Source: Hymenobacter sp. YC55 (lineage in GTDB: Bacteria; Bacteroidota; Bacteroidia; Cytophagales; Hymenobacteraceae). Taken from it: a stretch of DNA of 64,000 nt. The stretch lies in NCBI RefSeq assembly GCF_029433095.1, contig NZ_JARNTX010000001.1:62001-126000 (forward strand), in the 5' to 3' direction. A model generated the notes under the pieces. The model did no database searches, had not been told where the DNA came from, and was given only the letters and a program-made list of their open reading frames with translations. The position numbers and the translations under genes are program-made. This document shows, piece by piece, positions 1 to 64,000 of the stretch; within the stretch, counting starts at the first letter, position 1; each line of letters begins with the position of its first letter.

Positions 1-633
1 CTAGCCGATTCCAAGCAGGTGCTTGTGGCGCTGGCGGGGCCGGTGTTCAGCTTGGTGCAGGGTGTGGTGGTATTGGCCTTTTTGCGTAGAAGCCGGGCTA
101 CCGGACCAATGGCTTTGTTTGCCCTGTTTTTCGGCGCCTTCGGAGTTATCAATTTCTTAGGCTACCTCATGATTACGCCCTTCGTGCCTTATGGCGATTT
201 TGGGCAGGTAGCTGCCAGCTGGCAGCTGCCGCAACTCTTGCTGCTTGGAGTAGCAGTGGCGGCGGGTATCATCCTTACCATCAGTGTCCGGCGCATGGCT
301 CCTTTGTTTATGCGCTTTGTTCCAACTGAGGTAGCCACTCCTGCCACGCGTGTGGCCAAGGGCCGAATGGTGCGGGCTCTCATCGCATGGCCTTGGCTGA
401 TTGGTTCGGTGGTGATTACACTGTTGTCGTGGCCCCTCCCCACTTTTGCGAGTTTTCTGGTGGCACCTATGGGCAGCATGGTGCTAGGAACCGCTTGGGG
501 AGCCGCCATGCGCCAGCCAGAACTACCCGGCTCGGTCGCCCCCGCAATATTCCGGTGGTCGTGGGGTGCGGTGGTTGTATTGGTCCTGACGGCGGTGCTA
601 TTTCGGAGCCTGCAAAACGGGGTTAGCTTGTAA
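1..633 (+). CDS. Integral membrane protein, 5' end outside the window
   Basis: The reading frame is open from base 1, so the true start lies upstream; a GTG at 19 is an internal codon or at best a weak start. The visible part (about 210 residues) is very hydrophobic, with five or six predicted membrane segments and short basic loops. An Ala-Gly-Pro followed by a helix and an Asn/Gly/Tyr-rich segment faintly recalls M50 site-2 proteases, but the HExxH part would lie outside the window, so I do not assign it. It converges on the Old Yellow Enzyme gene and the two share a bidirectional terminator. Confidence 0.6.
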   Translation, partial: LADSKQVLVALAGPVFSLVQGVVVLAFLRRSRATGPMALFALFFGAFGVINFLGYLMITPFVPYGDFGQVAASWQLPQLLLLGVAVAAGIILTISVRRMAPLFMRFVPTEVATPATRVAKGRMVRALIAWPWLIGSVVITLLSWPLPTFASFLVAPMGSMVLGTAWGAAMRQPELPGSVAPAIFRWSWGAVVVLVLTAVLFRSLQNGVSL

Positions 634-654
634 AATGTAAGCTCCTATGTACGC

Positions 655-687
655 AAAAAGCCTCTCCTGCACCAGGAGAGGCTTTTT
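655..687. terminator. Bidirectional intrinsic terminator
   Basis: A perfect 14-bp stem (AAAAAGCCTCTCCT paired with its complement) closes a 5-nt loop and is flanked by A and T runs on opposite sides, so it can end transcription from both directions. It lies between the convergent membrane-protein gene and the Old Yellow Enzyme gene. Confidence 0.9.
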
Positions 688-713
688 GTTGCGTAGTTGA
701 CTCGCCGTATGTG

Positions 714-1829
714 CTACTTCGCCGCAGCTTCGGTTTCGGCCAGAGCTGGATAGTCGGTGTAGCCTTTGTGGAAACCTTCGGGCGCGGGGGCGTAGAAGGT
801 GTTGGGGTCGTACGGAGCCAGTTCGGCACCCTGCTCCAGGCGGGCGACCAGGTCGGGATTAGAGATAAGGGGGCGGCCAACGGCTACCAAATCACCGCGG
901 CCACTTTCAAGGGCAGCTTCCATTTCCTCTACCTTATCGTAGCCACCAGCCAGAATAAGCGTGTTGGTAAACTTCTCGCGTACGGTCGCTACCGTTTCGG
1001 CGGGCACGGCGGGGGCACCCATGCTGGAGTGATCCACCAAGTGCAGATACACCAGATTCAGCTTTTGCAGCTCCTCGGCTAGGTAGGCGTACGTTTCGTC
1101 GATTTCGGGATAGTGCGCCATGTCGCTGGCCGTACCCCACGGCGACAGCCGGATGCCGGTGCGCTCGGCCCCAATGGCAGCGGCTACCGCCTCGGCCGTC
1201 TCCAGCACGAAACGAGCACGGTTTTCAACGCTGCCGCCGTATTCGTCGGTGCGCTGGTTACTATTGGGGTTCAGAAACTGCTCCAGTAAGTAGCCGTTGG
1301 CGCCGTGCAATTCCACCCCGTCGAAACCAGCTTCCACAGCCAGCTTGGCCCCGTGCACAAACTCCTGGATAGTGGCACGTACTTCCTCGGTCGTAAGGGC
1401 GCGAGGCGTAGGGTGGTCCTGCATCTGCTGCTGGTCGGTCCACATCTGGCCCGCGGCGGCCACGGCCGATGGGCCAACAGCCTCAGCACCTTCCGGCAGG
1501 TTCAGGGCGTGGCCAATCCGGCCCGAGTGCATAATCTGCACGAAAATGCGGCCGCCTTTGGCGTGTACAGCATCGGTTGTCAGCTTCCAGCCCGCTACAT
1601 GCTCGGCGTTAAACAAACCAGGCATCCGGGCATAACCCAACCCGTTTGGCGAAGGCGAGGTGCCTTCGGTGATGATGAGGCCTATGGACGCACGTTGGGC
1701 ATAATACTCGGCCATCAGCGCGTTGGGCACGTTGCCGAGGGCACGGCAGCGCGTCATCGGGGCCATGGCCAAGTGGTTTTGAAGCGTAAGGGTGCCTAGC
1801 TGTGCAGGTGAAAAAATCGTAGAGGCCAT
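714..1829 (-). CDS. Old Yellow Enzyme family alkene reductase (FMN, NADH/NADPH-dependent)
   Basis: A 371-residue TIM-barrel flavoenzyme of the OYE/NemA/xenobiotic-reductase family, expected to reduce activated C=C bonds (enals, enones, maleimides) or nitro compounds in the cytoplasm. It shows the N-terminal FMN-binding MAPMTRCRA, the substrate-binding triad His175-x-x-Asn178-x-Tyr180, and the family hallmark from about residue 186 to 203 (FLNPNSNQRTDEYGGS). Length is normal for the classical class. The ATG at 1829 is the only good start. An ArsR-type regulator lies 84 bp upstream on the same strand, which suggests electrophile-induced expression (inferred). The exact substrate cannot be read from sequence. 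Confidence 0.93.
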   Translation of the reverse strand: MASTIFSPAQLGTLTLQNHLAMAPMTRCRALGNVPNALMAEYYAQRASIGLIITEGTSPSPNGLGYARMPGLFNAEHVAGWKLTTDAVHAKGGRIFVQIMHSGRIGHALNLPEGAEAVGPSAVAAAGQMWTDQQQMQDHPTPRALTTEEVRATIQEFVHGAKLAVEAGFDGVELHGANGYLLEQFLNPNSNQRTDEYGGSVENRARFVLETAEAVAAAIGAERTGIRLSPWGTASDMAHYPEIDETYAYLAEELQKLNLVYLHLVDHSSMGAPAVPAETVATVREKFTNTLILAGGYDKVEEMEAALESGRGDLVAVGRPLISNPDLVARLEQGAELAPYDPNTFYAPAPEGFHKGYTDYPALAETEAAAK

Positions 1830-1913
1830 AAGAAAAGTTGCTGTTAAAAGGGGATCAACGGGCTTATAAAGAATTAACCGATTGAAATGTTTAGATGGGT
1901 AGCAACAAAATTT

Positions 1914-2183
1914 TTACCCCAGATTACCTAAGAAGGAGGCCAACTCGCCCATGGCTTCGCGGTTGAGCATCAAGCTTAGGCAACGGCCACATCTGCGAGT
2001 CTGCACCAGCCCGCTGTCGGTCAATATCTTCAGGTGGTGCGAAACGCAAGGTTGCGAAAGGCCCGTCAGCTGCTGCACGTCGGCAAATGGCATTGACTCC
2101 TGCTGGCTTAGCGCCAGCACAATGTTCAACCGATATTTATCGGATAAGGCACCAGCAGACTTCGCGACGAGCAATGTGTCCAT
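1914..2183 (-). CDS. ArsR/SmtB-family regulator with three cysteines
   Basis: An 89-residue winged-helix repressor starting at ATG 2183; a longer frame to 2204 would need a TTG. The helix-turn-helix with LSQPCVSHHLKILTDSGLV is typical of ArsR. Cys46 lies in the recognition helix, and Cys64 and Cys67 form a CxxC (RRCGRC) at the wing. It is transcribed toward the adjacent Old Yellow Enzyme gene, so a redox- or electrophile-responsive repressor of that gene is likely; metal sensing is the alternative, since CxxC plus a third Cys could also bind metal. Family confident, effector inferred. Confidence 0.85.
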   Translation of the reverse strand: MDTLLVAKSAGALSDKYRLNIVLALSQQESMPFADVQQLTGLSQPCVSHHLKILTDSGLVQTRRCGRCLSLMLNREAMGELASFLGNLG

Positions 2184-2209
2184 ATAACGAGAGGTATAAA
2201 ACAATGAAT

Positions 2210-2247
2210 CGGTCGGCCCAATGCCTGAAAAGGCACCAAACCGACCG
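2210..2247 (-). terminator. Nested hairpin downstream of sodA
   Basis: An outer 7-bp stem (CGGTCGG/CCGACCG) encloses an inner stem TGCCT-GAAA-AGGCA with a GNRA-type tetraloop. It lies between the sodA stop and the ArsR start on the minus strand. No clean U-tract follows, so it may act as a terminator or as a regulatory/processing structure. Confidence 0.45.
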
Positions 2248-2301
2248 ATGAGAGGCCGGGAAAACTACCGCTAAGGCAGCTTCCCAGATAGCAACCAAAA
2301 A

Positions 2302-2910
2302 CTATGCCGCCGCAGCGAAACGCTTGTTTACTTCGTCCCAGTTGATGGCGTTGTAGAATGCCGCAATGTAGTCGGGGCGGCGGTTCTGGTATTTCAGGTA
2401 GTAGGAGTGCTCCCACACGTCGAGGCCGAGTACAGGCGTGCCAGAGCAACCGGCGTCGGGCATGAGGGGGTTGTCCTGGTTGGGAGTCGAGCAGATTTTC
2501 AGCGAGCCATCGGCCTGCTTGCACAGCCATGCCCAGCCCGAGCCGAAGCGCGTGGTAGCCGCCTTGGTGAATTCTTCTTTGAATTTCTCGTAGCTACCAA
2601 AAGACTGCGTAATAGCCTCGCCAATAGCACCGGTAGGCTCACCGCCACCGTTAGGGCCGAGCACAGTCCAGAACAGGGAGTGGTTCCAGTGACCACCGCC
2701 GTTATTGCGCACCGCTGCCGGAGCCGACGCAATATTTTGCATCAAATCTTCGAGGCTTTTGCCTTCCAGCTCGGTACCCGCAATGGCATTGTTCAGGTTG
2801 GTAACGTAGGCCTGATGGTGCTTGGTGTGGTGAATTTCCATGGTTTGCGCATCAATGTGCGGCTCCAGGGCATCATAAGCGTAAGGCAGTTGGGGCAGTT
2901 CGAAAGCCAT
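2302..2910 (-). CDS. sodA: Superoxide dismutase, Fe/Mn family
   Basis: A 202-residue enzyme that dismutates superoxide to H2O2 and O2. The metal ligands are visible: His27 (in [13 protein letters not shown]), His77 ([11 protein letters not shown]), Asp164 and His168 ([18 protein letters not shown]). There is no signal peptide, so it is cytoplasmic. Length matches the family (about 200). Whether Mn, Fe or either is used cannot be decided by eye; the [11 protein letters not shown] context with Gly71-73 is usual for Mn-type or cambialistic enzymes. It stands as a single gene with its own -7 box. Confidence 0.97.
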
Positions 2911-2983
2911 GATCTTGGATTTATGTGGTGGAACGTTCCGGGCATTATAACCACCGTAGCCCGGCTAGGGTTACGGAAGCGGC

Positions 2984-2991
2984 CAAAAGTA
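2984..2991 (-). promoter_or_regulatory. -7 box of a Bacteroidota promoter for sodA
   Basis: On the minus strand this reads TACTTTTG, matching TAnnTTTG, about 75 nt upstream of the sodA start. Nineteen nt further upstream is TTCG, one change from the TTTG -33 element. It overlaps the 3' spacer of tadA. Confidence 0.5.
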
Positions 2992-2993
2992 GC

Positions 2994-3428
2994 TTATTTC
3001 CGCTTCCGCGCGAAAAACTCCTGCATCAGCGCTCCACACTCCGCCGCCAGCACCCCCCGCACCAATTCTGCCTTCGGATGCAGCAGGTTGCCGTAGCGCC
3101 GAAACCCGACTTTCACTTCATCCGCCCCGTACACCACCCGCCGAATTTGGGCCCAGGCGGCAGCACCGGCGCACATCACGCAGGGCTCTACGGTTACGTA
3201 TAGCGTGCAATCAGCCAAGTACTTATTGCCGACGTGATTGGCGGCCGCCGTCAGAGCCAGCATTTCGGCATGAGCCGTTACGTCGCGCAGCCGCTCGGTT
3301 TGGTTGTAGCCCCGCGCAATAATCACTTTGTCCAGCACCACCACGGCCCCAATGGGAATCTCTTCTTCTGCAAAAGCATACCGCGCTTGCTTAAGCGCTT
3401 CGCGCATGTATTGCTCATGAGCAGACAT
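2994..3428 (-). CDS. tadA: tRNA-specific adenosine deaminase (A34 to inosine)
   Basis: A 144-residue zinc deaminase that converts wobble adenosine 34 of tRNA-Arg(ACG) to inosine. The catalytic HAE (His53, Glu55) and the zinc-binding PCVMC (Cys83, Cys86) are intact, and the C-terminal RRVVYGADEVKVGF region is typical of TadA. The start is set at ATG 3428 (MSAHEQYMREAL), where family similarity begins; the frame is open upstream but that extension runs into repeat DNA and looks non-coding. A nucleoside deaminase with another substrate is less likely given the length and motifs. Confidence 0.9.
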   Translation of the reverse strand: MSAHEQYMREALKQARYAFAEEEIPIGAVVVLDKVIIARGYNQTERLRDVTAHAEMLALTAAANHVGNKYLADCTLYVTVEPCVMCAGAAAWAQIRRVVYGADEVKVGFRRYGNLLHPKAELVRGVLAAECGALMQEFFARKRK

Positions 3429-3833
3429 AGAGTTGTGAGACAAGATAGTAGGTCCTTTATTTCGTAACCGTCCTGCTGCGCAGGTGGCACACCAAGCCAG
3501 GGATGGAACGAAGCCGAAGTATTTCGCGTGCTGACCGTGCTGAGGTTGTGATACTATTGTCATGCTGAGCGCAGCCGAAGCATCTCGCGTGCTGATGTTG
3601 CCATGCTATCTGATTTTACCACACTAGCGAGATGCTTCGGCTGCGCTCAGCATGACGGGCTGGTTGGAGTTTAGTTAGCATCCGAGAGGCTTTGTTGCCT
3701 CCTCAGCTTAATTCGCCACATGCTCAGTAGGGCGTTCTGGTTGGAGTTAGGAACGGCAGTACGGTCAGCACACTAGATGCTTCGGCATGCGGGTCCAAGA
3801 TGAAGAATGACGTCGTATGACGTTCTCAAAACC
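3429..3833. other. Gene-free spacer filled with palindromic repeats
   Basis: No convincing gene. The spacer holds a complete palindromic element (3559-3656), a decayed half-copy at about 3510-3530 (GAAGCCGAAGTATTTCGCGTG), and another fragment at about 3770-3790 (ACTAGATGCTTCGGCATGCG). It therefore looks like a site where this repeat has inserted or rearranged more than once. Confidence 0.7.
3559..3656. repeat. Dispersed palindromic element, copy A (30-bp perfect arms)
   Basis: The left arm 3559-3588 (GTCATGCTGAGCGCAGCC...) is the exact reverse complement of the right arm 3627-3656; the spacer is 38 nt. The same arms, with matched changes in both halves, recur at 30351-30437 and 60289-60383. 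It resembles a REP/BIME-type or other non-autonomous intergenic palindrome. Confidence 0.92.
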
Positions 3834-4400
3834 CTACTTCATTGAAATACTTTGCATAACGGCGCGGGCGGTGGGCTGCCACTGCGCTTGCTCGTCGGCG
3901 GGCGCTACAAACGTGAAAACCGTGAGCTGGTCGCCTTCAATAGCATATTGCACCATCTGGTAGCGGCGGATAGGGGCTAGGTTGCCGGTTCGGCGCGTAT
4001 CGGCTACCGACGACACGAATTCTAGTACCACAAAATCGCGCTTGTTGATGGTGCGAATATCCTCGGTCAGGAAATCAACCTTGGAATACATATTCTGGAT
4101 GCTGGCTTTGTAGATCTTAAGCAGCAGTCCGTAATCTTGGTTGCTGAAGGTGCTCGGCTTCTGCGCCACGCTGAAGTCGACGCGGCCACTGGCATTGCTG
4201 AATACGGCCAGCGGCTTGCGCGGGGCCGGATATTTGGCTGCAATACCATCGTCGGGCAGCGCTTGGAAGCCTTCGGGAACCCCTACCGTAATGTTCTTGC
4301 CGACAGTGGTTTTTTTGAGCTTGGGCGCGGCAAACGCCGCCAGTAGCAGCACCGCCAGCAGGAGGGGAGCAAAGCGGAAAAAGCGAAAAGTGGTTTTCAT
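3834..4400 (-). CDS. Secreted protein of unknown function
   Basis: 188 residues from ATG 4400 (MKTTFRFFRF), which places a signal peptide (FAPLLLAVLLLAAFAA) right at the N-terminus; a longer frame to 4430 would bury it. The mature part (about 165 residues) has the mixed alpha/beta look of a periplasmic PsbP/DUF-type domain: VGVPEGFQALPDD near the start, GRVDFSVAQKP in the middle, a conserved-looking YQMVQYAIEGDQLTVFTFVAP toward the end, and a final MQSISMK. No catalytic motif is seen. It is a single gene beside repeat DNA; I do not recognise the function. Confidence 0.75.
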   Translation of the reverse strand: MKTTFRFFRFAPLLLAVLLLAAFAAPKLKKTTVGKNITVGVPEGFQALPDDGIAAKYPAPRKPLAVFSNASGRVDFSVAQKPSTFSNQDYGLLLKIYKASIQNMYSKVDFLTEDIRTINKRDFVVLEFVSSVADTRRTGNLAPIRRYQMVQYAIEGDQLTVFTFVAPADEQAQWQPTARAVMQSISMK

Positions 4401-4426
4401 ACAGGGCGGAAAGGTACAAGGTAACG

Positions 4427-4442
4427 CCAAGCTTCAGCTTGG
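4427..4442. repeat. Short palindrome of the GCCAA/TTGGC family
   Basis: CCAAGCT-TC-AGCTTGG preceded by GTAACG. Related palindromes occur at 21778-21796, 21846-21862 and 50061-50080, always in spacers just upstream of a gene start. Confidence 0.65.
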
Positions 4443-4510
4443 TCCGTCGTGGCCAACATAGGCTAGAACGCTTATTAACCGGAGTTTGGTAGAGCTTCCA
4501 ACAAATGCAA

Positions 4511-4538
4511 AGCTCCGAAGTAGAATAACTTCGGAGCT
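4511..4538 (-). terminator. Hairpin terminator of the 4562-5014 gene
   Basis: An 11-bp perfect stem (AGCTCCGAAGT) with a 6-nt loop begins 24 nt after the stop codon on the minus strand. It is followed there by a moderately T-rich stretch. Confidence 0.7.
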
Positions 4539-4561
4539 GCAGAAAGAAGTTTCAAGAAAGA

Positions 4562-5014
4562 CTAGCGGCGCTTTTTCTTGGCTACCGCTGGTGCCGGATA
4601 CGTTACCTTCACCTTCTTCCAGTACACGTAGTTGCCGGTTTTGGCTTCGATGAGGTAGTTGCCCGCCGGAATGCGGCCGAGGTCAACCGGTGCACCGGTG
4701 TTGTTGGCGGGGTCGAGGGCGGTGGTGTAAACCGGCTGGTTTTTGTAGTTGGTCATCACCAGGGTGCCGGGCTTGGTGAACTGTTGCGTGAAGCTGAGCA
4801 TGATGCTCTGCCCGCCGCTAGCCGGAAAAATATCGATGCCCGACAGCGTCTCTACGCGCTTGATAGGGCCGTTCAGCGTCACGGGTTCCGCCTCCGATTT
4901 GGTTTTCACTTCGGTGCCGTCAGCCGCCTTGGCCTTGGTCTTAATTTTGGTTTGCGCCTGCGAAGAGAAAGAGAAGAAAACGGCAGCGAGAACAAGAAGA
5001 GCGGAGCGTTTCAT
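4562..5014 (-). CDS. Small secreted beta-rich protein of unknown function
   Basis: 150 residues with a clean signal peptide (MKRSALLVLAAVFFSFSSQAQ). A lysine-rich linker follows (TKIKTKAKAADGTEVKTKSEAE), then a region with the IPAGNYLIEAKTG...VYWKKVKV pattern of T9SS-type or immunoglobulin-like sorting domains, and a basic C-terminus (KKKRR). It could be a periplasmic or surface protein. No enzyme motif is visible, and start and stop are unambiguous. Confidence 0.75.
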   Translation of the reverse strand: MKRSALLVLAAVFFSFSSQAQTKIKTKAKAADGTEVKTKSEAEPVTLNGPIKRVETLSGIDIFPASGGQSIMLSFTQQFTKPGTLVMTNYKNQPVYTTALDPANNTGAPVDLGRIPAGNYLIEAKTGNYVYWKKVKVTYPAPAVAKKKRR

Positions 5015-5212
5015 ATGGAAGCCTTAATAAAAAGAAGTCGAGTAGGTTGAGGTCGTAATTGAGTGGGCAGTTTGCATACTCCGTGCCGAACTTACTACAA
5101 GACCAGGAAAAAGGCCCCATTCGTTTCAAAAACAAACATTTATCACAAATCAATGTGGTTTTCTTCACAACAAACCACTTGATTTTTAGCTACCCTACTA
5201 ATTTTTCCTGTC

Positions 5213-5220
5213 TACCTTTG
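5213..5220 (+). promoter_or_regulatory. -7-like box upstream of aspS
   Basis: TACCTTTG fits TAnnTTTG and lies 83 nt before the aspS ATG. No TTTG is found at the expected 19-nt distance, so only the -7 half is supported. Confidence 0.4.
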
Positions 5221-5271
5221 GCATGTTTCAAGTTGCGGCCTGTAGCACACGAGTTGTAGCGCGCCAGAACT

Positions 5272-5299
5272 AGAAACCAGAAACCAGAAATTAGAAACC
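5272..5299 (+). repeat. Heptamer tandem repeat abutting the aspS start
   Basis: Four head-to-tail units of AGAAACC (one is AGAAATT) end with AGA directly before ATG 5303. The array occupies the position of the ribosome-binding region and contains no classical Shine-Dalgarno. Being purine-rich and unstructured, it may favour initiation. Confidence 0.75.
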
Positions 5300-5302
5300 A
5301 GA

Positions 5303-7066
5303 ATGCTCCGGACTCACACCTGCGGCGAATTGCGCCCCGAACACGTTGGTTTAACTGTTACACTCTGCGGCTGGGTGCAGCGCACCCGCGACAAAGGCGG
5401 TATTCTGTGGGTTGATTTGCGCGACCGGTACGGCCTCACGCAGTTGGCTCTGGAAGATGGCGTTGAATCAGCCGAAGTGCGCGAACAAGCCCGCCAGCTC
5501 GGTCGCGAATTTGTGCTGCAAGTAACCGGCCGGGTGTCGGAGCGCCACTCCAAAAACGACAAAATCCCGACAGGCGGCATCGAAATCCGCGTCGAGAAAA
5601 TTGACGTGCTCAATCCAGCCAAGCTGCCGCCCTTCCTCATCGAAGACGAAACCGACGGCGGCGACGACCTGCGGATGAAGTACCGCTACCTCGACTTGCG
5701 CCGCAACGTGGTGCGCCAAAACCTGATGCTGCGGCACCGTGTGGCGCAGGCCACCCGCCGCTACCTCGACGGCCAAGATTTCATTGAAGTGGAAACGCCC
5801 GTGCTCATCAAAAGCACGCCCGAAGGTGCCCGCGACTTTGTGGTGCCTTCCCGCATGAACCCTGGCGAATTCTACGCGCTGCCCCAGAGCCCCCAAACCT
5901 TCAAGCAGTTGCTCATGGTGTCGGGCTTCGACCGGTACTTCCAAATTGTGAAGTGCTTCCGCGACGAAGACTTGCGCGCCGACCGTCAGCCCGAATTCAC
6001 GCAGATCGACTGCGAAATGTCGTTTGTGGAGCAGGAAGACATCCTCAATACCTTCGAGGGCCTGGTGCAGTACCTGTTCCGCGAGGTGAAAGGCATCGAA
6101 ATCGGCACGCTGCCCCGCATGACCTACGCCGACGCCATGCGCCTCTACGGCAACGACAAACCCGATACGCGTTTTGGGATGCCGTTTGTGGAGTTGAACG
6201 AGGTGGTAAAAGGCCACGGTTTCCCCGTATTCGAGGCGGCGGGCTTGGTAGTAGGCATCTGCGCCACCGGTGCGGCCACCTATACCCGCAAGCAACTCGA
6301 CGAGCTAACCGACTACGTGAAGCGCCCACAGATTGGCGCCACTGGCCTCGTGTACGCCCGCGTGGAAGCCGATGGCAGCGTGAAGTCTTCGGTTGATAAG
6401 TTCTACTCACAAGAGCTGCTACAGCAGTGGAAAGCCGCCTTTAATGCGCAACCTGGCGACTTGCTGCTAGTGCTGGCCGGTGAGCCCAACAAAACCCGCA
6501 AAGCTCTTTCGGAACTGCGCCTGGAAATGGGCTCCCGCCTCGGCCTGCGCGACAAAGACACGTTCTCGGCGCTGTGGGTGGTGGATTTCCCGCTGCTCGA
6601 ATTTAACGAGGAGGAAGGCCGCTACTTTGCCATGCACCACCCGTTCACCTCGCCCAAGCCTGAAGACATTGCTCTGCTCGATTCGCCTGATACCATCGGC
6701 GACGTGCGGGCCAACGCCTACGACATGGTAATCAACGGGGTAGAAGTAGGTGGCGGCTCCATCCGTATCCACGACCGGACCGTGCAAGCCCGCATGTTCA
6801 GCCTATTAGGCTTCTCCGATGAAGAGGCGAAAGCGCAGTTTGGCTTCCTGCTCGACGCCTTCGAGTACGGTGCACCACCGCACGGCGGCATTGCCTTTGG
6901 CTTTGACCGCCTGTGCAGCCTCTTCGGCGGCGCTGACTCCATCCGCGACTTCATTGCCTTCCCGAAAAACAATTCCGGCCGCGACGTCATGATTGACTCA
7001 CCTTCCCAGATTTCGGAAGTGCAGCTTAAAGAACTCAGCATCAAGACTGCGGTACTGGGAAAATAA
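5303..7066 (+). CDS. aspS: Aspartate-tRNA ligase
   Basis: 587 residues, the normal length of bacterial AspRS. It charges tRNA-Asp (class II synthetase). An N-terminal OB-fold anticodon domain (about 1-105, [12 protein letters not shown]) is followed by motif 2 [14 protein letters not shown] (219-232). A central GAD insertion holds the [14 protein letters not shown] region, and motif 3 GIAFGFDRL lies near the C-terminus. The ATG at 5303 follows a heptamer repeat. A small membrane-protein gene begins at the base after the stop codon, so the two are probably cotranscribed. Whether it is discriminating or also charges tRNA-Asn cannot be told by eye. Confidence 0.98.
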
Positions 7067-7501
7067 ATGCAGGCTGAAGACTACGAGTACGTTTTTTATA
7101 CCTCCCCCAAAAACAGCTACTTCGGTTTATTTACGGGAGCATGCAGCATTGTATTTGCAATGTGGGGAAGTATTCAAAGCCCTCTTAATGTTTTGGTTGT
7201 AATTGGTGCTCTGCTTGTAGGTATTGCTCTCCTAGGAGTAAGTTTCAAAGGTTTATTCAATACAAAACCAGCTCTGAAACTAGGGCGTGCAGGCCTATGG
7301 ACTCCTAAGGTTGGATTTCTCCCTTGGAAGCACATGCAAGTGATGCTCAAGTCTGTTACAGGTGGCAAAGCTGGCTCACTTGAGTACTTAATAATTAAGC
7401 ATTCTCAAACCAATGAGCAACTTGAGGTGATTCCTATCTGGGAACTCAGTGGTCACACAGAAAAATTGAGCAATTTATTGCAGCAGTATAAACGTAATTA
7501 A
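7067..7501 (+). CDS. STM3941-like membrane protein
   Basis: 144 residues whose ATG follows the aspS stop without a gap. Two membrane segments (about 20-37 and 41-62) precede a small soluble domain with PALKLGRAGLWTP...GFLPWKHM, the pattern of the STM3941 family in which a short PH-like beta domain follows a membrane hairpin. Function is unknown for the family. Codon use is visibly more AT-rich than in aspS, so it may be a later arrival that exploits the aspS transcript. Confidence 0.75.
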   Translation: MQAEDYEYVFYTSPKNSYFGLFTGACSIVFAMWGSIQSPLNVLVVIGALLVGIALLGVSFKGLFNTKPALKLGRAGLWTPKVGFLPWKHMQVMLKSVTGGKAGSLEYLIIKHSQTNEQLEVIPIWELSGHTEKLSNLLQQYKRN

Positions 7502-7521
7502 CACGTTTGCTGCAACAGCAA

Positions 7522-7567
7522 AAATCTAAAAGCGGCGCCTGATGCATCAGGCGCCGCTTTTAGATTT
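7522..7567. terminator. 46-bp perfect palindrome terminator with CCTGATGCATCAGG core
   Basis: Each 23-nt arm (7522-7544, 7545-7567) is a perfect complement of the other. It closes aspS and its partner gene 21 nt after the stop, and ends in TTTTAGATTTATT. The centre matches that of the hairpin at 27508-27537. Confidence 0.9.
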
Positions 7568-7610
7568 ATTAGGGTATCAATTTTACCCTATCGTTAACTA
7601 CGATGTGCTT

Positions 7611-8192
7611 ATGCCTACCAAATTGTGCTTGCTGATTTTGCTTGCCCTCTGCTCGTGTGTTAATACTAACGAACACCGCACGCATCATAAGCAACGGCTC
7701 GAAGTCAAGTTTATCCTATCGCATAGAGAATACGGCTGGCGTGAGTACGGCTCAGATTCCGTGAAGCTCTCGCGCCCTATGCAGTATCTGATAGACGTCT
7801 ATCGGGCCACTTATGTGTTAAACGGGCATGAGCTGGTGCTGTACAAAACAGCTTATAAGTCAGGAGCTACACCTATCCGCATAAGTAGCAACCCTATAAG
7901 TCCTCAACAGGCTCGGGTATTCCGGCAAGTTTTGCGTCGTTCTAATCTAGATTCTTTGGTTTTACGGAGCAACAATGTGGCAGCCGATGATGGATTTCAG
8001 GTGGAAGTAGCGTTAGCTAAAGACGGAAAAACAACCGAGCTATTCTGGAATAACAACTATGTGCCCGAGTTAGTAGCGCTGCTATCAATCGTTAATACAG
8101 TATCTCCGGAGTCGTTAAAGATTTATCCTGTTGCAAAAGAAGCCGACTTCATTCAGAGCTTAAAGGCTACATCGGATTACAGAGCCAGATAG
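7611..8192 (+). CDS. Lipoprotein of unknown function
   Basis: 193 residues from ATG 7611; the upstream part of the open frame lies inside the terminator palindrome and is not coding. A short signal peptide ends at a lipobox-like LCSC with Cys16 as the likely lipidated residue. The mature domain has alternating beta and alpha segments (DVYRATYVLNGHELVLYKTA; SPQQARVFRQVLRRSNLDSL; GFQVEVALAKDGKTTELFWNN). No family is recognised, and the gene stands alone before the sdpR operator. Confidence 0.7.
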   Translation: MPTKLCLLILLALCSCVNTNEHRTHHKQRLEVKFILSHREYGWREYGSDSVKLSRPMQYLIDVYRATYVLNGHELVLYKTAYKSGATPIRISSNPISPQQARVFRQVLRRSNLDSLVLRSNNVAADDGFQVEVALAKDGKTTELFWNNNYVPELVALLSIVNTVSPESLKIYPVAKEADFIQSLKATSDYRAR

Positions 8193-8238
8193 ATAAGGCG
8201 TAGTAAAGTCTTATAAACTCCTTGCTATCTTGAATAAA

Positions 8239-8260
8239 TATTTAGATATTTGTCTAAATA
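8239..8260 (+). promoter_or_regulatory. Probable SdpR operator
   Basis: A perfect inverted repeat TATTTAGA-TATTTG-TCTAAATA with 8-bp arms and a 6-nt spacer lies 11 nt before the sdpR start and overlaps an imperfect -7 box (GATATTTG). Position and symmetry fit autorepression by the ArsR-family dimer encoded just downstream. Confidence 0.7.
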
Positions 8261-8271
8261 ACTAACCAGTC

Positions 8272-8526
8272 TTGAACGCTCTATTTAAAGCCCTTAATGA
8301 CCCCACACGGCGCGCCATTCTGGAATTGCTCCGTGAACAGCCGCGCACGGCCGGGGAAATAGCCGAACACTTTCAGTTCTCGAAGCCCACCATAAGCCAC
8401 CACCTTGACCTACTCCGCCAAGCCGACCTTGTGTCCAGCGACAAGCAAGGCCAGTTCGTGACCTACACGCTCAATATGACCGTGATGGACGAACTACTAG
8501 GATGGCTGCTGCAATTCAAGTCATGA
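8272..8526 (+). CDS. sdpR: SdpR-type ArsR-family autorepressor, TTG start
   Basis: 84 residues, beginning MNALFKALNDPTRRAILELL, the characteristic opening of the SdpR branch of ArsR regulators, with a winged helix containing FSKPTISHHLDLLRQADLV. The start is TTG 8272: an in-frame stop lies nine bases upstream (8263) and there is no ATG in this part of the frame, so similarity fixes the start. It is followed by an sdpI-like gene 21 nt downstream, as in Bacillus subtilis sdpRI, where SdpR represses its own operon. The operator is visible upstream. Confidence 0.88.
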   Translation: MNALFKALNDPTRRAILELLREQPRTAGEIAEHFQFSKPTISHHLDLLRQADLVSSDKQGQFVTYTLNMTVMDELLGWLLQFKS

Positions 8527-8547
8527 TTTAACGTGCGTTCCCACAAC

Positions 8548-9213
8548 ATGAAAGCTTCCTTCTCTATTTGGCACCTGCTTACGCTGTTGGCGCTGGTGCT
8601 GCCTGCTTTGTATTTGGTATACACCTGGGAGGCGCTGCCGGCGCAAATCCCGACGCACTTCGACATCGGTGGCAACGCCAATGGCTACACAGACAAGGTC
8701 AACATCTGGATAATCTGCGTCTTCTTGCCGCTGAGCACCTACCTGTTATTCCTGTTCATTCCTCGCTTCGACCCTAAGCGACGGCTCGATGCCAACAACC
8801 CCAACTATCATAAGCTGATGCTGGCTTTTGTAGGGCTGCTGAGTGGAATTAGCATGTATTGCTTGTATGTGGCTTTGCATCCGGCCGTGAAGCCCGGGCA
8901 GGGAATGGCCGTGGTATTGGGACTGTTTTTCGCGCTGGTAGGCAACTACCTCACTACTGTGCAGCCCAATTACTTCGTGGGCTTCAAGACGCCTTGGGCG
9001 CTGGAGTTTCCGCGCATCTGGACGCGCGTGCACCGCTTAGGCGGACGGCTATTCTTTGCTAGTGGTTTGCTGAGTGCGGTGCTGGCGCTGGTGTTCCCGG
9101 TGCAAGTGGCTACGGTGGCGCTGCTAGTAGGTGTATTTGCGTCGGTTGGGGTGGTGTATTGGTATTCGTATTGGCTGTACAAGAAGGAAATGCAGGCTAT
9201 TCAGGCAGAATAG
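8548..9213 (+). CDS. sdpI: SdpI-family membrane protein
   Basis: 221 residues from ATG 8548 (a GTG at 8533 would add five). Six membrane segments are visible. The N-terminal part carries the DUF1648 signature (LPAQIPTHFDIGGNANGYTDK), and the C-terminal part the SdpI signature (GNYLTTVQPNYFVGFKTPWAL, WTRVHRLGGRLFF). In B. subtilis SdpI gives immunity to the toxin SdpC and helps sequester the repressor. Here no SdpC-like gene is nearby, so the role is probably envelope-stress sensing or protection against toxins of others (inference). Confidence 0.9.
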   Translation: MKASFSIWHLLTLLALVLPALYLVYTWEALPAQIPTHFDIGGNANGYTDKVNIWIICVFLPLSTYLLFLFIPRFDPKRRLDANNPNYHKLMLAFVGLLSGISMYCLYVALHPAVKPGQGMAVVLGLFFALVGNYLTTVQPNYFVGFKTPWALEFPRIWTRVHRLGGRLFFASGLLSAVLALVFPVQVATVALLVGVFASVGVVYWYSYWLYKKEMQAIQAE

Positions 9214-9234
9214 CTGAAACCATTTTGAGCAGAT

Positions 9235-9273
9235 AACAACAAGAGCCGCCCTCATCGGGCGGCTCTTGTTGTT
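9235..9273. terminator. Bidirectional terminator (17-bp stem)
   Basis: AACAACAAGAGCCGCCC pairs perfectly with its complement around a TCATC loop. It is shared by the convergent sdpI and ABC-2/M1 genes. Confidence 0.92.
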
Positions 9274-9297
9274 GGGGCAGTTTTGTGAAGTATGGTT

Positions 9298-12200
9298 TTA
9301 CAACTCTACCGCCTTGGTATTGTCTTCCAATGTGCGGTCTACCAACTCATGATACGGGTCGACGCCGGCTTTGGCGGGCTTTTTCGGTACGATGAATTCC
9401 AGCTGATTGGTGCCGGCGTGTAAGCGGCGTTTTGTGAGAGCCAGCGGAGATACGGGCTTTTTATCTTTGCCGGGCTCCGGGAATACGGCCACCGGCACCC
9501 AATCCTGGAACTGCGCGGCCCGCTCGTTGCCGAGGCTATCGGCGTAGAACTTGCGCGCCTCGATGGTCATCTTGACTTTGTAGCGGCCATCGGGCAGTTT
9601 CTGGGCGGAGGCGGCAGTGAGGCGGTTGTCGTAGAGCGTGATGTTCTCGAACATATCCTTCACCAGGTACTGCAATGAGTCGGGCGTGGCCCGCTTGATA
9701 TAGCCTAGAAACTCCGTGGAATTGGTGTAGGGCGGGCCCTGGTAAGCCACGGCTTGCACGTACTCCTTAAGCGCAGCGTTGAGCTTGGCTTCCCCAATGT
9801 AGTCGGCTAGGGCGTACATCACCACCGAGCCCTTGCGGTAATGGATATAGGGCTGGTTTTCTACTTTCGATAGCGGCACTTCCTTCTTGCGTTCTGCCGA
9901 ACGGCCCCCGAGGTAACGGTCGAGTTCATACTTCAGAAACTTCTGCATGGTGTAGGCACCGTAGTGGTGCTTCATCACCATCAGCGCCGAATATTGGGCC
10001 ATTGTCTCGGACATGAGCGTGGAGCCCTGCACGTCGCCGCCAATGACCTGGTGCGCCCACCACTGGTGCGCTATTTCGTGCGAGGTCACGTAGAACGGAT
10101 AGTCGATGTCTTCGGGGTCTTTATCGTCTACGTCGGCAATGAAGCCGATGCTCTCGGAGAAGGGAATGGTATTGGCGAAGCTCTGGGCAAACGAGGCATA
10201 CTGCGGAAACTCCAGAATGCGCACCTGCCGGTGCTGGTAGGGGCTGAAGTTGCGCGAGAAATAGCTCAATGATTCTTTCACGCCCCGCACCATTCGGTCC
10301 AGGTTGTACTCGTGGCCGGGCTGGTAATAGATTTCGATGGGTATGGTACGCCCACCCACCGTGTCGGTCCACTGGTCTTTCTTAACGGCGTAGCGGGCCG
10401 AGAGGAAAGAATAGAAATTGAGCATGGGCCGGTCCATCTTGTAGCGGAAGTAGCGGCGGCCGTTCTGGGTCCATTCCTTCTGTAAGTAGCCGGGCGCAAT
10501 GGCTATCTGGTCGGGCGAGGTGCTGACGGTAGTTTCAAAGCGAATCCAGTCGGAGTCGTGGCTGATGTAGGTGTTCTGCCGCGCCTTCAGATTGTTAACC
10601 GAGGCCATGCGCGGCTTGGGCTTCAAGTCGTTGCGCTTTCGTACATCATCATCACTTAACTCTCGGCCTTCTTCGTAGCCTAGCGAAGGCAGGTAGCTGC
10701 TGTTGAAAAATGTGCCGTTGTAGACCACCTCGGTATTGGAACCGCTGTTGGGGAAGCCCTTTTCGTGGTACGTTACGTCCAGATTCAGGCGCAGCGAGTC
10801 GCCGGGGGCCAGGGGCCGACCGAGTTGGTAGATACGGTACAAGTAGGTTGAGTCGTTGAGCACGAGGCGGGCTCCGGGGCCAAAGTCAAGCTGCCGGATC
10901 TTGGCGAAGCGCGGCACACTTACATGCACTGAGTCTAGCGGGCCGCTGGTCTTGTTTTGCAGCACGAAGTAGCCGGTGAAGTGCACTCGCCGTTCCTGCG
11001 GGAAGATGTCGGTGTTGAGGTTCACGGCCGTAATGCGCGGCTGCGCGACATCCTTGTAGCGGCGGTACTTCTTCTCGAAAGCTGCCTGCGCCTGCTCCAG
11101 AGCCTTGGGCGTGCGATATTCGTTGAGAATGTTGGTGTTATAAAAGATGAAACCACCTGATACCAACAAAACCAGCAACCCCAGGCCGGCCGCAGCCCAA
11201 GCCGGGCGGCGGAACCGGCGGCCAGCTTCCTGCCAGCGCCAGCGGGGCACAGCCTCGGTGCCCCGCACCCACAGCAGGTTGGAAGCCAAGGCCAACAGCA
11301 GCGCAAACGCCGCCCAGTACACTTTAAACCACGCAAAGCCTTCCACAAAATGCCCGTAGCCGTTCATAGCCGAGTACGGAATACTGGGGTTGCCGCTGTA
11401 GTCGAGAAGGTGGTGGTTGATGCCTAGCTGCTCGCGGAAAATATTGGCCGCATAGTAGAGTATCATCACGAAGTGGCCCACGTACTTGTTGTTGACCAGC
11501 ACCTGCACCAGCATGGCCAGCACGCACAGCAGCAGAAAATCAACCAGGCGCACTCCAAACAGGCCTTTCAGATACAGCAGCGGCTCGTAGTGGAAGTAGC
11601 CCTTGGCCGTTTGCACCAACAAACCGCACACCAGCACCACTACCAACAACACCACCTGCACCAAGCTCAGCGCGGTGAGCTTAGAGAAAAACGGCACCCA
11701 GTTGGGCACCGGCAGCGCGTCCGTAATCTGGGCAATGTTGGATTCCCGCTCCCGCCACACCAACTCGCCAGCGTAATAGGTGATGATAATCAGGATGAAC
11801 AAGGCGAAGTTGCCACCGAGCGTATCCAGCACTTCGTTGGTGACGGGAAACACAGTGGTGCCGTACATTTTGCCTACCTGGCTGCCAATCACCAGCAAGT
11901 AAATGGTGCCCGAGGCCACAATGGCAATGAAATACACGCTGCGGACGATGCCCCGAAATTCCATTTTGGTGAGGCTCCACCACTGTCGCCAGTTCATGGC
12001 ATCGGTAAACAGCTGGGTTACTTTCGGTAGCCGCAGTTGCGTAGGTGCGGGCATTGCTACTTCGGAAGCGGCAGCCAGAGCAGCGGCTTTGCGCTTGCTA
12101 GGCTTGGCGTCGGAAGAGAAAACCGAGAACCGAAACCGGGCAAAGCAAAACGCTAGCAGCGCTACGCCCACGGCGGCCCACACCAGTCGGTTCAATAGCA

Positions 12201-12933
12201 CATAATTGCTCAGTGGTAGCAGCAAGGTGTTTTTCTCGGCCGGCGTCCAATAGCGAGTGGTGAAGTAGATGGCGCCTGCCCCGAAGGCATCCAGTGCCGA
12301 AGCCAGCATCTCGTTGTCCATGTCGGAGAGGTACGACTGCGCCACGATGTAGCTGAGCAGCAGCACCACCGAGCCGATGTAGGTGCTCAGGATGTTGCGC
12401 GTGAGCGTGGCCATGGTAAAGAACACCGCCCCCGAAAACAGCAGGTTCGGCAGCACAATCACCAGGTAAGGCCAGACGTAGTAGCTCAGGTGCGTGGGGC
12501 CAAGCTTCTCGGGCTTGATCCAAGGCATAAGGGTGGCTAGCCAGAAGCCCAGCCCGATACCGGTAAACACCACCACGGCCACCACAAACGAGCCCCAGAA
12601 GCGGCCGCCCAGGTAGCCCCACTTGCTGATGGGCGTAGTAAAAAACAGCGAGTGAGTGCGGTGTTCGAAGTCACGGTACACCGAATTGCTCATCAGGGCC
12701 GACGCCACCAGCACGCCAATCCAGCTCAGTACCGAAATAATAGTGCTGATCGTGTGCGGCGCGTTTAGCTTCACGTTGGCATTGCCCCCAATGCTGACGT
12801 TGGCGCCGGGAAAGCCACCGCCCGCTGCTGTTACCAGCAGAAACGCCATTAGCACAAACAGCCCGAAGTAAATCCAGGTGGCCGGCCGCCGGAAGCGGTA
12901 TTTTAGTTCAAAAAGGAATATGGGTAGAAACAT
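9298..12933 (-). CDS. ABC-2 permease fused to an M1 zinc aminopeptidase domain
   Basis: 1211 residues. The N-terminal half (about 1-600) holds two sets of ABC-2-type membrane helices: it starts MFLPIFLFELKYRFRRPATW, and a second set begins after NWRQWWSLTKMEFRGIVRS. A linker and beta domain lead to an M1 peptidase domain with HEIAH at 952-956 and the downstream SETMAQYSALM that supplies the third zinc ligand (Glu). The peptidase should face the periplasm. The ATPase gene lies 179 bp upstream on the same strand. This fusion is known from Bacteroidota genomes, but its substrate is not; export coupled with peptide trimming is plausible. Confidence 0.92.
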   Translation of the reverse strand: MFLPIFLFELKYRFRRPATWIYFGLFVLMAFLLVTAAGGGFPGANVSIGGNANVKLNAPHTISTIISVLSWIGVLVASALMSNSVYRDFEHRTHSLFFTTPISKWGYLGGRFWGSFVVAVVVFTGIGLGFWLATLMPWIKPEKLGPTHLSYYVWPYLVIVLPNLLFSGAVFFTMATLTRNILSTYIGSVVLLLSYIVAQSYLSDMDNEMLASALDAFGAGAIYFTTRYWTPAEKNTLLLPLSNYVLLNRLVWAAVGVALLAFCFARFRFSVFSSDAKPSKRKAAALAAASEVAMPAPTQLRLPKVTQLFTDAMNWRQWWSLTKMEFRGIVRSVYFIAIVASGTIYLLVIGSQVGKMYGTTVFPVTNEVLDTLGGNFALFILIIITYYAGELVWRERESNIAQITDALPVPNWVPFFSKLTALSLVQVVLLVVVLVCGLLVQTAKGYFHYEPLLYLKGLFGVRLVDFLLLCVLAMLVQVLVNNKYVGHFVMILYYAANIFREQLGINHHLLDYSGNPSIPYSAMNGYGHFVEGFAWFKVYWAAFALLLALASNLLWVRGTEAVPRWRWQEAGRRFRRPAWAAAGLGLLVLLVSGGFIFYNTNILNEYRTPKALEQAQAAFEKKYRRYKDVAQPRITAVNLNTDIFPQERRVHFTGYFVLQNKTSGPLDSVHVSVPRFAKIRQLDFGPGARLVLNDSTYLYRIYQLGRPLAPGDSLRLNLDVTYHEKGFPNSGSNTEVVYNGTFFNSSYLPSLGYEEGRELSDDDVRKRNDLKPKPRMASVNNLKARQNTYISHDSDWIRFETTVSTSPDQIAIAPGYLQKEWTQNGRRYFRYKMDRPMLNFYSFLSARYAVKKDQWTDTVGGRTIPIEIYYQPGHEYNLDRMVRGVKESLSYFSRNFSPYQHRQVRILEFPQYASFAQSFANTIPFSESIGFIADVDDKDPEDIDYPFYVTSHEIAHQWWAHQVIGGDVQGSTLMSETMAQYSALMVMKHHYGAYTMQKFLKYELDRYLGGRSAERKKEVPLSKVENQPYIHYRKGSVVMYALADYIGEAKLNAALKEYVQAVAYQGPPYTNSTEFLGYIKRATPDSLQYLVKDMFENITLYDNRLTAASAQKLPDGRYKVKMTIEARKFYADSLGNERAAQFQDWVPVAVFPEPGKDKKPVSPLALTKRRLHAGTNQLEFIVPKKPAKAGVDPYHELVDRTLEDNTKAVEL

Positions 12934-13112
12934 CTTGGTCAGGGGAAAGTAAGGGAGAGGGCGCCGCGCTGTGGAAGCAACCCAACTAGCTTGTCAGGCC
13001 AAGCAGAAGCGAAGCACCTGGTCTGTTGATGCCGCAATGCCGATGCAACGAAGCACTAGATATGCTTTAACTCTGCTTGACGTGGCATTCATTTTCTGTC
13101 ACGCGCGGACGC

Positions 13113-14006
13113 CTATACCTCAGCGGCGGCCACTACTTTCCGGCCATTGATTTCAGCGAAGTACACATCCTCCAAATCCGGGTTTACTTCCTCGAAGCCG
13201 CTGTCGGGCCGTTCTTCCCCCAGCACGTGCACTACGGTCTTGCCGGCGAACAGGCGGGAACTGATAACATTGTGATGGGCCTGCAAGGCGGCCAGCTCGG
13301 TTTTCTCGACCAGCTTGCGCCATACCCGGCCGCGCAACTGCTCTATCACGGTTAGTGGGTCGCCGGCGAGCAGTACTTGGCCTTTGTTGATGATGGCCAT
13401 GTTGCGGCACAAATCCGATACGTCGCTCACGATGTGCGTACTCAAAATCACGATAATATTCTCGCCAATCTCGCTTAGCAGGTTGTGGAAGCGGTTGCGT
13501 TCGGCCGGATCGAGGCCGGCGGTGGGCTCATCCACAATAATTAGGCGCGGGTTGCCGAGTAGCGCCTGGGCAATGCCGAAGCGCTGCTTCATGCCGCCCG
13601 AGTAGCCGCCCAGGTTTTTCTTGCGGGCTTCCCAGAGGTTGGTTTGCTGGAGCAGGGCCTCCACAGCTTCCTTGCGCTCCTTGGCGTTGCCGATGCCCTT
13701 GAGCACGGCCAAGTGGTCGAGCAGTTCCTCGGCCGATACGCGCGGGTACACGCCAAATTCCTGCGGTAGGTAGCCCAGTACGCGCCGTACACTGTCTTTT
13801 TCGCGCAGCACATCCAAATCATCGAGCATGATGCTGCCGCTATCGGGTTCCTGCAAAGTGGCAATAGTGCGCATCAGGCTGCTCTTGCCCGCGCCGTTGG
13901 GTCCTAGCAGGCCAAACATACCGGTCGGGATGGTTAGGGTCACGTTGCGCAGGGCCTGCGTACCGTTTGGGTAGGTCTTCGATAAGTTTTCGATAAGTAA
14001 CGGCAT
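13113..14006 (-). CDS. ABC transporter ATP-binding protein, partner of the permease/M1 fusion
   Basis: 297 residues from ATG 14006 (MPLLIENLSKTYPNG); the open frame continues upstream to 14150, but that part has no ABC character. Walker A is GPNGAGKS (about 35-42), the signature is YSGGMKQRFG, Walker B is LIIVDEPTAGLDP, and a switch His lies in STHIVSD. The C-terminal 80 residues form the regulatory extension common in ABC-2-type exporters (CcmA/NatA-like). Gene order and strand pair it with the following 1211-residue permease. Confidence 0.93.
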   Translation of the reverse strand: MPLLIENLSKTYPNGTQALRNVTLTIPTGMFGLLGPNGAGKSSLMRTIATLQEPDSGSIMLDDLDVLREKDSVRRVLGYLPQEFGVYPRVSAEELLDHLAVLKGIGNAKERKEAVEALLQQTNLWEARKKNLGGYSGGMKQRFGIAQALLGNPRLIIVDEPTAGLDPAERNRFHNLLSEIGENIIVILSTHIVSDVSDLCRNMAIINKGQVLLAGDPLTVIEQLRGRVWRKLVEKTELAALQAHHNVISSRLFAGKTVVHVLGEERPDSGFEEVNPDLEDVYFAEINGRKVVAAAEV

Positions 14007-14294
14007 GCAAACAAGCTGTAGAAGTGGAAGGGAGAAAGTATAAGCAACTCGGTAGAAAGGCCCTTCACTAGTTGGTGCAGGCACCCGAAGAGCGTTTGGC
14101 AATGAGCTAGCGAAGACAAGCAGCTTGGCAAGTCTAGCATGGCATAGCAACTAGCTCTTGCTGTATCGCCAAGAAGTTAAAGGCGTTACAACAAGTATAT
14201 ATGAAGCTATAGATACTATTGGCAAGCTAACAGTTGCTCAGCAACATAACCCTAATTGAACTTCAGTAAATTAGAGCTGTGGAATATTTCTTGG

Positions 14295-17200
14295 ATGAAG
14301 GTGGAGGATGCTATTTGTTATACCGACGAGCTAACATTATCCGTGAGGCGGTACAGGGTGCTATTGGCCTTGCTGCTCGTACTGCTGCACGTCAAAGCCG
14401 GCGCACAATCTTTGTCATTCGCGGCAAGCACCGCCTCCTCGCCCGCCTTCCGCACACTAACCACGGCCGATGGGCTGGCGGAGAACAGCGTGTATGCCGT
14501 TATCCAAGACCGGCGAGGATTTCTGTGGGTGGCCACGCAGGATGGGCTGTGCCGCTACGACGGCGTAGGCTTTCGCACCTTCCGCAACGACGCTCAACGC
14601 CCCACTAGCCTAGGCAGCAACTATGTGCTTGCGCTCGGCCAAGACCAGGCTGGCAACTTGTGGGCGGGCACGGGTGGGGGCCTATCCTGCTACACGCCCC
14701 GCACCAACCAGTTCCGCACGTACCGCGCCGCTCCCATCGATTCCAGTGGCCTATCCGACAATTATGTCCGAGCCGTGCTCTGCGACCGGCAGGGGAGGGT
14801 GTGGGCCGGTACCGAGAGTGGTTTGCACCTTTTTAACCCCACTACTCAGCGCTTCACGCTATTTCGGCATCAGGCGTCGGCAGGCACTAGCATTCGTTAC
14901 AATGCGGTGCGCGCTCTAGCCCAAGACCGAGCCGGCACCGTGTGGGTAGGCACTGGAGAAGGCCGGGTTAGCCGCTTCGATCCTAATACGAAACAGCTAT
15001 TGCCGGATGCGCGCCTGCAGCCATCCAGCGCTATCACCACCCTGTGTGCCGACCGCGTGGGCGGCCTTTGGGTAGGCACCGAAACCCAGGGGCTACGCTA
15101 CTTGCCAGCAGCCGGCGGCGCGGTGCGCAGCTTTGTGCCCGGCAAGCAGCTGGGTAGCCTGCCGGTTGGTCGGATCAAGACTATACTGGAGGATCAGGGC
15201 GGCACGATATGGGTGGGTACCACCGAAGGCTTGTGCCGCTACGAAGCCGCCACGGGCACTTTCCGTCGTTTGCAACACCAGCCTCGCAACCCCCGCAGCC
15301 TTCCCGAAAATACGGTGCAAGCGCTGGGTCAGGACCGGTCGGGGCTGTTGTGGGTGGGCACCGAAGCCGGGTTGAGTTGCGCTAACCTGCGTCCCACGGC
15401 CTTTGGCAGCCTCGATACTGGGGCTCCCGGACCGGTGTGGGCCGTAACGTCCGACGCGGCGGGGCGGGTGTGGGTGGGAACCGAAGAGCACGGCTTGATT
15501 TGCTACGACCCTGCTACTGGCCGCCGTGAGGAGTTCCGCCACGACCCGGCCAACCCGAATAGTTTGGCTCAAGACCACGTGCGGGCTCTGTGCTTTGATA
15601 AGCGCGGCCGATTATGGGTCGGCACCCAAGACCAGGGCCTCGATTGTTTGGAGCCCGGTAGCTCCCGCTTTGTGCATTACCGCCACAATCCAAAGCAGCC
15701 CAACAGCCTCGCCGACGACCTTGTTCTATCGGTGTATGAAGACCCGCGGGGCAAGTTGTGGGTGGGATTAAATGGCGGTGGGCTTAGTCTGTATGACCCG
15801 GTTGCCAACCGCTTCACCACCTTCCGCCACGACCCGAGCAATCCGCGGAGCCTGCCCAACAACTACGTGCGAACGGTGTACGAGGACCGCCAAGGGCGCA
15901 CCTGGGTTTCCACTGGCGGTGGTGGTCTCTCCCGCTACGATGCCCGCACCGGGGCTTTTACCACCTTCCGGGCCGATGGGCGCAACCCACGTAGTTTGAG
16001 CAGCAATTCGGTTCGCTCCATTTTAGAAGACCAGCAAGGCACACTCTGGATTGGCACAGAAGGCGGTGGTTTCTCCCGAGTGGACGACCCCATTGCAGGC
16101 CGCTTCACCACCTTTCGGGAAGTCGATGGGCTCCCAAATGATGTGGTGTACGGCATGCAGGAAGACAAGCAAGGCCACCTGTGGCTTGCCACCAACAAAG
16201 GCCTAGCTCGTTTTGCGCCCCGCACCCAGAAGTTTCACACGTTCGATGAGCGCGACGGTTTGTTGCAAGACGAGTTTAATGCCGCCGCTTGTCACCGCTC
16301 CGCCGCGGGTGTCCTCTATTTTGGCGGAGTCAATGGACTGGTTGCGTTTCGACCAGAGGCTGTGCACACCAACCCAATGCCGCCGCCCGTGGTCTTGACG
16401 GCATTCCGCAAGTTCAACCGGCCCGTCGAGTTGTCTGATACCGTTATCACCGAGCGGCGGGTGCTGCGCCTCTCGCCCGAGGACAAGGTTTTCTCGCTGG
16501 AATTTGCGGCGCTCAATTTCAATTTGCCCGAGAAAAACCGCTACTCCTATCAGCTCGAAAGCTTCGACAAACAGTGGGTGCCGGCCGGTAACCGCCGCGA
16601 AGCCACCTATACCAACCTCGACCCAGGCACGTACACTTTTCGGGTAGTAGCAACCAACAACGATGGGGTGCTGAACCCGCGCGGGGTAGCGTTGAACATC
16701 ATCATAGAGCCGCCCTGGCACCGGACGTGGTGGTTTCAGGTGGGATTAAGTTGGGTGGTATTTGGGTTGCTCTTTCTAGCCTATCGGGTTCGGGTGGGGC
16801 AGTTGCTGGCCCTAGAGCGGGTGCGGCACGGCATTGCCCGCGACTTGCACGATGATATGGGCTCCACGCTAAGCAGCATTTCCATCCTGAGCCAGATTGC
16901 CTGCAACCACCAGCGCCAGCAGCGGCCTGAACTGGCGGCGGCCATCCTAGAGCAAATTGGGGAGTCTTCGCGCCGCATGCTCGATGCTATGGATGATATT
17001 GTGTGGGCCATCAATCCGGCCCATGATTCGCTGGACGACGTGACGGCCCGTATGCGTCGGTTTGCCTCGGATGTGTTGGAAGCCCGCGGCATCGAATTCA
17101 CTTTCCGCGCCGACCCCTCAGTACAGGGCCTCAAACTCGGCATGGAAGCTCGTCGTGAGTTCTTTTTGCTGTTCAAGGAAGCCATAAACAACCTGGCTAA

Positions 17201-17432
17201 ATACGCGCAGTGTGAGCACGCCAACATTCTGCTTGCCTACCACCACGGCCGCCTGCATCTCACCGTCGAGGACGATGGCGTCGGCTTTGACCCAAACAGC
17301 CCGGCGCAGGGGGGCGGTAATGGGTTAACGAATATGCGCGCCCGAGCCGCCAACCTTTCCGGCCAACTCACCATCGATACTGCTCCCGGTAAAGGCACCA
17401 AGCTGCACCTGAGCATGCCGCTTAAAGCCTAA
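14295..17432 (+). CDS. Two-component propeller sensor histidine kinase
   Basis: About 1045 residues. A signal peptide (RVLLALLLVLLHVKAGAQS) is followed by at least a dozen repeats of the type QDRxGxLWVGTxxGLxRYD that build two seven-bladed propellers (Reg_prop). Next come a Y_Y_Y domain (NRYSYQLESFDKQW, LDPGTYTFRVVATNNDGV), one membrane helix (WWFQVGLSWVVFGLLFLAYRV), a HisKA_3 domain with phospho-His in RDLHDDMGSTL (His852), and a HATPase_c with NNLAKYA and DDGVGFDP. It should sense a periplasmic ligand, often glycan-derived. The start is uncertain: ATG 14295, or GTG 14343, which would put the signal peptide at the very N-terminus. A NarL-type regulator follows. Confidence 0.93.
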   Translation: MKVEDAICYTDELTLSVRRYRVLLALLLVLLHVKAGAQSLSFAASTASSPAFRTLTTADGLAENSVYAVIQDRRGFLWVATQDGLCRYDGVGFRTFRNDAQRPTSLGSNYVLALGQDQAGNLWAGTGGGLSCYTPRTNQFRTYRAAPIDSSGLSDNYVRAVLCDRQGRVWAGTESGLHLFNPTTQRFTLFRHQASAGTSIRYNAVRALAQDRAGTVWVGTGEGRVSRFDPNTKQLLPDARLQPSSAITTLCADRVGGLWVGTETQGLRYLPAAGGAVRSFVPGKQLGSLPVGRIKTILEDQGGTIWVGTTEGLCRYEAATGTFRRLQHQPRNPRSLPENTVQALGQDRSGLLWVGTEAGLSCANLRPTAFGSLDTGAPGPVWAVTSDAAGRVWVGTEEHGLICYDPATGRREEFRHDPANPNSLAQDHVRALCFDKRGRLWVGTQDQGLDCLEPGSSRFVHYRHNPKQPNSLADDLVLSVYEDPRGKLWVGLNGGGLSLYDPVANRFTTFRHDPSNPRSLPNNYVRTVYEDRQGRTWVSTGGGGLSRYDARTGAFTTFRADGRNPRSLSSNSVRSILEDQQGTLWIGTEGGGFSRVDDPIAGRFTTFREVDGLPNDVVYGMQEDKQGHLWLATNKGLARFAPRTQKFHTFDERDGLLQDEFNAAACHRSAAGVLYFGGVNGLVAFRPEAVHTNPMPPPVVLTAFRKFNRPVELSDTVITERRVLRLSPEDKVFSLEFAALNFNLPEKNRYSYQLESFDKQWVPAGNRREATYTNLDPGTYTFRVVATNNDGVLNPRGVALNIIIEPPWHRTWWFQVGLSWVVFGLLFLAYRVRVGQLLALERVRHGIARDLHDDMGSTLSSISILSQIACNHQRQQRPELAAAILEQIGESSRRMLDAMDDIVWAINPAHDSLDDVTARMRRFASDVLEARGIEFTFRADPSVQGLKLGMEARREFFLLFKEAINNLAKYAQCEHANILLAYHHGRLHLTVEDDGVGFDPNSPAQGGGNGLTNMRARAANLSGQLTIDTAPGKGTKLHLSMPLKA

Positions 17433-17520
17433 AGCACAATGATTAGTAAACCGGTAGCCATTACCGTGCAGCCTCACATTATCATGTGGTCTGATTAGGT
17501 GTCCTCAACTTGTATATTAG

Positions 17521-18201
17521 ATGTATTCGATACCCTACTATCCCTGGCAAATGGAAACGGCTACTCGCGTACTGATTTACGAAGACAACATTGACCTGCG
17601 CACGAGCCTGAGCCAGTTGTTGTCGGGCTCGATGGGAATGGAGCTAGCGGGCGCCTTAGGCAACTGCACCCAGGCCGAGGCCGACATGCAACGTCTCCGG
17701 CCCGATGTGGTGCTCATGGATATTGATATGCCAGGCTGCACGGGTATCGAGGGCTTGCGCCGTATCAAGGCCATTGCCCCGGAAATTAATGTGCTTATGC
17801 TGACGGTGTTCGAGGAAAACGACCGGGTGTTTGATGCCATCTGCGCTGGTGCCGACGGGTATTTGTTGAAGAAAACTTCCCCTGTTCGCTTGCTCGACGC
17901 TATTGGAGAAGTGCGGGCTGGCGGTGCCCCCATGACCCCGGTTATTGCGCGGCAAGTTTTGCGCTTGTTCCCGAAAGTACCGCCCCGCCGCCCCGCCGAA
18001 GAATCGCATGCCAACCTGAGTGCCCGTGAACAGGAAATACTGGGGTTGCTGGTGGAAGGATACAGCTACAAGATGATAGCCGCCGACCGAGGTATCAGCA
18101 TTGATACGGTCCGCTCGCACATCAAGAAAATCTACGAGAAGCTGCATGTTCGCTCTATGACCGAAGCTGTGAGCAAAGCCTTGCGCGAAGGCCTAACATG
18201 A
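17521..18201 (+). CDS. NarL/LuxR-family response regulator
   Basis: 226 residues; METATR at 17551 is an equally good start (216 residues). The receiver domain has acidic Glu21-Asp22, phospho-acceptor Asp67 (VVLMDIDMPG), the Thr of MLTVF and the Lys of LLKKTSP. The C-terminal LuxR HTH runs from about 165 to 224 (LSAREQEILGLLVEGYSYKMIA...GISIDTVRSHIKKIYEKLHV). It lies 88 nt after the propeller kinase, so it is the expected phosphotransfer partner. Target genes cannot be seen. Confidence 0.94.
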   Translation: MYSIPYYPWQMETATRVLIYEDNIDLRTSLSQLLSGSMGMELAGALGNCTQAEADMQRLRPDVVLMDIDMPGCTGIEGLRRIKAIAPEINVLMLTVFEENDRVFDAICAGADGYLLKKTSPVRLLDAIGEVRAGGAPMTPVIARQVLRLFPKVPPRRPAEESHANLSAREQEILGLLVEGYSYKMIAADRGISIDTVRSHIKKIYEKLHVRSMTEAVSKALREGLT

Positions 18202-18528
18202 AGGAAGTTTATTCTTCTGCTCTGCTATAGTGCCAGGGTACTATTCGTCTAAACTTAGCTTCTGCCAGGCTGCGCGTTTAGTTAACGGAAAGAGGGTTTC
18301 CAGTTCAAACTTGCTCGTCGTGCTTTATCTAGCATCTGCTTGCCAGATAAAGCACGGTATTCTGTTTACCAACTGTCCGCAACACTAGGAGGAGTAAGGC
18401 TTGACAGAAGAAACAGAAGTCGGGTCTTCAGCATCATACTTAAGGTGCAAGTCCATGTAAGGAAAGAGCCGCCTATGTGGCCGGAAATTGTATCTTCGGC
18501 ATCATCCCTCGGCTTTTTCATTCCGCTT
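18202..18528. other. Spacer with one long hairpin
   Basis: No gene is supported here: the frame of the following exonuclease is open upstream to 18340 but has no family similarity before ATG 18529. The only feature noticed is the hairpin at 18319-18356. Confidence 0.6.
18319..18356. terminator. Hairpin downstream of the response regulator
   Basis: The 12-bp stem CGTGCTTTATCT pairs with AGATAAAGCACG around a 14-nt loop that itself can form GCA/TGC. It lies 118 nt after the stop, has no U-tract, and is only a possible terminator. Confidence 0.4.
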
Positions 18529-19320
18529 ATGCGCCTGCTCCGCAACCTCTCGCTCGACCAGGTATTCGTGCTCGATATTGAAACTGTGCCCTGCGTTGGT
18601 TGTCACGACGACCTGGCGGAAATGTTGCAGCATTTGTGGGAGCATAAGTGTCATGCCCTGCGCCGTGAGAAAGGCTGGATTTCGCACGCCTCGCACATCG
18701 ACCCGTTGCCGGATCATCTGCACGCTGCTGCTTTGTTCGAGCAAGCGGGCATCTACGCCGAGTTCGGTAAAATCGTCTGTATTTCGCTTGGTTGCTTCTA
18801 CTACGACAAGCAGGAGCGGCTACGCTTCTATGTGAAGTCCTTCGCCAACCACGACGAAGCCCAACTCTTGCGCGAGTTCTCAGCTATTCTTGAAAAGAAA
18901 CCCGAGCACTGGCTCTGCGGCCACAACAACAAGGAGTTTGACATCCCTTACATCTCGCGCCGCTTACTCATCAATGGCCTCGGCTTGCCACCGCAACTCG
19001 ATACGGCCGGCAAAAGACCCTGGGAAATAAACCACCTCGACACGCTGGAACTCTGGAAATTCGGCGACCGAAAATCCTTCACCTCCCTGTCGTTGCTGGC
19101 TGCTATGTTCGGCATTCCCACCCCCAAAGACGACATCACCGGCGCCGATGTGGCCCGTGTTTACTACGAAGACCAAGACCTGCCGCGTATTGTACACTAC
19201 TGCCAGAAAGACGTCATTACCACCGCCCGCCTGCTGCTGAAGTTCAGGGGCGAAGAGCCATTTACGGATGAAGCTGTCGTGTACGCAGATGAAGCCTCCG
19301 TGCTGATGCGGCGCGTTTGA
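18529..19320 (+). CDS. PolB-like 3'-5' exonuclease (RNase H fold)
   Basis: 263 residues from ATG 18529 (MRLLRNLSLDQVFVLDIET). DEDD-type acidic residues are visible: Asp16 and Glu18 in DIET, an Asp in GHNNKEFDIPYISRR, and the distal Asp in YCQKDVITTARLLL. This matches the predicted 3'-5' exonuclease family related to the proofreading domain of family B DNA polymerases, common and single-copy in Bacteroidota. It acts alone (no polymerase domain), probably in DNA repair or RNA/DNA turnover. The longer open frame upstream is rejected as coding. Confidence 0.85.
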   Translation: MRLLRNLSLDQVFVLDIETVPCVGCHDDLAEMLQHLWEHKCHALRREKGWISHASHIDPLPDHLHAAALFEQAGIYAEFGKIVCISLGCFYYDKQERLRFYVKSFANHDEAQLLREFSAILEKKPEHWLCGHNNKEFDIPYISRRLLINGLGLPPQLDTAGKRPWEINHLDTLELWKFGDRKSFTSLSLLAAMFGIPTPKDDITGADVARVYYEDQDLPRIVHYCQKDVITTARLLLKFRGEEPFTDEAVVYADEASVLMRRV

Positions 19321-19398
19321 CTATCAAGTGGAGCCAGCACCAGCTATTAGCTAGAATATCTCAGCTGTAGTACTACTGATAATTACGCCAGAGCATGA

Positions 19399-20277
19399 TT
19401 ACTTAGAATGGGAAATTGAGGCCTGGAGAAGAGTTTCGACTGGCTCGAACTTGGTTTGATGTGCAACACTCAAAAGTGTATTGCCGCTTTTGTCCTTAAG
19501 ATTGATGTAGGCTCCTGCTTGTAAAAGCAGCCGGACGTTTTCTAGCTGGCAGAAATGTATGGCATGGAACAGGGCAGTTTCACCGCTACCGTTGCGTTGG
19601 TTTGGGTCAGCTTTATACTGTAACAGTAGGCCAAGGGTAGAGACACCACACTGAGTTCGTGCTGCTTCGAAGAGTGCGGAGGTGGAATTCATAAAGGCAC
19701 TGCTCCTGCCATTGGGGTCGGCACCGTGACGCAATAGTTCTTGTGCAATATCAAGGCGACAGCCTCGCACAGCCGCTATCAACGGAGTGTCGTGCTGGTG
19801 TAGCGCGTTAGGATCAGCACCACACAAAAGCAGCAAACGCACATGCGCTACATTACCTGCTTCAATAGAGGGCTGCAAGCTAACATGACGGACCACAACC
19901 CACGGGAATAAGACCAAGCATACGCCAGTAACAAAGAGGGCTACAACTCCGGCTTTAGTTTGCTGAGCGAGTAAGAGCGCAAATACGCTCAACACTCCAG
20001 CAAACCAAAAAGCGTATGTGGTTGGACTTGCGGCGAAATGGCAGAGAGCAACAACACAACCTGCAGTACCCGCTAAATAGGCAATCCAACTAGACCGAGT
20101 TATGGAAGAGAAGGTTAGCCAAGGACGGTTAGTTAGCAAGCTGTAGAAGCTGGCCAACCATAAAAGGTAAGCACCCGGACCAATGAATGGACCACCATAA
20201 GCAATACTTGAGCCTAGCACCATCCAGAGGATAGTTAGCCCCCATAGTAAACGGCCTATCCAAGCTGGTTGCCTCAT
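19399..20277 (-). CDS. Membrane protein with C-terminal ankyrin repeats
   Basis: 292 residues. Five or so membrane segments fill the first 155 residues. Then come four ankyrin-type repeats: LLLLCGADPNALHQHDTPLI, LLRHGADPNGRSSAFM, LLLQYKADPNQRNGSGETAL and LLLQAGAYINLKDKSGNTLL. The repeats probably lie on one side of the membrane as a protein-binding platform. It lies just downstream of the nuo terminator, so it is likely expressed separately. No enzyme motif; function unknown. Confidence 0.8.
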   Translation of the reverse strand: MRQPAWIGRLLWGLTILWMVLGSSIAYGGPFIGPGAYLLWLASFYSLLTNRPWLTFSSITRSSWIAYLAGTAGCVVALCHFAASPTTYAFWFAGVLSVFALLLAQQTKAGVVALFVTGVCLVLFPWVVVRHVSLQPSIEAGNVAHVRLLLLCGADPNALHQHDTPLIAAVRGCRLDIAQELLRHGADPNGRSSAFMNSTSALFEAARTQCGVSTLGLLLQYKADPNQRNGSGETALFHAIHFCQLENVRLLLQAGAYINLKDKSGNTLLSVAHQTKFEPVETLLQASISHSK

Positions 20278-20304
20278 TGGCGTATGCGTTTTGTCTGGTA
20301 TAGT

Positions 20305-20340
20305 AACAGAAAAAGCGGCTCGAAGGCCGCTTTTTCTGTT
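20305..20340 (-). terminator. Terminator of the nuoK-N transcript
   Basis: A 15-bp perfect stem (AACAGAAAAAGCGGC) with a 6-nt loop starts 14 nt past the nuoN stop on the minus strand and ends in TTTTTCTGTT. Confidence 0.92.
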
Positions 20341-20354
20341 AAGAATCGTTTTGC

Positions 20355-21764
20355 TTACAAGATGCCACTTAAAATTCCTGGCAGCACACCGAGCACCACC
20401 GTTAGCAGCGCTAGTAGCAGCAAGGCTGCCGACTGGAACCCGCTTATTTGTATTGGTTCACTGGTGTCGGCGTCAAGGTCGCGCATGTACATGGCAATAA
20501 CGGGGCGCAGGTAGTAATAAATGCTGATCATCGACATAACCACGGCAAACACTACTAAGCCGATGTGCCCATTCTCTACAGCCGCCGAAAAGATGAAAAA
20601 CTTCCCGAAGAAGCCACCAGTTAGCGGAATGCCAGCCAGGGAAAGCATGGCCACGGTCATCACGAAGGCCAGCAGCGGATTGGTTTTTGCAAGACCATTC
20701 AGGCCATCGTAGTCTTCGCGCTTGCGCTGCTCCGACACTTGTTTCAGCACCCCGAAAGCGGCCACCGTTGCCAGCGAATAAGCCAGCGAGTAGAAGAAAA
20801 TGCCATTGGCGGAAGCCCCTTCCAGTTGTCCGTTGAAGGCTACCAGTCCAATAAGTAAGTAACCAGCATGCGACACGCTGGAGTAGGCCAACATCCGTTT
20901 AGCGCTGGTCTGTACTACCGCCCCCACGTTGCCGATGGCCAGCGTGAGCACGCACATGGCCGTTAAGGTAGGCAACCACAACCCTTGAGCTGAAGCAGCC
21001 GGGAAAGCCTGCACCAGCAGTTTCAGGAACGCTGCAAAGCCCGCCGTTTTCACTACGGTGCTCATGAAAGCCGTGAAGAAGGTAGGGGTACCCTCGTAAA
21101 CATCCGGAGTCCAGAAGTGGAAAGGGGCAGCCGATACTTTAAAGCCAATGCCAATTAGCATCATCAGCATCCCGATGTAGAGCATCGGCGTGAGTGAAGC
21201 ATTGACGGGGTTTTGCACGGCAAAGCTGATGTTTTTCAGCTCGAAAGTGCCCGTGGCGCCGTATACCAGCGCCATACCAAAGAGCAGGATGCCCGTAGCA
21301 AATGCCCCCATCAGGAAGTACTTCAGGGCTGCTTCGTTGGAACGCAGGTTGGTTTTCTCGGCGCCGGCTACCACATACATGGCCACGCTCAGGATTTCGA
21401 TGCCCAAGAACAGCATCAGCAGGTGGTTGTATGCTACCATCATGATGGCCCCAACCAGCGAAAAGATCAGCAGCGAGTAGTACTCGGCCAGGTTGGCCTG
21501 ACCGTCGCGCACGTATTTCTCGGAGAAAGGAATCAGCAGCAGTGCCGTCAACACCACAATGCCTGTGAAGGCCACCGAGAAGTTATCGACCACGAGCATG
21601 TCGTGGAAAAACGACTGTGGTCCGCCGTTCCAGTCGGTGAAGTTGACGGTCAGCACCGTGCCCAGCATGAGCATAGCTGCCGGCAGCAGAATCCGGTTGG
21701 AGCGCAGAAACCCTAAAAACAGGTTGCCGAGGCCAAAAACAGAAAGAAGAACGATTGAAATCAT
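20355..21764 (-). CDS. nuoN: NADH-quinone oxidoreductase subunit N
   Basis: 469 residues from ATG 21764. One of the three antiporter-like proton-pumping subunits of complex I, with about 14 membrane helices. The conserved Lys/Glu helices are recognisable (GIEILSVAMYVVAG near 125-140; SAAPFHFWTPDVYEGTPT near 230; KRMLAYSSVSHAGYLLIG). It is the last gene of the nuo cluster and is followed at once by a strong terminator. Two short palindromes lie in the 99-bp gap from nuoM. Confidence 0.96.
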   Translation of the reverse strand: MISIVLLSVFGLGNLFLGFLRSNRILLPAAMLMLGTVLTVNFTDWNGGPQSFFHDMLVVDNFSVAFTGIVVLTALLLIPFSEKYVRDGQANLAEYYSLLIFSLVGAIMMVAYNHLLMLFLGIEILSVAMYVVAGAEKTNLRSNEAALKYFLMGAFATGILLFGMALVYGATGTFELKNISFAVQNPVNASLTPMLYIGMLMMLIGIGFKVSAAPFHFWTPDVYEGTPTFFTAFMSTVVKTAGFAAFLKLLVQAFPAASAQGLWLPTLTAMCVLTLAIGNVGAVVQTSAKRMLAYSSVSHAGYLLIGLVAFNGQLEGASANGIFFYSLAYSLATVAAFGVLKQVSEQRKREDYDGLNGLAKTNPLLAFVMTVAMLSLAGIPLTGGFFGKFFIFSAAVENGHIGLVVFAVVMSMISIYYYLRPVIAMYMRDLDADTSEPIQISGFQSAALLLLALLTVVLGVLPGILSGIL

Positions 21765-21777
21765 GGTCAAACTGTAA

Positions 21778-21862
21778 CACCAACTTCAAGTTGGTGAATC
21801 ATGAAACTATGTCGTGGCCGCCTGAGCGGATAGGGGAGCCAGGCGGCCAACTTAAAGTTGGC
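21778..21862. repeat. Two short palindromes between nuoM and nuoN
   Basis: CACCAACTT-C-AAGTTGGTG at 21778-21796 and GCCAACTT-A-AAGTTGGC at 21846-21862 flank a 49-nt stretch. Both belong to the same family as 4427-4442 and 50061-50080. They could form mRNA hairpins that set the nuoM:nuoN ratio. Confidence 0.75.
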
Positions 21863-21863
21863 G

Positions 21864-23333
21864 TTACCTCTTCACCACCTCACTTAAAATATTCATCACG
21901 CTTCCTTCTGATAGGTGCAGAAACGTATTCGGGAACAAGCCAATCCAGAAGACCAACACGATAAGCGGCACCAAGACTACTAGCTCTGCACCAGTCAGGT
22001 CGGTGATAGTGTTGGAAAACGACGAATCTGGGCCGAGCATAACGCGCTGGAACATGCGCAGCAAGTACACAGCCGCCAAGATAATAGTGATGCCAGCCAC
22101 AGCACCCATCCAGGCACTATACTGATACACGCCCCCTAGCAGCAGAAACTCACCCACAAAGCCGTTGGTGAGCGGCAGCGCGACTGTGCCAAGCAGCAGC
22201 ACCAAGAAGCATACACTCAGAATAGGCGTCTGACGGGTGAGGCCACCCAAGGCCGGAATCATGCGGGTGTTGGTGCGGCGCTCAATGCAGTCGGCAATGA
22301 AGAACATGCCCACCACGTTCACGCCGTGTGCCAGCATCTGAATGCTAGCTCCTTGCAAGCCGATTTGCGTGAGCGAGAAAACACCAGCCGCCATCAGCCC
22401 TACGTGGGAGAGAGAAGAGTAAGCAATAAGCCGCTTCACGTCCTCCTGACGAATTGCAATAACAGCGCCGTAGATGATGCCGATAATCGACAAAATTAGA
22501 ACTAGGTTCTGCCATTGGCTCACACCGAGCGGCACCACCGGCAGCAGCCAGCGCATGCAGCCATAGATACCCATTTTCAGCATGATACCCGAGAGCAGCA
22601 TGGTGGCCGGAGCCGGCGACTCGGTGTACGTGTCGGGCTGCCAGGTGTGGAACGGGAAGATGGGCATCTTCACGGCAAAGGCCGCGAAAATCAGCCAGAA
22701 CAACCACGACTGCTCCTGCGCACTCAAGTTCAGGTTATAGAACGAAGCGAGGTCAGCGTTGTGCGCGGCAAGACCATTGGCAGCCGGGCCAGTCTGGAAG
22801 TAGAGGTACACGAAGCCGGCCAGCATAAACAGTGAGCCGACAATCGTGTAGAGGAAAAACTTGAACGTAACGCGGGCCCGGTTTACACCGCCCCACACAC
22901 CAGCCAGGAAGTAAATCGGAATGAGGGCTACTTCCCAGAAGAAGTAGAATAGGAAAGCATCCTGGGCCGTAAATACACCCACCAGTCCAGTTTCCATGAA
23001 CAGCACCAGCGCATAAAATGCCGAGGCATTTTCGAAATTGCGGCGGTACGACGCCAGCAAAATAAGCGGCACCAGAAATGTAGTAAGCAGCACCAGTAAC
23101 AAGCTTAGGCCGTCCATTCCTACATGGAAGTTGATTCCCGCTGATGCAATCCAGGGCAGGTTTACCGAGGATTGGTCGGAGTTGCCACCGTTGAAGGTAA
23201 CGGCTGCGAAAATTGCTAGAGCGAATTCAATCAGCGCCGCACCAAACGCTGCCACGCGGGCAGTACTACCCTTGAAGAAGTGCAGTAGCAGGGCGGCCGC
23301 CACGGGCCATAGTAGGAGAAGGACAGTCAGCAT
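21864..23333 (-). CDS. nuoM: NADH-quinone oxidoreductase subunit M
   Basis: 489 residues, about 14 membrane helices, antiporter-like proton channel of complex I. Typical segments are FFWEVALIPIYFLAGVWGG (conserved Glu), KMPIFPFHTWQPDTYTESP, and KRLIAYSSLSHVGLMAAG. The ATG overlaps the stop of the preceding small gene by one base (TAATG), so translation is probably coupled to it. Confidence 0.97.
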   Translation of the reverse strand: MLTVLLLLWPVAAALLLHFFKGSTARVAAFGAALIEFALAIFAAVTFNGGNSDQSSVNLPWIASAGINFHVGMDGLSLLLVLLTTFLVPLILLASYRRNFENASAFYALVLFMETGLVGVFTAQDAFLFYFFWEVALIPIYFLAGVWGGVNRARVTFKFFLYTIVGSLFMLAGFVYLYFQTGPAANGLAAHNADLASFYNLNLSAQEQSWLFWLIFAAFAVKMPIFPFHTWQPDTYTESPAPATMLLSGIMLKMGIYGCMRWLLPVVPLGVSQWQNLVLILSIIGIIYGAVIAIRQEDVKRLIAYSSLSHVGLMAAGVFSLTQIGLQGASIQMLAHGVNVVGMFFIADCIERRTNTRMIPALGGLTRQTPILSVCFLVLLLGTVALPLTNGFVGEFLLLGGVYQYSAWMGAVAGITIILAAVYLLRMFQRVMLGPDSSFSNTITDLTGAELVVLVPLIVLVFWIGLFPNTFLHLSEGSVMNILSEVVKR

Positions 23334-23698
23334 TAGCTAAGCAGGTTGTTCTTTTGACGCTCAAATTCCGCTGCCGTGAGTACGCCTTGGTTGCGCAAGT
23401 CACGCAGCTTGCCTAGTTCGTCAGCAACGGAAATAGCTGACGTACCTGCTGGTGCAGTGGAAAATGAGAAAGGTTTAGGGACTGGCGCTTTTCGGAGGGC
23501 AAGATAAAGGGCAACAAACCACCCAATAATTGACCAGCCAGCCAAGAGATTAACAAGGAAAATTAGAAGCCTGTCGGGGCGCTTGAACGCTATGATGGAC
23601 GGCAAGAAATGAAGAACAGCTCCTAAGGGGACAATGAGCATAAGGAGCATCAGCTCGCTAGCTCCTAAATCTCCCAAAAAAAGCAGCATACCCTTCAT
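23333..23698 (-). CDS. Superinfection-immunity-like membrane protein with SHOCT domain, inside the nuo cluster
   Basis: 121 residues. Two or three membrane segments occupy 13-70, with the pattern NLLAGWSIIGWFVALYLAL that matches the T4 Imm-like superinfection immunity family. A linker follows, then a C-terminal SHOCT motif (about 94-120, ELGKLRDLRNQGVLTAAEFERQKNN). It lies 17 nt after nuoL and overlaps nuoM by one base, so it is cotranscribed with complex I subunits. Such genes are widespread outside phages and their cellular role is not settled; an oligomerising membrane scaffold is possible. Confidence 0.82.
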   Translation of the reverse strand: MKGMLLFLGDLGASELMLLMLIVPLGAVLHFLPSIIAFKRPDRLLIFLVNLLAGWSIIGWFVALYLALRKAPVPKPFSFSTAPAGTSAISVADELGKLRDLRNQGVLTAAEFERQKNNLLS

Positions 23699-23715
23699 AG
23701 CGTAGTGTCGGGTAG

Positions 23716-25656
23716 TTAAAACTTACCGGAATTCAACGCCAGTATCAGCGCAATACCGATCACCATCAAGATCAAGTAGGTTTCCACCGAGCCGGTTTGC
23801 ACGTTGCGCAGGAGTCTACCGCCACCCACCGTAACGCGGCCGAAGCCGTTTACAATTGGGTCAATAACGCCTTGCTCTACATAGCGGTAAAACCAGTTCG
23901 ACAGGATCATAACCGGGCGTACGAACAAGGCATTGTAAAGCTCGTCGATGTAGTATTTGTGATAAACCACGCTTTCGGGCGCCGAGCGTTGTGCGTCGTC
24001 TTCGGCTGGCCGCACACCGCGGCTCACGTACTGCACATAAGCCAGAATGATACCCAACACACCGGCGCCTACGGAGAGACCGATAAGCATATACTCTGTG
24101 GCGTGGTCAACTTCCGCACCGAAGGCCGCTGGATTGAGGCGCTGCGAGTACGTAAAGAGAGGGGCAAGGTAATCGGCGAGGTAGCCGCGGCCGAGTACAA
24201 GCGGTGCGTTCATAAAGCCACCAACTGCTGCCAGAATGGCGAGAATAATCAGCGGCAGGGTCATGGAAGCCGGCGACTCGTGCAGGTGATGCTTCTGCTC
24301 CTCAGTGCCCCGGAACTCGCCGAAGAACGTAAGGAACAGCAAACGGAACATGTAAAACGCCGTCAGGAAGGCCGTAAACAAGCCCACGGCATACAGCACC
24401 TTGCTGTGCTCGTAGGCATGCAGCAGGATTTCATCTTTCGAGAAGAAGCCCGAAAACGGCGGAATACCAGCAATGGCGAGGCAGCCAATTAGGAAGGTGA
24501 TAAACGTAATGGGCAACGCTTTGCGCAAGCCGCCCATGCGGCGCATATCCTGCTCGTTGCTCATGGCGTGAATCACCGAACCCGCGCCCAAGAACATCAG
24601 GGCCTTGAAAAAGGCGTGCGTCAACACGTGGAACAAGCTGGTGCTGTACCCCATCACGCCTAAAGCGAGGAACATGTAGCCCAACTGCGAAACGGTGGAG
24701 TAGGCCAGCACCTTCTTAATGTCATTCTGCGCCAAGCCGATGGTGGCGGCAAACAGCGCTGTAGCCGCACCAATAATGGCAACAACTTCCAGCGTTTGGG
24801 GCGCGAGCGTGAAGAGCACGTTGGCGCGCAAAATCATGTAGATACCGGCCGTCACCATGGTTGCCGCGTGAATCAGGGCCGAAACCGGAGTAGGACCAGC
24901 CATAGCATCGGGGAGCCAGGTGTAGAGCGGCAGCTGTGCCGATTTGCCCATGGCACCCACGAAGAGCAGCAGCGTAATAGCCGTTACTACGCCCGTACCG
25001 ATCTGCATGGTGGAGGCCTTCTGAAACACCTCGGCGTACTGTACGGAATCGAAGGTGAGGTAAATCAGGAAGATGCCAAGCAGGAAACCCAAGTCACCGA
25101 CGCGGTTGATGATGAAGGCTTTCTTGGCGGCATTGTTGAAGGCCGTGTGCTTATTCCAGAAACCAATGAGCAGGTAGGAGCACAGCCCTACACCTTCCCA
25201 GCCAATGAACAGAATCACGAAATTAGCGCCCAATACCAGTACTAGCATACTGAACACGAACAGGTTCAGAAAGCTGAAAAACTTGCCCACGTTCTCGTCG
25301 TGGTGCATATAGCCAATACTGTACACGTGAATCAGGAACCCAACGCCCGTCACAAGCAGTAGCATAATCAGGCTAAGCTGGTCGATTTGATAGGTGAAGG
25401 GAATCTGCATCGAGCCCACCGAAATCCAGTCGAACAGCTTGACGGTGTACTGATACTGGAAATTCAGGAACAGGTACACCGAAATCAAGAACGAGCCAAG
25501 GACCGTGGCGCTGCCAAGCGCGCCGGCTACCGTGCCGGAGAGACGTTTGTTGAGCAGCCCGTTGATGAGAAAGCCTAGGAAAGGCAGCAGCGGAATAAGT
25601 ACGTACAGAAATGTAGAGTACGGGGCGCTGGCGGCGGGAAGAACGGTTTCTTGCAT
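23716..25656 (-). CDS. nuoL: NADH-quinone oxidoreductase subunit L
   Basis: 646 residues, the largest antiporter-like subunit of complex I, with about 16 membrane helices including the lateral amphipathic helix that clamps M and N. Landmarks are NFVILFIGWEGVGLCSYLLIGFW (Glu), GKSAQLPLYTWLPDAMAGPTPVSALIHAATMVTAGIY and KKVLAYSTVSQLGYMFLALG, plus a C-terminal extension. Length is typical (610-650). It follows nuoK by 108 bp. Confidence 0.97.
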   Translation of the reverse strand: MQETVLPAASAPYSTFLYVLIPLLPFLGFLINGLLNKRLSGTVAGALGSATVLGSFLISVYLFLNFQYQYTVKLFDWISVGSMQIPFTYQIDQLSLIMLLLVTGVGFLIHVYSIGYMHHDENVGKFFSFLNLFVFSMLVLVLGANFVILFIGWEGVGLCSYLLIGFWNKHTAFNNAAKKAFIINRVGDLGFLLGIFLIYLTFDSVQYAEVFQKASTMQIGTGVVTAITLLLFVGAMGKSAQLPLYTWLPDAMAGPTPVSALIHAATMVTAGIYMILRANVLFTLAPQTLEVVAIIGAATALFAATIGLAQNDIKKVLAYSTVSQLGYMFLALGVMGYSTSLFHVLTHAFFKALMFLGAGSVIHAMSNEQDMRRMGGLRKALPITFITFLIGCLAIAGIPPFSGFFSKDEILLHAYEHSKVLYAVGLFTAFLTAFYMFRLLFLTFFGEFRGTEEQKHHLHESPASMTLPLIILAILAAVGGFMNAPLVLGRGYLADYLAPLFTYSQRLNPAAFGAEVDHATEYMLIGLSVGAGVLGIILAYVQYVSRGVRPAEDDAQRSAPESVVYHKYYIDELYNALFVRPVMILSNWFYRYVEQGVIDPIVNGFGRVTVGGGRLLRNVQTGSVETYLILMVIGIALILALNSGKF

Positions 25657-25764
25657 CTATAGTAATGGCTAAATGGCGTAATGGGTGAGCTGTTAAATGG
25701 TTGGCTATTGGTATAAGCCGTCGAACGGCTAGCCATTTAACAAGTCGACCTTTAAGCCATCAAC

Positions 25765-26097
25765 TTAAAACTTCAGTCGATTTAATAGATTGACGTCGGT
25801 GTTTTGCAGGTTCCGGTAGATCATGACGATAATGGCCAGCCCGACAGCCACTTCGGCAGCGGCTACGGCCATAATGAAAAACACGAACACCTGCCCGTTC
25901 GCATCGGAGCGGTAAGCTGCGAAAGCTGTCAGCAGCACGTTTACAGCGTTGAGCATCAGCTCCACGCACATAAAAATGATAATGGCATTACGCCGGGTAA
26001 GTACCCCAAGCACGCCAATGGCGAACAGGGCCGTAGCGAAGAAGACGTAGTACTGAAGAGGAACCGTTTGAATAACCTGCGGTATGTTCTGATCCAT
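25765..26097 (-). CDS. nuoK: NADH-quinone oxidoreductase subunit K
   Basis: 110 residues from ATG 26097 (MDQNIPQVIQTVPLQYYVFF); the longer frame to 26190 starts in the divergent spacer and is not needed. Three membrane helices carry the conserved Glu of IIFMCVELMLNAVNV and Glu in MAVAAAEVAVGLAI, both part of the proton path. It begins the second part of the split nuo cluster, so its promoter should lie in 26098-26397. Confidence 0.95.
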   Translation of the reverse strand: MDQNIPQVIQTVPLQYYVFFATALFAIGVLGVLTRRNAIIIFMCVELMLNAVNVLLTAFAAYRSDANGQVFVFFIMAVAAAEVAVGLAIIVMIYRNLQNTDVNLLNRLKF

Positions 26098-26397
26098 GCG
26101 GGGCAGTTGACGGCGAAACGAAGCGGCACGCAGAAGCGCAGCCGTAGTGAATTGGCTGGCAAAGGTATCCTGAAAATCGGAAAACGCCACCCTTAAATCA
26201 GGTCCTACACCCAGACAGTTGTAGGATTAGCACGCTTTTAATCTGTATTTAAAGGGCAATGGGGTTGTACTTGTTGAGGTAATTGCCAACAGAGCTAGTT
26301 GCTGCTAAGGTGAAGCAGGGAAAGGCTGCAACTCTTTCTTTCAAAAAAAGCAGTGACAATGAAGTATTTTCCAGCTTCGTTCGTCTGTGCAAGCAGA
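26098..26397. other. Divergent spacer between nuoK and the ECF sigma factor
   Basis: About 300 bp with no gene of its own. It must hold the promoter of nuoK-L-M-N, because the genes upstream run the other way and end at a terminator. I could not find a full TTTG/TAnnTTTG promoter in either direction. Confidence 0.5.
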
Positions 26398-27000
26398 ATG
26401 GAAACGCTACCCCTCACCATGACGCTACCGATGACGGCCGGCCACCAGGACCAGCAGATACAGGAGGCTGTGCGCGCGCAGCGCGGCCGGCTGCTGCAGT
26501 TCATCCGTCGCCGCATCCCCGACCCCGCCGAGGCGGAAGACGTATTGCAAGACGTCTTTGCCGAACTCGTAGAAAGCTACCGCGTGCTCAAACCGGTTGA
26601 GCAGGCTGCCGCCTGGCTGTTTCGCGTGGCCCGTAACAAAATAACGGACCTCTACCGCCGCAAGAAGACCACTTCCCTCGAAGACGAGCTAACCCGCAAC
26701 TTCTCGGCCGACGAGGAAAGCTCTCTGCTGCTCGCCGATATTCTGCCCGCCCCCGACGATGCTCCCGAAAACCGGCTGCTTCGCGAGACGCTAATGGAAG
26801 CCTTGTCCGACGCGCTGGCAGAATTGCCTGCTGCCCAACGAGAAGTCTTTATCTGGCATGAGTTGGAAGAAAAAACCTTCCGCGAAATGGAAGAGGAAAC
26901 TGGGGTGCCCCTCAAAACGCTAATTTCCCGTAAGCACTACGCCGTGCAGCACCTGCGTAAGCGGCTGCAAAAACTGTACACCGAACTGTTCACTGATTAG
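26398..27000 (+). CDS. ECF-family RNA polymerase sigma factor
   Basis: About 200 residues (start ATG 26398; 26353, 26419 and 26431 are alternatives). Region 2 (about 25-90) has LLQFIRRRIPDPAEAEDVLQDVFAEL and AAWLFRVARNKITDLYRRKK; region 4 (about 125-190) has LAELPAAQREVFIWHELEEKTFREMEEETGVPLKTLISRKHYAVQHLRKRL. No anti-sigma with a cupin or zinc motif follows; the next gene is a short membrane protein that probably belongs to the same unit. It lies antisense to the nuo cluster and separates nuoJ from nuoK. Confidence 0.93.
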   Translation: METLPLTMTLPMTAGHQDQQIQEAVRAQRGRLLQFIRRRIPDPAEAEDVLQDVFAELVESYRVLKPVEQAAAWLFRVARNKITDLYRRKKTTSLEDELTRNFSADEESSLLLADILPAPDDAPENRLLRETLMEALSDALAELPAAQREVFIWHELEEKTFREMEEETGVPLKTLISRKHYAVQHLRKRLQKLYTELFTD

Positions 27001-27032
27001 CACATTCTCCTAACACGTTGTCAGCACTTGTA

Positions 27033-27083
27033 GAAGCATCTCGCATGCCAACGTTCATTATTTGCACACCAGCGAGAAGCTTC
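27033..27083. repeat. Decayed palindromic element, copy D
   Basis: GAAGCATCTCGC at 27033-27044 faces GCGAGAAGCTTC at 27072-27083, one mismatch from a perfect inverted repeat. It matches the core of the dispersed palindrome found at 3559, 30351 and 60236. Confidence 0.65.
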
Positions 27084-27118
27084 CTTCGTCAGTACGACGC
27101 TCTTAGAAATACCACCTT

Positions 27119-27496
27119 ATGAATCCCTCTTCTTGGCTGCTCCGCGGCCTTAAATTCGCTGTATTAGCGGTCCTGTTTGTGACCGTTGTTGGCTTCCTTA
27201 CCATGAGCCTATGGAACTGGCTCGTTCCCGACCTTTTCAATGGTCCTTACATCACCTTTCCCCAAACCTTAGGCTTGCTGCTGTTGTCCCGCATTCTGTT
27301 CGGCGGCTTCAATAAAAGCGGGCGGGCAAGTGCTTGGAGCCGGCGCCGCAAAATGATGCGGGAAAAGATGGAATCTCGCATGGCTAACCTCTCCCCCGAA
27401 GAACAAGAGAAGTTCCGGCAGAAAATGCGTGCTACCTGTGGCCCCGCTTGGATGCGTCGCTCTGCTCCAGAAGAGCCTCAAAAGGTTTCAGTGTAG
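27119..27496 (+). CDS. Small membrane protein paired with the ECF sigma factor
   Basis: 125 residues: one or two membrane segments (about 12-35 and 48-62), with MSLWNWLVPDLFNGPYITFPQTLGLLLLSRILFGGF between and within them, then a basic and acidic cytoplasmic tail (SRRRKMMREKMESRMANLSPEEQEKFRQKM). This composition is frequent directly after ECF sigma genes in Bacteroidota, so it may be a membrane-tethered modulator of the sigma factor. That link is inferred from context only. Confidence 0.78.
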   Translation: MNPSSWLLRGLKFAVLAVLFVTVVGFLTMSLWNWLVPDLFNGPYITFPQTLGLLLLSRILFGGFNKSGRASAWSRRRKMMREKMESRMANLSPEEQEKFRQKMRATCGPAWMRRSAPEEPQKVSV

Positions 27497-27507
27497 TTTG
27501 AAAACGA

Positions 27508-27537
27508 AAGCGGCCCCTGATGCATCAGGGGCCGCTT
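27508..27537. terminator. Palindromic terminator sharing the CCTGATGCATCAGG core
   Basis: A perfect 30-bp palindrome (15-nt arms, AAGCGGCCCCTGATG...) between the convergent membrane-protein gene and the DUF2314 lipoprotein gene, usable from both sides. Its centre is identical to that of 7522-7567. Confidence 0.88.
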
Positions 27538-27541
27538 CTCT

Positions 27542-28057
27542 TTAATCAAAATTCCATCCTGTTGTTTGATCAAATGCAGCTTGCTCTTTAGATGACATTC
27601 TACTGCGAATTACTCGAATAGAATATCCTCCGATTAGCTTTCCGTTTTGTGTGTAATTCCAATCAGTTATAGAGTCTTTGTGTATGGCCACCTTTTGACC
27701 TAAAACCACTGCTTTAGTATAATCTGGTTTGTTGTCAACTACTCCATAAATAGTGTCACCATTCACAGATAATTCGCTTAGCCAAATATGTTCCTTAAAA
27801 CCCTCATCGGTTGGGAATCCCGCTTTGATTCCAAAATTGTAGGCAGTCGTGTCACCACTTGTAAGAGCGGTGAGAAATTGTCCAACAGTTTTGCGGCTGT
27901 TTCTCATTGCAATTGTCATTTCAGGATCGTCTGGAACAACGAAAAACATTTGCTTTTCGTTGTTCCAGCCAACCTTTTCATGTGATGAGTCGCAACCACT
28001 TAAAAACGAAGCGGCAACTCCGAAAACCATTAACTGGATTCTCAAGAGCTGCCGCAT
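27542..28057 (-). CDS. DUF2314 (YegJ-like) lipoprotein, downstream of nuoJ
   Basis: 171 residues. The signal peptide ends at the lipobox FLSGC with Cys22. The mature part carries the DUF2314 pattern: DDPEMTIAMRNSRKTVGQFL, EHIWLSELSVNGDTIYGVVDN, VVLGQKVAIHKDSITDWNY and NGKLIGGYSIRV. The family has no established role. It begins 27 nt after nuoJ on the same strand and so is probably cotranscribed with nuoA-J, although it is unrelated to complex I. It is more AT-rich than the nuo genes. Confidence 0.85.
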   Translation of the reverse strand: MRQLLRIQLMVFGVAASFLSGCDSSHEKVGWNNEKQMFFVVPDDPEMTIAMRNSRKTVGQFLTALTSGDTTAYNFGIKAGFPTDEGFKEHIWLSELSVNGDTIYGVVDNKPDYTKAVVLGQKVAIHKDSITDWNYTQNGKLIGGYSIRVIRSRMSSKEQAAFDQTTGWNFD

Positions 28058-28084
28058 TTTTATTGGCTAATAAGTTCTGAATTT

Positions 28085-28594
28085 TTAGAAATGCCGTTCT
28101 CCTGTTTCGCGTTTGCCTAGCATTACGGCACCTACCATAGCTACCAGTAGCAGGATAGAAGCTAGTTCGAAAGGCAACTTATAGGTGGTAAACAATACCA
28201 AGCCGAGCTTGTCAACCATCCCAATCTGCGAGTCGAAAGTGGCACCATTCACAGCAGGGAGTTGAATATCCCGCAGTGCAACAATCATGATGAGGAACAA
28301 CGAGCCACCCGCAATGGCTGCCGCAATCTTGGCCAACGCAGGCTTGTGCGGTTCCGTGTCAATGTTCAAATTCAGGAACATAATCACGAATAGGAACAGC
28401 ACCATAATAGCGCCAGCATACACGATGATGTTCACGGCCGCCAAGAACTGCGCATTCAGCAACAAGTAATGTCCTGAGAGCGAAAAGAACGTCAGAATCA
28501 GGAACAGCACGCTGTGTATCGGATTCTTGGCGAACACTACGCCTAGTGCGCTTAGCAGTGCTACGAAGGACAGAAAGAGGAAGAGTGGAGACAT
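28085..28594 (-). CDS. nuoJ: NADH-quinone oxidoreductase subunit J
   Basis: 169 residues from ATG 28594 (MSPLFLFLSFVALLSALGVV); the longer open frame reaches back into nuoI and is not real. Five membrane helices include the pi-bulge helix with NIIVYAGAIMVLFLFVIMFLN. It is the last nuo gene of the first block; nuoK follows only about 2 kb further on, beyond the inserted genes. Confidence 0.95.
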   Translation of the reverse strand: MSPLFLFLSFVALLSALGVVFAKNPIHSVLFLILTFFSLSGHYLLLNAQFLAAVNIIVYAGAIMVLFLFVIMFLNLNIDTEPHKPALAKIAAAIAGGSLFLIMIVALRDIQLPAVNGATFDSQIGMVDKLGLVLFTTYKLPFELASILLLVAMVGAVMLGKRETGERHF

Positions 28595-28661
28595 TTCGGG
28601 TGTTTTCTGTTGTCCTGAGCTTACAAATTTTTTGCTGTGGTCAGGGCAACAAAGGTAGTAG

Positions 28662-29240
28662 TTACGCCGGTTGCTGAGCCATCTTGTTGCGGAGAGCTTC
28701 GGCTTGCTCTGGCGTGAGCTGGATGCCGCGCTCCGAACGTTTCGCTGGGTCAACAGGCTCTACGAGGCGGTCTTTGCCGTAGATGAACTCGTCACGCTCA
28801 AAGCGTGGGGGAGCCATTTTATCAGCTTGCAGGTACACGGCAGCTTTCGGGCAGGCTTCTTCGCAGAGGCCGCAGAAGATACACCGCAGCATGTTCACTT
28901 CGTAGCTAATGGCGTACTTCTCTTCGCGGTACAGGCCTTCTTCGCCTTTTTTTCGCTCGCCCGCCACCATCGTAATGGCCTCGGCGGGGCAGGCTACGGC
29001 GCACAGGCCACAAGCGGTGCACCGCTCCCGACCCTGCTCATCGCGCTTAAGCACGTGCAAGCCGCGGAAGATAGGGGAAAAAGGACGCACCTCTTCGGGG
29101 TACCGCACGGTAGCCTTCTTCATGAAGAAGTGGCGCATCGTGATGCTCAAACCTTGAAAAATAGCTGGCAAGTAAGCCCGCTCCGCCAAGGTCATCGGCT
29201 TCTTTTCTAGTTTCTTGGCTCTATTGGTGAGAGGCTGCAT
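28662..29240 (-). CDS. nuoI: NADH-quinone oxidoreductase subunit I
   Basis: 192 residues with two 4Fe-4S clusters: Cys74-x2-Cys77-x2-Cys80-x3-Cys84 and Cys120-x2-Cys123-x2-Cys126-x3-Cys130, clusters N6a and N6b between NuoB and the hydrogenase-like chain. The N-terminal amphipathic region (PAIFQGLSITMRHFF) contacts NuoH. The acidic, Gln-rich C-terminal tail (SERGIQLTPEQAEALRNKM) is about 20 residues longer than in many homologues. It lies 12 nt after nuoH. Confidence 0.97.
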   Translation of the reverse strand: MQPLTNRAKKLEKKPMTLAERAYLPAIFQGLSITMRHFFMKKATVRYPEEVRPFSPIFRGLHVLKRDEQGRERCTACGLCAVACPAEAITMVAGERKKGEEGLYREEKYAISYEVNMLRCIFCGLCEEACPKAAVYLQADKMAPPRFERDEFIYGKDRLVEPVDPAKRSERGIQLTPEQAEALRNKMAQQPA

Positions 29241-29252
29241 GAGTCAGTTCAG

Positions 29253-30335
29253 TTACTTAATCACGCCGAACGTGATGAGTCCGCCGGTGATAAGGATGTT
29301 GATAACGGCCAGCGGAATCAGAATGGTCCAGCCGAGACGCATCAATTGGTCATAGCGGAAGCGCGGGAGCGTCCAGCGAATCCACATGAAAAAGAAGATA
29401 AAGGCGAAGATCTTAGCGAATAGACCCAACGTGCCGAGCGCTGTAATCAGGTTTTGGGCCGAAGCCAGTTCCCAACCCTGGCTGCTAGCCAACCAGTCGC
29501 GCAACTCATACTGGAAGGGGAAGTTGAAGCCACCGAAGTATAACACGCTCATCACGGCCGAAACCACGAAGATGTTCACGTACTCTGAGAATAGGTACAA
29601 GCCCAATTTCATCGACGAATACTCGGTGTGGTAACCACCTACTAATTCCGTTTCGCACTCAGGCAAGTCAAACGGGGTGCGGTTGGTTTCAGCGAAGGCA
29701 CACACCAGGAAAATGATGAAGCCAAGAGGCTGCCGCACGATGTTCCACATAGCCCACTCACCGGGCGCTGATTGTTGCAAGGTGATTTCGCGCAACGAAA
29801 GCGTACCCGAAATCATCAGCACCGCAATCAGCGAAAGGCCCATAGCTAATTCATAGCTGATGTTCTGTGAAGCGGCCCGAATAGCGCCAAGCAGCGAAAA
29901 TTTGTTGTTGGAAGCCCAACCGCCAATCATCACGCCATACACGCCCAACGATACCACCCCGAACACCCACAGCATCCCAATGTTTACCTCGATTCCTTGC
30001 AGGAAAAAGGCGTTGTTGCCGAAGCTGATGTTGTTGCCGAACGGAATAACCGCTGACGACATCAGGGCGGTGATCATGGCCAGGCAGGGACCGAACACGA
30101 ACAGCGCCTTGTTAGCGCCGCCGGGGAAAAATTCTTCTTTCGTGAACATCTTCACGGCGTCGGCCAGAGGCTGTGCCAAACCGTAAGGGCCTGCGCGGTC
30201 CGGACCAACTCGGTCTTGCAAAAAGGCGGCAATAACACGCTCCGCGTACGTGCAGTACGTTGCAATCAGCAGCGAAACCGCAAATACGACGAAGATGACA
30301 ATGGATTGCCAACCAAGGGTGGGTAGTTCAATCAT
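29253..30335 (-). CDS. nuoH: NADH-quinone oxidoreductase subunit H
   Basis: 360 residues, eight membrane helices. It forms the quinone channel with NuoB, NuoD and NuoI. Typical segments are YAERVIAAFLQDRVGPDRAGPYGLAQPLADAVKMFTKE, NRTPFDLPECETELVGGYHTEYSSMKLGLYLFSEYVN (acidic quinone-site residues) and WIRWTLPRFRYDQLMRLGW. Upstream, 121 bp separate it from nuoG and contain a full palindromic element. Confidence 0.97.
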   Translation of the reverse strand: MIELPTLGWQSIVIFVVFAVSLLIATYCTYAERVIAAFLQDRVGPDRAGPYGLAQPLADAVKMFTKEEFFPGGANKALFVFGPCLAMITALMSSAVIPFGNNISFGNNAFFLQGIEVNIGMLWVFGVVSLGVYGVMIGGWASNNKFSLLGAIRAASQNISYELAMGLSLIAVLMISGTLSLREITLQQSAPGEWAMWNIVRQPLGFIIFLVCAFAETNRTPFDLPECETELVGGYHTEYSSMKLGLYLFSEYVNIFVVSAVMSVLYFGGFNFPFQYELRDWLASSQGWELASAQNLITALGTLGLFAKIFAFIFFFMWIRWTLPRFRYDQLMRLGWTILIPLAVINILITGGLITFGVIK

Positions 30336-30350
30336 TTCAATTTTACGTTA

Positions 30351-30437
30351 GTCATGCTGAGCTTGCCGAAGCATCTCGAGGGTAGTAAATCTATTGATTA
30401 GCATACTAGCGAGATGCTTCGGCAAGCTCAGCATGAC
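30351..30437. repeat. Dispersed palindromic element, copy B, between nuoG and nuoH
   Basis: The 28-nt left arm 30351-30378 (GTCATGCTGAGCTTGCCG...) and right arm 30410-30437 are perfect complements with a 31-nt spacer. Compared with copy A, both arms changed together (CGCAGCC to TTGCC). It would fold into a long hairpin inside the nuo mRNA, 14 nt ahead of the nuoH start. Confidence 0.92.
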
Positions 30438-30456
30438 GTTTTTTAGTATAAGCCGC

Positions 30457-31458
30457 TTAGCCTAGTTTCAGTGGAGGATTCTTTTCCAAATCGCGCTGCG
30501 TGCTTTCGGGCAAGTCAGCTATTACCGACTGGTTGAGCACGGGTAGCTCGTAGTGATTGGCCGAAATTACCGAAGAACGGTCGATATGCGCCGGTCCTTC
30601 GATGGTCCAGTCGGCCGTTTCTTTTTTATCGAAGCGGCACTCGTTGCAAATCCATTCGTTGACCTCGCCGTACTCGTTTTTGCGAGCCGTCACGCGGAGC
30701 ACGTCTTTGCCTTTATACCAGAGTGTTACATTGCCAGCGCACTTGGGGCAGTCGCGGTGCGCATTTACGGGCTTCGTGAACCACACGCGCTGCTTGAAGC
30801 GGAAGGTTTTGTCGGTGAGGGCGCCTACCGGGCATACGTCGATGACGTTGCCAGAGAAGTCGTTGTCGATGATGTTCTCGATGTAAGTGCCAATTTCAGC
30901 TGCGTCACCGCGGCCTAGTACACCGTGTACCCGGTCGCCTTTGGCAATCTGGTCGGCGGTGTACACGCAACGGTAGCACAGGATGCACCGCGTCATATGC
31001 AGCTGGATTAGCGGCCCAATGTCGATTTTCTCGAACGTGCGGCGCTCTTCCTGATAGCGGGTAGTAGATACACCGTGCTCGAAGGCGAAGTTCTGCAAGT
31101 CGCACTCCCCGGCCTGGTCGCACACAGGGCAATCCAGTGGGTGGTTGATGAGCAGCATCTCCACAATACCTTTGCGCACATCAAGTACCTGTTCGGATTT
31201 GGTGTTTTCAACCACCATACCGTCTTGTACCGGCGTTACGCACGAAGCCACCAGTTTAGGCATCGGGCGTGGGTCTTTGGTGGAGCCAGCGGCTACACGC
31301 ACCAAGCAAGCGCGGCATTTGCCGCCCGAGCCCTTCAGCGGCGTGTAGTAGCACATGGCCGGAGGCACAATGCTACCACCGATTTGGCGGGCTGCGTTGA
31401 GGATGGTTGTTCCATCTGGAACTTCCACCTCGATGCCGTCGAAAGTTATTTTAGCCAT
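30457..31458 (-). CDS. nuoG: NADH-quinone oxidoreductase subunit G, short form (iron-sulfur domains only)
   Basis: 333 residues, far shorter than the usual 700-900. A 2Fe-2S ferredoxin domain uses Cys36, Cys48, Cys51 and Cys73. The His-Cys region uses His106, Cys110, Cys113 and Cys119. A 4Fe-4S set is Cys158/161/164 and Cys209, and a further Cys pair set is Cys237/240 and Cys271/274. The molybdopterin-oxidoreductase-like C-terminal domain is absent and no second gene supplies it. The stop is clean and there is no remnant downstream, so this is a family variant rather than a frameshift. Electron relay from NuoF remains possible. Confidence 0.93.
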   Translation of the reverse strand: MAKITFDGIEVEVPDGTTILNAARQIGGSIVPPAMCYYTPLKGSGGKCRACLVRVAAGSTKDPRPMPKLVASCVTPVQDGMVVENTKSEQVLDVRKGIVEMLLINHPLDCPVCDQAGECDLQNFAFEHGVSTTRYQEERRTFEKIDIGPLIQLHMTRCILCYRCVYTADQIAKGDRVHGVLGRGDAAEIGTYIENIIDNDFSGNVIDVCPVGALTDKTFRFKQRVWFTKPVNAHRDCPKCAGNVTLWYKGKDVLRVTARKNEYGEVNEWICNECRFDKKETADWTIEGPAHIDRSSVISANHYELPVLNQSVIADLPESTQRDLEKNPPLKLG

Positions 31459-31469
31459 TATTCAGATTT

Positions 31470-31588
31470 GTCATCCTGAGCATGTCGCGAATCAAGCGAG
31501 GTAAAAGCACCTTGTCACACTCGCGCCACATTGTTTATGAAACCTGAGGAATGCAGCGGTGATAGTATGCTTCGTTCCTCAGCATGAC
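31470..31588. repeat. Diverged palindromic element, copy E, between nuoF and nuoG
   Basis: The ends GTCATCCTGAG (31470-31480) and CTCAGCATGAC (31578-31588) are inverted with one mismatch and match the ends of copies A-C. The interior has lost most of the pairing (TGTCGCGAATCAAGCGAG...). It fills the whole 139-bp gap. Confidence 0.65.
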
Positions 31589-31597
31589 AGATAAAAC

Positions 31598-32938
31598 CTA
31601 TACCAGCACGGACTTGCTTTGGTAGACCGCGCCGGGTTGGGCGGCTTCCTTAGCGTGCGTTACGTGCCACTCGAACTCGTCGCGGAAGTGACGCACGGCG
31701 GCGGCCACTGGCCAGGCAGCGGCTTCGCCAAGCGGGCAAATAGTGTTGCCCTCAATTTGCTTGGCCACGCTCACCAGCAGGTCGATGTCTTCCATGTGGC
31801 CGTGGCCGTGCTCCAAGCGGTGTAGCACTTTTTCCAACCAGCCCGTACCTTCACGGCAAGGCGAGCATTGCCCACACGACTCATGGTGATAGAAGCGGGA
31901 GAAACTCCAGGTGTTGCGCACGATGCAGGTCGTCTCGTCCATGGCAATAAAGCCACCCGAGCCCAGCATGGTACCGGTTACGAAACCACCATCCGAAAGC
32001 GACTCATACGTCATGAGACGCTGCTCACCAGCAGCGGTTTTCAGAATCAAGTCCTTCGGCAGAATCGGAACAGACGAGCCGCCCGCTACAACTGCCTTCA
32101 GGTCGCGGCCTTTCCAGATGCCACCGCAGTACTCATCAGAATAGATGAATTCTTCAACCGGCAAACCCAACTCGATTTCGTAGATACCTGGCTTGTTGAG
32201 GTGGCCGCAAGCCGAGAACAGCTTGGTGCCGGTGCTCCGGCCCACGCCAATCTTGGCGTATTCCTCACCACCATCATTAATGATAGGTACGACAGCAGCA
32301 ATGGATTCCACGTTGTTTACTACCGTCGGGCGGGCATAGAGGCCCTGCACAGCCGGAAATGGTGGCTTGTTGCGTGGGTTGCCGCGTTTGCCTTCCAAGG
32401 ATTCCAGCAGGGCAGTTTCTTCACCGCAGATATACGCGCCGCCACCGGGGTGCACGTGCAAATCTAGGTCGTAGCCCGAGCCCAAGATGTTCTTGCCGAG
32501 GAAGCCAGCTGCATAGGCTTCTGCAATGGCTTTCTCCAGAATGCGCAGCACGTACAACAATTCGCCACGGATGTAGATGTACGAGGTGTTTGCGCCAAGC
32601 GCGTACGAACTCGTAATCATGCCTTCCACCAGCAAGTGCGGCAGTTTCGACATCAGCTGACGGTCTTTGAAAGTACCGGGCTCCGATTCGTCGGCGTTGC
32701 AGACGAGGTAACGCGGCACGCCTTCTGGCTTGGCCAGGAAGCTCCACTTCATACCGGTAGGGAAGCCAGCGCCGCCGCGCCCACGTAGGCCCGACTTCTT
32801 CACTTCTTCCACCACCTCATCGGGGGTCATCGTCTTCAGCGCCTTCTCCACCGAGCGGTACCCGCCATGTTTGCGGTACACCTCCAAGGTGTCGATGCCT
32901 TCAACGTTAATATGTTCGGTCAGCAGTTTGCGTCCCAT
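31598..32938 (-). CDS. nuoF: NADH-quinone oxidoreductase subunit F
   Basis: 446 residues, the NADH-oxidising subunit. An N-terminal glycine-rich FMN/NADH site, RGRGGAGFP (52-60), is followed by NADESEPGTFKDR. Cluster N3 uses Cys355-x2-Cys358-x2-Cys361 (SCGQCSPCREGTGW) and Cys401 (NTICPLG). Length is normal. Spacing to nuoE is 26 bp. With nuoE it forms the diaphorase module. Confidence 0.97.
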   Translation of the reverse strand: MGRKLLTEHINVEGIDTLEVYRKHGGYRSVEKALKTMTPDEVVEEVKKSGLRGRGGAGFPTGMKWSFLAKPEGVPRYLVCNADESEPGTFKDRQLMSKLPHLLVEGMITSSYALGANTSYIYIRGELLYVLRILEKAIAEAYAAGFLGKNILGSGYDLDLHVHPGGGAYICGEETALLESLEGKRGNPRNKPPFPAVQGLYARPTVVNNVESIAAVVPIINDGGEEYAKIGVGRSTGTKLFSACGHLNKPGIYEIELGLPVEEFIYSDEYCGGIWKGRDLKAVVAGGSSVPILPKDLILKTAAGEQRLMTYESLSDGGFVTGTMLGSGGFIAMDETTCIVRNTWSFSRFYHHESCGQCSPCREGTGWLEKVLHRLEHGHGHMEDIDLLVSVAKQIEGNTICPLGEAAAWPVAAAVRHFRDEFEWHVTHAKEAAQPGAVYQSKSVLV

Positions 32939-32964
32939 AGGTTGTAGCGGTTGGCTGAAAGACG

Positions 32965-33534
32965 TTAATTGTTAGCCAGGGCGTTCGGCAAGCCGGTTTC
33001 TTCCCACGGCAAGGCCGGGCGATGCACCTGGTTGCGCAGCTCAGTGAGCATAGCATCTACTGCGGCCGGAGTATCAAGCTGCTCGTAGTACTTCTCCCGA
33101 ACCTGCACAATGGGGGCAAAGCCGCAAGCAGCCAAGCACTCCACTTCTTTAAGCGTGAAGAGGCCATCGGGAGAAGTAGCACCGTTCACTTTGGCACCGG
33201 TGATGCGCTCCAAGTGAGCCGTCAGCTCGTCGGAGCCACGTAGCATGCAGGGACCCGTACGGCAGATTTCCAGCACGTGCTTGCCCACTGGCTTGAGGTT
33301 GAACATGGTGTAGAAAGATGACACCTCGTACACCTCAATCGGCTTGATGCCGATAACCTCGGCCACTAAATCCTGCACCTCGGGGCTTACCCACCCGCCA
33401 AATTCGGCCTGCGCAATGTGCAATACCGGCAGCAACGCCGACTTGCGGCGCTCCGGTGGGTACTGCTTACAAATGCGCTCAATCTCCGCTTTAGCGGCTT
33501 CGGAAAATTGCGGCTTAACGCTCGTCGTCTCCAT
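32965..33534 (-). CDS. nuoE: NADH-quinone oxidoreductase subunit E
   Basis: 189 residues from ATG 33534 (METTSVKPQF); a TTG at 33555 would add seven. A thioredoxin-like 2Fe-2S protein carrying cluster N1a with Cys91-x4-Cys96 and Cys133-x3-Cys137 (VECLAACGFAP). The N-terminal helical part (PPERRKSALLPVLHIAQAEFGGWVS) is typical. It partners NuoF. Confidence 0.96.
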   Translation of the reverse strand: METTSVKPQFSEAAKAEIERICKQYPPERRKSALLPVLHIAQAEFGGWVSPEVQDLVAEVIGIKPIEVYEVSSFYTMFNLKPVGKHVLEICRTGPCMLRGSDELTAHLERITGAKVNGATSPDGLFTLKEVECLAACGFAPIVQVREKYYEQLDTPAAVDAMLTELRNQVHRPALPWEETGLPNALANN

Positions 33535-33558
33535 GTACTTACTTGAAATCAACAAAAA

Positions 33559-34827
33559 CTACGCGTCCAGCTCGCCAGCAATTACGTTCATCGACGACAA
33601 GGTCACGATGGCGTCGGAGAGGGTCTGGCCCACTACCATTTCTGTGTAAGCTTGGTAGTAGATAAAGCACGGACGGCGGAAGTGCAGGCGGTAGGGCGTG
33701 CGGCCTCCATCAGAAACCAGGTAGAAGCCCAACTCGCCATTGCCACCTTCCACGCTGTGATACACTTCACCAACTGGGGCGTCAATTTCGCCCATGATGA
33801 TCTTGAAGTGATAAATCAGCGCCTCCATGTTCTTGTACACGGCCTGCTTGGGAGGCAGGTAGAAGTGCGGCGCATCAGCGTGGTATGGGCCTTCGGGCAA
33901 GTTCTCTAAGGCCTGCTCGATAATGCGCAAGCTCTGCCAGATTTCCTCGTTGCGCACCATAAACCGGTCGTAGGTGTCGCCCTTGGTGCCTACCGGAATT
34001 TCGAAGTCGAAATCCTGGTAACTGGAGTAGGGGTTCATCACCCGCACGTCGTAGTCGACGCCGGCAGCGCGTAGGTTGGGGCCCGTGAAGCCGTAGTTGA
34101 GGGCGCGCTCGGCAGAAATACCGCCTACATCCACTACCCGATCCATGAAGATGCGGTTGCGGTTGAACATCTTCTCGAACTCGCGCATCACGGCCGGGAA
34201 CGACTTCAACCAAGCCCGTAGCTTCTGAATAGCTACCGGCGTAAAGTCGCGCTCCATACCGCCTACGCGGCCCATGTTGGTGGTCAGGCGGGCGCCGCTT
34301 ACCTCTTCGTAAATCTCATACACTTTCTCCCGCTCGTCCATCAGGTAGAGGAAGCCAGTGAAAGCGCCCGTGTCCACGCCCAAAATGCCATTGCAGATGA
34401 GGTGGTCGGTGATGCGGGCCAGTTCCATCAGAATCACGCGCATGTACTGCGCACGCTTCGGAACGGTCACGCCGAGCAGTTTCTCCACTGTCATGTGCCA
34501 ACCCATGTTGTTGATGGGCGACGAACAGTAGTTCATCCGGTCGGTGAGGGGAGTAATCTGGTAGAACGGCCGACGCTCCGCAATCTTCTCGAAAGCGCGG
34601 TGGATATAGCCGATGGTAGGCACCCCCGACACAATCCGCTCCCCGTCCATCTGCAGAATGTTCTGGAAGATGCCGTGGGTAGCAGGGTGGGTAGGCCCTA
34701 GGTTGAGCGTGGTTAGCTCTTGGTTGAAATCGTTAACAGTTGGGGCAAGCGGATGAAGATTGGGCCGTTGCTCTTCGGCCTCTTCAACAATCTTGCGGGT
34801 GCCTTCCAGCGTGTCGTTTACTGCCAT
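33559..34827 (-). CDS. nuoD: NADH-quinone oxidoreductase subunit D
   Basis: 422 residues, the 49-kDa hydrogenase-like subunit at the quinone site. Landmarks are LNLGPTHPATHGIFQNI, IGYIHRAFEKIAE, MNYCSSPINNMGWHMTVEKLLG, and the C-terminal SLSSMNVIAGELDA ending that is close to the family norm (DxVxGExDR). A roughly 30-residue N-terminal extension rich in Glu precedes the conserved part. It follows nuoC by 18 bp. Confidence 0.97.
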   Translation of the reverse strand: MAVNDTLEGTRKIVEEAEEQRPNLHPLAPTVNDFNQELTTLNLGPTHPATHGIFQNILQMDGERIVSGVPTIGYIHRAFEKIAERRPFYQITPLTDRMNYCSSPINNMGWHMTVEKLLGVTVPKRAQYMRVILMELARITDHLICNGILGVDTGAFTGFLYLMDEREKVYEIYEEVSGARLTTNMGRVGGMERDFTPVAIQKLRAWLKSFPAVMREFEKMFNRNRIFMDRVVDVGGISAERALNYGFTGPNLRAAGVDYDVRVMNPYSSYQDFDFEIPVGTKGDTYDRFMVRNEEIWQSLRIIEQALENLPEGPYHADAPHFYLPPKQAVYKNMEALIYHFKIIMGEIDAPVGEVYHSVEGGNGELGFYLVSDGGRTPYRLHFRRPCFIYYQAYTEMVVGQTLSDAIVTLSSMNVIAGELDA

Positions 34828-34845
34828 GATATAGGTATCCGGGGC

Positions 34846-35412
34846 CTAGCGGCCGAAGAATAAGTCGGTTTTGTCTTCACGGGTACCATCCTCTAGCGCG
34901 TATTGCTTGCGCATGGGGTGGTAGTCCATGTCTTCCACATTCAGAATGCGGATTAGGTTGGGGTGTCCAACCGCAATAATGCCGAAGAAGTCGAAGGCCT
35001 CGCGCTCCATCCAGTTGGCGGTGGAGTAGAGGTCGGTCATAGTGGGCACGTGCGGGTCGCCGATAGGGAAGAAGATCTTCAACCGCAGGCGGATATTGTG
35101 CACCAAGCTGTGCAGCATGTACACCATGCCTAGTTCCTGGTCTTTGCGTTCCGGCCAATGCATGCCACACATGGTAGTCAAGAAGTTGAGCTGCAACTCC
35201 TGGTCTTGCTGTAGGCCGGCAATGATGTCGTGAATTCGCTCCCGCGCGGTCGTGACGGTCAGGAAGCCGTAGGGCTCTTCCACATCAGTGAAAGCGTCTT
35301 GTCCAAACAAACGATACAGAAGGTCAAGCAACTGCTTGTTCTTCTGCGCAGCCGGATCAAGTTCGGCAGCGGTTTCCTGAGCGTCGGGTGATTCTACGGT
35401 TGGGTCAGCCAT
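34846..35412 (-). CDS. nuoC: NADH-quinone oxidoreductase subunit C
   Basis: 188 residues, the 30-kDa subunit of the peripheral arm that binds NuoD. The signature is in ANWMEREAFDFFGIIAVGHPNLIRIL, with the family's WxERExxDxxG pattern; the C-terminus is EDKTDLFFGR. The first 25 residues are acidic and low in complexity. It is separate from nuoD, unlike the enterobacterial nuoCD fusion. Confidence 0.96.
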   Translation of the reverse strand: MADPTVESPDAQETAAELDPAAQKNKQLLDLLYRLFGQDAFTDVEEPYGFLTVTTARERIHDIIAGLQQDQELQLNFLTTMCGMHWPERKDQELGMVYMLHSLVHNIRLRLKIFFPIGDPHVPTMTDLYSTANWMEREAFDFFGIIAVGHPNLIRILNVEDMDYHPMRKQYALEDGTREDKTDLFFGR

Positions 35413-35495
35413 TTAGCGGTAGAAGTGAGCACAGAAAGGCGAGGGTAAGCAAAGGATTGCAAGCGTCTCGCCTTTCTATGCGCAATGTCTGTGGT

Positions 35496-36050
35496 CTATT
35501 TGATGTTGTAAGAAGCCAGGAGGGCTTGATATTCAGGCGAGTTGCGGCGGCGGATAGATTCGTTCTTAGCCAAGTCCTGCACACGCATCAAGCCGTCGAG
35601 CACTTGCTCGGGGCGGGGTGGGCAACCGGGCACGTACACGTCAACCGGAATGATCCGGTCGATGCCTTGCAGCACTGAGTAGGTATCGAAGATACCACCT
35701 GAGGAAGCGCAAGCACCCATAGCCAGTACCCACCGGGGCTCGGCCATCTGCTCGTACACCTGCTTCACGATGGGCGCCATTTTCTTGGCAATCGTACCCA
35801 TCACCATCAGCAGGTCAGCCTGCCGGGGGGAGAAGCTTGGACGCTCCGAACCGAAGCGTGAAATGTCGTAGCGGGCACCCATAGTGGCCATGAACTCGAT
35901 GCCGCAGCATGAGGTAGCAAAGGGCAGGGGCCAGAGCGAGTTGGCGCGGGCAATACCCACTACTTTCTCCAGCGACGTAGCGAAAAAGCCGGCTCCTTCG
36001 AGACCATCCGGCGCATCCGTCATTTTGATTTCAGGAACTCTATTATCCAT
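35496..36050 (-). CDS. nuoB: NADH-quinone oxidoreductase subunit B
   Basis: 184 residues. It carries cluster N2, the last electron donor to quinone, with the tandem Cys48-Cys49 (FATSCCGIEFMA), Cys114 (GACASSGG) and Cys143 (YVPGCPPRPE). The 83-bp gap to nuoC holds no further gene. Family length 160-190. Confidence 0.97.
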   Translation of the reverse strand: MDNRVPEIKMTDAPDGLEGAGFFATSLEKVVGIARANSLWPLPFATSCCGIEFMATMGARYDISRFGSERPSFSPRQADLLMVMGTIAKKMAPIVKQVYEQMAEPRWVLAMGACASSGGIFDTYSVLQGIDRIIPVDVYVPGCPPRPEQVLDGLMRVQDLAKNESIRRRNSPEYQALLASYNIK

Positions 36051-36122
36051 GAGTGAAAGTCAGATTAAAGGAGCATAAACCTCTCTTTGCCAACACCAGC
36101 CAGCCAATAAAGGTTTGCTTGC

Positions 36123-36518
36123 TTACGCCTCGTTCCAGCGTAAAATACCTTTTTTGATGACGTAGCCGAAGCCCGCCAATAGCAGTGCCAGGAACACCAC
36201 CATTTCAATGAAGCCGTCGGAACCCAAGGCCCGGAAGTTCACCGCCCAAGGATACATGAAGATGACCTCCACATCGAAGAGTACAAACAGGATGGCTGTA
36301 AGGAAGTACTTCACCGAAATCGGGGTGCGGGCATTGCCCACCGATTCGATACCGCACTCAAACGCTTCATCCTTCACCACGCTCTTGCGGCGCGGACCTA
36401 ACAGGTGAGACGTAATCATGGCAAAGGCCACGAAAGCAACCGCTAGCCCAAACTGCACGATGATGGGCAGAAAGTCCTGCGGCTGATAATTGGTAGTTAC
36501 AGCGAGAAGCATAGACAT
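36123..36518 (-). CDS. nuoA: NADH-quinone oxidoreductase subunit A
   Basis: 131 residues, three membrane helices, with the loop RRKSVVKDEAFECGIES carrying the conserved Cys of the quinone-site loop, then KYFLTAILFVLFDVEVIFMYPWA. The start is ATG 36518 (or 36512). It is the first gene of the cluster, with a full promoter 38-68 nt upstream and a hairpin in the leader. Confidence 0.96.
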   Translation of the reverse strand: MSMLLAVTTNYQPQDFLPIIVQFGLAVAFVAFAMITSHLLGPRRKSVVKDEAFECGIESVGNARTPISVKYFLTAILFVLFDVEVIFMYPWAVNFRALGSDGFIEMVVFLALLLAGFGYVIKKGILRWNEA

Positions 36519-36530
36519 CAACGGGAAAAG

Positions 36531-36546
36531 GCCGTTCGAGAACGGC
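36531..36546 (-). promoter_or_regulatory. Leader hairpin of the nuo mRNA
   Basis: GCCGTT-CGAG-AACGGC forms a 6-7 bp stem between the predicted transcription start (about 36549) and the nuoA ATG. It could protect the 5' end or modulate initiation. Confidence 0.45.
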
Positions 36547-36555
36547 GTTGAAGGG

Positions 36556-36586
36556 CAAAGGTAACGCGAAAAGCGGGCGGAACAAA
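36556..36586 (-). promoter_or_regulatory. Bacteroidota-type promoter of the nuo cluster
   Basis: On the minus strand TTTG (36586-36583) is followed after exactly 19 nt by TACCTTTG (36563-36556), a full match to TTTG-N19-TAnnTTTG. The expected start of transcription is about 30 nt before nuoA. Confidence 0.8.
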
Positions 36587-36766
36587 GGTGAAATCAGGCA
36601 GCAACGGAAAGGATGCTTTCTACAGTGAAACCTAGTCAGTTTGCTATAGAACAAGTTCGGGCCTGAACATGCCGTTAACTAGTCGGTGAATACCTGACGC
36701 CAGCAAACCAATAGAGGTTCAATTAGAAGCACCGCCGCCAGTTTTTGGAGAAATGACATAAAGAAA

Positions 36767-36796
36767 AAAGCCGCTTCAGGAATCTGAAGCGGCTTT
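36767..36796 (-). terminator. Terminator of pruA
   Basis: AAAGCCGCTTCAG pairs with CTGAAGCGGCTTT around a GAAT loop, 21 nt after the pruA stop on the minus strand, with an A-run that gives a U-tract. Confidence 0.92.
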
Positions 36797-36817
36797 CTCT
36801 ACCTATCAACTCACAAC

Positions 36818-38488
36818 TTAGAATCCGCCTTGACCCGTGACGTTCAGGTTTTCGCCAGTTTCCACACCCATGAAAGGATAGCGGTAATCAACGGGTGGCA
36901 CGAAGGTTTCTTTGATAGCGCGCGGCGACACCCAACGCAGCAGGTTCAGGATAGAGCCAGCTTTGTCGTTGGTGCCGGAAGCGCGGGCGCCACCGAAGGG
37001 CTGTTGGCCAACTACTGCGCCGGTTGGCTTGTCGTTGATGTAGAAGTTGCCGGCTGCATTCACAAGGCGCTTCGACGCTAGGTCGATGGCATAGCGGTCT
37101 TGCGAGAAGACGGCGCCGGTCAGGGCATACGGTGAAGTGCCATCCACCAGGTCCAGTGTCTTCTCGAAGTCTTGCGAGTCGTAGACGTAGAGCGTGAGGA
37201 CGGGGCCAAATAGCTCTTCGCACATGGTCACGTACTGCGGGTTTTTGGTCACGATGATTGTGGGCTCGATAAAGTAGCCTTTCGACTTATCGTAGTTGCC
37301 GCCGGCAATAATGTCGAGGCTTTCGTCTTGCTTGGCGGCATCAATGTAACGAGCTAGCTTATCGAAGGACGCTTCGCTAATAACGGCATTGATGAAGTTT
37401 GAGAAGTCTTCGACGTCGCCCATTTTGAAGGACTTCAAATCTTCCTGCAGGTAGCCTTTCACCTCATCCCACATATTGCTCGGGATGTAGGCCCGGCTGG
37501 CGGCCGAACATTTCTGCCCCTGAAACTCGAAAGCGCCGCGGGTAATGGCAGTGGCTACTTGGCGCGGATGAGCCGAGTGGTGAGCCAAGATGAAGTCTTT
37601 GCCGCCCGTTTCACCCACGATGCGCGGGTAGGTCTTGTAAGTACTGATGTTCTGGCCGATGGTTTTCCAGATTTGCTGGAACACACCCGTCGAGCCCGTG
37701 AAGTGAATGCCGGCGAAATCGGGGTGAGAGAAGATAACGTCGCCAGCTACGGGGCCGTCCACATAAATTAGGTTGATAACGCCATCGGGCACGCCCGCTT
37801 CTTTGAACAGCTCCATCAGTACCTGCGCCGAATAGATTTGCGTGTACGCAGGCTTCCATACCACCACGTTGCCCATCATAGCCACCGAAGTAGGCAGGTT
37901 GCCGGCAATAGACGTGAAGTTGAAAGGGGTGAGGGCGAATACAAACCCTTCCAGCGGCCGGTGCTCCAGGCGGTTCCACATGCCCGGCGCCGAAGCGGGT
38001 TGCTGCTTGTAAATCTCCTGCATGTAATGCACGTTGAAGCGGAAAAAGTCGATCAGCTCGCAAGCCGCGTCAATTTCTGCCTGGTAGGCATTCTTGCTTT
38101 GCCCTAACATGGTAGCCGCGTTGATGCGGGCCCGGTAAGGACCTGCCAACAATTCAGCCGCTTTCAAGAAAATAGAAGCCCGATGCTCCCACGGCATCTC
38201 TGCCCAATTGGCGCGGGCAGCTAGAGCAGCGTCAATGGCTTGCGTCACGTGCGAGGCGTCGCCTTCATGAAACTGACCGAGCAGATGCTGGTGGTCGTGA
38301 GGCGGGTTGATGTCTTTGGTGTTGCCAGTGCGGACTTCCTGTCCACCAATGTACATGGGTATGTCGCGCTGCACCTGTTTGAGCTCCTTTATGGCTTTGA
38401 GTAGCTCTAGGCGCTCCGGCGAGTTGGGCGCGTACCCTTTAACGGGTTCATTGACGGGCGCGGGGACGTTGAAAAAGGCGTTCGACAT
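36818..38488 (-). CDS. pruA: L-glutamate gamma-semialdehyde (1-pyrroline-5-carboxylate) dehydrogenase
   Basis: 556 residues from ATG 38488 (MSNAFFNVPAPVNEP). It oxidises glutamate semialdehyde to glutamate with NAD+ in proline and arginine breakdown. Aldehyde dehydrogenase landmarks are TPFNFTSIAGNLPTSVAMMGN, the Gly-rich HFTGSTGVF, catalytic Glu in VGETGGKDFILAH and the nucleophile at about Cys327 (FEFQGQKCSAASRAY). It is the stand-alone, long type (RocA/PruA2-like) and not fused to proline dehydrogenase; that gene is not in the window. Confidence 0.93.
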   Translation of the reverse strand: MSNAFFNVPAPVNEPVKGYAPNSPERLELLKAIKELKQVQRDIPMYIGGQEVRTGNTKDINPPHDHQHLLGQFHEGDASHVTQAIDAALAARANWAEMPWEHRASIFLKAAELLAGPYRARINAATMLGQSKNAYQAEIDAACELIDFFRFNVHYMQEIYKQQPASAPGMWNRLEHRPLEGFVFALTPFNFTSIAGNLPTSVAMMGNVVVWKPAYTQIYSAQVLMELFKEAGVPDGVINLIYVDGPVAGDVIFSHPDFAGIHFTGSTGVFQQIWKTIGQNISTYKTYPRIVGETGGKDFILAHHSAHPRQVATAITRGAFEFQGQKCSAASRAYIPSNMWDEVKGYLQEDLKSFKMGDVEDFSNFINAVISEASFDKLARYIDAAKQDESLDIIAGGNYDKSKGYFIEPTIIVTKNPQYVTMCEELFGPVLTLYVYDSQDFEKTLDLVDGTSPYALTGAVFSQDRYAIDLASKRLVNAAGNFYINDKPTGAVVGQQPFGGARASGTNDKAGSILNLLRWVSPRAIKETFVPPVDYRYPFMGVETGENLNVTGQGGF

Positions 38489-38538
38489 GGGTGGTGTTGC
38501 TAGTTGCTGATTTGTGGTTTCTGACAAGGAGGGGGCAG

Positions 38539-38546
38539 CAAAGGTA
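38539..38546 (-). promoter_or_regulatory. -7-like box upstream of pruA
   Basis: TACCTTTG on the minus strand fits TAnnTTTG, about 50 nt before the pruA ATG. No TTTG at the expected -33 distance. Confidence 0.4.
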
Positions 38547-38674
38547 GCCACCTAGCAGAAATGATACGCGCAGCAAGCTATGATGTGTATTTCAACCTGT
38601 GCTTATCGTTTGTCTCAACCTTAGGCAATACACTATCCGTACTCTTCAGCATACCTGACACCACAATAGCCAGT

Positions 38675-39676
38675 ATGCCCACAGCCACTTATACCAATCC
38701 TATTTGGGACGACGATTTTCCAGACCCTACCATCATTCGTGCTTCCGACGGCTGGTACTACGCCTATGGTACCCAAACTAAGCGCCAAGGGGCCATCATC
38801 AACATGCAAGTAGCCCGCTCCGCTGATTTGGTGTTGTGGGAGTATCTAAATGATGCATTGCCGGTAAAGCCCGCATGGGCCAGCACCACTCAAAAACTTT
38901 GGGCCCCGCATGTAAGCGAGCATGAAGGCCGCTACTACCTATACTACTCTGCTCTGCCCGATGCCGATGAGGGCCTTTGCTTAGCCGTAGCTACCGCCGA
39001 TTCGCCGGCTGGTCCCTTCACCGACATTGGCCACCCGCTGCATTGTGGTCTTAGCTTCCTCAACATCGACCCCATGGCCTTAGACGACCCGGCAACCGGT
39101 AAGCGGCTGCTGTATTGGGGCTCCGGCTTCGGGCCGTTGATGGTGCGTGAGCTAGCGGAAGACCGAATTTCTTTTGCTGCCAACAGTGAAACGCATATCC
39201 TGATACAGCCAGCCGGTGCCGGCGACCCCAAACGCTATGACCAATTGATAGAGGGGAGTTGGGTGGTATTGCGCGACGGGTGGTACTACCTCTTTTACTC
39301 CGGCAACAACTGCTGCGGCGACGATGCCCATTATGGGGTGCTAGTAGCTCGCTCCCGCGCTGCCACCGGGCCCTTCGAGACTCTAGCCGAAGCTCTCGAT
39401 GATCCTTACGCTATGCTACTCGAAGGCAACGAACATTGGCACGCCCCAGGGCACAACTGTGTCGTAACGGACGATGCCGGGCAGGACTGGCTGGCTTACC
39501 ACGCTATTGATCCCCGGCAGCCCAAGTTCGATGCAATTGATGCAGACCAAGGATATTCTCGCCGAATCATGCTGCTGGACCGCCTAGAGTATGTGGATGG
39601 CTGGCCTCGATTAGTAAGTGGTGGTACTCCCTCTTTCGAGCCGCAAGTAGCTCCTGTTGCTGGTAATAGGGCGTAG
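38675..39676 (+). CDS. Glycoside hydrolase family 43 (arabinosidase/xylosidase-like)
   Basis: 333 residues from ATG 38675 (MPTATYTNPIWDDDFPDPTI); the frame is open to 38561 but the extra part is not a clear signal peptide. Five-bladed propeller features: catalytic base Asp in DDDFPDPTIIRASDGWYYAYGT, a middle Asp in SFLNIDPMALDDP, and catalytic acid Glu in DQLIEGSWVVLRDGWYYLFYSGNNCCG. A His/Trp loop is EHWHAPGHNCVV. No signal is visible, so it may act on imported oligosaccharides. No SusC/SusD pair is nearby, so it is an orphan. Substrate undetermined. Confidence 0.87.
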   Translation: MPTATYTNPIWDDDFPDPTIIRASDGWYYAYGTQTKRQGAIINMQVARSADLVLWEYLNDALPVKPAWASTTQKLWAPHVSEHEGRYYLYYSALPDADEGLCLAVATADSPAGPFTDIGHPLHCGLSFLNIDPMALDDPATGKRLLYWGSGFGPLMVRELAEDRISFAANSETHILIQPAGAGDPKRYDQLIEGSWVVLRDGWYYLFYSGNNCCGDDAHYGVLVARSRAATGPFETLAEALDDPYAMLLEGNEHWHAPGHNCVVTDDAGQDWLAYHAIDPRQPKFDAIDADQGYSRRIMLLDRLEYVDGWPRLVSGGTPSFEPQVAPVAGNRA

Positions 39677-39737
39677 TGGAGCGGTAACTCAGCTATTGTT
39701 TTGGCTAACAAGAAGCAGTGAGAGCAATACGTATTGT

Positions 39738-39810
39738 CGTGTATACATGATTATGGCATAGCAGACAGTATATATAGCGCTGTCTGCTATGCCATAATCA
39801 TGTATACACG
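39738..39810. repeat. 31-bp perfect inverted repeat with 11-nt loop
   Basis: Left arm 39738-39768 (CGTGTATACATGATTATGGC...) and right arm 39780-39810 are exact complements; the loop is TATATATAGCG. It lies between the convergent GH43 gene and the glycosyltransferase-like gene. There is no T-run after either arm, so a simple intrinsic terminator is doubtful. Confidence 0.93.
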
Positions 39811-39934
39811 GCTAAGAATAGATGCTGTGCGTATCGCTGTGGGTAAAGTTAATCTGATAGGTACTTAGAAATTTATACTAGTTGCTGTCTAATATCCTCT
39901 CAATCTTAGCAAGCCGGTTTCCTATAAAAGTCAC

Positions 39935-40789
39935 TTATAGCACATGGCCGTAGCGACGGATGCAAGGCTTCCAGAACTCAGGGTTGTACTGAATCCAGGC
40001 GTGCACGCCGAAGGGCAGGGTGCTGTTGTCTTGGTTAGAAAACGGCAGCTTGTCTTCTTCCCAGTTGTTGTAGTCGGCCCCGAAGTGCTCGGCTACTTCG
40101 TTGGAAGGAATGCTGAAATTAGCCTCGAGCTTAGGGAAGTGCATCGAGACGAACAAGTCGTCGAGGAAGATGCGGTTACGCTTCTTGTTGAGCCAGAGGA
40201 AAAAATCGATGTAGCGTTTGTGCTCGGAGGTGATGCGGTAGAACGTACTCGTTTTCTTCAGGCAGAAGCCACCAGCCCCCACATAACTTGGGCAATTATA
40301 GCCGATAATGCCCCGCAGAAACGTTTTAGGTCGGATATAACCTTCATTGTAAATAACGGCCCCGATATAATCGTGGTCGAGGGCACACCATTCCTCGAGC
40401 TCGTCGCGGAAGACGAAGGCATCGAGGTGGTAAAGCAACATATACTCGTAAGCTAGGAAACGCTGGTAGAATACTGGGGCAACCATCAGTTCAGCGAAAG
40501 CCTGCCAGCCGCGCCACTCGAATCGCTCAAAAAACACTTGTGCTTTGCCCTCGCAGTAGGCCTCGTACCAGCTTGTGTTGAGCCAGGTAGGGGCCATGAA
40601 CGTGATATGATACTGCGATAACACAGACAACGCCTGCGCCAGTGAAATCTTTTCTAGTTCCGACGGCTCTTCCTTATGGATAGGAATAACAATGGTTACA
40701 AGAGATTTTTCTACAGGTGAGGAGATAATAGCACTGCGTTTCTTCCGAACGCGGGCAGTGGATTCGCCCGCTAAAAGGGATGATACCAT
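39935..40789 (-). CDS. DUF5672 glycosyltransferase-like protein
   Basis: 284 residues from ATG 40789 (MVSSLLAGES); a TTG at 40852 would extend it. The pattern LLYHLDAFVFRDELEEWCALDHDYIGAVIY (acidic DAF, then W-C) followed by GAGGFCLKKTS and FLDDLFVSMHFP matches DUF5672, a GT-A-like family found among surface-polysaccharide genes. The probable DxD equivalent is in YHLDAFVF. No other polysaccharide genes surround it, and the DNA upstream is unusually AT-rich, so it may be a transferred single gene. Confidence 0.82.
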   Translation of the reverse strand: MVSSLLAGESTARVRKKRSAIISSPVEKSLVTIVIPIHKEEPSELEKISLAQALSVLSQYHITFMAPTWLNTSWYEAYCEGKAQVFFERFEWRGWQAFAELMVAPVFYQRFLAYEYMLLYHLDAFVFRDELEEWCALDHDYIGAVIYNEGYIRPKTFLRGIIGYNCPSYVGAGGFCLKKTSTFYRITSEHKRYIDFFLWLNKKRNRIFLDDLFVSMHFPKLEANFSIPSNEVAEHFGADYNNWEEDKLPFSNQDNSTLPFGVHAWIQYNPEFWKPCIRRYGHVL

Positions 40790-41603
40790 GGCAACAGGTG
40801 TAGAAGTAGGAAAGTGTGGTATTAGGAAGTTCGTGTTGGTAGTAGGAAGCAAACAGTGCTAATACGTAGATAAGAGCTATTATGTAACACGGTTTAATTT
40901 TTATTAAAAATAGAAGATAATTTGTGAGATTTCAAGTACTCATTGCCAAAAATATCAATATTATTAAAATAATTATACATATATCGTGGAGCTATTAAGG
41001 GTTTGCTATATCGAAACGCTTTTATGAAGATTTAATGAATACTCTTTATGTTATATCATAGAAGTGCAAGAATACTATTTGTTGGTAGGAAAGCTAAATC
41101 CTATAATTTGACATACAATGTTTTACATATAAAAAGCTGCATGAAAAGTATATCTGATCTAAGAAATTTAACAAACGCATTTCACTTGAAAACGCATCTT
41201 ACTATCTACTTCGATAAGTTGCTCTTAGTAGAAGTAAGCAATATGAAAAATGCAACTACTCTTGAGTTTGCAGAGAACTAATAGTAGCATGAATAGAATG
41301 CCCTCAATTAATGGGCCATATTTTTTATAGAAATTATCAAAATCAAGCAAACAAGTAGGAGCAAAGCTTCCTTTCCCTACCTATTAAGGAAAATGCTCAC
41401 TTTTTGGAATCCATAACCAATAGCTTTGATGAAAGCCTCAAAGTGCTTTATAAGGAAATACAGTGGATAATAGAGTGAAAAGCAGGATGCGGCTCCTCTA
41501 TAAGAATTACAAAATCAGCTTATTATATCAGCTATAGTGCTTAACGAGACTTTTGGGTGAAATCTAAGCCGGCCGGCATGTACTGCGAACCGCTCGATTT
41601 AAC
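40790..41603. other. AT-rich gene-free stretch
   Basis: About 800 bp clearly richer in A and T than the flanks. A 77-codon frame at 41048-41281 has no recognisable features and is not called. No repeats or RNA genes were noticed. It may be the remains of a lost gene or of a transferred segment carrying the neighbouring DUF5672 gene. Confidence 0.6.
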
Positions 41604-42152
41604 CTATAAAAGATTTAACAATTCCTTTACTTGCTGCTCTAAGTCGGTAAACGAACCTGTGTTGTGCAAGGAAGCGGCAAAGTATGGGTAATGGTCCAGC
41701 GCTGTTTCGCTTGGGTGGCTGTCGTCGCGGGTGCCGTCGCCACGCTGTTGCAGTGGGTCGCCTTCAACACGAACCATCAGGCCGCCACGACTACGGATTA
41801 GGTCTGCTTCGTTGGGAAAGCGCACATCCGGGATAAGAATGTACTGATTGGGAGGCAATTGCGAGAAGAAGGCTTGCACCCAAATATCGGGCTCCCATTG
41901 CCGTAGGGCCAGGCCTACTTGTTGGAGCATCTCGCCGCGGGTACGGCCGAAAGCAGGAAGAAGCTCCGTTTTACCTTGTTGGGAGAAGTAAGGCGCTACC
42001 TCTTCGCCCGCCAGAGCAGCACAAACCGCCTTGATTGGCTCGCCTACCGAGCGAATGTGCCACTGCCGCTCCGGTTGCAACTGTTGTATCAGGTGTGCTA
42101 CTGTGTCTTTGCCGCTACCCCGGCGACCCGAAAAGCCAATCAACTGTATCAT
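41604..42152 (-). CDS. Deoxynucleoside monophosphate kinase-like P-loop kinase
   Basis: 182 residues from ATG 42152 (MIQLIGFSGRRGSGKDTVAH), with the Walker A GRRGSGKDT at 9-17. Later landmarks are FGRTRGEMLQQVGLALRQWEPDIWVQAF and ILIPDVRFPNEADLIRSRGGLMVRVEGD, which match the phage T4 gene 1 dNMP kinase type (PDxRFPNE motif), plus DDSHPSETALDHYP near the end. It probably phosphorylates deoxynucleotides; the family occurs in phages and in some bacterial chromosomes. It sits next to a YjjG nucleotidase on the same strand, 48 bp apart. Confidence 0.82.
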   Translation of the reverse strand: MIQLIGFSGRRGSGKDTVAHLIQQLQPERQWHIRSVGEPIKAVCAALAGEEVAPYFSQQGKTELLPAFGRTRGEMLQQVGLALRQWEPDIWVQAFFSQLPPNQYILIPDVRFPNEADLIRSRGGLMVRVEGDPLQQRGDGTRDDSHPSETALDHYPYFAASLHNTGSFTDLEQQVKELLNLL

Positions 42153-42200
42153 CGGCGGCAAAAGTCAGCAGATTTCAATTGGCTAAGCGCATTGCAACCC

Positions 42201-42896
42201 TTACAAAAACGACTTTAACTCACTTAGACAGCTTATTTCATAGGTGGTTTGGGCGAAGTGGCGGCGCTTTTCAGGGTTGAAGTATACTTGGTCGATGCCA
42301 GCGTTGTGGGCGCCCAGCACGTCGCACTCCAGGTTGTCACCTATCATCAAGCTCTCGGTGGCTTTGGCGCCGGTCCGCTCCAAAGCGTGCTCGAAAATGC
42401 GGCAGTCAGGCTTGAGGTGGCCGCAGCACTCCGAGGTAATAATTTCTTTGAAGTAACTGGTGAGGCCCGCCGAATCGAGCTTGGTGTACTGCATGTCGCG
42501 GAAACCGTTGGTAATCAGGTGTAGCGCGTACTTCGGCTTCAAATAGTCAAGCACTTCAAACGTGAACGGAAACACAGCCGACTTCTGCGGCAAAATATCG
42601 GTGAACTGCTCGGAAAGTCCCGTCGGCGCATCGGCTTCCTGCAAACCTAGTTTCACGAAGGTGCGCGGGAAGCGGGTGGCGCGCAGTTGCTGCTGCGTGA
42701 TTTTGTTGCTCTGATACAACCGCCACAAGCCGTGGTTGATGTCACTATACACCCGGATGAACTCGTCTACCGTGAACGCACCGAAACGAGCCATGTCGTG
42801 GTGCTCGTACAAATGCCGTAGCGTTTCGTTGGCATTGGTTTCAAAGTCCCACAGCGTATGGTCGAGGTCGAAGAAGAGGTGGCGGTACGGTTTCAC
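42201..42896 (-). CDS. yjjG: YjjG-family noncanonical pyrimidine nucleotidase (HAD), GTG start
   Basis: 231 residues. HAD motif I is FFDLDHTLWDF (Asp10, Asp12), motif II is LHLITNGF (Thr), motif III has Lys in CCGHLKPDCRIF, and motif IV is LMIGDNLECDVLGAHNAG. YjjG hydrolyses dUMP, dTMP and noncanonical pyrimidine nucleotides such as 5-fluoro-dUMP, a house-cleaning role. The start codon is GTG at 42896, ten codons before motif I as in homologues; no ATG is available. It forms a pair with the dNMP kinase-like gene. Confidence 0.9.
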   Translation of the reverse strand: MKPYRHLFFDLDHTLWDFETNANETLRHLYEHHDMARFGAFTVDEFIRVYSDINHGLWRLYQSNKITQQQLRATRFPRTFVKLGLQEADAPTGLSEQFTDILPQKSAVFPFTFEVLDYLKPKYALHLITNGFRDMQYTKLDSAGLTSYFKEIITSECCGHLKPDCRIFEHALERTGAKATESLMIGDNLECDVLGAHNAGIDQVYFNPEKRRHFAQTTYEISCLSELKSFL

Positions 42897-42949
42897 GTGG
42901 CAGAGGTATTAATAAAAGAGTGGGCGATACGTCGCTTGCTTGACTTAGC

Positions 42950-43270
42950 CTATATCCCGTCTAGCAACAAACGCTTGACGGGGTGGTTTTCGCCGAGGTG
43001 TTCGCGCACAATGTCGGCGGCATCTTTGGGCTTTACGACGCCGTACCAAATGCCCTCCGGGTAGATGACCATGGCCGCGCCGGAGCCCTTTTTGCAGTGT
43101 TTGCACTGGTCGAGACAACTGCAGGTTTGCACGCGGGTTTTGTGCTTCTCGCCCTTGCGCACCACCGACTTCAGGTCCTGCTTCTTCAGCTCAATCTTTA
43201 GGGCCCGAGCTACTTCTTTGCCGACTTCGGTTTTTTGGGCATTGCACACAAACAAATGAATCACTGACAT
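42950..43270 (-). CDS. Thioredoxin-like 2Fe-2S ferredoxin
   Basis: 106 residues. The fold matches the (2Fe-2S) ferredoxin/thioredoxin-like family related to NuoE: Cys9 near the N-terminus, then TCSCLDQCKHCKKGSG with Cys50, 52, 56 and 59, and MVIYPEGIWYGVVKPKDAADIV. The second N-terminal Cys usual in the family (about ten residues after the first) is missing, so cluster ligation must use the extra Cys50 or Cys59. Partner unknown; it lies 53 bp upstream of the YjjG gene on the same strand. Confidence 0.85.
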   Translation of the reverse strand: MSVIHLFVCNAQKTEVGKEVARALKIELKKQDLKSVVRKGEKHKTRVQTCSCLDQCKHCKKGSGAAMVIYPEGIWYGVVKPKDAADIVREHLGENHPVKRLLLDGI

Positions 43271-43352
43271 CTAACGGGTAAGCAACGGATGGTGGGAACG
43301 GAACCGGCCGAAATTTGGTAGAACAGATGCCTAGACAAACCACCTAGAGCAG

Positions 43353-43751
43353 TTAGTGTTCAGTCGGAGTACCAGTCCAGCGGCGGTTTTGCAACTTATA
43401 CGCAGCCAACTCCCGGTTCGACCAGAGCGTTTGATAAATCTGCTGGTCGCGCACGAGCTGGGGGTCGCGCTCCATGTAGCCTAACAGTTGCTGCACCAGT
43501 TCGGTGCCTTCGCCCTCAATGAAGTAGAATATCCAATTGTCGAGACGCCGGAAGTTCACCAAACCTGCATTTTTGAGGTACAATAATTGACGCGACGTTT
43601 TGGTTTGGGTGAAGTCAAGCACCTGTTCCAGGTCGGAGATGCACATTTCTTGGTTGCGCCAAAGCAAGTGCAGAATGCGCACCCGGCTTTCGTCGCCAAA
43701 AGCTTTAAATAGTTGGTGGCCAAATGCAACGCTGAAGTGTTTGAGGCGCAT
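43353..43751 (-). CDS. ArsR-family winged-helix regulator
   Basis: 132 residues. The HTH region FKAFGDESRVRILHLLWRNQEMCISDLEQVLDFTQTKTSRQLLYLKNAGLV is of ArsR type. It has a 40-residue C-terminal extension rich in Arg and Gln. Only one Cys (MCIS), so metal binding by a classical CxC is unlikely. It is divergent from the secreted protein at 43862 (110 bp between starts) and upstream of the 2Fe-2S/YjjG/dNMP kinase genes, either of which it might regulate. Confidence 0.82.
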   Translation of the reverse strand: MRLKHFSVAFGHQLFKAFGDESRVRILHLLWRNQEMCISDLEQVLDFTQTKTSRQLLYLKNAGLVNFRRLDNWIFYFIEGEGTELVQQLLGYMERDPQLVRDQQIYQTLWSNRELAAYKLQNRRWTGTPTEH

Positions 43752-43861
43752 CTTTAGACGAGGGGCAGGGGAAGCGGCCCGTCGTGGGCCGTAGCAAATT
43801 TACGGTAAACGCGGCAGCGACCCCCAAAGAAGCCGTATACTTGTAGTCTGTAATTCGTTGT

Positions 43862-44542
43862 ATGTCTGTAGTAGTTCGCTTTTATTTTTCACTGGCTATC
43901 TGCTTGTTGCTCCTAGCCGGACTAGCCCCGACAGCTGCGCGGGCCCAGGGCCAGGCGCGCGTGGTGCAGTTCACGGGCATTGTGGCCACCGGCGATTCGC
44001 TGCTGGGTGTGCCCGGTGCCACCATATTTGTACCCAAAGCCGGTCGTGGTACCGCCACTAACGCGTACGGCTACTTTTCGATACCCGTGCTAACGGGCGA
44101 CAGCATCATCATTCGCAGCTTGGGCTACCGCAATCAGTACGTGGTTATTCCGCCCGATTACCAGCGCGATAGTTACTCTATTATTGTGACGCTGCGCGAA
44201 GACGCCACCGTACTGCCCGAAGTCCGCATCTTCCCTTATACCACCGAAAAAGCCTTTAAGGAGGCTTTTCTAGCGCTGAAGCTGCCGAAAGAGCGGGGCA
44301 CCAGTGCCGCCGAAAACCTGAACGAAGACATCCTGCGCCGTATCTTCAATAACGCCCCGGTTACGAGCATGGGCAACTACCGCCAGACCATGCAGATGCA
44401 GCAGCTAGAGCAGCAGCGGCGCATGGGCTTGGGGCCTTCGCTGCAAAGCAACAACCCGCTGCTGAACCCCTTTAGCTGGTTGCAACTCATTAAGCAGGTG
44501 AAGGACGGCGAATTCAAGAAGAAGGAAGGCGAGGATTATTAG
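43862..44542 (+). CDS. Secreted protein with carboxypeptidase-like regulatory domain
   Basis: 226 residues. A signal peptide (LAICLLLLAGLAPTAARA) is followed by a CarboxypepD_reg-like beta sandwich (about 35-115: FTGIVATGDSLLGVPGATIFVPKAGRGTATNAYGYFSIPV, SIIIRSLGYRNQYVVIP). A helical Gln/Met-rich C-terminal half follows (NYRQTMQMQQLEQQRRMG). The first domain is the N-terminal domain of TonB-dependent receptors, but the barrel is absent. Probably periplasmic or outer-membrane associated; common in Bacteroidota, function unknown. Confidence 0.85.
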   Translation: MSVVVRFYFSLAICLLLLAGLAPTAARAQGQARVVQFTGIVATGDSLLGVPGATIFVPKAGRGTATNAYGYFSIPVLTGDSIIIRSLGYRNQYVVIPPDYQRDSYSIIVTLREDATVLPEVRIFPYTTEKAFKEAFLALKLPKERGTSAAENLNEDILRRIFNNAPVTSMGNYRQTMQMQQLEQQRRMGLGPSLQSNNPLLNPFSWLQLIKQVKDGEFKKKEGEDY

Positions 44543-44555
44543 GTAGCCGCTTCGC

Positions 44556-44622
44556 ATCTGCACGAAATAGCCCCTGGCTCGGACGAAACATGCATCCGGG
44601 CCAGGGGCTATTTCGTGCAGAT
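44556..44622. terminator. Long hairpin with 23-bp stem
   Basis: Left arm 44556-44578 (ATCTGCACGAAATAGCCCC...) and right arm 44600-44622 are perfect complements around a 21-nt loop that can itself form CGGA/TCCG. It starts 14 nt after the stop of the secreted-protein gene, so it is probably its terminator, though no U-tract is present. Confidence 0.75.
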
Positions 44623-44704
44623 ACTCAGCTGTTCAGCTACACACTTTAGGCAACCCCAAGCTCCGTTTCGCGGTAAAGCAAGTGTTTGACTTTGTCTACT
44701 CGAA

Positions 44705-46084
44705 ATGGATACTAACATACCTCAGACCTCGCAGCCGCGCATTGTTATTGTGGGTTGCGGCTTTGCCGGGCTGCGGCTCGCCAAAGACCTCGCGGATGCC
44801 CCCGTACAAGTAGTGGTCATCGACCGCAACAACTACCACAACTTCCAGCCGTTGCTCTACCAGGTAGCCACCGGTGCCTTGGAGGCCGATAGTATTGCCT
44901 ACCCAATCCGGAAGATTTTTGCGGCCCAGAAGAATTTCTTTTTCCGCATGACATCGGTGCAACGCGTCGATACGGCCCGTAACATCGTGGTGACTAGCAT
45001 CGGCGAGATACAATACGACCACCTCGTGCTGGCTACCGGCTCGCTCACCAACTTCTTTGGTATTGAGAGCATCGAGCGGAATGCCATGCAGATTAAGAGC
45101 ATTCCGAACGCGCTGAACTTGCGCAGCTATCTGTTCCAAAACTTCGAAAAAGCGCTGCTGAAGGAAAATCCTGAAGAGCGGCAGGCGCTGCTCAACGTGG
45201 TGATTGTGGGCGGTGGCCCGACCGGTGTTGAAATTGCAGGTTCGTTGGCCGAGATGCGCAAGGATGTGCTGCCCAAGGACTATCCGGAGCTGGACCTGAA
45301 GCAGATGGAAATCTATCTGATGGAAGCAGGCCCGGCGGTGCTAGGGCCCATGTCGAAGTTTGCGCAGGATAAAGCCAAGCGCTACCTCGACAGCATGAAC
45401 GTGCACGTACGCCTCAACACACCCGTGAAGCGTTTCGAGGATTGCAAGGCCTATATATCCGACACGGAGTTCATTCGAACCGAAAACCTGATTTGGGCCG
45501 CCGGTGTGAACGGCAACGAAGTGCCCGGCCTGCCGGGCGACGTTATTGCCCGCAACAAGTGCATCAAGGTGAACCGCTGGAACCGCGTGGAAGGCCAAAC
45601 CAACGTGTACGCCATCGGCGACGTGGCTAGCATGGTCACCGACGACATGCCTCGTGGCTTCCCCATGCTTGCGCCCGTAGCCATCCAGCAAGCCGAGCAG
45701 CTAGCCGACAACTTCAAGCGGCTGCTCCGCGGCGAAGCACCCGTGGATTTCAAGTACTTCAACAAAGGCAGTATGGCCATTGTGGGCCGCAACCGCGCCG
45801 TCGTTGACTTGCCCGGTAGCAAGCACTTCAGTGGGTTTTTGGGCTGGTTGACCTGGTTGTTTGTGCACTTGATGACGCTGGTTGGTTTCCGCAACAAAGT
45901 TGTGACGCTTATCGACTGGGCCTTCAGCTATGCCAGCTCCGACCGGGCTCTGCGTCTGATTATCCGTCCATACAAGCGTTCCGACTTCAAAGAAGATAAA
46001 GGCAAAGTCACGGCCGAGCAAAACGCCCAAACTCCGCAGTACAATCCTTCCGTACCTGCTCCGGACGCGCAAGTAGTCGGATGA
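44705..46084 (+). CDS. ndh: Type II NADH dehydrogenase (NDH-2-like FAD oxidoreductase)
   Basis: 459 residues. Two Rossmann folds are visible: FAD-binding IVIVGCGFAGLRLAKDL at 13-29 and NADH-binding VVIVGGGPTGVEIAGSLAEM near 166-185. FAD contact YAIGDVASM and the quinone-site-like VAIQQAEQLADNFKRLL follow. A hydrophobic region (GFLGWLTWLFVHLMTLVGFRNKVVTLIDWAFSY) near 380-410 anchors it to the membrane. It oxidises NADH and reduces menaquinone without pumping protons, so this organism has both complex I and NDH-2. The C-terminus is a 50-residue hydrophilic tail. Confidence 0.92.
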   Translation: MDTNIPQTSQPRIVIVGCGFAGLRLAKDLADAPVQVVVIDRNNYHNFQPLLYQVATGALEADSIAYPIRKIFAAQKNFFFRMTSVQRVDTARNIVVTSIGEIQYDHLVLATGSLTNFFGIESIERNAMQIKSIPNALNLRSYLFQNFEKALLKENPEERQALLNVVIVGGGPTGVEIAGSLAEMRKDVLPKDYPELDLKQMEIYLMEAGPAVLGPMSKFAQDKAKRYLDSMNVHVRLNTPVKRFEDCKAYISDTEFIRTENLIWAAGVNGNEVPGLPGDVIARNKCIKVNRWNRVEGQTNVYAIGDVASMVTDDMPRGFPMLAPVAIQQAEQLADNFKRLLRGEAPVDFKYFNKGSMAIVGRNRAVVDLPGSKHFSGFLGWLTWLFVHLMTLVGFRNKVVTLIDWAFSYASSDRALRLIIRPYKRSDFKEDKGKVTAEQNAQTPQYNPSVPAPDAQVVG

Positions 46085-46102
46085 TCTTGAAACACCAAAA
46101 AC

Positions 46103-46138
46103 AAAAGCGCCGCAGTTGACTTCAACTGCGGCGCTTTT
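46103..46138. terminator. Bidirectional terminator, 17-bp stem
   Basis: AAAAGCGCCGCAGTTGA pairs with its complement around CT; it has A and T ends, and is shared by ndh and the convergent small lipoprotein gene. Confidence 0.93.
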
Positions 46139-46155
46139 TGCTGAACAGGAAGTAA

Positions 46156-46563
46156 CTATTTGGTAGTGCAAGCAGTATTACTGACGTTTTCCAGATACGC
46201 AAACGGGCCAGCTTGCGAGCAAATGGCAGTTCGGGGTCCTATAGCCGCCAACTCCGTATCTGTGGCTTGGCGTACCGTGCAGAAAAAGGTAGCGCCGGCT
46301 TGCTGATAGGTAGCAGGCACATTGATAGCCTTGATAATGTACTCCGTAGCACCAGTTGTGGGGTTGACCTGCGTAGTCGATTCCGCCACAGGACGCTCCA
46401 AGCGCAGATAGTAGCCCATACGGCCGCTGGCAGCATGGCAATCGGGTCCTATTACGTTTGCTTGAATGCAGTCAGGCGTCGGTTCCGGCTCGGAGTCTTC
46501 GCACTGCCAAGCACACAAAAGCAGGGTGCAGAATAGATAGCTGCTAATACGATGGAATAGCAT
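46156..46563 (-). CDS. Small cysteine-rich lipoprotein of unknown function
   Basis: 135 residues from ATG 46563 (MLFHRISSYLFCTLLLCAWQC); the longer frame to 46629 has no signal at its start. Cys21 is the probable lipidated residue, although Gln at -1 is unusual for a lipobox. The mature part has four further cysteines and the pattern CIQANVIGPDCHAASGRMGYYLRL ... NVPATYQQAGATFFCTV. It looks like a diverged relative of the 47060-47485 lipoprotein. Confidence 0.72.
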   Translation of the reverse strand: MLFHRISSYLFCTLLLCAWQCEDSEPEPTPDCIQANVIGPDCHAASGRMGYYLRLERPVAESTTQVNPTTGATEYIIKAINVPATYQQAGATFFCTVRQATDTELAAIGPRTAICSQAGPFAYLENVSNTACTTK

Positions 46564-46643
46564 AAATAAGCTTGAAAAGAGGGAGCGGCATTTACTTGGA
46601 AGATGCCGCTCTGGCCTCAAAAGTTGCAAGCCTATTCCAGCAA

Positions 46644-47018
46644 TTACAAAGCGTAGTCGGCCAAAGTACGGTTCACGTCACGGATGCTCTTGTCGTCGCG
46701 GAAGTTTTTGCTGATGGGGTCGGTTTGACCGCGGACCCATATTTTCAACTCCGACTCCAGGTCGAAGTGGCCGGTGGTTTCCATCGAGAACCGCTCTACG
46801 CTACGGTAGGGTACGCTGAGATACTCCACCTTTTTGCCGGTTACGCCCTGTTTGTCTACCAGAATCAGGCGTTTGTTGGTGAACACCAGCAAGTCGCGGA
46901 TAACGGAGTAGGCTTTCTCCACTCGCTCGCCATTGGCCAATAGGTGCGTCAATTCTTGCTGAATTTCTTGGGCGTCGTTTTCAGACGCGTTGCCGAGTAA
47001 GCCGTCGAGTAGTCCCAT
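46644..47018 (-). CDS. PH-domain (bPH_1/YokE-like) protein
   Basis: 124 residues from ATG 47018 (MGLLDGLLGNASENDAQEIQ). An N-terminal helix is followed by a bacterial PH-like beta domain: KAYSVIRDLLVFTNKRLILVDKQGVTGKKVEYLSVPYRSVERFSMET and HFDLESELKIWVRG, and a C-terminal helix NRTLADYAL. The family (PF08000) is cytoplasmic and of unknown role. It lies between two small lipoprotein genes, all on the minus strand. Confidence 0.87.
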   Translation of the reverse strand: MGLLDGLLGNASENDAQEIQQELTHLLANGERVEKAYSVIRDLLVFTNKRLILVDKQGVTGKKVEYLSVPYRSVERFSMETTGHFDLESELKIWVRGQTDPISKNFRDDKSIRDVNRTLADYAL

Positions 47019-47059
47019 ACTGAAAGAGGTTTGTTGGAGGCGACAAGCTACAATAAAAG

Positions 47060-47485
47060 TTATTCTGGCAGAAGCCCTGAGCAAGACGTATCTGAGATGC
47101 CAAGCACATTGTATTGAGGGGCTTGGTACCAATAGACGTTGGCTGTGCAGACTCCAAAATTCGCATCTGAACCAGGCTCGTACTGAAAGTAAAACCTTTG
47201 TCCACGTTGCATATTCGCCGGCAAAGCGGTGTGCGTCACAATCACGTTATTATAAACTCTAAACTTGGCTGCCGGTCCTGGTAGCTTACTTCCTGAATCG
47301 CCCTGGAAGGCAACTGCCTCACCGATAGTATGCTGAGAAGTGGTGTCTACTTGGATTAAATATCCGCCAGTGCAAGTAGTGCCTAGCAGTGTGCCTGCCA
47401 CACAGGGCGTATCGACCTCCTTTTCACAGCTTTGATTGCCAAGCGCAAGAAGCACCGTACTTATAATGAGGAGAGCTTTTTTCAT
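47060..47485 (-). CDS. Small lipoprotein of unknown function
   Basis: 141 residues, with signal peptide MKKALLIISTVLLALGNQSC and lipid Cys20. The mature part starts EKEVDTPCVAGTLLGTTCTGGYLIQV and contains ALPANMQRGQRFYFQYE and three more cysteines near its end. The CxxxxxxGxxCxxGY opening and the LPxxxQxGxxFxF segment match the 46156 gene, suggesting a shared fold. No function is known. Confidence 0.78.
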   Translation of the reverse strand: MKKALLIISTVLLALGNQSCEKEVDTPCVAGTLLGTTCTGGYLIQVDTTSQHTIGEAVAFQGDSGSKLPGPAAKFRVYNNVIVTHTALPANMQRGQRFYFQYEPGSDANFGVCTANVYWYQAPQYNVLGISDTSCSGLLPE

Positions 47486-47555
47486 GGGATAAGTAAGTTC
47501 AGGACTCTATGTGGAGAGCAGTGCACGCACAGTAAGGTTGCAATACAGACAATAA

Positions 47556-47585
47556 AAAAGCGCCTGACCACGGTCAGGCGCTTTT
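47556..47585 (-). terminator. Terminator of the secreted M1 peptidase gene (bidirectional form)
   Basis: AAAAGCGCCTGACC/GGTCAGGCGCTTTT with a 2-nt AC linker. It lies 26 nt after the M1 peptidase stop on the minus strand, and before the start of the small lipoprotein gene. Confidence 0.92.
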
Positions 47586-47610
47586 AGCTCGAATCTTGAA
47601 ATTCGTTTGC

Positions 47611-49974
47611 TTAGTTGGTGCCACCGGCACCGCTGGTGCTGCTGCCGGGCTTCTGCTCCTTTTGCTGCATAGAGGTTTGCTGCTGCATCGGGTTTGGCTG
47701 ACTGCGCTGCTGCTGTTCGAACAACTCGAAGCGCGAAGGCGAGGCTTTCTGCGGCCAGGAGTTGTTGCTTAGGTCGGTGTCAGCAGTTTCCAGGTAGGGG
47801 TCCAGCGCGAAGCTTACTACAGGCTTATCGGTGATGAAGACCTTGGTTACCTCGGCGTTGTTTTTGCGCCAGATTTCGGCCGGAATATTTACCACTTCCT
47901 GCTTGCCATCTTCGTAGGTCATCTGCACGATGACAGGCATCGTGAGGCCGCCTAAGTTCTTCAGGCTTAGCTCATAGAAATTTAGACCAGCGTTCAGGCG
48001 CTGCTGCTGCTCGGGCGAGAGAGCCTTCACAAATTGCTGGTAACGCTGCTTGTCGGCATCGGTGGTGGCCAGCGGATCGTAGTTGTTGTAGAAGTCCTTC
48101 AGGTCGGGCTTCTCGTCCACCAAGGTTTTCTTGATGTCTTGAAGGTTGCGCTGCTGCGAGAGAGTTTGCGGCGCGCTGTTGAGCTGTTGGCGCTTGGCAG
48201 TGTTTTCCAGCTCCGGGTTCTTGGAATCAACTTTATACCACTTCACAGCTTCCAGGGCCAGGTCGGTATGGTCGGTGGTGTAGAACCAACCGCGCCAGAA
48301 CCAGTCGAGGTCGGTGCCGGAGGCGTCTTCCATGGTGCGGAAGAAGTCGGCGGGCTCAGGGTGCTTGTAGGCCCAGCGGCGCGCATACTCTTTGAACGCA
48401 TAGTCGAAAAGCTGACGACCCATGATGGTCTCGCGCAGAATGTTGAGGCCAGTAGCGGGCTTGGCATAGGCGTTTGGTCCGAACTGCAACACCGATTCCG
48501 AGTTGGTCATAATCGGGGTTTGCAGGTTTTTGCCGGTGCGCATGTAGTCCACAATGTTCTTGGGCTCGCCGCGGCGCGAAGGATAGTTGCGCTCCCATTC
48601 CTGCTCGGTAAGGAACTGCACAAAGGTGTTCAGGCCTTCGTCCATCCAGGTCCACTGCCGCTCGTCGGAGTTCACAATCATCGGAAAGAAGTTGTGGCCC
48701 ACTTCGTGGATAATCACCGAAATCATTCCGTATTTCCGGTCGGCGGTGTAGGTGCCGTCTTTTTCGGGGCGGCCGCCGTTAAAGCAAATCATGGGGTACT
48801 CCATGCCGCCCACTGGCCCGTGCACCGAAATAGCCACGGGGTAAGCGTAGGGAATCGTGAATTTCGAGTAGGTTTTGATGGTGTGCGCCACTACCTCCGT
48901 CGAGTACTTGCCCCACAGCGGGTTGCCCTCTTTCGGGTAGTAGCTCATACACATCACGGGCACGCCTTCCTGCTTGATGCCCATGGCATCCCAGATGAAC
49001 TTCCGCGACGAAGCCCAGGCAAAGTCGCGCACGTTTTTGGCAGTGTAGGTCCAAGTCTTGGTGCCACCGGCGCGCCTCTGCTCGGCCTGCTCGGCTTCCA
49101 TCGGCGTCACAATCAGCACTGGCTTCTTGGCGTTTGCCGCTTGGGCCAGCCGCTGCCGCTGCCGTGCTGACAACACTTCCGAGGCGTTTTGCAGCGTACC
49201 CGTAGCACCCACTATGTGGTCGGCAGGGGCCGTAATGCTCACGCGGTAGTCGCCGAAGGGCAAGGCAAATTCGCCGTTGCCAAGGAACTGCTTGTGCTGC
49301 CAGCCCTGATTGTCGGAGTAGACAGCCATGCGCGGGTAGAACTGCGCTATTTCGTAGAGGTAGTTTTTGTCCTCGGGGAAAAATTCGTAGCCGCTACGTT
49401 GGTTGATTTTGGTTTGGTCGTTGATGTTGTAGTTCCACGCCAAGCTGAACGTAACCGACTGCCGGGGCCGCAAGGGCGTGGGCAAGTCCACCCGCATCAT
49501 GGTGTGGTTGATAACGTGCGGTAGCGCCTTGCCACCTTTCAACTCCACCTTCGTGATCTTGAAGCCGCCGTCAAACTCGCTGCGCTGCAAGTAATCCAGT
49601 GCCTGAAATGACATCCGCTCCTGAATCTGCCCGACCTGCGTGGCCGTGGTGATGGAGTTTTTGTCCATGATGTTCTGATCGAGCTGCACCCACAGGTAAG
49701 TCAGTACATCCGGCGAGAGGTTGGTGTAGGTGATATCCTCGGAACCCGTAATAGACTGGGTGTTGTCGTCGAGCTTTACGCGGATGTTGTAGTCGGCGCG
49801 CTGCTGCCAGTAATCGACGCCAGGTGCGCCCGAAGCCGTACGATACGAGTTGGGCGTAGGCAACTCAGTGCCAAGCTGCGCGAACTTATCGGTGCCGGAG
49901 TTGGTGGTCTGAGCCAGTGCCGGCCCGGCCAGCAACAAAGCAAGGCTGGCGGCTGGCAGTAAGATTTTGGTCAT
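47611..49974 (-). CDS. Secreted M1-family metallopeptidase
   Basis: 787 residues with signal peptide MTKILLPAASLALLLAGPALAQ. M1 fold: an N-terminal beta domain (TQSITGSEDITYTNLSPDVL...), then the zinc site HEVGH (423-427) with the distal Glu in WTWMDEGLNTFVQF. The exopeptidase GAMEN motif is represented by GGMEYPMI. The last 60 residues are Gln/Ser/Gly-rich low complexity (QQQRSQPNPMQQQTSMQQKEQKPG in sections). Periplasmic or outer-membrane-associated peptide breakdown is likely. It is the second M1 enzyme in the window, unfused. Confidence 0.92.
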   Translation of the reverse strand: MTKILLPAASLALLLAGPALAQTTNSGTDKFAQLGTELPTPNSYRTASGAPGVDYWQQRADYNIRVKLDDNTQSITGSEDITYTNLSPDVLTYLWVQLDQNIMDKNSITTATQVGQIQERMSFQALDYLQRSEFDGGFKITKVELKGGKALPHVINHTMMRVDLPTPLRPRQSVTFSLAWNYNINDQTKINQRSGYEFFPEDKNYLYEIAQFYPRMAVYSDNQGWQHKQFLGNGEFALPFGDYRVSITAPADHIVGATGTLQNASEVLSARQRQRLAQAANAKKPVLIVTPMEAEQAEQRRAGGTKTWTYTAKNVRDFAWASSRKFIWDAMGIKQEGVPVMCMSYYPKEGNPLWGKYSTEVVAHTIKTYSKFTIPYAYPVAISVHGPVGGMEYPMICFNGGRPEKDGTYTADRKYGMISVIIHEVGHNFFPMIVNSDERQWTWMDEGLNTFVQFLTEQEWERNYPSRRGEPKNIVDYMRTGKNLQTPIMTNSESVLQFGPNAYAKPATGLNILRETIMGRQLFDYAFKEYARRWAYKHPEPADFFRTMEDASGTDLDWFWRGWFYTTDHTDLALEAVKWYKVDSKNPELENTAKRQQLNSAPQTLSQQRNLQDIKKTLVDEKPDLKDFYNNYDPLATTDADKQRYQQFVKALSPEQQQRLNAGLNFYELSLKNLGGLTMPVIVQMTYEDGKQEVVNIPAEIWRKNNAEVTKVFITDKPVVSFALDPYLETADTDLSNNSWPQKASPSRFELFEQQQRSQPNPMQQQTSMQQKEQKPGSSTSGAGGTN

Positions 49975-50060
49975 AAGTTAAGTGTAGTTGCAGAAGACGG
50001 TAGTGCAAGTGACCGAAAAGTAAATTTACGAGAAATCTACCACCCGATTCGTCAAGGACT

Positions 50061-50080
50061 CAACGCCAAGCTTGGCGTTG
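50061..50080. repeat. 20-bp perfect palindrome of the GCCAA/TTGGC family
   Basis: CAACGCCAAGCTTGGCGTTG upstream of the M1 peptidase gene. See 4427, 21778 and 21846 for relatives. Confidence 0.8.
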
Positions 50081-50200
50081 CACAAGAGTATCATGGTTGG
50101 ATGCACTAGCTTGGTACCCAACTCAGTGCGTATTGCTGGGAGCAACAGTAGCGTGCGCCTAGGAATTCACTTCGCCAGCATAATAAACTGACGCCCGGCA

Positions 50201-50812
50201 TCACGACGTTAGTTGCTCTAGCAGCAGCACGGTGGCAATGCCGGCGGCAGCACCGGTCACGAACAGCAGCCAGTCGCGGCGGGCCGCCCCGACAATGCGC
50301 AACACCACAAAGCCTAGCAACAAGATGATGCTGACAATGAGTAGTTGCCCTAGCTCCACGCCCACATTGAATGCCAGAAGCTCCAGCACCGGCCGGCTCT
50401 GCCGACCCAGCAACTCGCGCAGATAGCTAGAGAAACCTAAGCCATGAATCAACCCAAATACAGCTGCCAGTAGGTTAGGCCACGCCAGTACGATAGGCTC
50501 CGGCCGCCGGCGGGTAGGCAACCGCTCCCCAGTGCGGCCCAGCTCTGTGGTGTTCAGCAGGCAGGTGAGCAGAATGGTCACCGGTATCAATATCTCGATC
50601 AGCTTGGGGTTGTACTGCACGAAACCCATAGTAGCCAACGCCAGCGTGAGCGAATGGCCAACCGTGAAGCTCGTAACCAGCGCCACCACCCGCCGCCAGT
50701 CGCGCAGTACGTATGGTGCGCACAGCGCTAGCAGAAACACGATGTGGTCGTGGGCCCGCAAATTGAAGATGTGGTAGAAGCCGAGCTGGAGGTAGGTTTG
50801 AAATACCGACAT
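50201..50812 (-). CDS. HupE/UreJ-family membrane protein
   Basis: 203 residues with about six membrane helices. The N-terminal GFYHIFNLRAHDHIVFLLAL and TSFTVGHSLTLALAT and the C-terminal GLIHGLGFSSYL, with His residues in each, match the HupE/UreJ_2 family, whose members are tied to nickel or hydrogenase/urease metabolism in other organisms. No hydrogenase or urease gene is near, so a metal or gas role is only suggested by the His residues. ATG 50812 is the clear start. Confidence 0.85.
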   Translation of the reverse strand: MSVFQTYLQLGFYHIFNLRAHDHIVFLLALCAPYVLRDWRRVVALVTSFTVGHSLTLALATMGFVQYNPKLIEILIPVTILLTCLLNTTELGRTGERLPTRRRPEPIVLAWPNLLAAVFGLIHGLGFSSYLRELLGRQSRPVLELLAFNVGVELGQLLIVSIILLLGFVVLRIVGAARRDWLLFVTGAAAGIATVLLLEQLTS

Positions 50813-51167
50813 GGCGCAAATCTACACAAGCCAAGCAAGTTCACTTAGGTCGAGCTACGGACGCCGCAGTGGCAAGCATTCTTAGGTTGAAATAATAAAG
50901 CCCCGGCAGAGCTAGCCGTCAGCCCTTTTGCTGATTGCAATTAGTGAGTTTAGACCAAGCAAGTAGGGTTGGCTTGATTTCATATGCCCAACTGTGCAGA
51001 GTGCGTTGTCATGAACGCAGATAGTATTCCACCAAGCGGCAGCAGAAATCAAAAGCAGAAGCCTCTTCAGTAGGTAACTGAAGAGGCTTCTCGGTGTTAG
51101 CTATGACTAGTACGAAAGAAGTAGTCGGCTAAGCTTTCTAGTATATCAGGCCGAAAAAGAAGGTTGA
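50813..51167. other. Spacer with a strong terminator
   Basis: No gene supported. The notable feature is the hairpin at 51057-51091; the rest shows no repeat or RNA signature that I could recognise. Confidence 0.6.
51057..51091 (-). terminator. Hairpin terminator downstream of the propeller lipoprotein gene
   Basis: A 15-bp perfect stem AGAAGCCTCTTCAGT with loop AGGTA, about 77 nt past the stop on the minus strand. Confidence 0.8.
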
Positions 51168-52175
51168 CTAGAAGCGGGCTTTGACAATTTCGAAGAAAGG
51201 GGAGGTGCTTTGGTAAGGATACAGCACGTAGGCATCCGTCAGGTTGCGGCGCGTGATGGTAGTTGGGCTGACGGGACCCGTAGCGAAAGTGCCCGAGTTG
51301 TAAGACGAAGCCCAGTTATCGTTGCTAACCAACCGGAACACGCTGGTTTGGCTACCCGATACCACTAGCAGCGTTTGCGGAGCAAGCAGCAATAGGCCAT
51401 CCGCGCCTACCAAATTCTGGTTGCTGGTTACCCGGGTGAAGCCGCCAGGGTTGTTGAGTGGTACCTTGAAGAGGGTGCCGTCGTTGGACTTGGCCACTAG
51501 TAAGAAACCCGCCGGGTGAAACACAATGCCATTCAAGCCGAAACCAGTGCCGCCGCTCAACTGTGGGTCTTCCAGAAACACCGTTGCATTTCCCTGCGGA
51601 TCAACCTTGTAAATAATAGGCGAAGCACTGTCGGTGATGTACGCGTTGCCTTCCAAGTCGACGGTTATGTCATTGGCGAAGTGGTTCTGGTTGGGCCGCA
51701 ACGCGCCAAGATCCACGTACCGAGTGAGGTTGCCATTGTTGGAGTTGAAAATAGCCAGGCCTGCCAAACGACGAAGAGTGGCAGGGGTGGAGCGGGTGGT
51801 GTTAGCTCCATTGTCGGACACCGCCGCCAGCAGCCGATTACGTGTGAGGTCGAGGTTCAGGCCGATGGTAGAAACCAGCCGCGGATCATCTGCAAACACG
51901 GTATAGGTACTATCGTCTTTCACGGCGCCAATACGTCCGCGGGTGCGAGAGCTAACCAGAAAGCGCCGGTTTAACTCATCGTACTGCACTCCTTCAGGCG
52001 ATACGCCAGCTTGCGCTACTCTGATTCTGGAAGGTGCAATAGGGAAGGAAATGTTGCCATCATCGTCAACGCAACCGGGCAGCAAACCACCAATACCTAC
52101 TGCTACAACTGCTAAGCGAATGATTCGGGGCAGCGCAAACCGTTTAATTGGGTTGAAAGAGAAAGAGTGGGACAT
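51168..52175 (-). CDS. Beta-propeller lipoprotein (SMP-30/NHL-like)
   Basis: 335 residues. The signal peptide ends at LLPGC (Cys35). The mature part has repeated strands (PEGVQYDELNRRFLVSSRTRG, FANDITVDLEGNAYITDSASPIIYKV, GLNGIVFHPAGFLLVAKSNDGTLFKV) typical of six-bladed SMP-30/gluconolactonase-like propellers. A His-Phe-Ala-Asn-Asp in the propeller recalls the metal site of the family. Substrate unknown. A single gene on the minus strand. Confidence 0.82.
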   Translation of the reverse strand: MSHSFSFNPIKRFALPRIIRLAVVAVGIGGLLPGCVDDDGNISFPIAPSRIRVAQAGVSPEGVQYDELNRRFLVSSRTRGRIGAVKDDSTYTVFADDPRLVSTIGLNLDLTRNRLLAAVSDNGANTTRSTPATLRRLAGLAIFNSNNGNLTRYVDLGALRPNQNHFANDITVDLEGNAYITDSASPIIYKVDPQGNATVFLEDPQLSGGTGFGLNGIVFHPAGFLLVAKSNDGTLFKVPLNNPGGFTRVTSNQNLVGADGLLLLAPQTLLVVSGSQTSVFRLVSNDNWASSYNSGTFATGPVSPTTITRRNLTDAYVLYPYQSTSPFFEIVKARF

Positions 52176-52588
52176 AGAAGGGGAGGTTAAGGGCCAACAA
52201 ATCAGACTGCTACCTATACGCGCATCAGCAGGAAGTAACCAAACAAGAATGGCACTATCTGCGTGTGTAATAGTACTCCTAAACTCGGAACCAGTTGACA
52301 GGTTTGAGCCACTGCTTACCTATTCACTGCGCTCATACTACGGCAGTTAGCTAATGAGAGTGCGCTTAACAGCCTTTATGAGCAACCCAGATTGATTTTC
52401 TTCCGCACTGATGAGTTAGATTTTGACAAGATCTTATACAAGACGACTGCTATACTTAAATAAATAGGACAATTAAATTAGAATAGTATAAAGTCGGCGG
52501 TATATAGTAGATTTGATCTGAATTTTGTCCTTTTTTCCAATTATTTAAGCACACTGCGCAGTGGCTGTCTTAGCGCTGCGTCATTAGC
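52176..52588. other. AT-rich divergent spacer
   Basis: 413 bp between divergent genes, with no ORF that I would call. It contains a -7-like box TAGATTTG (52508-52515) and a 12-bp perfect palindrome CACTGCGCAGTG (52552-52563) just before the 52589 start. Base composition is lower in GC than in neighbouring genes. Confidence 0.6.
52508..52515 (+). promoter_or_regulatory. -7-like box for the 52589 gene
   Basis: TAGATTTG matches TAnnTTTG, 73 nt before the ATG. No matching -33 TTTG at 19 nt. The palindrome CACTGCGCAGTG lies downstream of it and could be an operator. Confidence 0.4.
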
Positions 52589-53020
52589 ATGAAAAAACAA
52601 GTACTTATTACTTGCCTAGCTCTAGGACTAGGCACTAGCGCCCTTGCACAACAACCTGCTGCAAGCACTGCAGTTGTCGGCACACCTTCCAAAGCTACTT
52701 ATACACACGCAGATACCGTGCAAGCAGTGCGGCAACTTTTCCACAAGCGCCGCACAGGTGGATGGGTTTGGACCGCCATTGGCTTCCTTTCAATTGTGCG
52801 CGTTGGCGCAGCGTCGGCCGACAGTGATACGGGCGGAAACACCGCAGGTAAGGTTATGAGTGTAGGTGTGGTTGGTGGGGTGCCCACTGCTATTGGTATC
52901 AGTAAACTAGTGCGTTTCAATCACGAGAAAGAAACAGCTGCGCTAAGTGTATACGAGCAGGGCAAACTGCTACCTCCTTACGTCAGCCGTCGACTAAAAA
53001 GGAAATACTTCGTGCTGTAA
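52589..53020 (+). CDS. Secreted/membrane protein, paralogue of 53243-53821
   Basis: 143 residues. A signal peptide (MKKQVLITCLALGLGTSALAQ) is followed by a Thr/Ala-rich stretch, two hydrophobic segments (WVWTAIGFLSIVRVGAA; MSVGVVGGVPTAIGISKLV), and a tail ending in QGKLLPPYVSRRLKRKYFVL. The layout and the tail YxxGKxLPxxxxRxLKxxYF recur in the downstream gene, so both derive from one ancestor. Function unknown. Confidence 0.75.
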   Translation: MKKQVLITCLALGLGTSALAQQPAASTAVVGTPSKATYTHADTVQAVRQLFHKRRTGGWVWTAIGFLSIVRVGAASADSDTGGNTAGKVMSVGVVGGVPTAIGISKLVRFNHEKETAALSVYEQGKLLPPYVSRRLKRKYFVL

Positions 53021-53038
53021 GACGCCTTCAGTAAGTAA

Positions 53039-53071
53039 AACGCCCTACTAGCGCTAAGCCAGTAGGGCGTT
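53039..53071 (+). terminator. Hairpin terminator after the 52589 gene
   Basis: An 11-bp stem AACGCCCTACT with an 11-nt loop, starting 18 nt past the stop; a short T-run follows. Confidence 0.8.
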
Positions 53072-53242
53072 CCTCGGCAAGAGAAATTTTAAGTGAAGCG
53101 GACCCTGCCTCAGCAATGCAACACCATGTTGCCCTTATACTCCCATCTACTTCCTTATAGGTTCTGAATCGGTGGTTACTTATCAAGTGCCAGGTACACT
53201 TCTTCAAGATTTTTAAAAGTATTACCGTAAGCTGTCCTTCTA

Positions 53243-53821
53243 ATGTTCAAACGTATACTTGTTGCGAGTACACTGGCCCTGCTGGCTATTCCGGTGCTAG
53301 GGCAAAACATTGCGCCGGCTCCCATTGTCTCACAATCCGCAGCACCCGATTCCATTCCGACCAAGTTTGGTAAGTGGTACCTGTCGCACTACGAGCCTAG
53401 CGCAACGGTAGCCGATACTACAGGCGCGCTGGTTTGCCTGTTTGCCAAAAAACGATCCAACACGTGGTGGTGGTTGCCCGTTGCGCCGCTAGGGTTAGCA
53501 TTTGTGCAGCCTGGAGAGGAAGCTGTCAACGGCATCAAAACCCGGGATATACCACCCGATTCCTGGCAATACGCAGTAGGAATACCTTTGATGATAGGTG
53601 GTATAAGCGGGATGGTTGTTCGTTTGTCCACCTACAGCCGCGACAATCTCGAGCAGATCCAGCGCAATTACGAGGCTGGTAAGCCCATTCCAGCTAAATG
53701 GCGGCGTAAGCTGAAGCCCGTGTATTTTGCAAACGCGGCTATTATGCGCGTTACCATCATGCAGCAATTGCACATGATGAAGCTCAAGGAACAGCAGCGG
53801 GCCGCTCGTAAAACGAAATAA
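53243..53821 (+). CDS. Secreted/membrane protein, paralogue of 52589-53020
   Basis: 192 residues. A signal peptide (MFKRILVASTLALLAIPVLGQ) is followed by a linker, a Trp-rich segment (NTWWWLPVAPLGLAFV) and a second hydrophobic segment (WQYAVGIPLMIGGISGMVV). The tail is IQRNYEAGKPIPAKWRRKLKPVYF and then a 30-residue helix rich in Met, Gln and Lys. It shares the order of elements and the tail motif with the upstream gene, but is longer. Function unknown. Confidence 0.78.
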   Translation: MFKRILVASTLALLAIPVLGQNIAPAPIVSQSAAPDSIPTKFGKWYLSHYEPSATVADTTGALVCLFAKKRSNTWWWLPVAPLGLAFVQPGEEAVNGIKTRDIPPDSWQYAVGIPLMIGGISGMVVRLSTYSRDNLEQIQRNYEAGKPIPAKWRRKLKPVYFANAAIMRVTIMQQLHMMKLKEQQRAARKTK

Positions 53822-53837
53822 CACATGCTGTCGTACC

Positions 53838-53872
53838 AAAAGCCCCACTGGCATAAAGTCGGTGGGGCTTTT
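53838..53872 (+). terminator. Terminator after the 53243 gene
   Basis: AAAAGCCCCAC...GTGGGGCTTTT with 13-nt loop, then more T; 17 nt past the stop codon. Confidence 0.9.
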
Positions 53873-53905
53873 TTATGCATTCTGGTTTAGCTTAATCAGG
53901 CCCGA

Positions 53906-54097
53906 CTACTCCTGCGGCAACTGTTGTTTGTCTTCCTGCTTCTTCTCATCTACCTGCTCGGTTTTGGGTTCGGTATCAATGAACCGCTCGCGCTTCTGAT
54001 GGATAGGAGCGGCTCCGGTAAGCCCAACACCCGCCGCAGCTAGCAACAGCATGGCCACCAAGCCTACCATTCGGAGGAACTGTTTAAAGTCTTTCAT
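53906..54097 (-). CDS. Short membrane protein with acidic tail
   Basis: 63 residues: an N-terminal membrane segment (MVGLVAMLLLAAAGVGLTGA) and a hydrophilic tail rich in Lys, Glu and Gln (HQKRERFIDTEPKTEQVDEKKQEDKQQ). ATG 54097 is followed by a normal codon pattern and the gene is flanked by terminators on both sides, which argues that it is real. It may be a small membrane-anchored or stress protein. No family recognised. Confidence 0.6.
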   Translation of the reverse strand: MKDFKQFLRMVGLVAMLLLAAAGVGLTGAAPIHQKRERFIDTEPKTEQVDEKKQEDKQQLPQE

Positions 54098-54123
54098 AAG
54101 TGGTTGTAGTAGGTAGAAAAGAA

Positions 54124-54157
54124 AAAAGCCCCGCCAGGGTGGGATGGCGGGGCTTTT
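54124..54157 (-). terminator. Terminator of clpB
   Basis: AAAAGCCCCGCC/GGCGGGGCTTTT with a 10-nt loop, about 35 nt past the clpB stop on the minus strand. Confidence 0.92.
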
Positions 54158-54192
54158 AGATTTAGAATGCTTTATGTGCGTGATAAACCGAA

Positions 54193-56808
<2,616 letters not shown>

Positions 56809-57009
56809 GGCTGCTAAGATCTAGGTAGGTGCTTCGGGTTAGGAAGTTCTACGAGTGCCTAGCAAATGGGGTGCAGAAGAGATTTTACTGACTTTTTGTC
56901 CAATAAAAAATGATATTTTATTCTAGTAAGTGACTTTATGGCAATAGGCGCTTGCGTTATAGACTATCACACAGCCGTTCAATAGAAAAAGGCAATGTGT
57001 ATATAATCT

Positions 57010-57987
57010 TTAAAGTTGTTCCGACAACTCGGTTAATGCAACTTTCACACTTGGTATCCTGGTACAGATCCTAGGATCCATAATATTCCCTCCAAAACCA
57101 GTTTCTTCCTCAGAAGCCTTTGATGCAAGCTTTCGTAGTAAGTCTTTCAATTCCTTCGGGTTATATGAGGCAAGTGTCCACACTGCAACAGTTTTGGGAA
57201 AGTTTTCAGTCTCTTTGTCACTTAATAAATCTATTAAGTGCTTTTTTGAATCGGCAGTATTAATTCCAGACAGGGCACGAGCAGCACTAATTTGTAAATG
57301 AAAATTTTTTGAATCATGTAGAAATGGTAAAATGAGCGTATAATTATTATTTAGTCCTAAATGATACATTGTTTCCAAAGCAGCATGCTGAAGAAAGAAA
57401 GTTTCCATTTGATCTTCATTAATCTTTGCTGGAGGTAGACGTAAGTATCGTGAGAGAAAATTGTTAACGAATATCTTGTCATAATCTAGGTTGTGATATT
57501 TACGAAATATAGCTGTCATAGTAGGCTCATACACCTCTTGCGATACTCTAGCTTGGTGGTAGCTATGTCGATAAGTAGCTCGCACTTTCTTGCCAAAAAC
57601 GGTTGCAAAACCAGTGGTAGGAGTTGCAATACTGTAGCCTCCACTTGTGTTTTGTTTTAAAAAGAAATAACAAGTATCAGCCTTGTCTAGGTGAAACTCT
57701 GGGCCGTGCCCACCTGAGCGACTACAAATATCAAGTAGATAAAAATCATTTATTTTAATGTTTCCTGTTAACTCGTTTCCTCCTAGAGTGCGAATAACAG
57801 TGGCAGTAACTCCTTTTTCAGGGTCACTGGAAATGACCTTAGCAATAACAAAGTAATCAGCCTTTTGTACTACCTGTTCATGCCATGGTTCCTTCCAAGT
57901 AAGCGCCAAGACTGGATGAGTAGTTAAGAACGTTAATGTCCACAGTAGGGAAATAATAAAGCAAGTGGGCTTTGTTTGAAAAAGCAT
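57010..57987 (-). CDS. Secreted protein with HEAT-like repeats
   Basis: 325 residues. A signal peptide (CFIISLLWTLTFLTTHPVLA) leads to a first domain with KADYFVIAKVISSDPEKGVTATVIRTLGG, of TIMP/OB-like beta type, which might bind partner proteins. The second half has alpha-helical pairs like HEAT repeats (LILPFLHDSKNFHLQISAARALSGI; KHLIDLLSDKETENFPKTVAVWTLAS). Base composition is lower in GC than clpB. No catalytic residues. It lies alone between clpB and the F420-reductase-like gene; function unknown. Confidence 0.75.
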   Translation of the reverse strand: MLFQTKPTCFIISLLWTLTFLTTHPVLALTWKEPWHEQVVQKADYFVIAKVISSDPEKGVTATVIRTLGGNELTGNIKINDFYLLDICSRSGGHGPEFHLDKADTCYFFLKQNTSGGYSIATPTTGFATVFGKKVRATYRHSYHQARVSQEVYEPTMTAIFRKYHNLDYDKIFVNNFLSRYLRLPPAKINEDQMETFFLQHAALETMYHLGLNNNYTLILPFLHDSKNFHLQISAARALSGINTADSKKHLIDLLSDKETENFPKTVAVWTLASYNPKELKDLLRKLASKASEEETGFGGNIMDPRICTRIPSVKVALTELSEQL

Positions 57988-58416
57988 CGGAAAAATGTCA
58001 AGTAAAATTTGTCTCTGATGAATGACAAGGTATACTATAGTGCTTATCTAGCATGAGAGTAAGCTTCACATAATATAACTGCGCTCTTTCCATAATTAGT
58101 ATCTAACTACCCTTCATCGCTACACTAATTTTCTTGTAATAACCGTATTCATTGGATGCTACTATAGTGGGCGACATAGTGGCGATTAAGGAAAGCTGCT
58201 TTATCAACAGAAGATTTAGTAGCGCCTTTTATATCTAAACCACTGACGCTAAGCTAAAACTCTTTCGCTCACGTATCAATCGAAATGTCTTAGGCAATTG
58301 ACAACATCTTGTTGTCAAACAAGCATAATAAAAGAGCCCTAGCAAATGCTAGGGCTCTTTTATTATGGCAACCAGCTAATTGTTAAGTTGCTATGGTTAT
58401 CTTAGGAAGCTAATTC
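57988..58416. other. Spacer, AT-rich, with a terminator
   Basis: No gene called. It contains the 20-bp-stem terminator at 58325-58366. Otherwise it is AT-rich with nothing recognisable. Confidence 0.6.
58325..58366 (-). terminator. Terminator after the F420-reductase-like gene
   Basis: A 20-bp perfect stem (ATAATAAAAGAGCCCTAGCA) with AA loop, 50 nt past the stop on the minus strand; A/T ends on both sides. Confidence 0.9.
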
Positions 58417-59139
58417 TTACAGCTTGACGCCTTGCGCCTCTAGTTGTTTTTCTGACGCAGCTTGGTTGGCCGCAAATTGGGCGTGCTGCTCGGGTGTGTA
58501 TACAGTGCCGAGGCTAGCTAAATGCTGCTGTACTTCGGCAGCCGGTAAATCGGTGCAGTACAGTGGCGAGCCTGGCTGCTGCCGCCACGACTCGTGCAGG
58601 CTGCCGCCATCCACGGCGTCGAAGCCTAGTTCCTCAACGAGGGCCATTGCTTGCTGCTTAGCGGCGGCATCGTCGCCGGCTATTGCTAGCGCAATGCGGC
58701 CGGGCGTGCCGGCAGGCTGGCCGTTGTTTTCGAGGTTCGCGGCGAAGATGTTGTTGAATACCTTCAGTACCGCGCGGCCCAGGTGCTGCTGCACCCATTC
58801 GCTTTCGGTTAGCTCGCCGCTTTCCAGCTCCGGAATTTGGCCGTCGCGCAGCAAGGGGTAGTAATTGCTGGTGTCAATGACTGGGACGCTGGCAGGTACG
58901 CCCTCGAACAAGTCTTTGGGCAGGTCGGGGATTTTTTTCAGTGGAATGGTTACCACAATGATTTCGCCGTGGCGGGCCGCTTCTTTGGCCGTAACGGGAG
59001 TAGCACCAGTTTTTTCGGCTAGGTCCGTCAGCGTTTCGGGGCCGCGCGAGTTGGCGATATAAACCGAGTGGCCGAGGCTGGTGAGCCGCACGGCCAGGGC
59101 GCTGCCAATGTGGCCGGCCCCAATGATTCCAATGTTCAT
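58417..59139 (-). CDS. NADPH-dependent F420 reductase-family oxidoreductase
   Basis: 240 residues from ATG 59139 (MNIGIIGAGHIGSALAVRL). The Rossmann motif GxGxxG is followed by SRGPETL (NADPH phosphate contact), IIVVTIPLKKIPDLPKDLF, DTSNYYPLLRDG and AVLKVFNNIFAANL. It matches the NAD(P)-binding F420-reductase-like family. Bacteroidota usually lack F420, so another acceptor is likely. The C-terminal 50 residues are Gln/Ala-rich. It is single and on the minus strand. Confidence 0.88.
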   Translation of the reverse strand: MNIGIIGAGHIGSALAVRLTSLGHSVYIANSRGPETLTDLAEKTGATPVTAKEAARHGEIIVVTIPLKKIPDLPKDLFEGVPASVPVIDTSNYYPLLRDGQIPELESGELTESEWVQQHLGRAVLKVFNNIFAANLENNGQPAGTPGRIALAIAGDDAAAKQQAMALVEELGFDAVDGGSLHESWRQQPGSPLYCTDLPAAEVQQHLASLGTVYTPEQHAQFAANQAASEKQLEAQGVKL

Positions 59140-59289
59140 AAGCAAGTAAGGTGAGCGAGTACTATGTGAACCGCTATGTGGTGCAGCGATTCGCTCTAAT
59201 ACCGCTCGCCCATCAGGATTGTTTTGCTTTTGGACATTATCTGCAGCAAGCGAGCTGCATGCGGTGTTTCAATTCCAAGAACTAACAGA

Positions 59290-60039
59290 CTACGGTTGCT
59301 GAAACAAACGAATCGTATAGTCGAGTAGGCTTTGGTCGCCTACTTTGCCATGCCCCGGAACCACCACCTTCACGTTAGGGTACTCTCTTTTTAGTTTTTC
59401 CACCGTGGCAGGCCAGGCTTGCACATTAGCATCGGCTAGGTTGCCTTTTTCAGCCTGAAGCTCCTTGATTAAGCAGCCGCCAAACATGACTTCATCATCT
59501 GGAAAATACCCCACAACATTATCTCTCGTGTGGCCCTCTCCCCAAAAAGCAGCGTAAACTTTAGTGGCTCCGATAGTTAAAGCTAGGCTATTGGTAAATG
59601 CGTGCTCAGGAACATTGAACCCTTTCTGCTTGGCGTATGCAATAGTCTTCTCGTTGGCATAGGACGGAATTTTGCTTCGTTGAAATTCCTTTAACCCGCC
59701 AACGCAGTCGTCGTGAAAATGCGTAGGAATTACTGCTTTTACCTTACAGTTAAGATCCCCTTTTATCCAGGTAATCAGTTCTTTCGACTCTTTATCATGG
59801 GTGGGAGTATCGAAGACGACGGTTTCTTTTCCGTTTTTCACGATTAGGCCATTACATGAAACCTTACCGAAACTCTCGGTACTCAAAAACGAAGTATGAA
59901 CAAAGGTGTTCTTCGAGACTTGCACGATGGTTAAGTCATCTGATTGATACACCACTTTACTTGCTTCAGCACTTTCTCGTTGATAATCAGACTTTGCTGC
60001 AATGGTAGCCAGCAGCAAAATGGCAAGTGAAAACTTCAT
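59290..60039 (-). CDS. Subclass B1 metallo-beta-lactamase
   Basis: 249 residues with an N-terminal signal-like segment (MKFSLAILLLATIAA). The B1 zinc ligands are complete: His107, His109, Asp111 (PTHFHDDCVGG), His170 (GEGHTRDN), Cys189 (MFGGCLIKE) and His230 (VVPGHGKVG). Cys189 plus three gives Lys192, the substrate-carboxylate binder of many B1 enzymes. The His170-Cys189 distance of 19 equals that in IMP and NDM. A Cys follows the DD motif (Cys112). Periplasmic hydrolysis of penicillins, cephalosporins and carbapenems is expected; activity not tested. Chromosomal, no mobile element adjacent. Confidence 0.93.
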   Translation of the reverse strand: MKFSLAILLLATIAAKSDYQRESAEASKVVYQSDDLTIVQVSKNTFVHTSFLSTESFGKVSCNGLIVKNGKETVVFDTPTHDKESKELITWIKGDLNCKVKAVIPTHFHDDCVGGLKEFQRSKIPSYANEKTIAYAKQKGFNVPEHAFTNSLALTIGATKVYAAFWGEGHTRDNVVGYFPDDEVMFGGCLIKELQAEKGNLADANVQAWPATVEKLKREYPNVKVVVPGHGKVGDQSLLDYTIRLFQQP

Positions 60040-60235
60040 GCTCCAGAGTTGGTAGAAAACTGCCTGTGTATCTATCGGGAACGGCCTACTAGAATTCGTA
60101 TTGCTTGGTGCCTACTCACTACTGTTAGTTGGATTTGTATACTAGTGATGATTCAAATTAGAGCGGACTGGTGTATTACTTCGAAAGCTGTTTTAGGGTG
60201 TTTAAATACTAAGGGTTTCTAATCAAAACAGGATT

Positions 60236-60383
60236 GTCATGCTGAGCGAAGTCGAAGCATCTCGCGTGCTGATGTTACCAAACTAGCTGTCATGCTGAGC
60301 GGAGTCGAAGCATCTCGCTCGCATCGTTGAATTTAGTGCCACAACTTCAGCACGCGAGATGCTTCGACTCCGCTCAGCATGAC
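60236..60383. repeat. Dispersed palindromic element, copies C1, C2 and facing half
   Basis: Two direct copies of the left half, GTCATGCTGAGCGAAG... (60236-60265) and GTCATGCTGAGCGGAG... (60289-60318), face one right half (60354-60383). C2 and the right half are a perfect 30-bp inverted repeat. C1 extends the pairing further in (GCGTGCTGA with TCAGCACGC). The layout suggests a tandem duplication within one element. Confidence 0.92.
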
Positions 60384-60481
60384 GTTCTTTTTATTTGCTG
60401 TCCATACACCCTAAGCAAAACTTATCGTGGTATAATAGTAAGCACTATCTTATATAGCTAAGCGTCAGTACTAGCGAATAG

Positions 60482-60516
60482 AAACGCCCCACAACCACTC
60501 AGGTTGCGGGGCGTTT
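60482..60516 (-). terminator. Terminator of the 60583-61131 gene
   Basis: AAACGCCCCACAACC pairs with GGTTGCGGGGCGTTT with one A-C mismatch and a 5-nt loop; it lies 66 nt past the stop on the minus strand. Confidence 0.82.
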
Positions 60517-60582
60517 TCGCTTGATTTTCAAGGGTATCTTTAAAGTATGTCAGTTTAGCTTTCTACACCGTCAGGCCGACTA

Positions 60583-61131
60583 TTAGCCTACAGTTGGGCT
60601 AGCGGTACTGGCGCGGCGGAATAGCAGCGCTGATGCAACCCATAGCCCGGCGAAGATGGTGTTAAGCACAATCACCAATACCACCCCTCGGTTTAGCTCA
60701 GGCCGCCAGATCAGCATCGCAACAAACGGAACGGCGAACTGCGTAAGCGCCGCCGCAAACATGGCGCGTGCCATCCCGAGTGGCCGGAGCTGCGCTACAA
60801 TGGCCCCGATGGCGCCGACGGCCAGCACCCCACCATACAGCAGGTTGGCCGGATTTTCCTCGTTGCCAATAAACCCTACGGCCAAGTTGCCCCATACGAG
60901 CAGCAGGGCCGCCCCTACCGCCACGCCGACGGCCAATTTGTACGCGCCATTGCGTGTCTTACTCGCTATCAGCAGATACGCTAGCCCCGTGCCAAACAGT
61001 AGGATGCCGGCAATGACAAAATCAGACACGCTCCAGTCGAATCCGGTGTTGAATTGCATGGCCACTAAGGGAATAAGTAGGAGAAACGCTATGGCAAGCG
61101 TCAGGCGAAGAATGCTTTTGTTGAGGGTCAT
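60583..61131 (-). CDS. Integral membrane protein of unknown function
   Basis: 182 residues with about six membrane segments (LTLAIAFLLLIPLVAM; DFVIAGILLFGTGLAYLLIA; LAVGVAVGAALLLVWGNLAVGFIG; LLYGGVLAVGAIGAIVAQL; MFAAALTQFAVPFVAMLI; VVLVIVLNTIFAGLWVASALLF). NEENPANLLYGG between the third and fourth is polar. The arrangement is common in Bacteroidota but no function is known. ATG 61131 is the start. The gene ends just before a terminator; a promoter/operator-like site lies at 61289-61327. Confidence 0.75.
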   Translation of the reverse strand: MTLNKSILRLTLAIAFLLLIPLVAMQFNTGFDWSVSDFVIAGILLFGTGLAYLLIASKTRNGAYKLAVGVAVGAALLLVWGNLAVGFIGNEENPANLLYGGVLAVGAIGAIVAQLRPLGMARAMFAAALTQFAVPFVAMLIWRPELNRGVVLVIVLNTIFAGLWVASALLFRRASTASPTVG

Positions 61132-61691
61132 GACGGTAAAGTTTTGGGGTCAAGAGTGAAGAAAAACGTATCAGAACAGATAGTGGCAGGAGACAAGGGC
61201 TCTAGTGACTACCGTAGTCTAGCCCACAGTTGGTAAGTCAGATTCGGGACGGCCTTCTGGCGTTGGCGGCTTGCCTAAGAGAGCAATTAATACAAAGGAT
61301 GTAAAAGAACTTTGTATTTCAAAGTTAATGTACGTTGTTTATTTTGGTGCGTTAACATTCTTACTAATAGCTGTTTAGCAAGCAGAGTATGAAGGCTACG
61401 CCTGCCGGCTGGTTTGTGCGGGTAAAGTTGCTCTGACAGCTCGCGCTGGTAACTAACACTGCCTAGCCGTTAGGGTTGACCTTGTATACTAAGCCTGTGT
61501 TGTCAGTTGTCTTGGCTTAAAGGAATCTGCTGTGTTTCCAGTAGTGCTGCTAACTGACTTACAGGTGCCAAGCTCTTTATAAGACTCTTGCTGTTCTTTA
61601 GTACTAGTTCTGTTCTATCCAGTACGACTAGCAAATAATACTGCCAGGCCTTCAAGGAAACACGTTATCAGAACGTATTACTGAGGCTGTA
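61132..61691. other. Spacer with an operator-like inverted repeat
   Basis: About 560 bp with no gene called. The main signal is the pair of nested inverted repeats at 61289-61325. The rest is AT-rich and without recognisable RNA genes. Confidence 0.55.
61289..61325 (-). promoter_or_regulatory. Operator-like inverted repeats
   Basis: AATACAAAG and CTTTGTATT (9 bp, 12-nt spacer) are followed by the palindrome ACTTTG-TATTT-CAAAGT (61309-61325). On the minus strand TAACTTTG (61327-61320) resembles a -7 box, so a regulator binding here could block the 60583-61131 gene, whose start is about 190 nt away. Regulator unknown. Confidence 0.45.
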
Positions 61692-62936
61692 CTATTTGAA
61701 AGCAAATAGCAAGGGAAAAACAAATATTACCAAGGTGGTCCATAAAGCATAAATAGGCAAGAAGGAAACTATGCTAATTTCAACGTTGTCAATCTCGTTT
61801 CGGTTTTTTACCGTTTTAAACAATCTGTAAGTTACGAGTAACAGGTTCGTTAAAATAAGAATATTGCCGCCTAATACTGCAAGCCTATTTGGTGTGATTC
61901 CCCATTCTGAAATCCTGAATAAAATAGCTGAAAGTGCGATAGTGTTTATAACTATCGTAACGATTGAAAGGCCTAGTAACATCAGGGCCTCAATCTTATT
62001 ATTAGAAGTTTTTGATGTTTCAACAATTGAGAACAATATAATTGCCATTACGCCAATCAAAAGCGCATTAAAAATTAATAGAAATTCTCTGTCGTTATAA
62101 GGGTCTTTGCCTGTATACACTACAGTCGCCAAATAAATCACCAGCATCGTTAACACTAAGGGGGTAAATACCTTTGCAATTACCGGCGAGACTTTGCTTA
62201 CTAGTTGGGGGTTTGTCTGCACCAGATAAGTGCCTACAATTGGGGCGGCGGTAAGGCCCCATACCACAATGTATTCGATATAAAATTGTTCTATCCGAAG
62301 GCCAATAAGCTGAAATAGGCTCATCGTAATAGCGCTCATCAAACCACCAGCAATCAATATAATGGTGGTCATTACTACCAAGTCGCCATTATATCTCAGG
62401 AAATCCAGACGTCTTTGGGAGCTAGTTAGGTCGCCGCCTACATAAGAGAAACCCAAAATCGCCCATAGGAGCAAAGGCAAGTGAATACAAGCCAAGATCA
62501 GGGTGTCGCTTTTGTCATTGCTTGGTAATAAATTGATGTAGACGACAGAAGCTAAAATGGCAAGTGAAGTAATTATAACTTTATTCGTCTGAACTTTGCG
62601 CTTCCAATTGAAGTACGCTACAAGCAAGGGGAAAAATATAAACGCAATATTTCTTGGGTAAAAATACTCTTCATTGATATTCAAGAATTGTGGAAACTTC
62701 GCAATAAGCCCCGCAATACATGACGCTATTACGACAAATAATAACTCATCTTTGCTGCCCCAAGAAATTCCTCCGTTTTCGAAATTGAGCCTTTCGTTCC
62801 AGAATTGAGCAACCGTATTTTCCTTGATTTCAGGATAAACCAAGTTGAACTCTCTTTTGAAACCCACCTTGTTTTCCCGGTATAGCTTTTCAAGCTGGCG
62901 GGGATTATCTAGGTTGTTTAGGACGTCGCCTTTCAT
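61692..62936 (-). CDS. DUF4153-family membrane protein
   Basis: 414 residues with about 11 membrane helices after a 65-residue cytoplasmic N-terminus (MKGDVLNNLDNPRQLEKLYR...). Near the C-terminus, RISEWGITPNRLAVLGGNILILTNLLLV matches the DUF4153 pattern. Family function is unknown. Base composition is distinctly AT-rich compared with the flanking metallo-beta-lactamase genes, which suggests a different origin. No partner regulator is adjacent. Confidence 0.82.
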   Translation of the reverse strand: MKGDVLNNLDNPRQLEKLYRENKVGFKREFNLVYPEIKENTVAQFWNERLNFENGGISWGSKDELLFVVIASCIAGLIAKFPQFLNINEEYFYPRNIAFIFFPLLVAYFNWKRKVQTNKVIITSLAILASVVYINLLPSNDKSDTLILACIHLPLLLWAILGFSYVGGDLTSSQRRLDFLRYNGDLVVMTTIILIAGGLMSAITMSLFQLIGLRIEQFYIEYIVVWGLTAAPIVGTYLVQTNPQLVSKVSPVIAKVFTPLVLTMLVIYLATVVYTGKDPYNDREFLLIFNALLIGVMAIILFSIVETSKTSNNKIEALMLLGLSIVTIVINTIALSAILFRISEWGITPNRLAVLGGNILILTNLLLVTYRLFKTVKNRNEIDNVEISIVSFLPIYALWTTLVIFVFPLLFAFK

Positions 62937-63022
62937 TTTGTATAGCTATTGAATTTGTGCGTTACAGTCAGGTGAGTTGTTGCGCTTAAGGTGGCCTCGC
63001 TACCAGCAGGCGATAAGCGGGC

Positions 63023-63952
63023 TCACTGCTGTTCCTCGAGTGTTTTGCAAAACTGCGCTTCCGCTTTCTTGATGTCTTCCAGATATCCTTTCCGGTCAAT
63101 AAATGGGGTTACTGGGTCTTTTGCTGCAGTGCGCTCCTCGAACTTGCGCTTCAGGCTGAACGGTCGGGCATGAGAGGAAAGGTAGATGTCGGCGGGAAGG
63201 CTCCGGAGCGTTACAAAGCTGCGCTCTAGCTCGTGCCGTAGCGTTGCATCGTATTTCCAATTGAACAGGGAGGTGGGCATCGGCAACGATAAACTCCCAA
63301 TGCTAACCGCCAGCAACTCCCGTTTGCCATCCTGGACCGGAAACGCCCAGGTGGTGCAACCCGGCGTGTGGCCCGCCGTTACGTGCGCCGTAAGGCGGAT
63401 AGGCCCTAAACTAATCTGCGCCCCATCTTTGAACTGGTGGTCGATTTGGGGCGCGGGGTAGCGCATGAGGCCGCTGTAGATCAGCCAGTTCACCGGAGCC
63501 ATGTTCCGGTAACTAATCCCTCCCGACGAAATCATGGCGGCATCTGCTTCGCTTACCCACAACTGCGCACCGGAGGCTTGCTGCAGCGCCGCGAGGCCAC
63601 CGGCATGGTCGAAATGCGCATGTGAGTTAAGGAGGATTTTTACGTCGGTGATGCGAAATCCGAGGGTAGCAATGTTCTTTAGGATCATCGGGGCGGTTCC
63701 GGGGTAGCCCCCATCAATCAGCACGTGGCCCTCGGGGCCGGTGAGCAGAAAGCACGTTACGTCGCGGGAGCCAACGTAGTAGAGGTTACCCGCAATGCGA
63801 AACGGTTGTCGAGGCAATTGGCCGCCGTTGTTGATGGCCACCTTCCACTTAGGCACAACCAACAGGGCAGCCACCACGAGAAGTACCGCAATGCCTGCCA
63901 GGATTCGGCGCTTTCGGTTCTTCCCGCTTTTTGTCCTTACGGTGCTGATCAT
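63023..63952 (-). CDS. Subclass B3 metallo-beta-lactamase
   Basis: 309 residues. An N-terminal membrane anchor or signal (RKRRILAGIAVLLVVAALLVV, 14-34) is followed by an MBL fold. The B3 ligands are complete: His111, His113, Asp115 and His116 (NSHAHFDHAGG), His195 (TAGHTPGCTTW) and His261 (SSHARPFSL). The 221 position is Ser-type (SIGSLSL) rather than Cys, as in B3. The C-terminal VTPFIDRKGYLEDIKKAEAQF is the usual B3 ending. Beta-lactam hydrolysis, possibly of carbapenems, is expected but untested. The gene is about 3 kb from the B1 gene, on the same strand. Confidence 0.92.
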   Translation of the reverse strand: MISTVRTKSGKNRKRRILAGIAVLLVVAALLVVPKWKVAINNGGQLPRQPFRIAGNLYYVGSRDVTCFLLTGPEGHVLIDGGYPGTAPMILKNIATLGFRITDVKILLNSHAHFDHAGGLAALQQASGAQLWVSEADAAMISSGGISYRNMAPVNWLIYSGLMRYPAPQIDHQFKDGAQISLGPIRLTAHVTAGHTPGCTTWAFPVQDGKRELLAVSIGSLSLPMPTSLFNWKYDATLRHELERSFVTLRSLPADIYLSSHARPFSLKRKFEERTAAKDPVTPFIDRKGYLEDIKKAEAQFCKTLEEQQ

Positions 63953-64000
63953 GGGGAAAGTATGGCTGACTCTGCAATAACTTACTCTCTTGAGTACGCA

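Follow-up and report, generated by a model that had tools for sequence, protein, structure and literature searches.

Dispersed repeat units of about 30 nt with a CGTC-like foot, found in Hymenobacter sp. YC55 and its relatives, are probably REP-type elements; their head-to-head pairs resemble REPINs, and the units are arranged into mosaic clusters of two to four. The repeat family is real and nearly confined to Hymenobacter. A genome-wide search with the core of the repeat, suggested in an earlier note on this DNA, returned 129 exact copies in forward and 116 in reverse orientation from the 7.59-Mb YC55 genome (18 contigs) and none with the reversed pattern as a control. The element is present outside the window, that is, the whole 64-kb stretch of DNA analysed here.

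The core was found in 108 of 120 Hymenobacter genomes, at 0 to 245 copies per genome (218 in the genome G118). Among 395 genomes sampled from the phylum, five contain it, four of them Hymenobacter and the other carrying a single copy, which corresponds to 1 of 391 genomes outside Hymenobacter. The full 30-mer was located at no fewer than 80 loci in named genomes, all of those listed being Hymenobacter, in a search that may lack the records closest to the YC55 genome. Rfam gave no match in the window. Titles and opening parts of abstracts among the matches listed, outside subscription journals, held no published account of Hymenobacter repeats, and the listed papers containing the repeat's sequence strings were unrelated texts.

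Architecture of the units and clusters

The unit, an imperfect hairpin in our reading, follows the pattern (C/T)GTC-ATGCT-GAGC-(loop)-GA-AGCAT-CTCGC. Units were catalogued in 864 kb of the YC55 genome, comprising the window and 40 further 20-kb stretches, almost all of which were picked around listed copies, so unit densities in this sample are not genome averages. The sample contains 242 units, with 89 head-to-head pairs separated by gaps of 29–39 nt, 62 direct neighbours, and no tail-to-tail neighbours within 60 nt. These units fall into 91 clusters, arranged as +- (40), ++- (37), ++-- (7), +++- (5), ++ (1), and + (1), and the linkers between direct neighbours are mostly 22–23 nt. GTC begins 237 of the 242 units and is preceded by C in 114 and by T in 96 (210 of 242 in all). 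The tail is CTCGC in this genome and CTCTA in several relatives. The half-spacers include three recurrent kinds, GTGCTGAYGTTG, TAGTGTGGTAAAC, and TCGAMTCGTTG. Among ++- clusters with the same outer half, the inner pair is in the order 3-2 in 16 and 2-3 in 6, as if the spacer could be inverted. We read the loops as conforming to GC-(GNA or TT)-GY-C or as longer loops.

The stem consists of five canonical pairs with covariation, and the remainder requires G-A mismatches. In 578 units the first two pairs are A-T and T-A in 567 and 568, respectively, a regularity that detection by similarity to the consensus favours. Changes on both sides of the stem led to a Watson-Crick pair in 21 cells and to a mismatch in one, counts that include related copies and do not represent independent events; five unpaired control column pairs showed no both-side changes. 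The last stem pair is broken by a T-to-A change in 56 of the 578 units. A search by structure only also recovered stems ATTCC, ATCCT, ATACT, ATGCC, ATGTC, and ATGTT with their complements, whereas reversed sequence, the control, gave a single match. A third CGTC-like family, GTCATTCCGACGCAGGAGGAATCTG, whose stem is changed on both sides, was observed at five YC55 loci (L033, L039, L040, L190, and L205) and contributed nine units to the structure search. Calculated with nearest-neighbour energies, a single unit folds no better than shuffled sequence and dimers fold far better (z of -11.0 and -12.0 as DNA; -11.0 and -10.1 as RNA). The possibility of a gene-bearing element bounded by two units was considered for a 1.35-kb gap in L035 and rejected; the gap holds an ordinary long ORF of 416 residues, which we take to be proA.

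Against mechanically called ORFs, one of the 91 cluster midpoints lies inside an ORF. Of co-directional spacers, 56 of 290 contain a cluster, as do 25 of 84 convergent and 2 of 81 divergent ones, and the difference between divergent and co-directional spacers is significant (p = 5 × 10−5). Located between genes that are mostly co-directional or convergent, the units would be transcribed as strong RNA hairpins. The earlier suggestion that the element is REP/BIME-like is supported by the unit itself, by its arrangement in head-to-head pairs and mosaic clusters, and by its scarcity in divergent (promoter-side) spacers.

Copies within the window

The window contains three intact pairs and at least two decayed copies. 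Searches with the core at up to two mismatches counted 19 matches against 6.25 expected and 17 against 5.07, and none of 100 shuffles reached either value. Five spacers had been reported to carry the element. Those with pairs starting at 3559, 30351, and 60289 hold intact copies, whereas those at 27033 and 31470 hold decayed copies only, an inverted-repeat search finding degenerate units and no arm pair of 12 nt or longer around these two positions. The same search reproduced the perfect arms of 28–30 bp described for three copies, with lengths of 30, 28, and 30 nt.

The first dimer is formed by units at 3559–3588 (plus strand) and 3627–3656 (minus strand), perfectly inverted over 30 nt around a 38-nt spacer (3589–3626); both loops are GCAGCC, whereas the orthologous dimer of G118 has GCAGCC in one arm and GGAGCC in the right arm. 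A decayed unit with a 34-nt loop lies to its left in direct orientation (3470–3527, plus strand), and a remnant half unit at 3752–3786 (minus strand) pairs at 80% with 3513–3547. A deaminase-like ORF (2994–3563), as called mechanically, takes its start codon, an ATG, from the head of the 3559 unit; its true start is probably further in. The second dimer, assigned by gene calls to the nuoG-nuoH spacer, has units with loop TTGCC at 30351–30379 (plus strand) and 30409–30437 (minus strand), the perfectly inverted arms spanning 28 nt (30351–30378 and 30410–30437); an unrelated palindrome occupies the same spacer in G118 and G116. At the third site, given earlier as 60236, the perfect 30-nt pair is at 60289–60318 (plus strand) and 60354–60383 (minus strand), with loop GGAGTC in both units. 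It is preceded by an extra intact unit in direct orientation (60236–60265, plus strand, loop GAAGTC), which ends 23 nt ahead of the pair. Thus YC55 has GAAGTC, GGAGTC, and GGAGTC here, whereas the aligned G118 spacer lacks the unit at 60289–60318 and has a plain dimer, a GCAGTC pair.

The decayed dimer near 27033 consists of a left arm at 27014–27044 (plus strand, six mismatches) and a right arm at 27072–27098 (minus strand), and better preserved copies are found in the orthologous spacers of G112, G050, and G085. The dimer in the nuoF-nuoG spacer begins with the head GTCATCCTGAGC of a second family, B (31470–31481, plus strand), and ends with a decayed right arm at 31562–31588 (minus strand). 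Two strong near-palindromes outside the REP family were also seen. The one at 39738–39810 (31 matched) lies in a convergent spacer and its core is kept in G118; the one at 44556–44622 (25 matched) is weaker in G118, and G112 and G050 have octamer palindromes instead.

Matching between the arms of dimers

The earlier note held that the arms differ between copies and that the opposite arm is changed to match. This is true of the three pairs in the window and of most pairs in relatives, but not of most pairs in YC55 itself. In the 864-kb sample, loops are identical in 18 of 89 head-to-head pairs, with 10.85 expected from random pairing (p = 0.015); the other 71 pairs have unequal loops, often of different length. 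Unmatched arms are common in the genome, with matching still above chance. The three matched pairs of the window are not typical of their own genome. Lenient detection gave 18 matches among 91 pairs. Loops match in 9 of 40 plain pairs (4.1 expected, p = 0.011) and in 9 of 49 pairs within larger clusters (7.1 expected, not significant). Stem deviations common to partner arms numbered zero in YC55, with 0.09 expected.

Identical loops were found in 26 of 37 pairs from eight relatives' genomes (15.1 expected), in 24 of 36 from G017 (8.2 expected), and in 6 of 13 from G065 (3.6 expected, p = 0.088; one pair about 130 bp apart left out); the loops of G001–G012, G017, and G065 are those of pairs among the matches listed. 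In nine named species, 25 of 38 non-seed pairs have identical loops against 6.5 expected, 9 of 18 species groups being kept and those with fewer than two non-seed dimers dropped. Stem deviations common to both arms in relatives amounted to 102 against 23, a contrast inflated by shuffling across species. Four stem changes are common to both arms in L129, and an 18-nt loop is common to both arms in L226. At two junctions, orthologous dimers differ by whole-dimer events, both arms having changed in concert. At the nuoG-nuoF junction, L172, L173, and L183 have TTGCC in both arms and L177 has CTGCC in both; at the junction beyond nuoH, L177 has the TTGCC pair and L183 the CTGCC pair. A short form, GTCATGC-TTCGGCAAGCTCA-GCATGAC, occurs in L174 and L179, as expected from a deletion between the ATGCT repeats inside a dimer.

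Template switching homogenises the arms of inverted repeats and inverts their spacers, according to the accessible text of one study (PMC8604942), and it gives the best account of the arm data. The matched arms would come mainly from the copying of one arm onto the other by template switching in a foldback, rather than from selection for the pairing of every base of the long palindrome. Repeated arm copying, as proposed earlier, is thus supported in relatives and weakly so in YC55 (18 of 89 pairs against 10.85 expected). Arms made identical by foldback copying are shared with the published cases, which, in the portions available, concern yeast coding sequence and RNA hairpins and not REP dimers (PMC8604942; PMC8794818).

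Palindromes of unrelated families at gene junctions

In the 30 best-aligned of 120 genomes (L160–L189), the nuoH-nuoG spacer contains palindromes of several unrelated families: CGTC-like in 8 (two of them deletion products), B in 3, AGCTGTTAGC in 8, AGTTGCC in 4, AGTGCTT in 3, another in 2, and none seen in 2. The palindrome score is at least 14 in 24 of the 30 and at least 11 in 26, with shuffle means of 4.6–7.3. On the nuoH-nuoG gene tree the family label needs 17 changes, where the least possible is 6 and the shuffled mean is 18.8; values as low occurred in 31 of 200 shuffles. L164 and L170 have flanking windows that are 92–99% identical and palindromes of different families. Beside the CGTC-like copies in L164, L165, and L167 stands TTTTGAGCTGTTAGCC, which is part of the AGCTGTTAGC palindrome, and the flanks in L174, L177, and L179 are similar. 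This points to an older palindrome that was either interrupted by an insertion or overwritten.

The junction at window position 34827/34846 is a 17–18 bp spacer without a palindrome in 28 of its 30 best-aligned genomes. In the other two and in 20 further genomes, chosen for split matches there, it is 90–122 bp long and contains palindromes from at least five families. Of the 20 chosen genomes, 19 score above all 20 shuffles. When syntenic junctions are compared among six genomes, 88 of 135 pairs of non-homologous spacers agree in having or lacking a palindrome, with 67.2 expected (p = 4 × 10−4, kinship ignored). Recombination through the flanking nuo genes was rejected as the source of the swaps, similarity being no higher near the junction at 200-bp resolution. 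Exclusion between families was likewise rejected, as the copy numbers of the CGTC-like and AGCTGTTAGC families are uncorrelated over 120 genomes (Spearman 0.006). Palindromes with units of 7–8 nt (AGCTGTT, AGTTGCC, AGTGCTT, TTAGAGC, TATTGAGTAG, and others) are seen at REP-dimer junctions in other species, both in L160–L189 (nuoH-nuoG) and in L250–L299 (orthologous to window positions 34828–34845 and 35413–35495). One genome has AGCTGTTAGC arrays with as many as 195 overlapping matches to the pattern.

The samples were selected and the genomes share kinship, so we propose ‘hairpin slots’ tentatively, as a possibility somewhat short of even. Certain gene junctions may keep a long palindrome throughout the genus while its sequence is repeatedly swapped between unrelated families. 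The slot would be conserved either because a transcript hairpin is needed or because palindromes insert into, or overwrite, palindromes.

Y1 transposase genes

The RAYT system envisaged in the earlier note was not borne out in YC55. A profile search of the genome, which that note had called for, gave one Y1_Tnp match, and this protein is of the IS200 type (78.6 bits against a cut-off of 55; RAYT score 44 against a cut-off of 80). The 3.3 kb around its gene contain no unit, the nearest one found being about 6 kb away, and a RAYT as resident mover was rejected for this genome. Y1 matches occur in 83 of 120 Hymenobacter genomes, 17 of the 37 Y1-less genomes being inferred by subtraction from the Y1 matches listed. 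Ten candidate RAYT proteins were scored; all of them fit RAYT better than IS200, and six exceed the NCBIfam RAYT cut-off.

One palindrome lies on both sides of the gene at 7 of 18 Y1 loci of relatives (L236, L238, L240, L241, L242, L245, and L247); it belongs to another family and is GTAG-footed in four (L240, L241, L245, and L247). These RAYT-like or Y1 loci are likely ordinary REPtrons. The CGTC-like family stands on both sides of the gene at none of the 18 loci and lies about 0.9 kb from it at two (L244, as a variant, and L247). Neither YC55 nor these 18 loci contain a RAYT gene flanked by CGTC-like units, and the check on Y1 genes gave no transposase gene so flanked and no candidate mover enzyme for these units. 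A family B unit (GTCATCCTGAGC) starts 26 bp past a RAYT-like ORF at a contig end (L246:1832-1890), which leaves room for a Y1 link of family B. For the CGTC-like family, the comparisons yielded no cleanly bordered empty site. Its copies may have spread by an activity other than a resident RAYT, whether one since lost, one acting in trans, or one of another kind.

Alternative explanations

The dimers might be classical REPINs, moved by a RAYT as in Pseudomonas that was later lost from YC55. Their architecture equals that of REPINs in the accessible part of the original description (PMC3116915), and the genus does have RAYTs. Genomes with a Y1_Tnp match also hold more core copies (median 14 against 5 without, p = 0.004), which fits some Y1 role and speaks against our own reading. 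However, the palindromes that flank Y1 genes on both sides belong to another family, the CGTC-like family approaches 2 of 18 loci at a distance and family B one (L246), and 7 of 45 genomes with at least 20 cores, G118 with its 218 among them, have no Y1 match. We regard this explanation as quite unlikely. A DDE-type MITE family, moved in trans by an insertion sequence, would account for long inverted ends, lack of coding capacity, high copy number, and intergenic insertion. The inverted part is, however, a repeated short unit that also occurs singly and in direct orientation (62 direct neighbours), which terminal repeats of a MITE do not explain, and this origin appears highly improbable.

Selection for a long mRNA or cruciform hairpin, acting against mismatched arms, bears on the matching itself. 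It is in keeping with the predicted folding of the dimers far beyond shuffles (z from -10.1 to -12.0) and with junctions that remain occupied by palindromes, and compensation could explain the joint changes of both arms at orthologous dimers. Yet the 71 YC55 pairs with unequal loops are at odds with selection acting solely on the long fold, and they weaken the fold as the cause of matched arms. About ten invariant stem positions would pair anyway, and rare identical loops of 16–18 nt and four common stem changes (L226 and L129) arise more easily by copying. Selection is on balance rather unlikely, and arm copying in dimers of REP-type units is the reading we retain.

Relation to known repeats

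In the BIMEs of Escherichia coli, units that alternate in orientation or follow one another directly form mosaics, joined by defined linkers. The Hymenobacter clusters share this arrangement, but their sequence is unrelated and the YC55 genome is without a RAYT. They also lack the GT[AG]G foot of REPtrons, having (C/T)GTC instead. With REPINs (Bertels and Rainey, 2011; PMC3116915) they share, on the accessible text, an inverted REP pair with a spacer predicted to form a single hairpin; unlike REPINs with a RAYT, they have no adjoining RAYT and their foot is CGTC, not GTAG.

The explanation as a whole, which we consider likely, makes the CGTC-tagged REPs (Di Nocera et al., 2013) the best match for this family among known repeats, from which it differs in its tail and its mosaic clusters. 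On the portion of that paper available (PMC3733652), both have the CGTC/TGTC foot at one unit end, a stem starting A-T then T-A, head-to-head dimers including homo- and heterodimers, and intergenic locations between co-directional or convergent genes; for neither was a dedicated transposase found. Head-to-head dimers predominate in Hymenobacter too (89 pairs against 62 direct neighbours). The tail is CTCG or CTCT in Hymenobacter and CCA in most CGTC-tagged REPs, a feature given there for ‘most’ and not strictly defining. CGTC-tagged REPs have a stem of 8–9 bp and a loop of 4–5; the Hymenobacter unit has five canonical pairs, beyond which a longer stem would need G-A mismatches. Grouping into clusters of two to four units, with 22–23 nt linkers, is also unlike CGTC-tagged REPs as described there, and the accessible text does not name Hymenobacter.

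What moves CGTC-tagged REPs has been an open question since 2013 (PMC3733652). Hymenobacter, with copy numbers ranging from 0 to 245 per genome, makes it testable, and the RAYTs of the genus, which have repeats of their own, supply an internal control. The arm data point to copying, rather than selection, as a way in which palindromes can be kept perfect. If the hairpin slots hold, they would reveal a transcript feature whose position and shape are conserved while its sequence is not, and ordinary comparative methods would miss such features.
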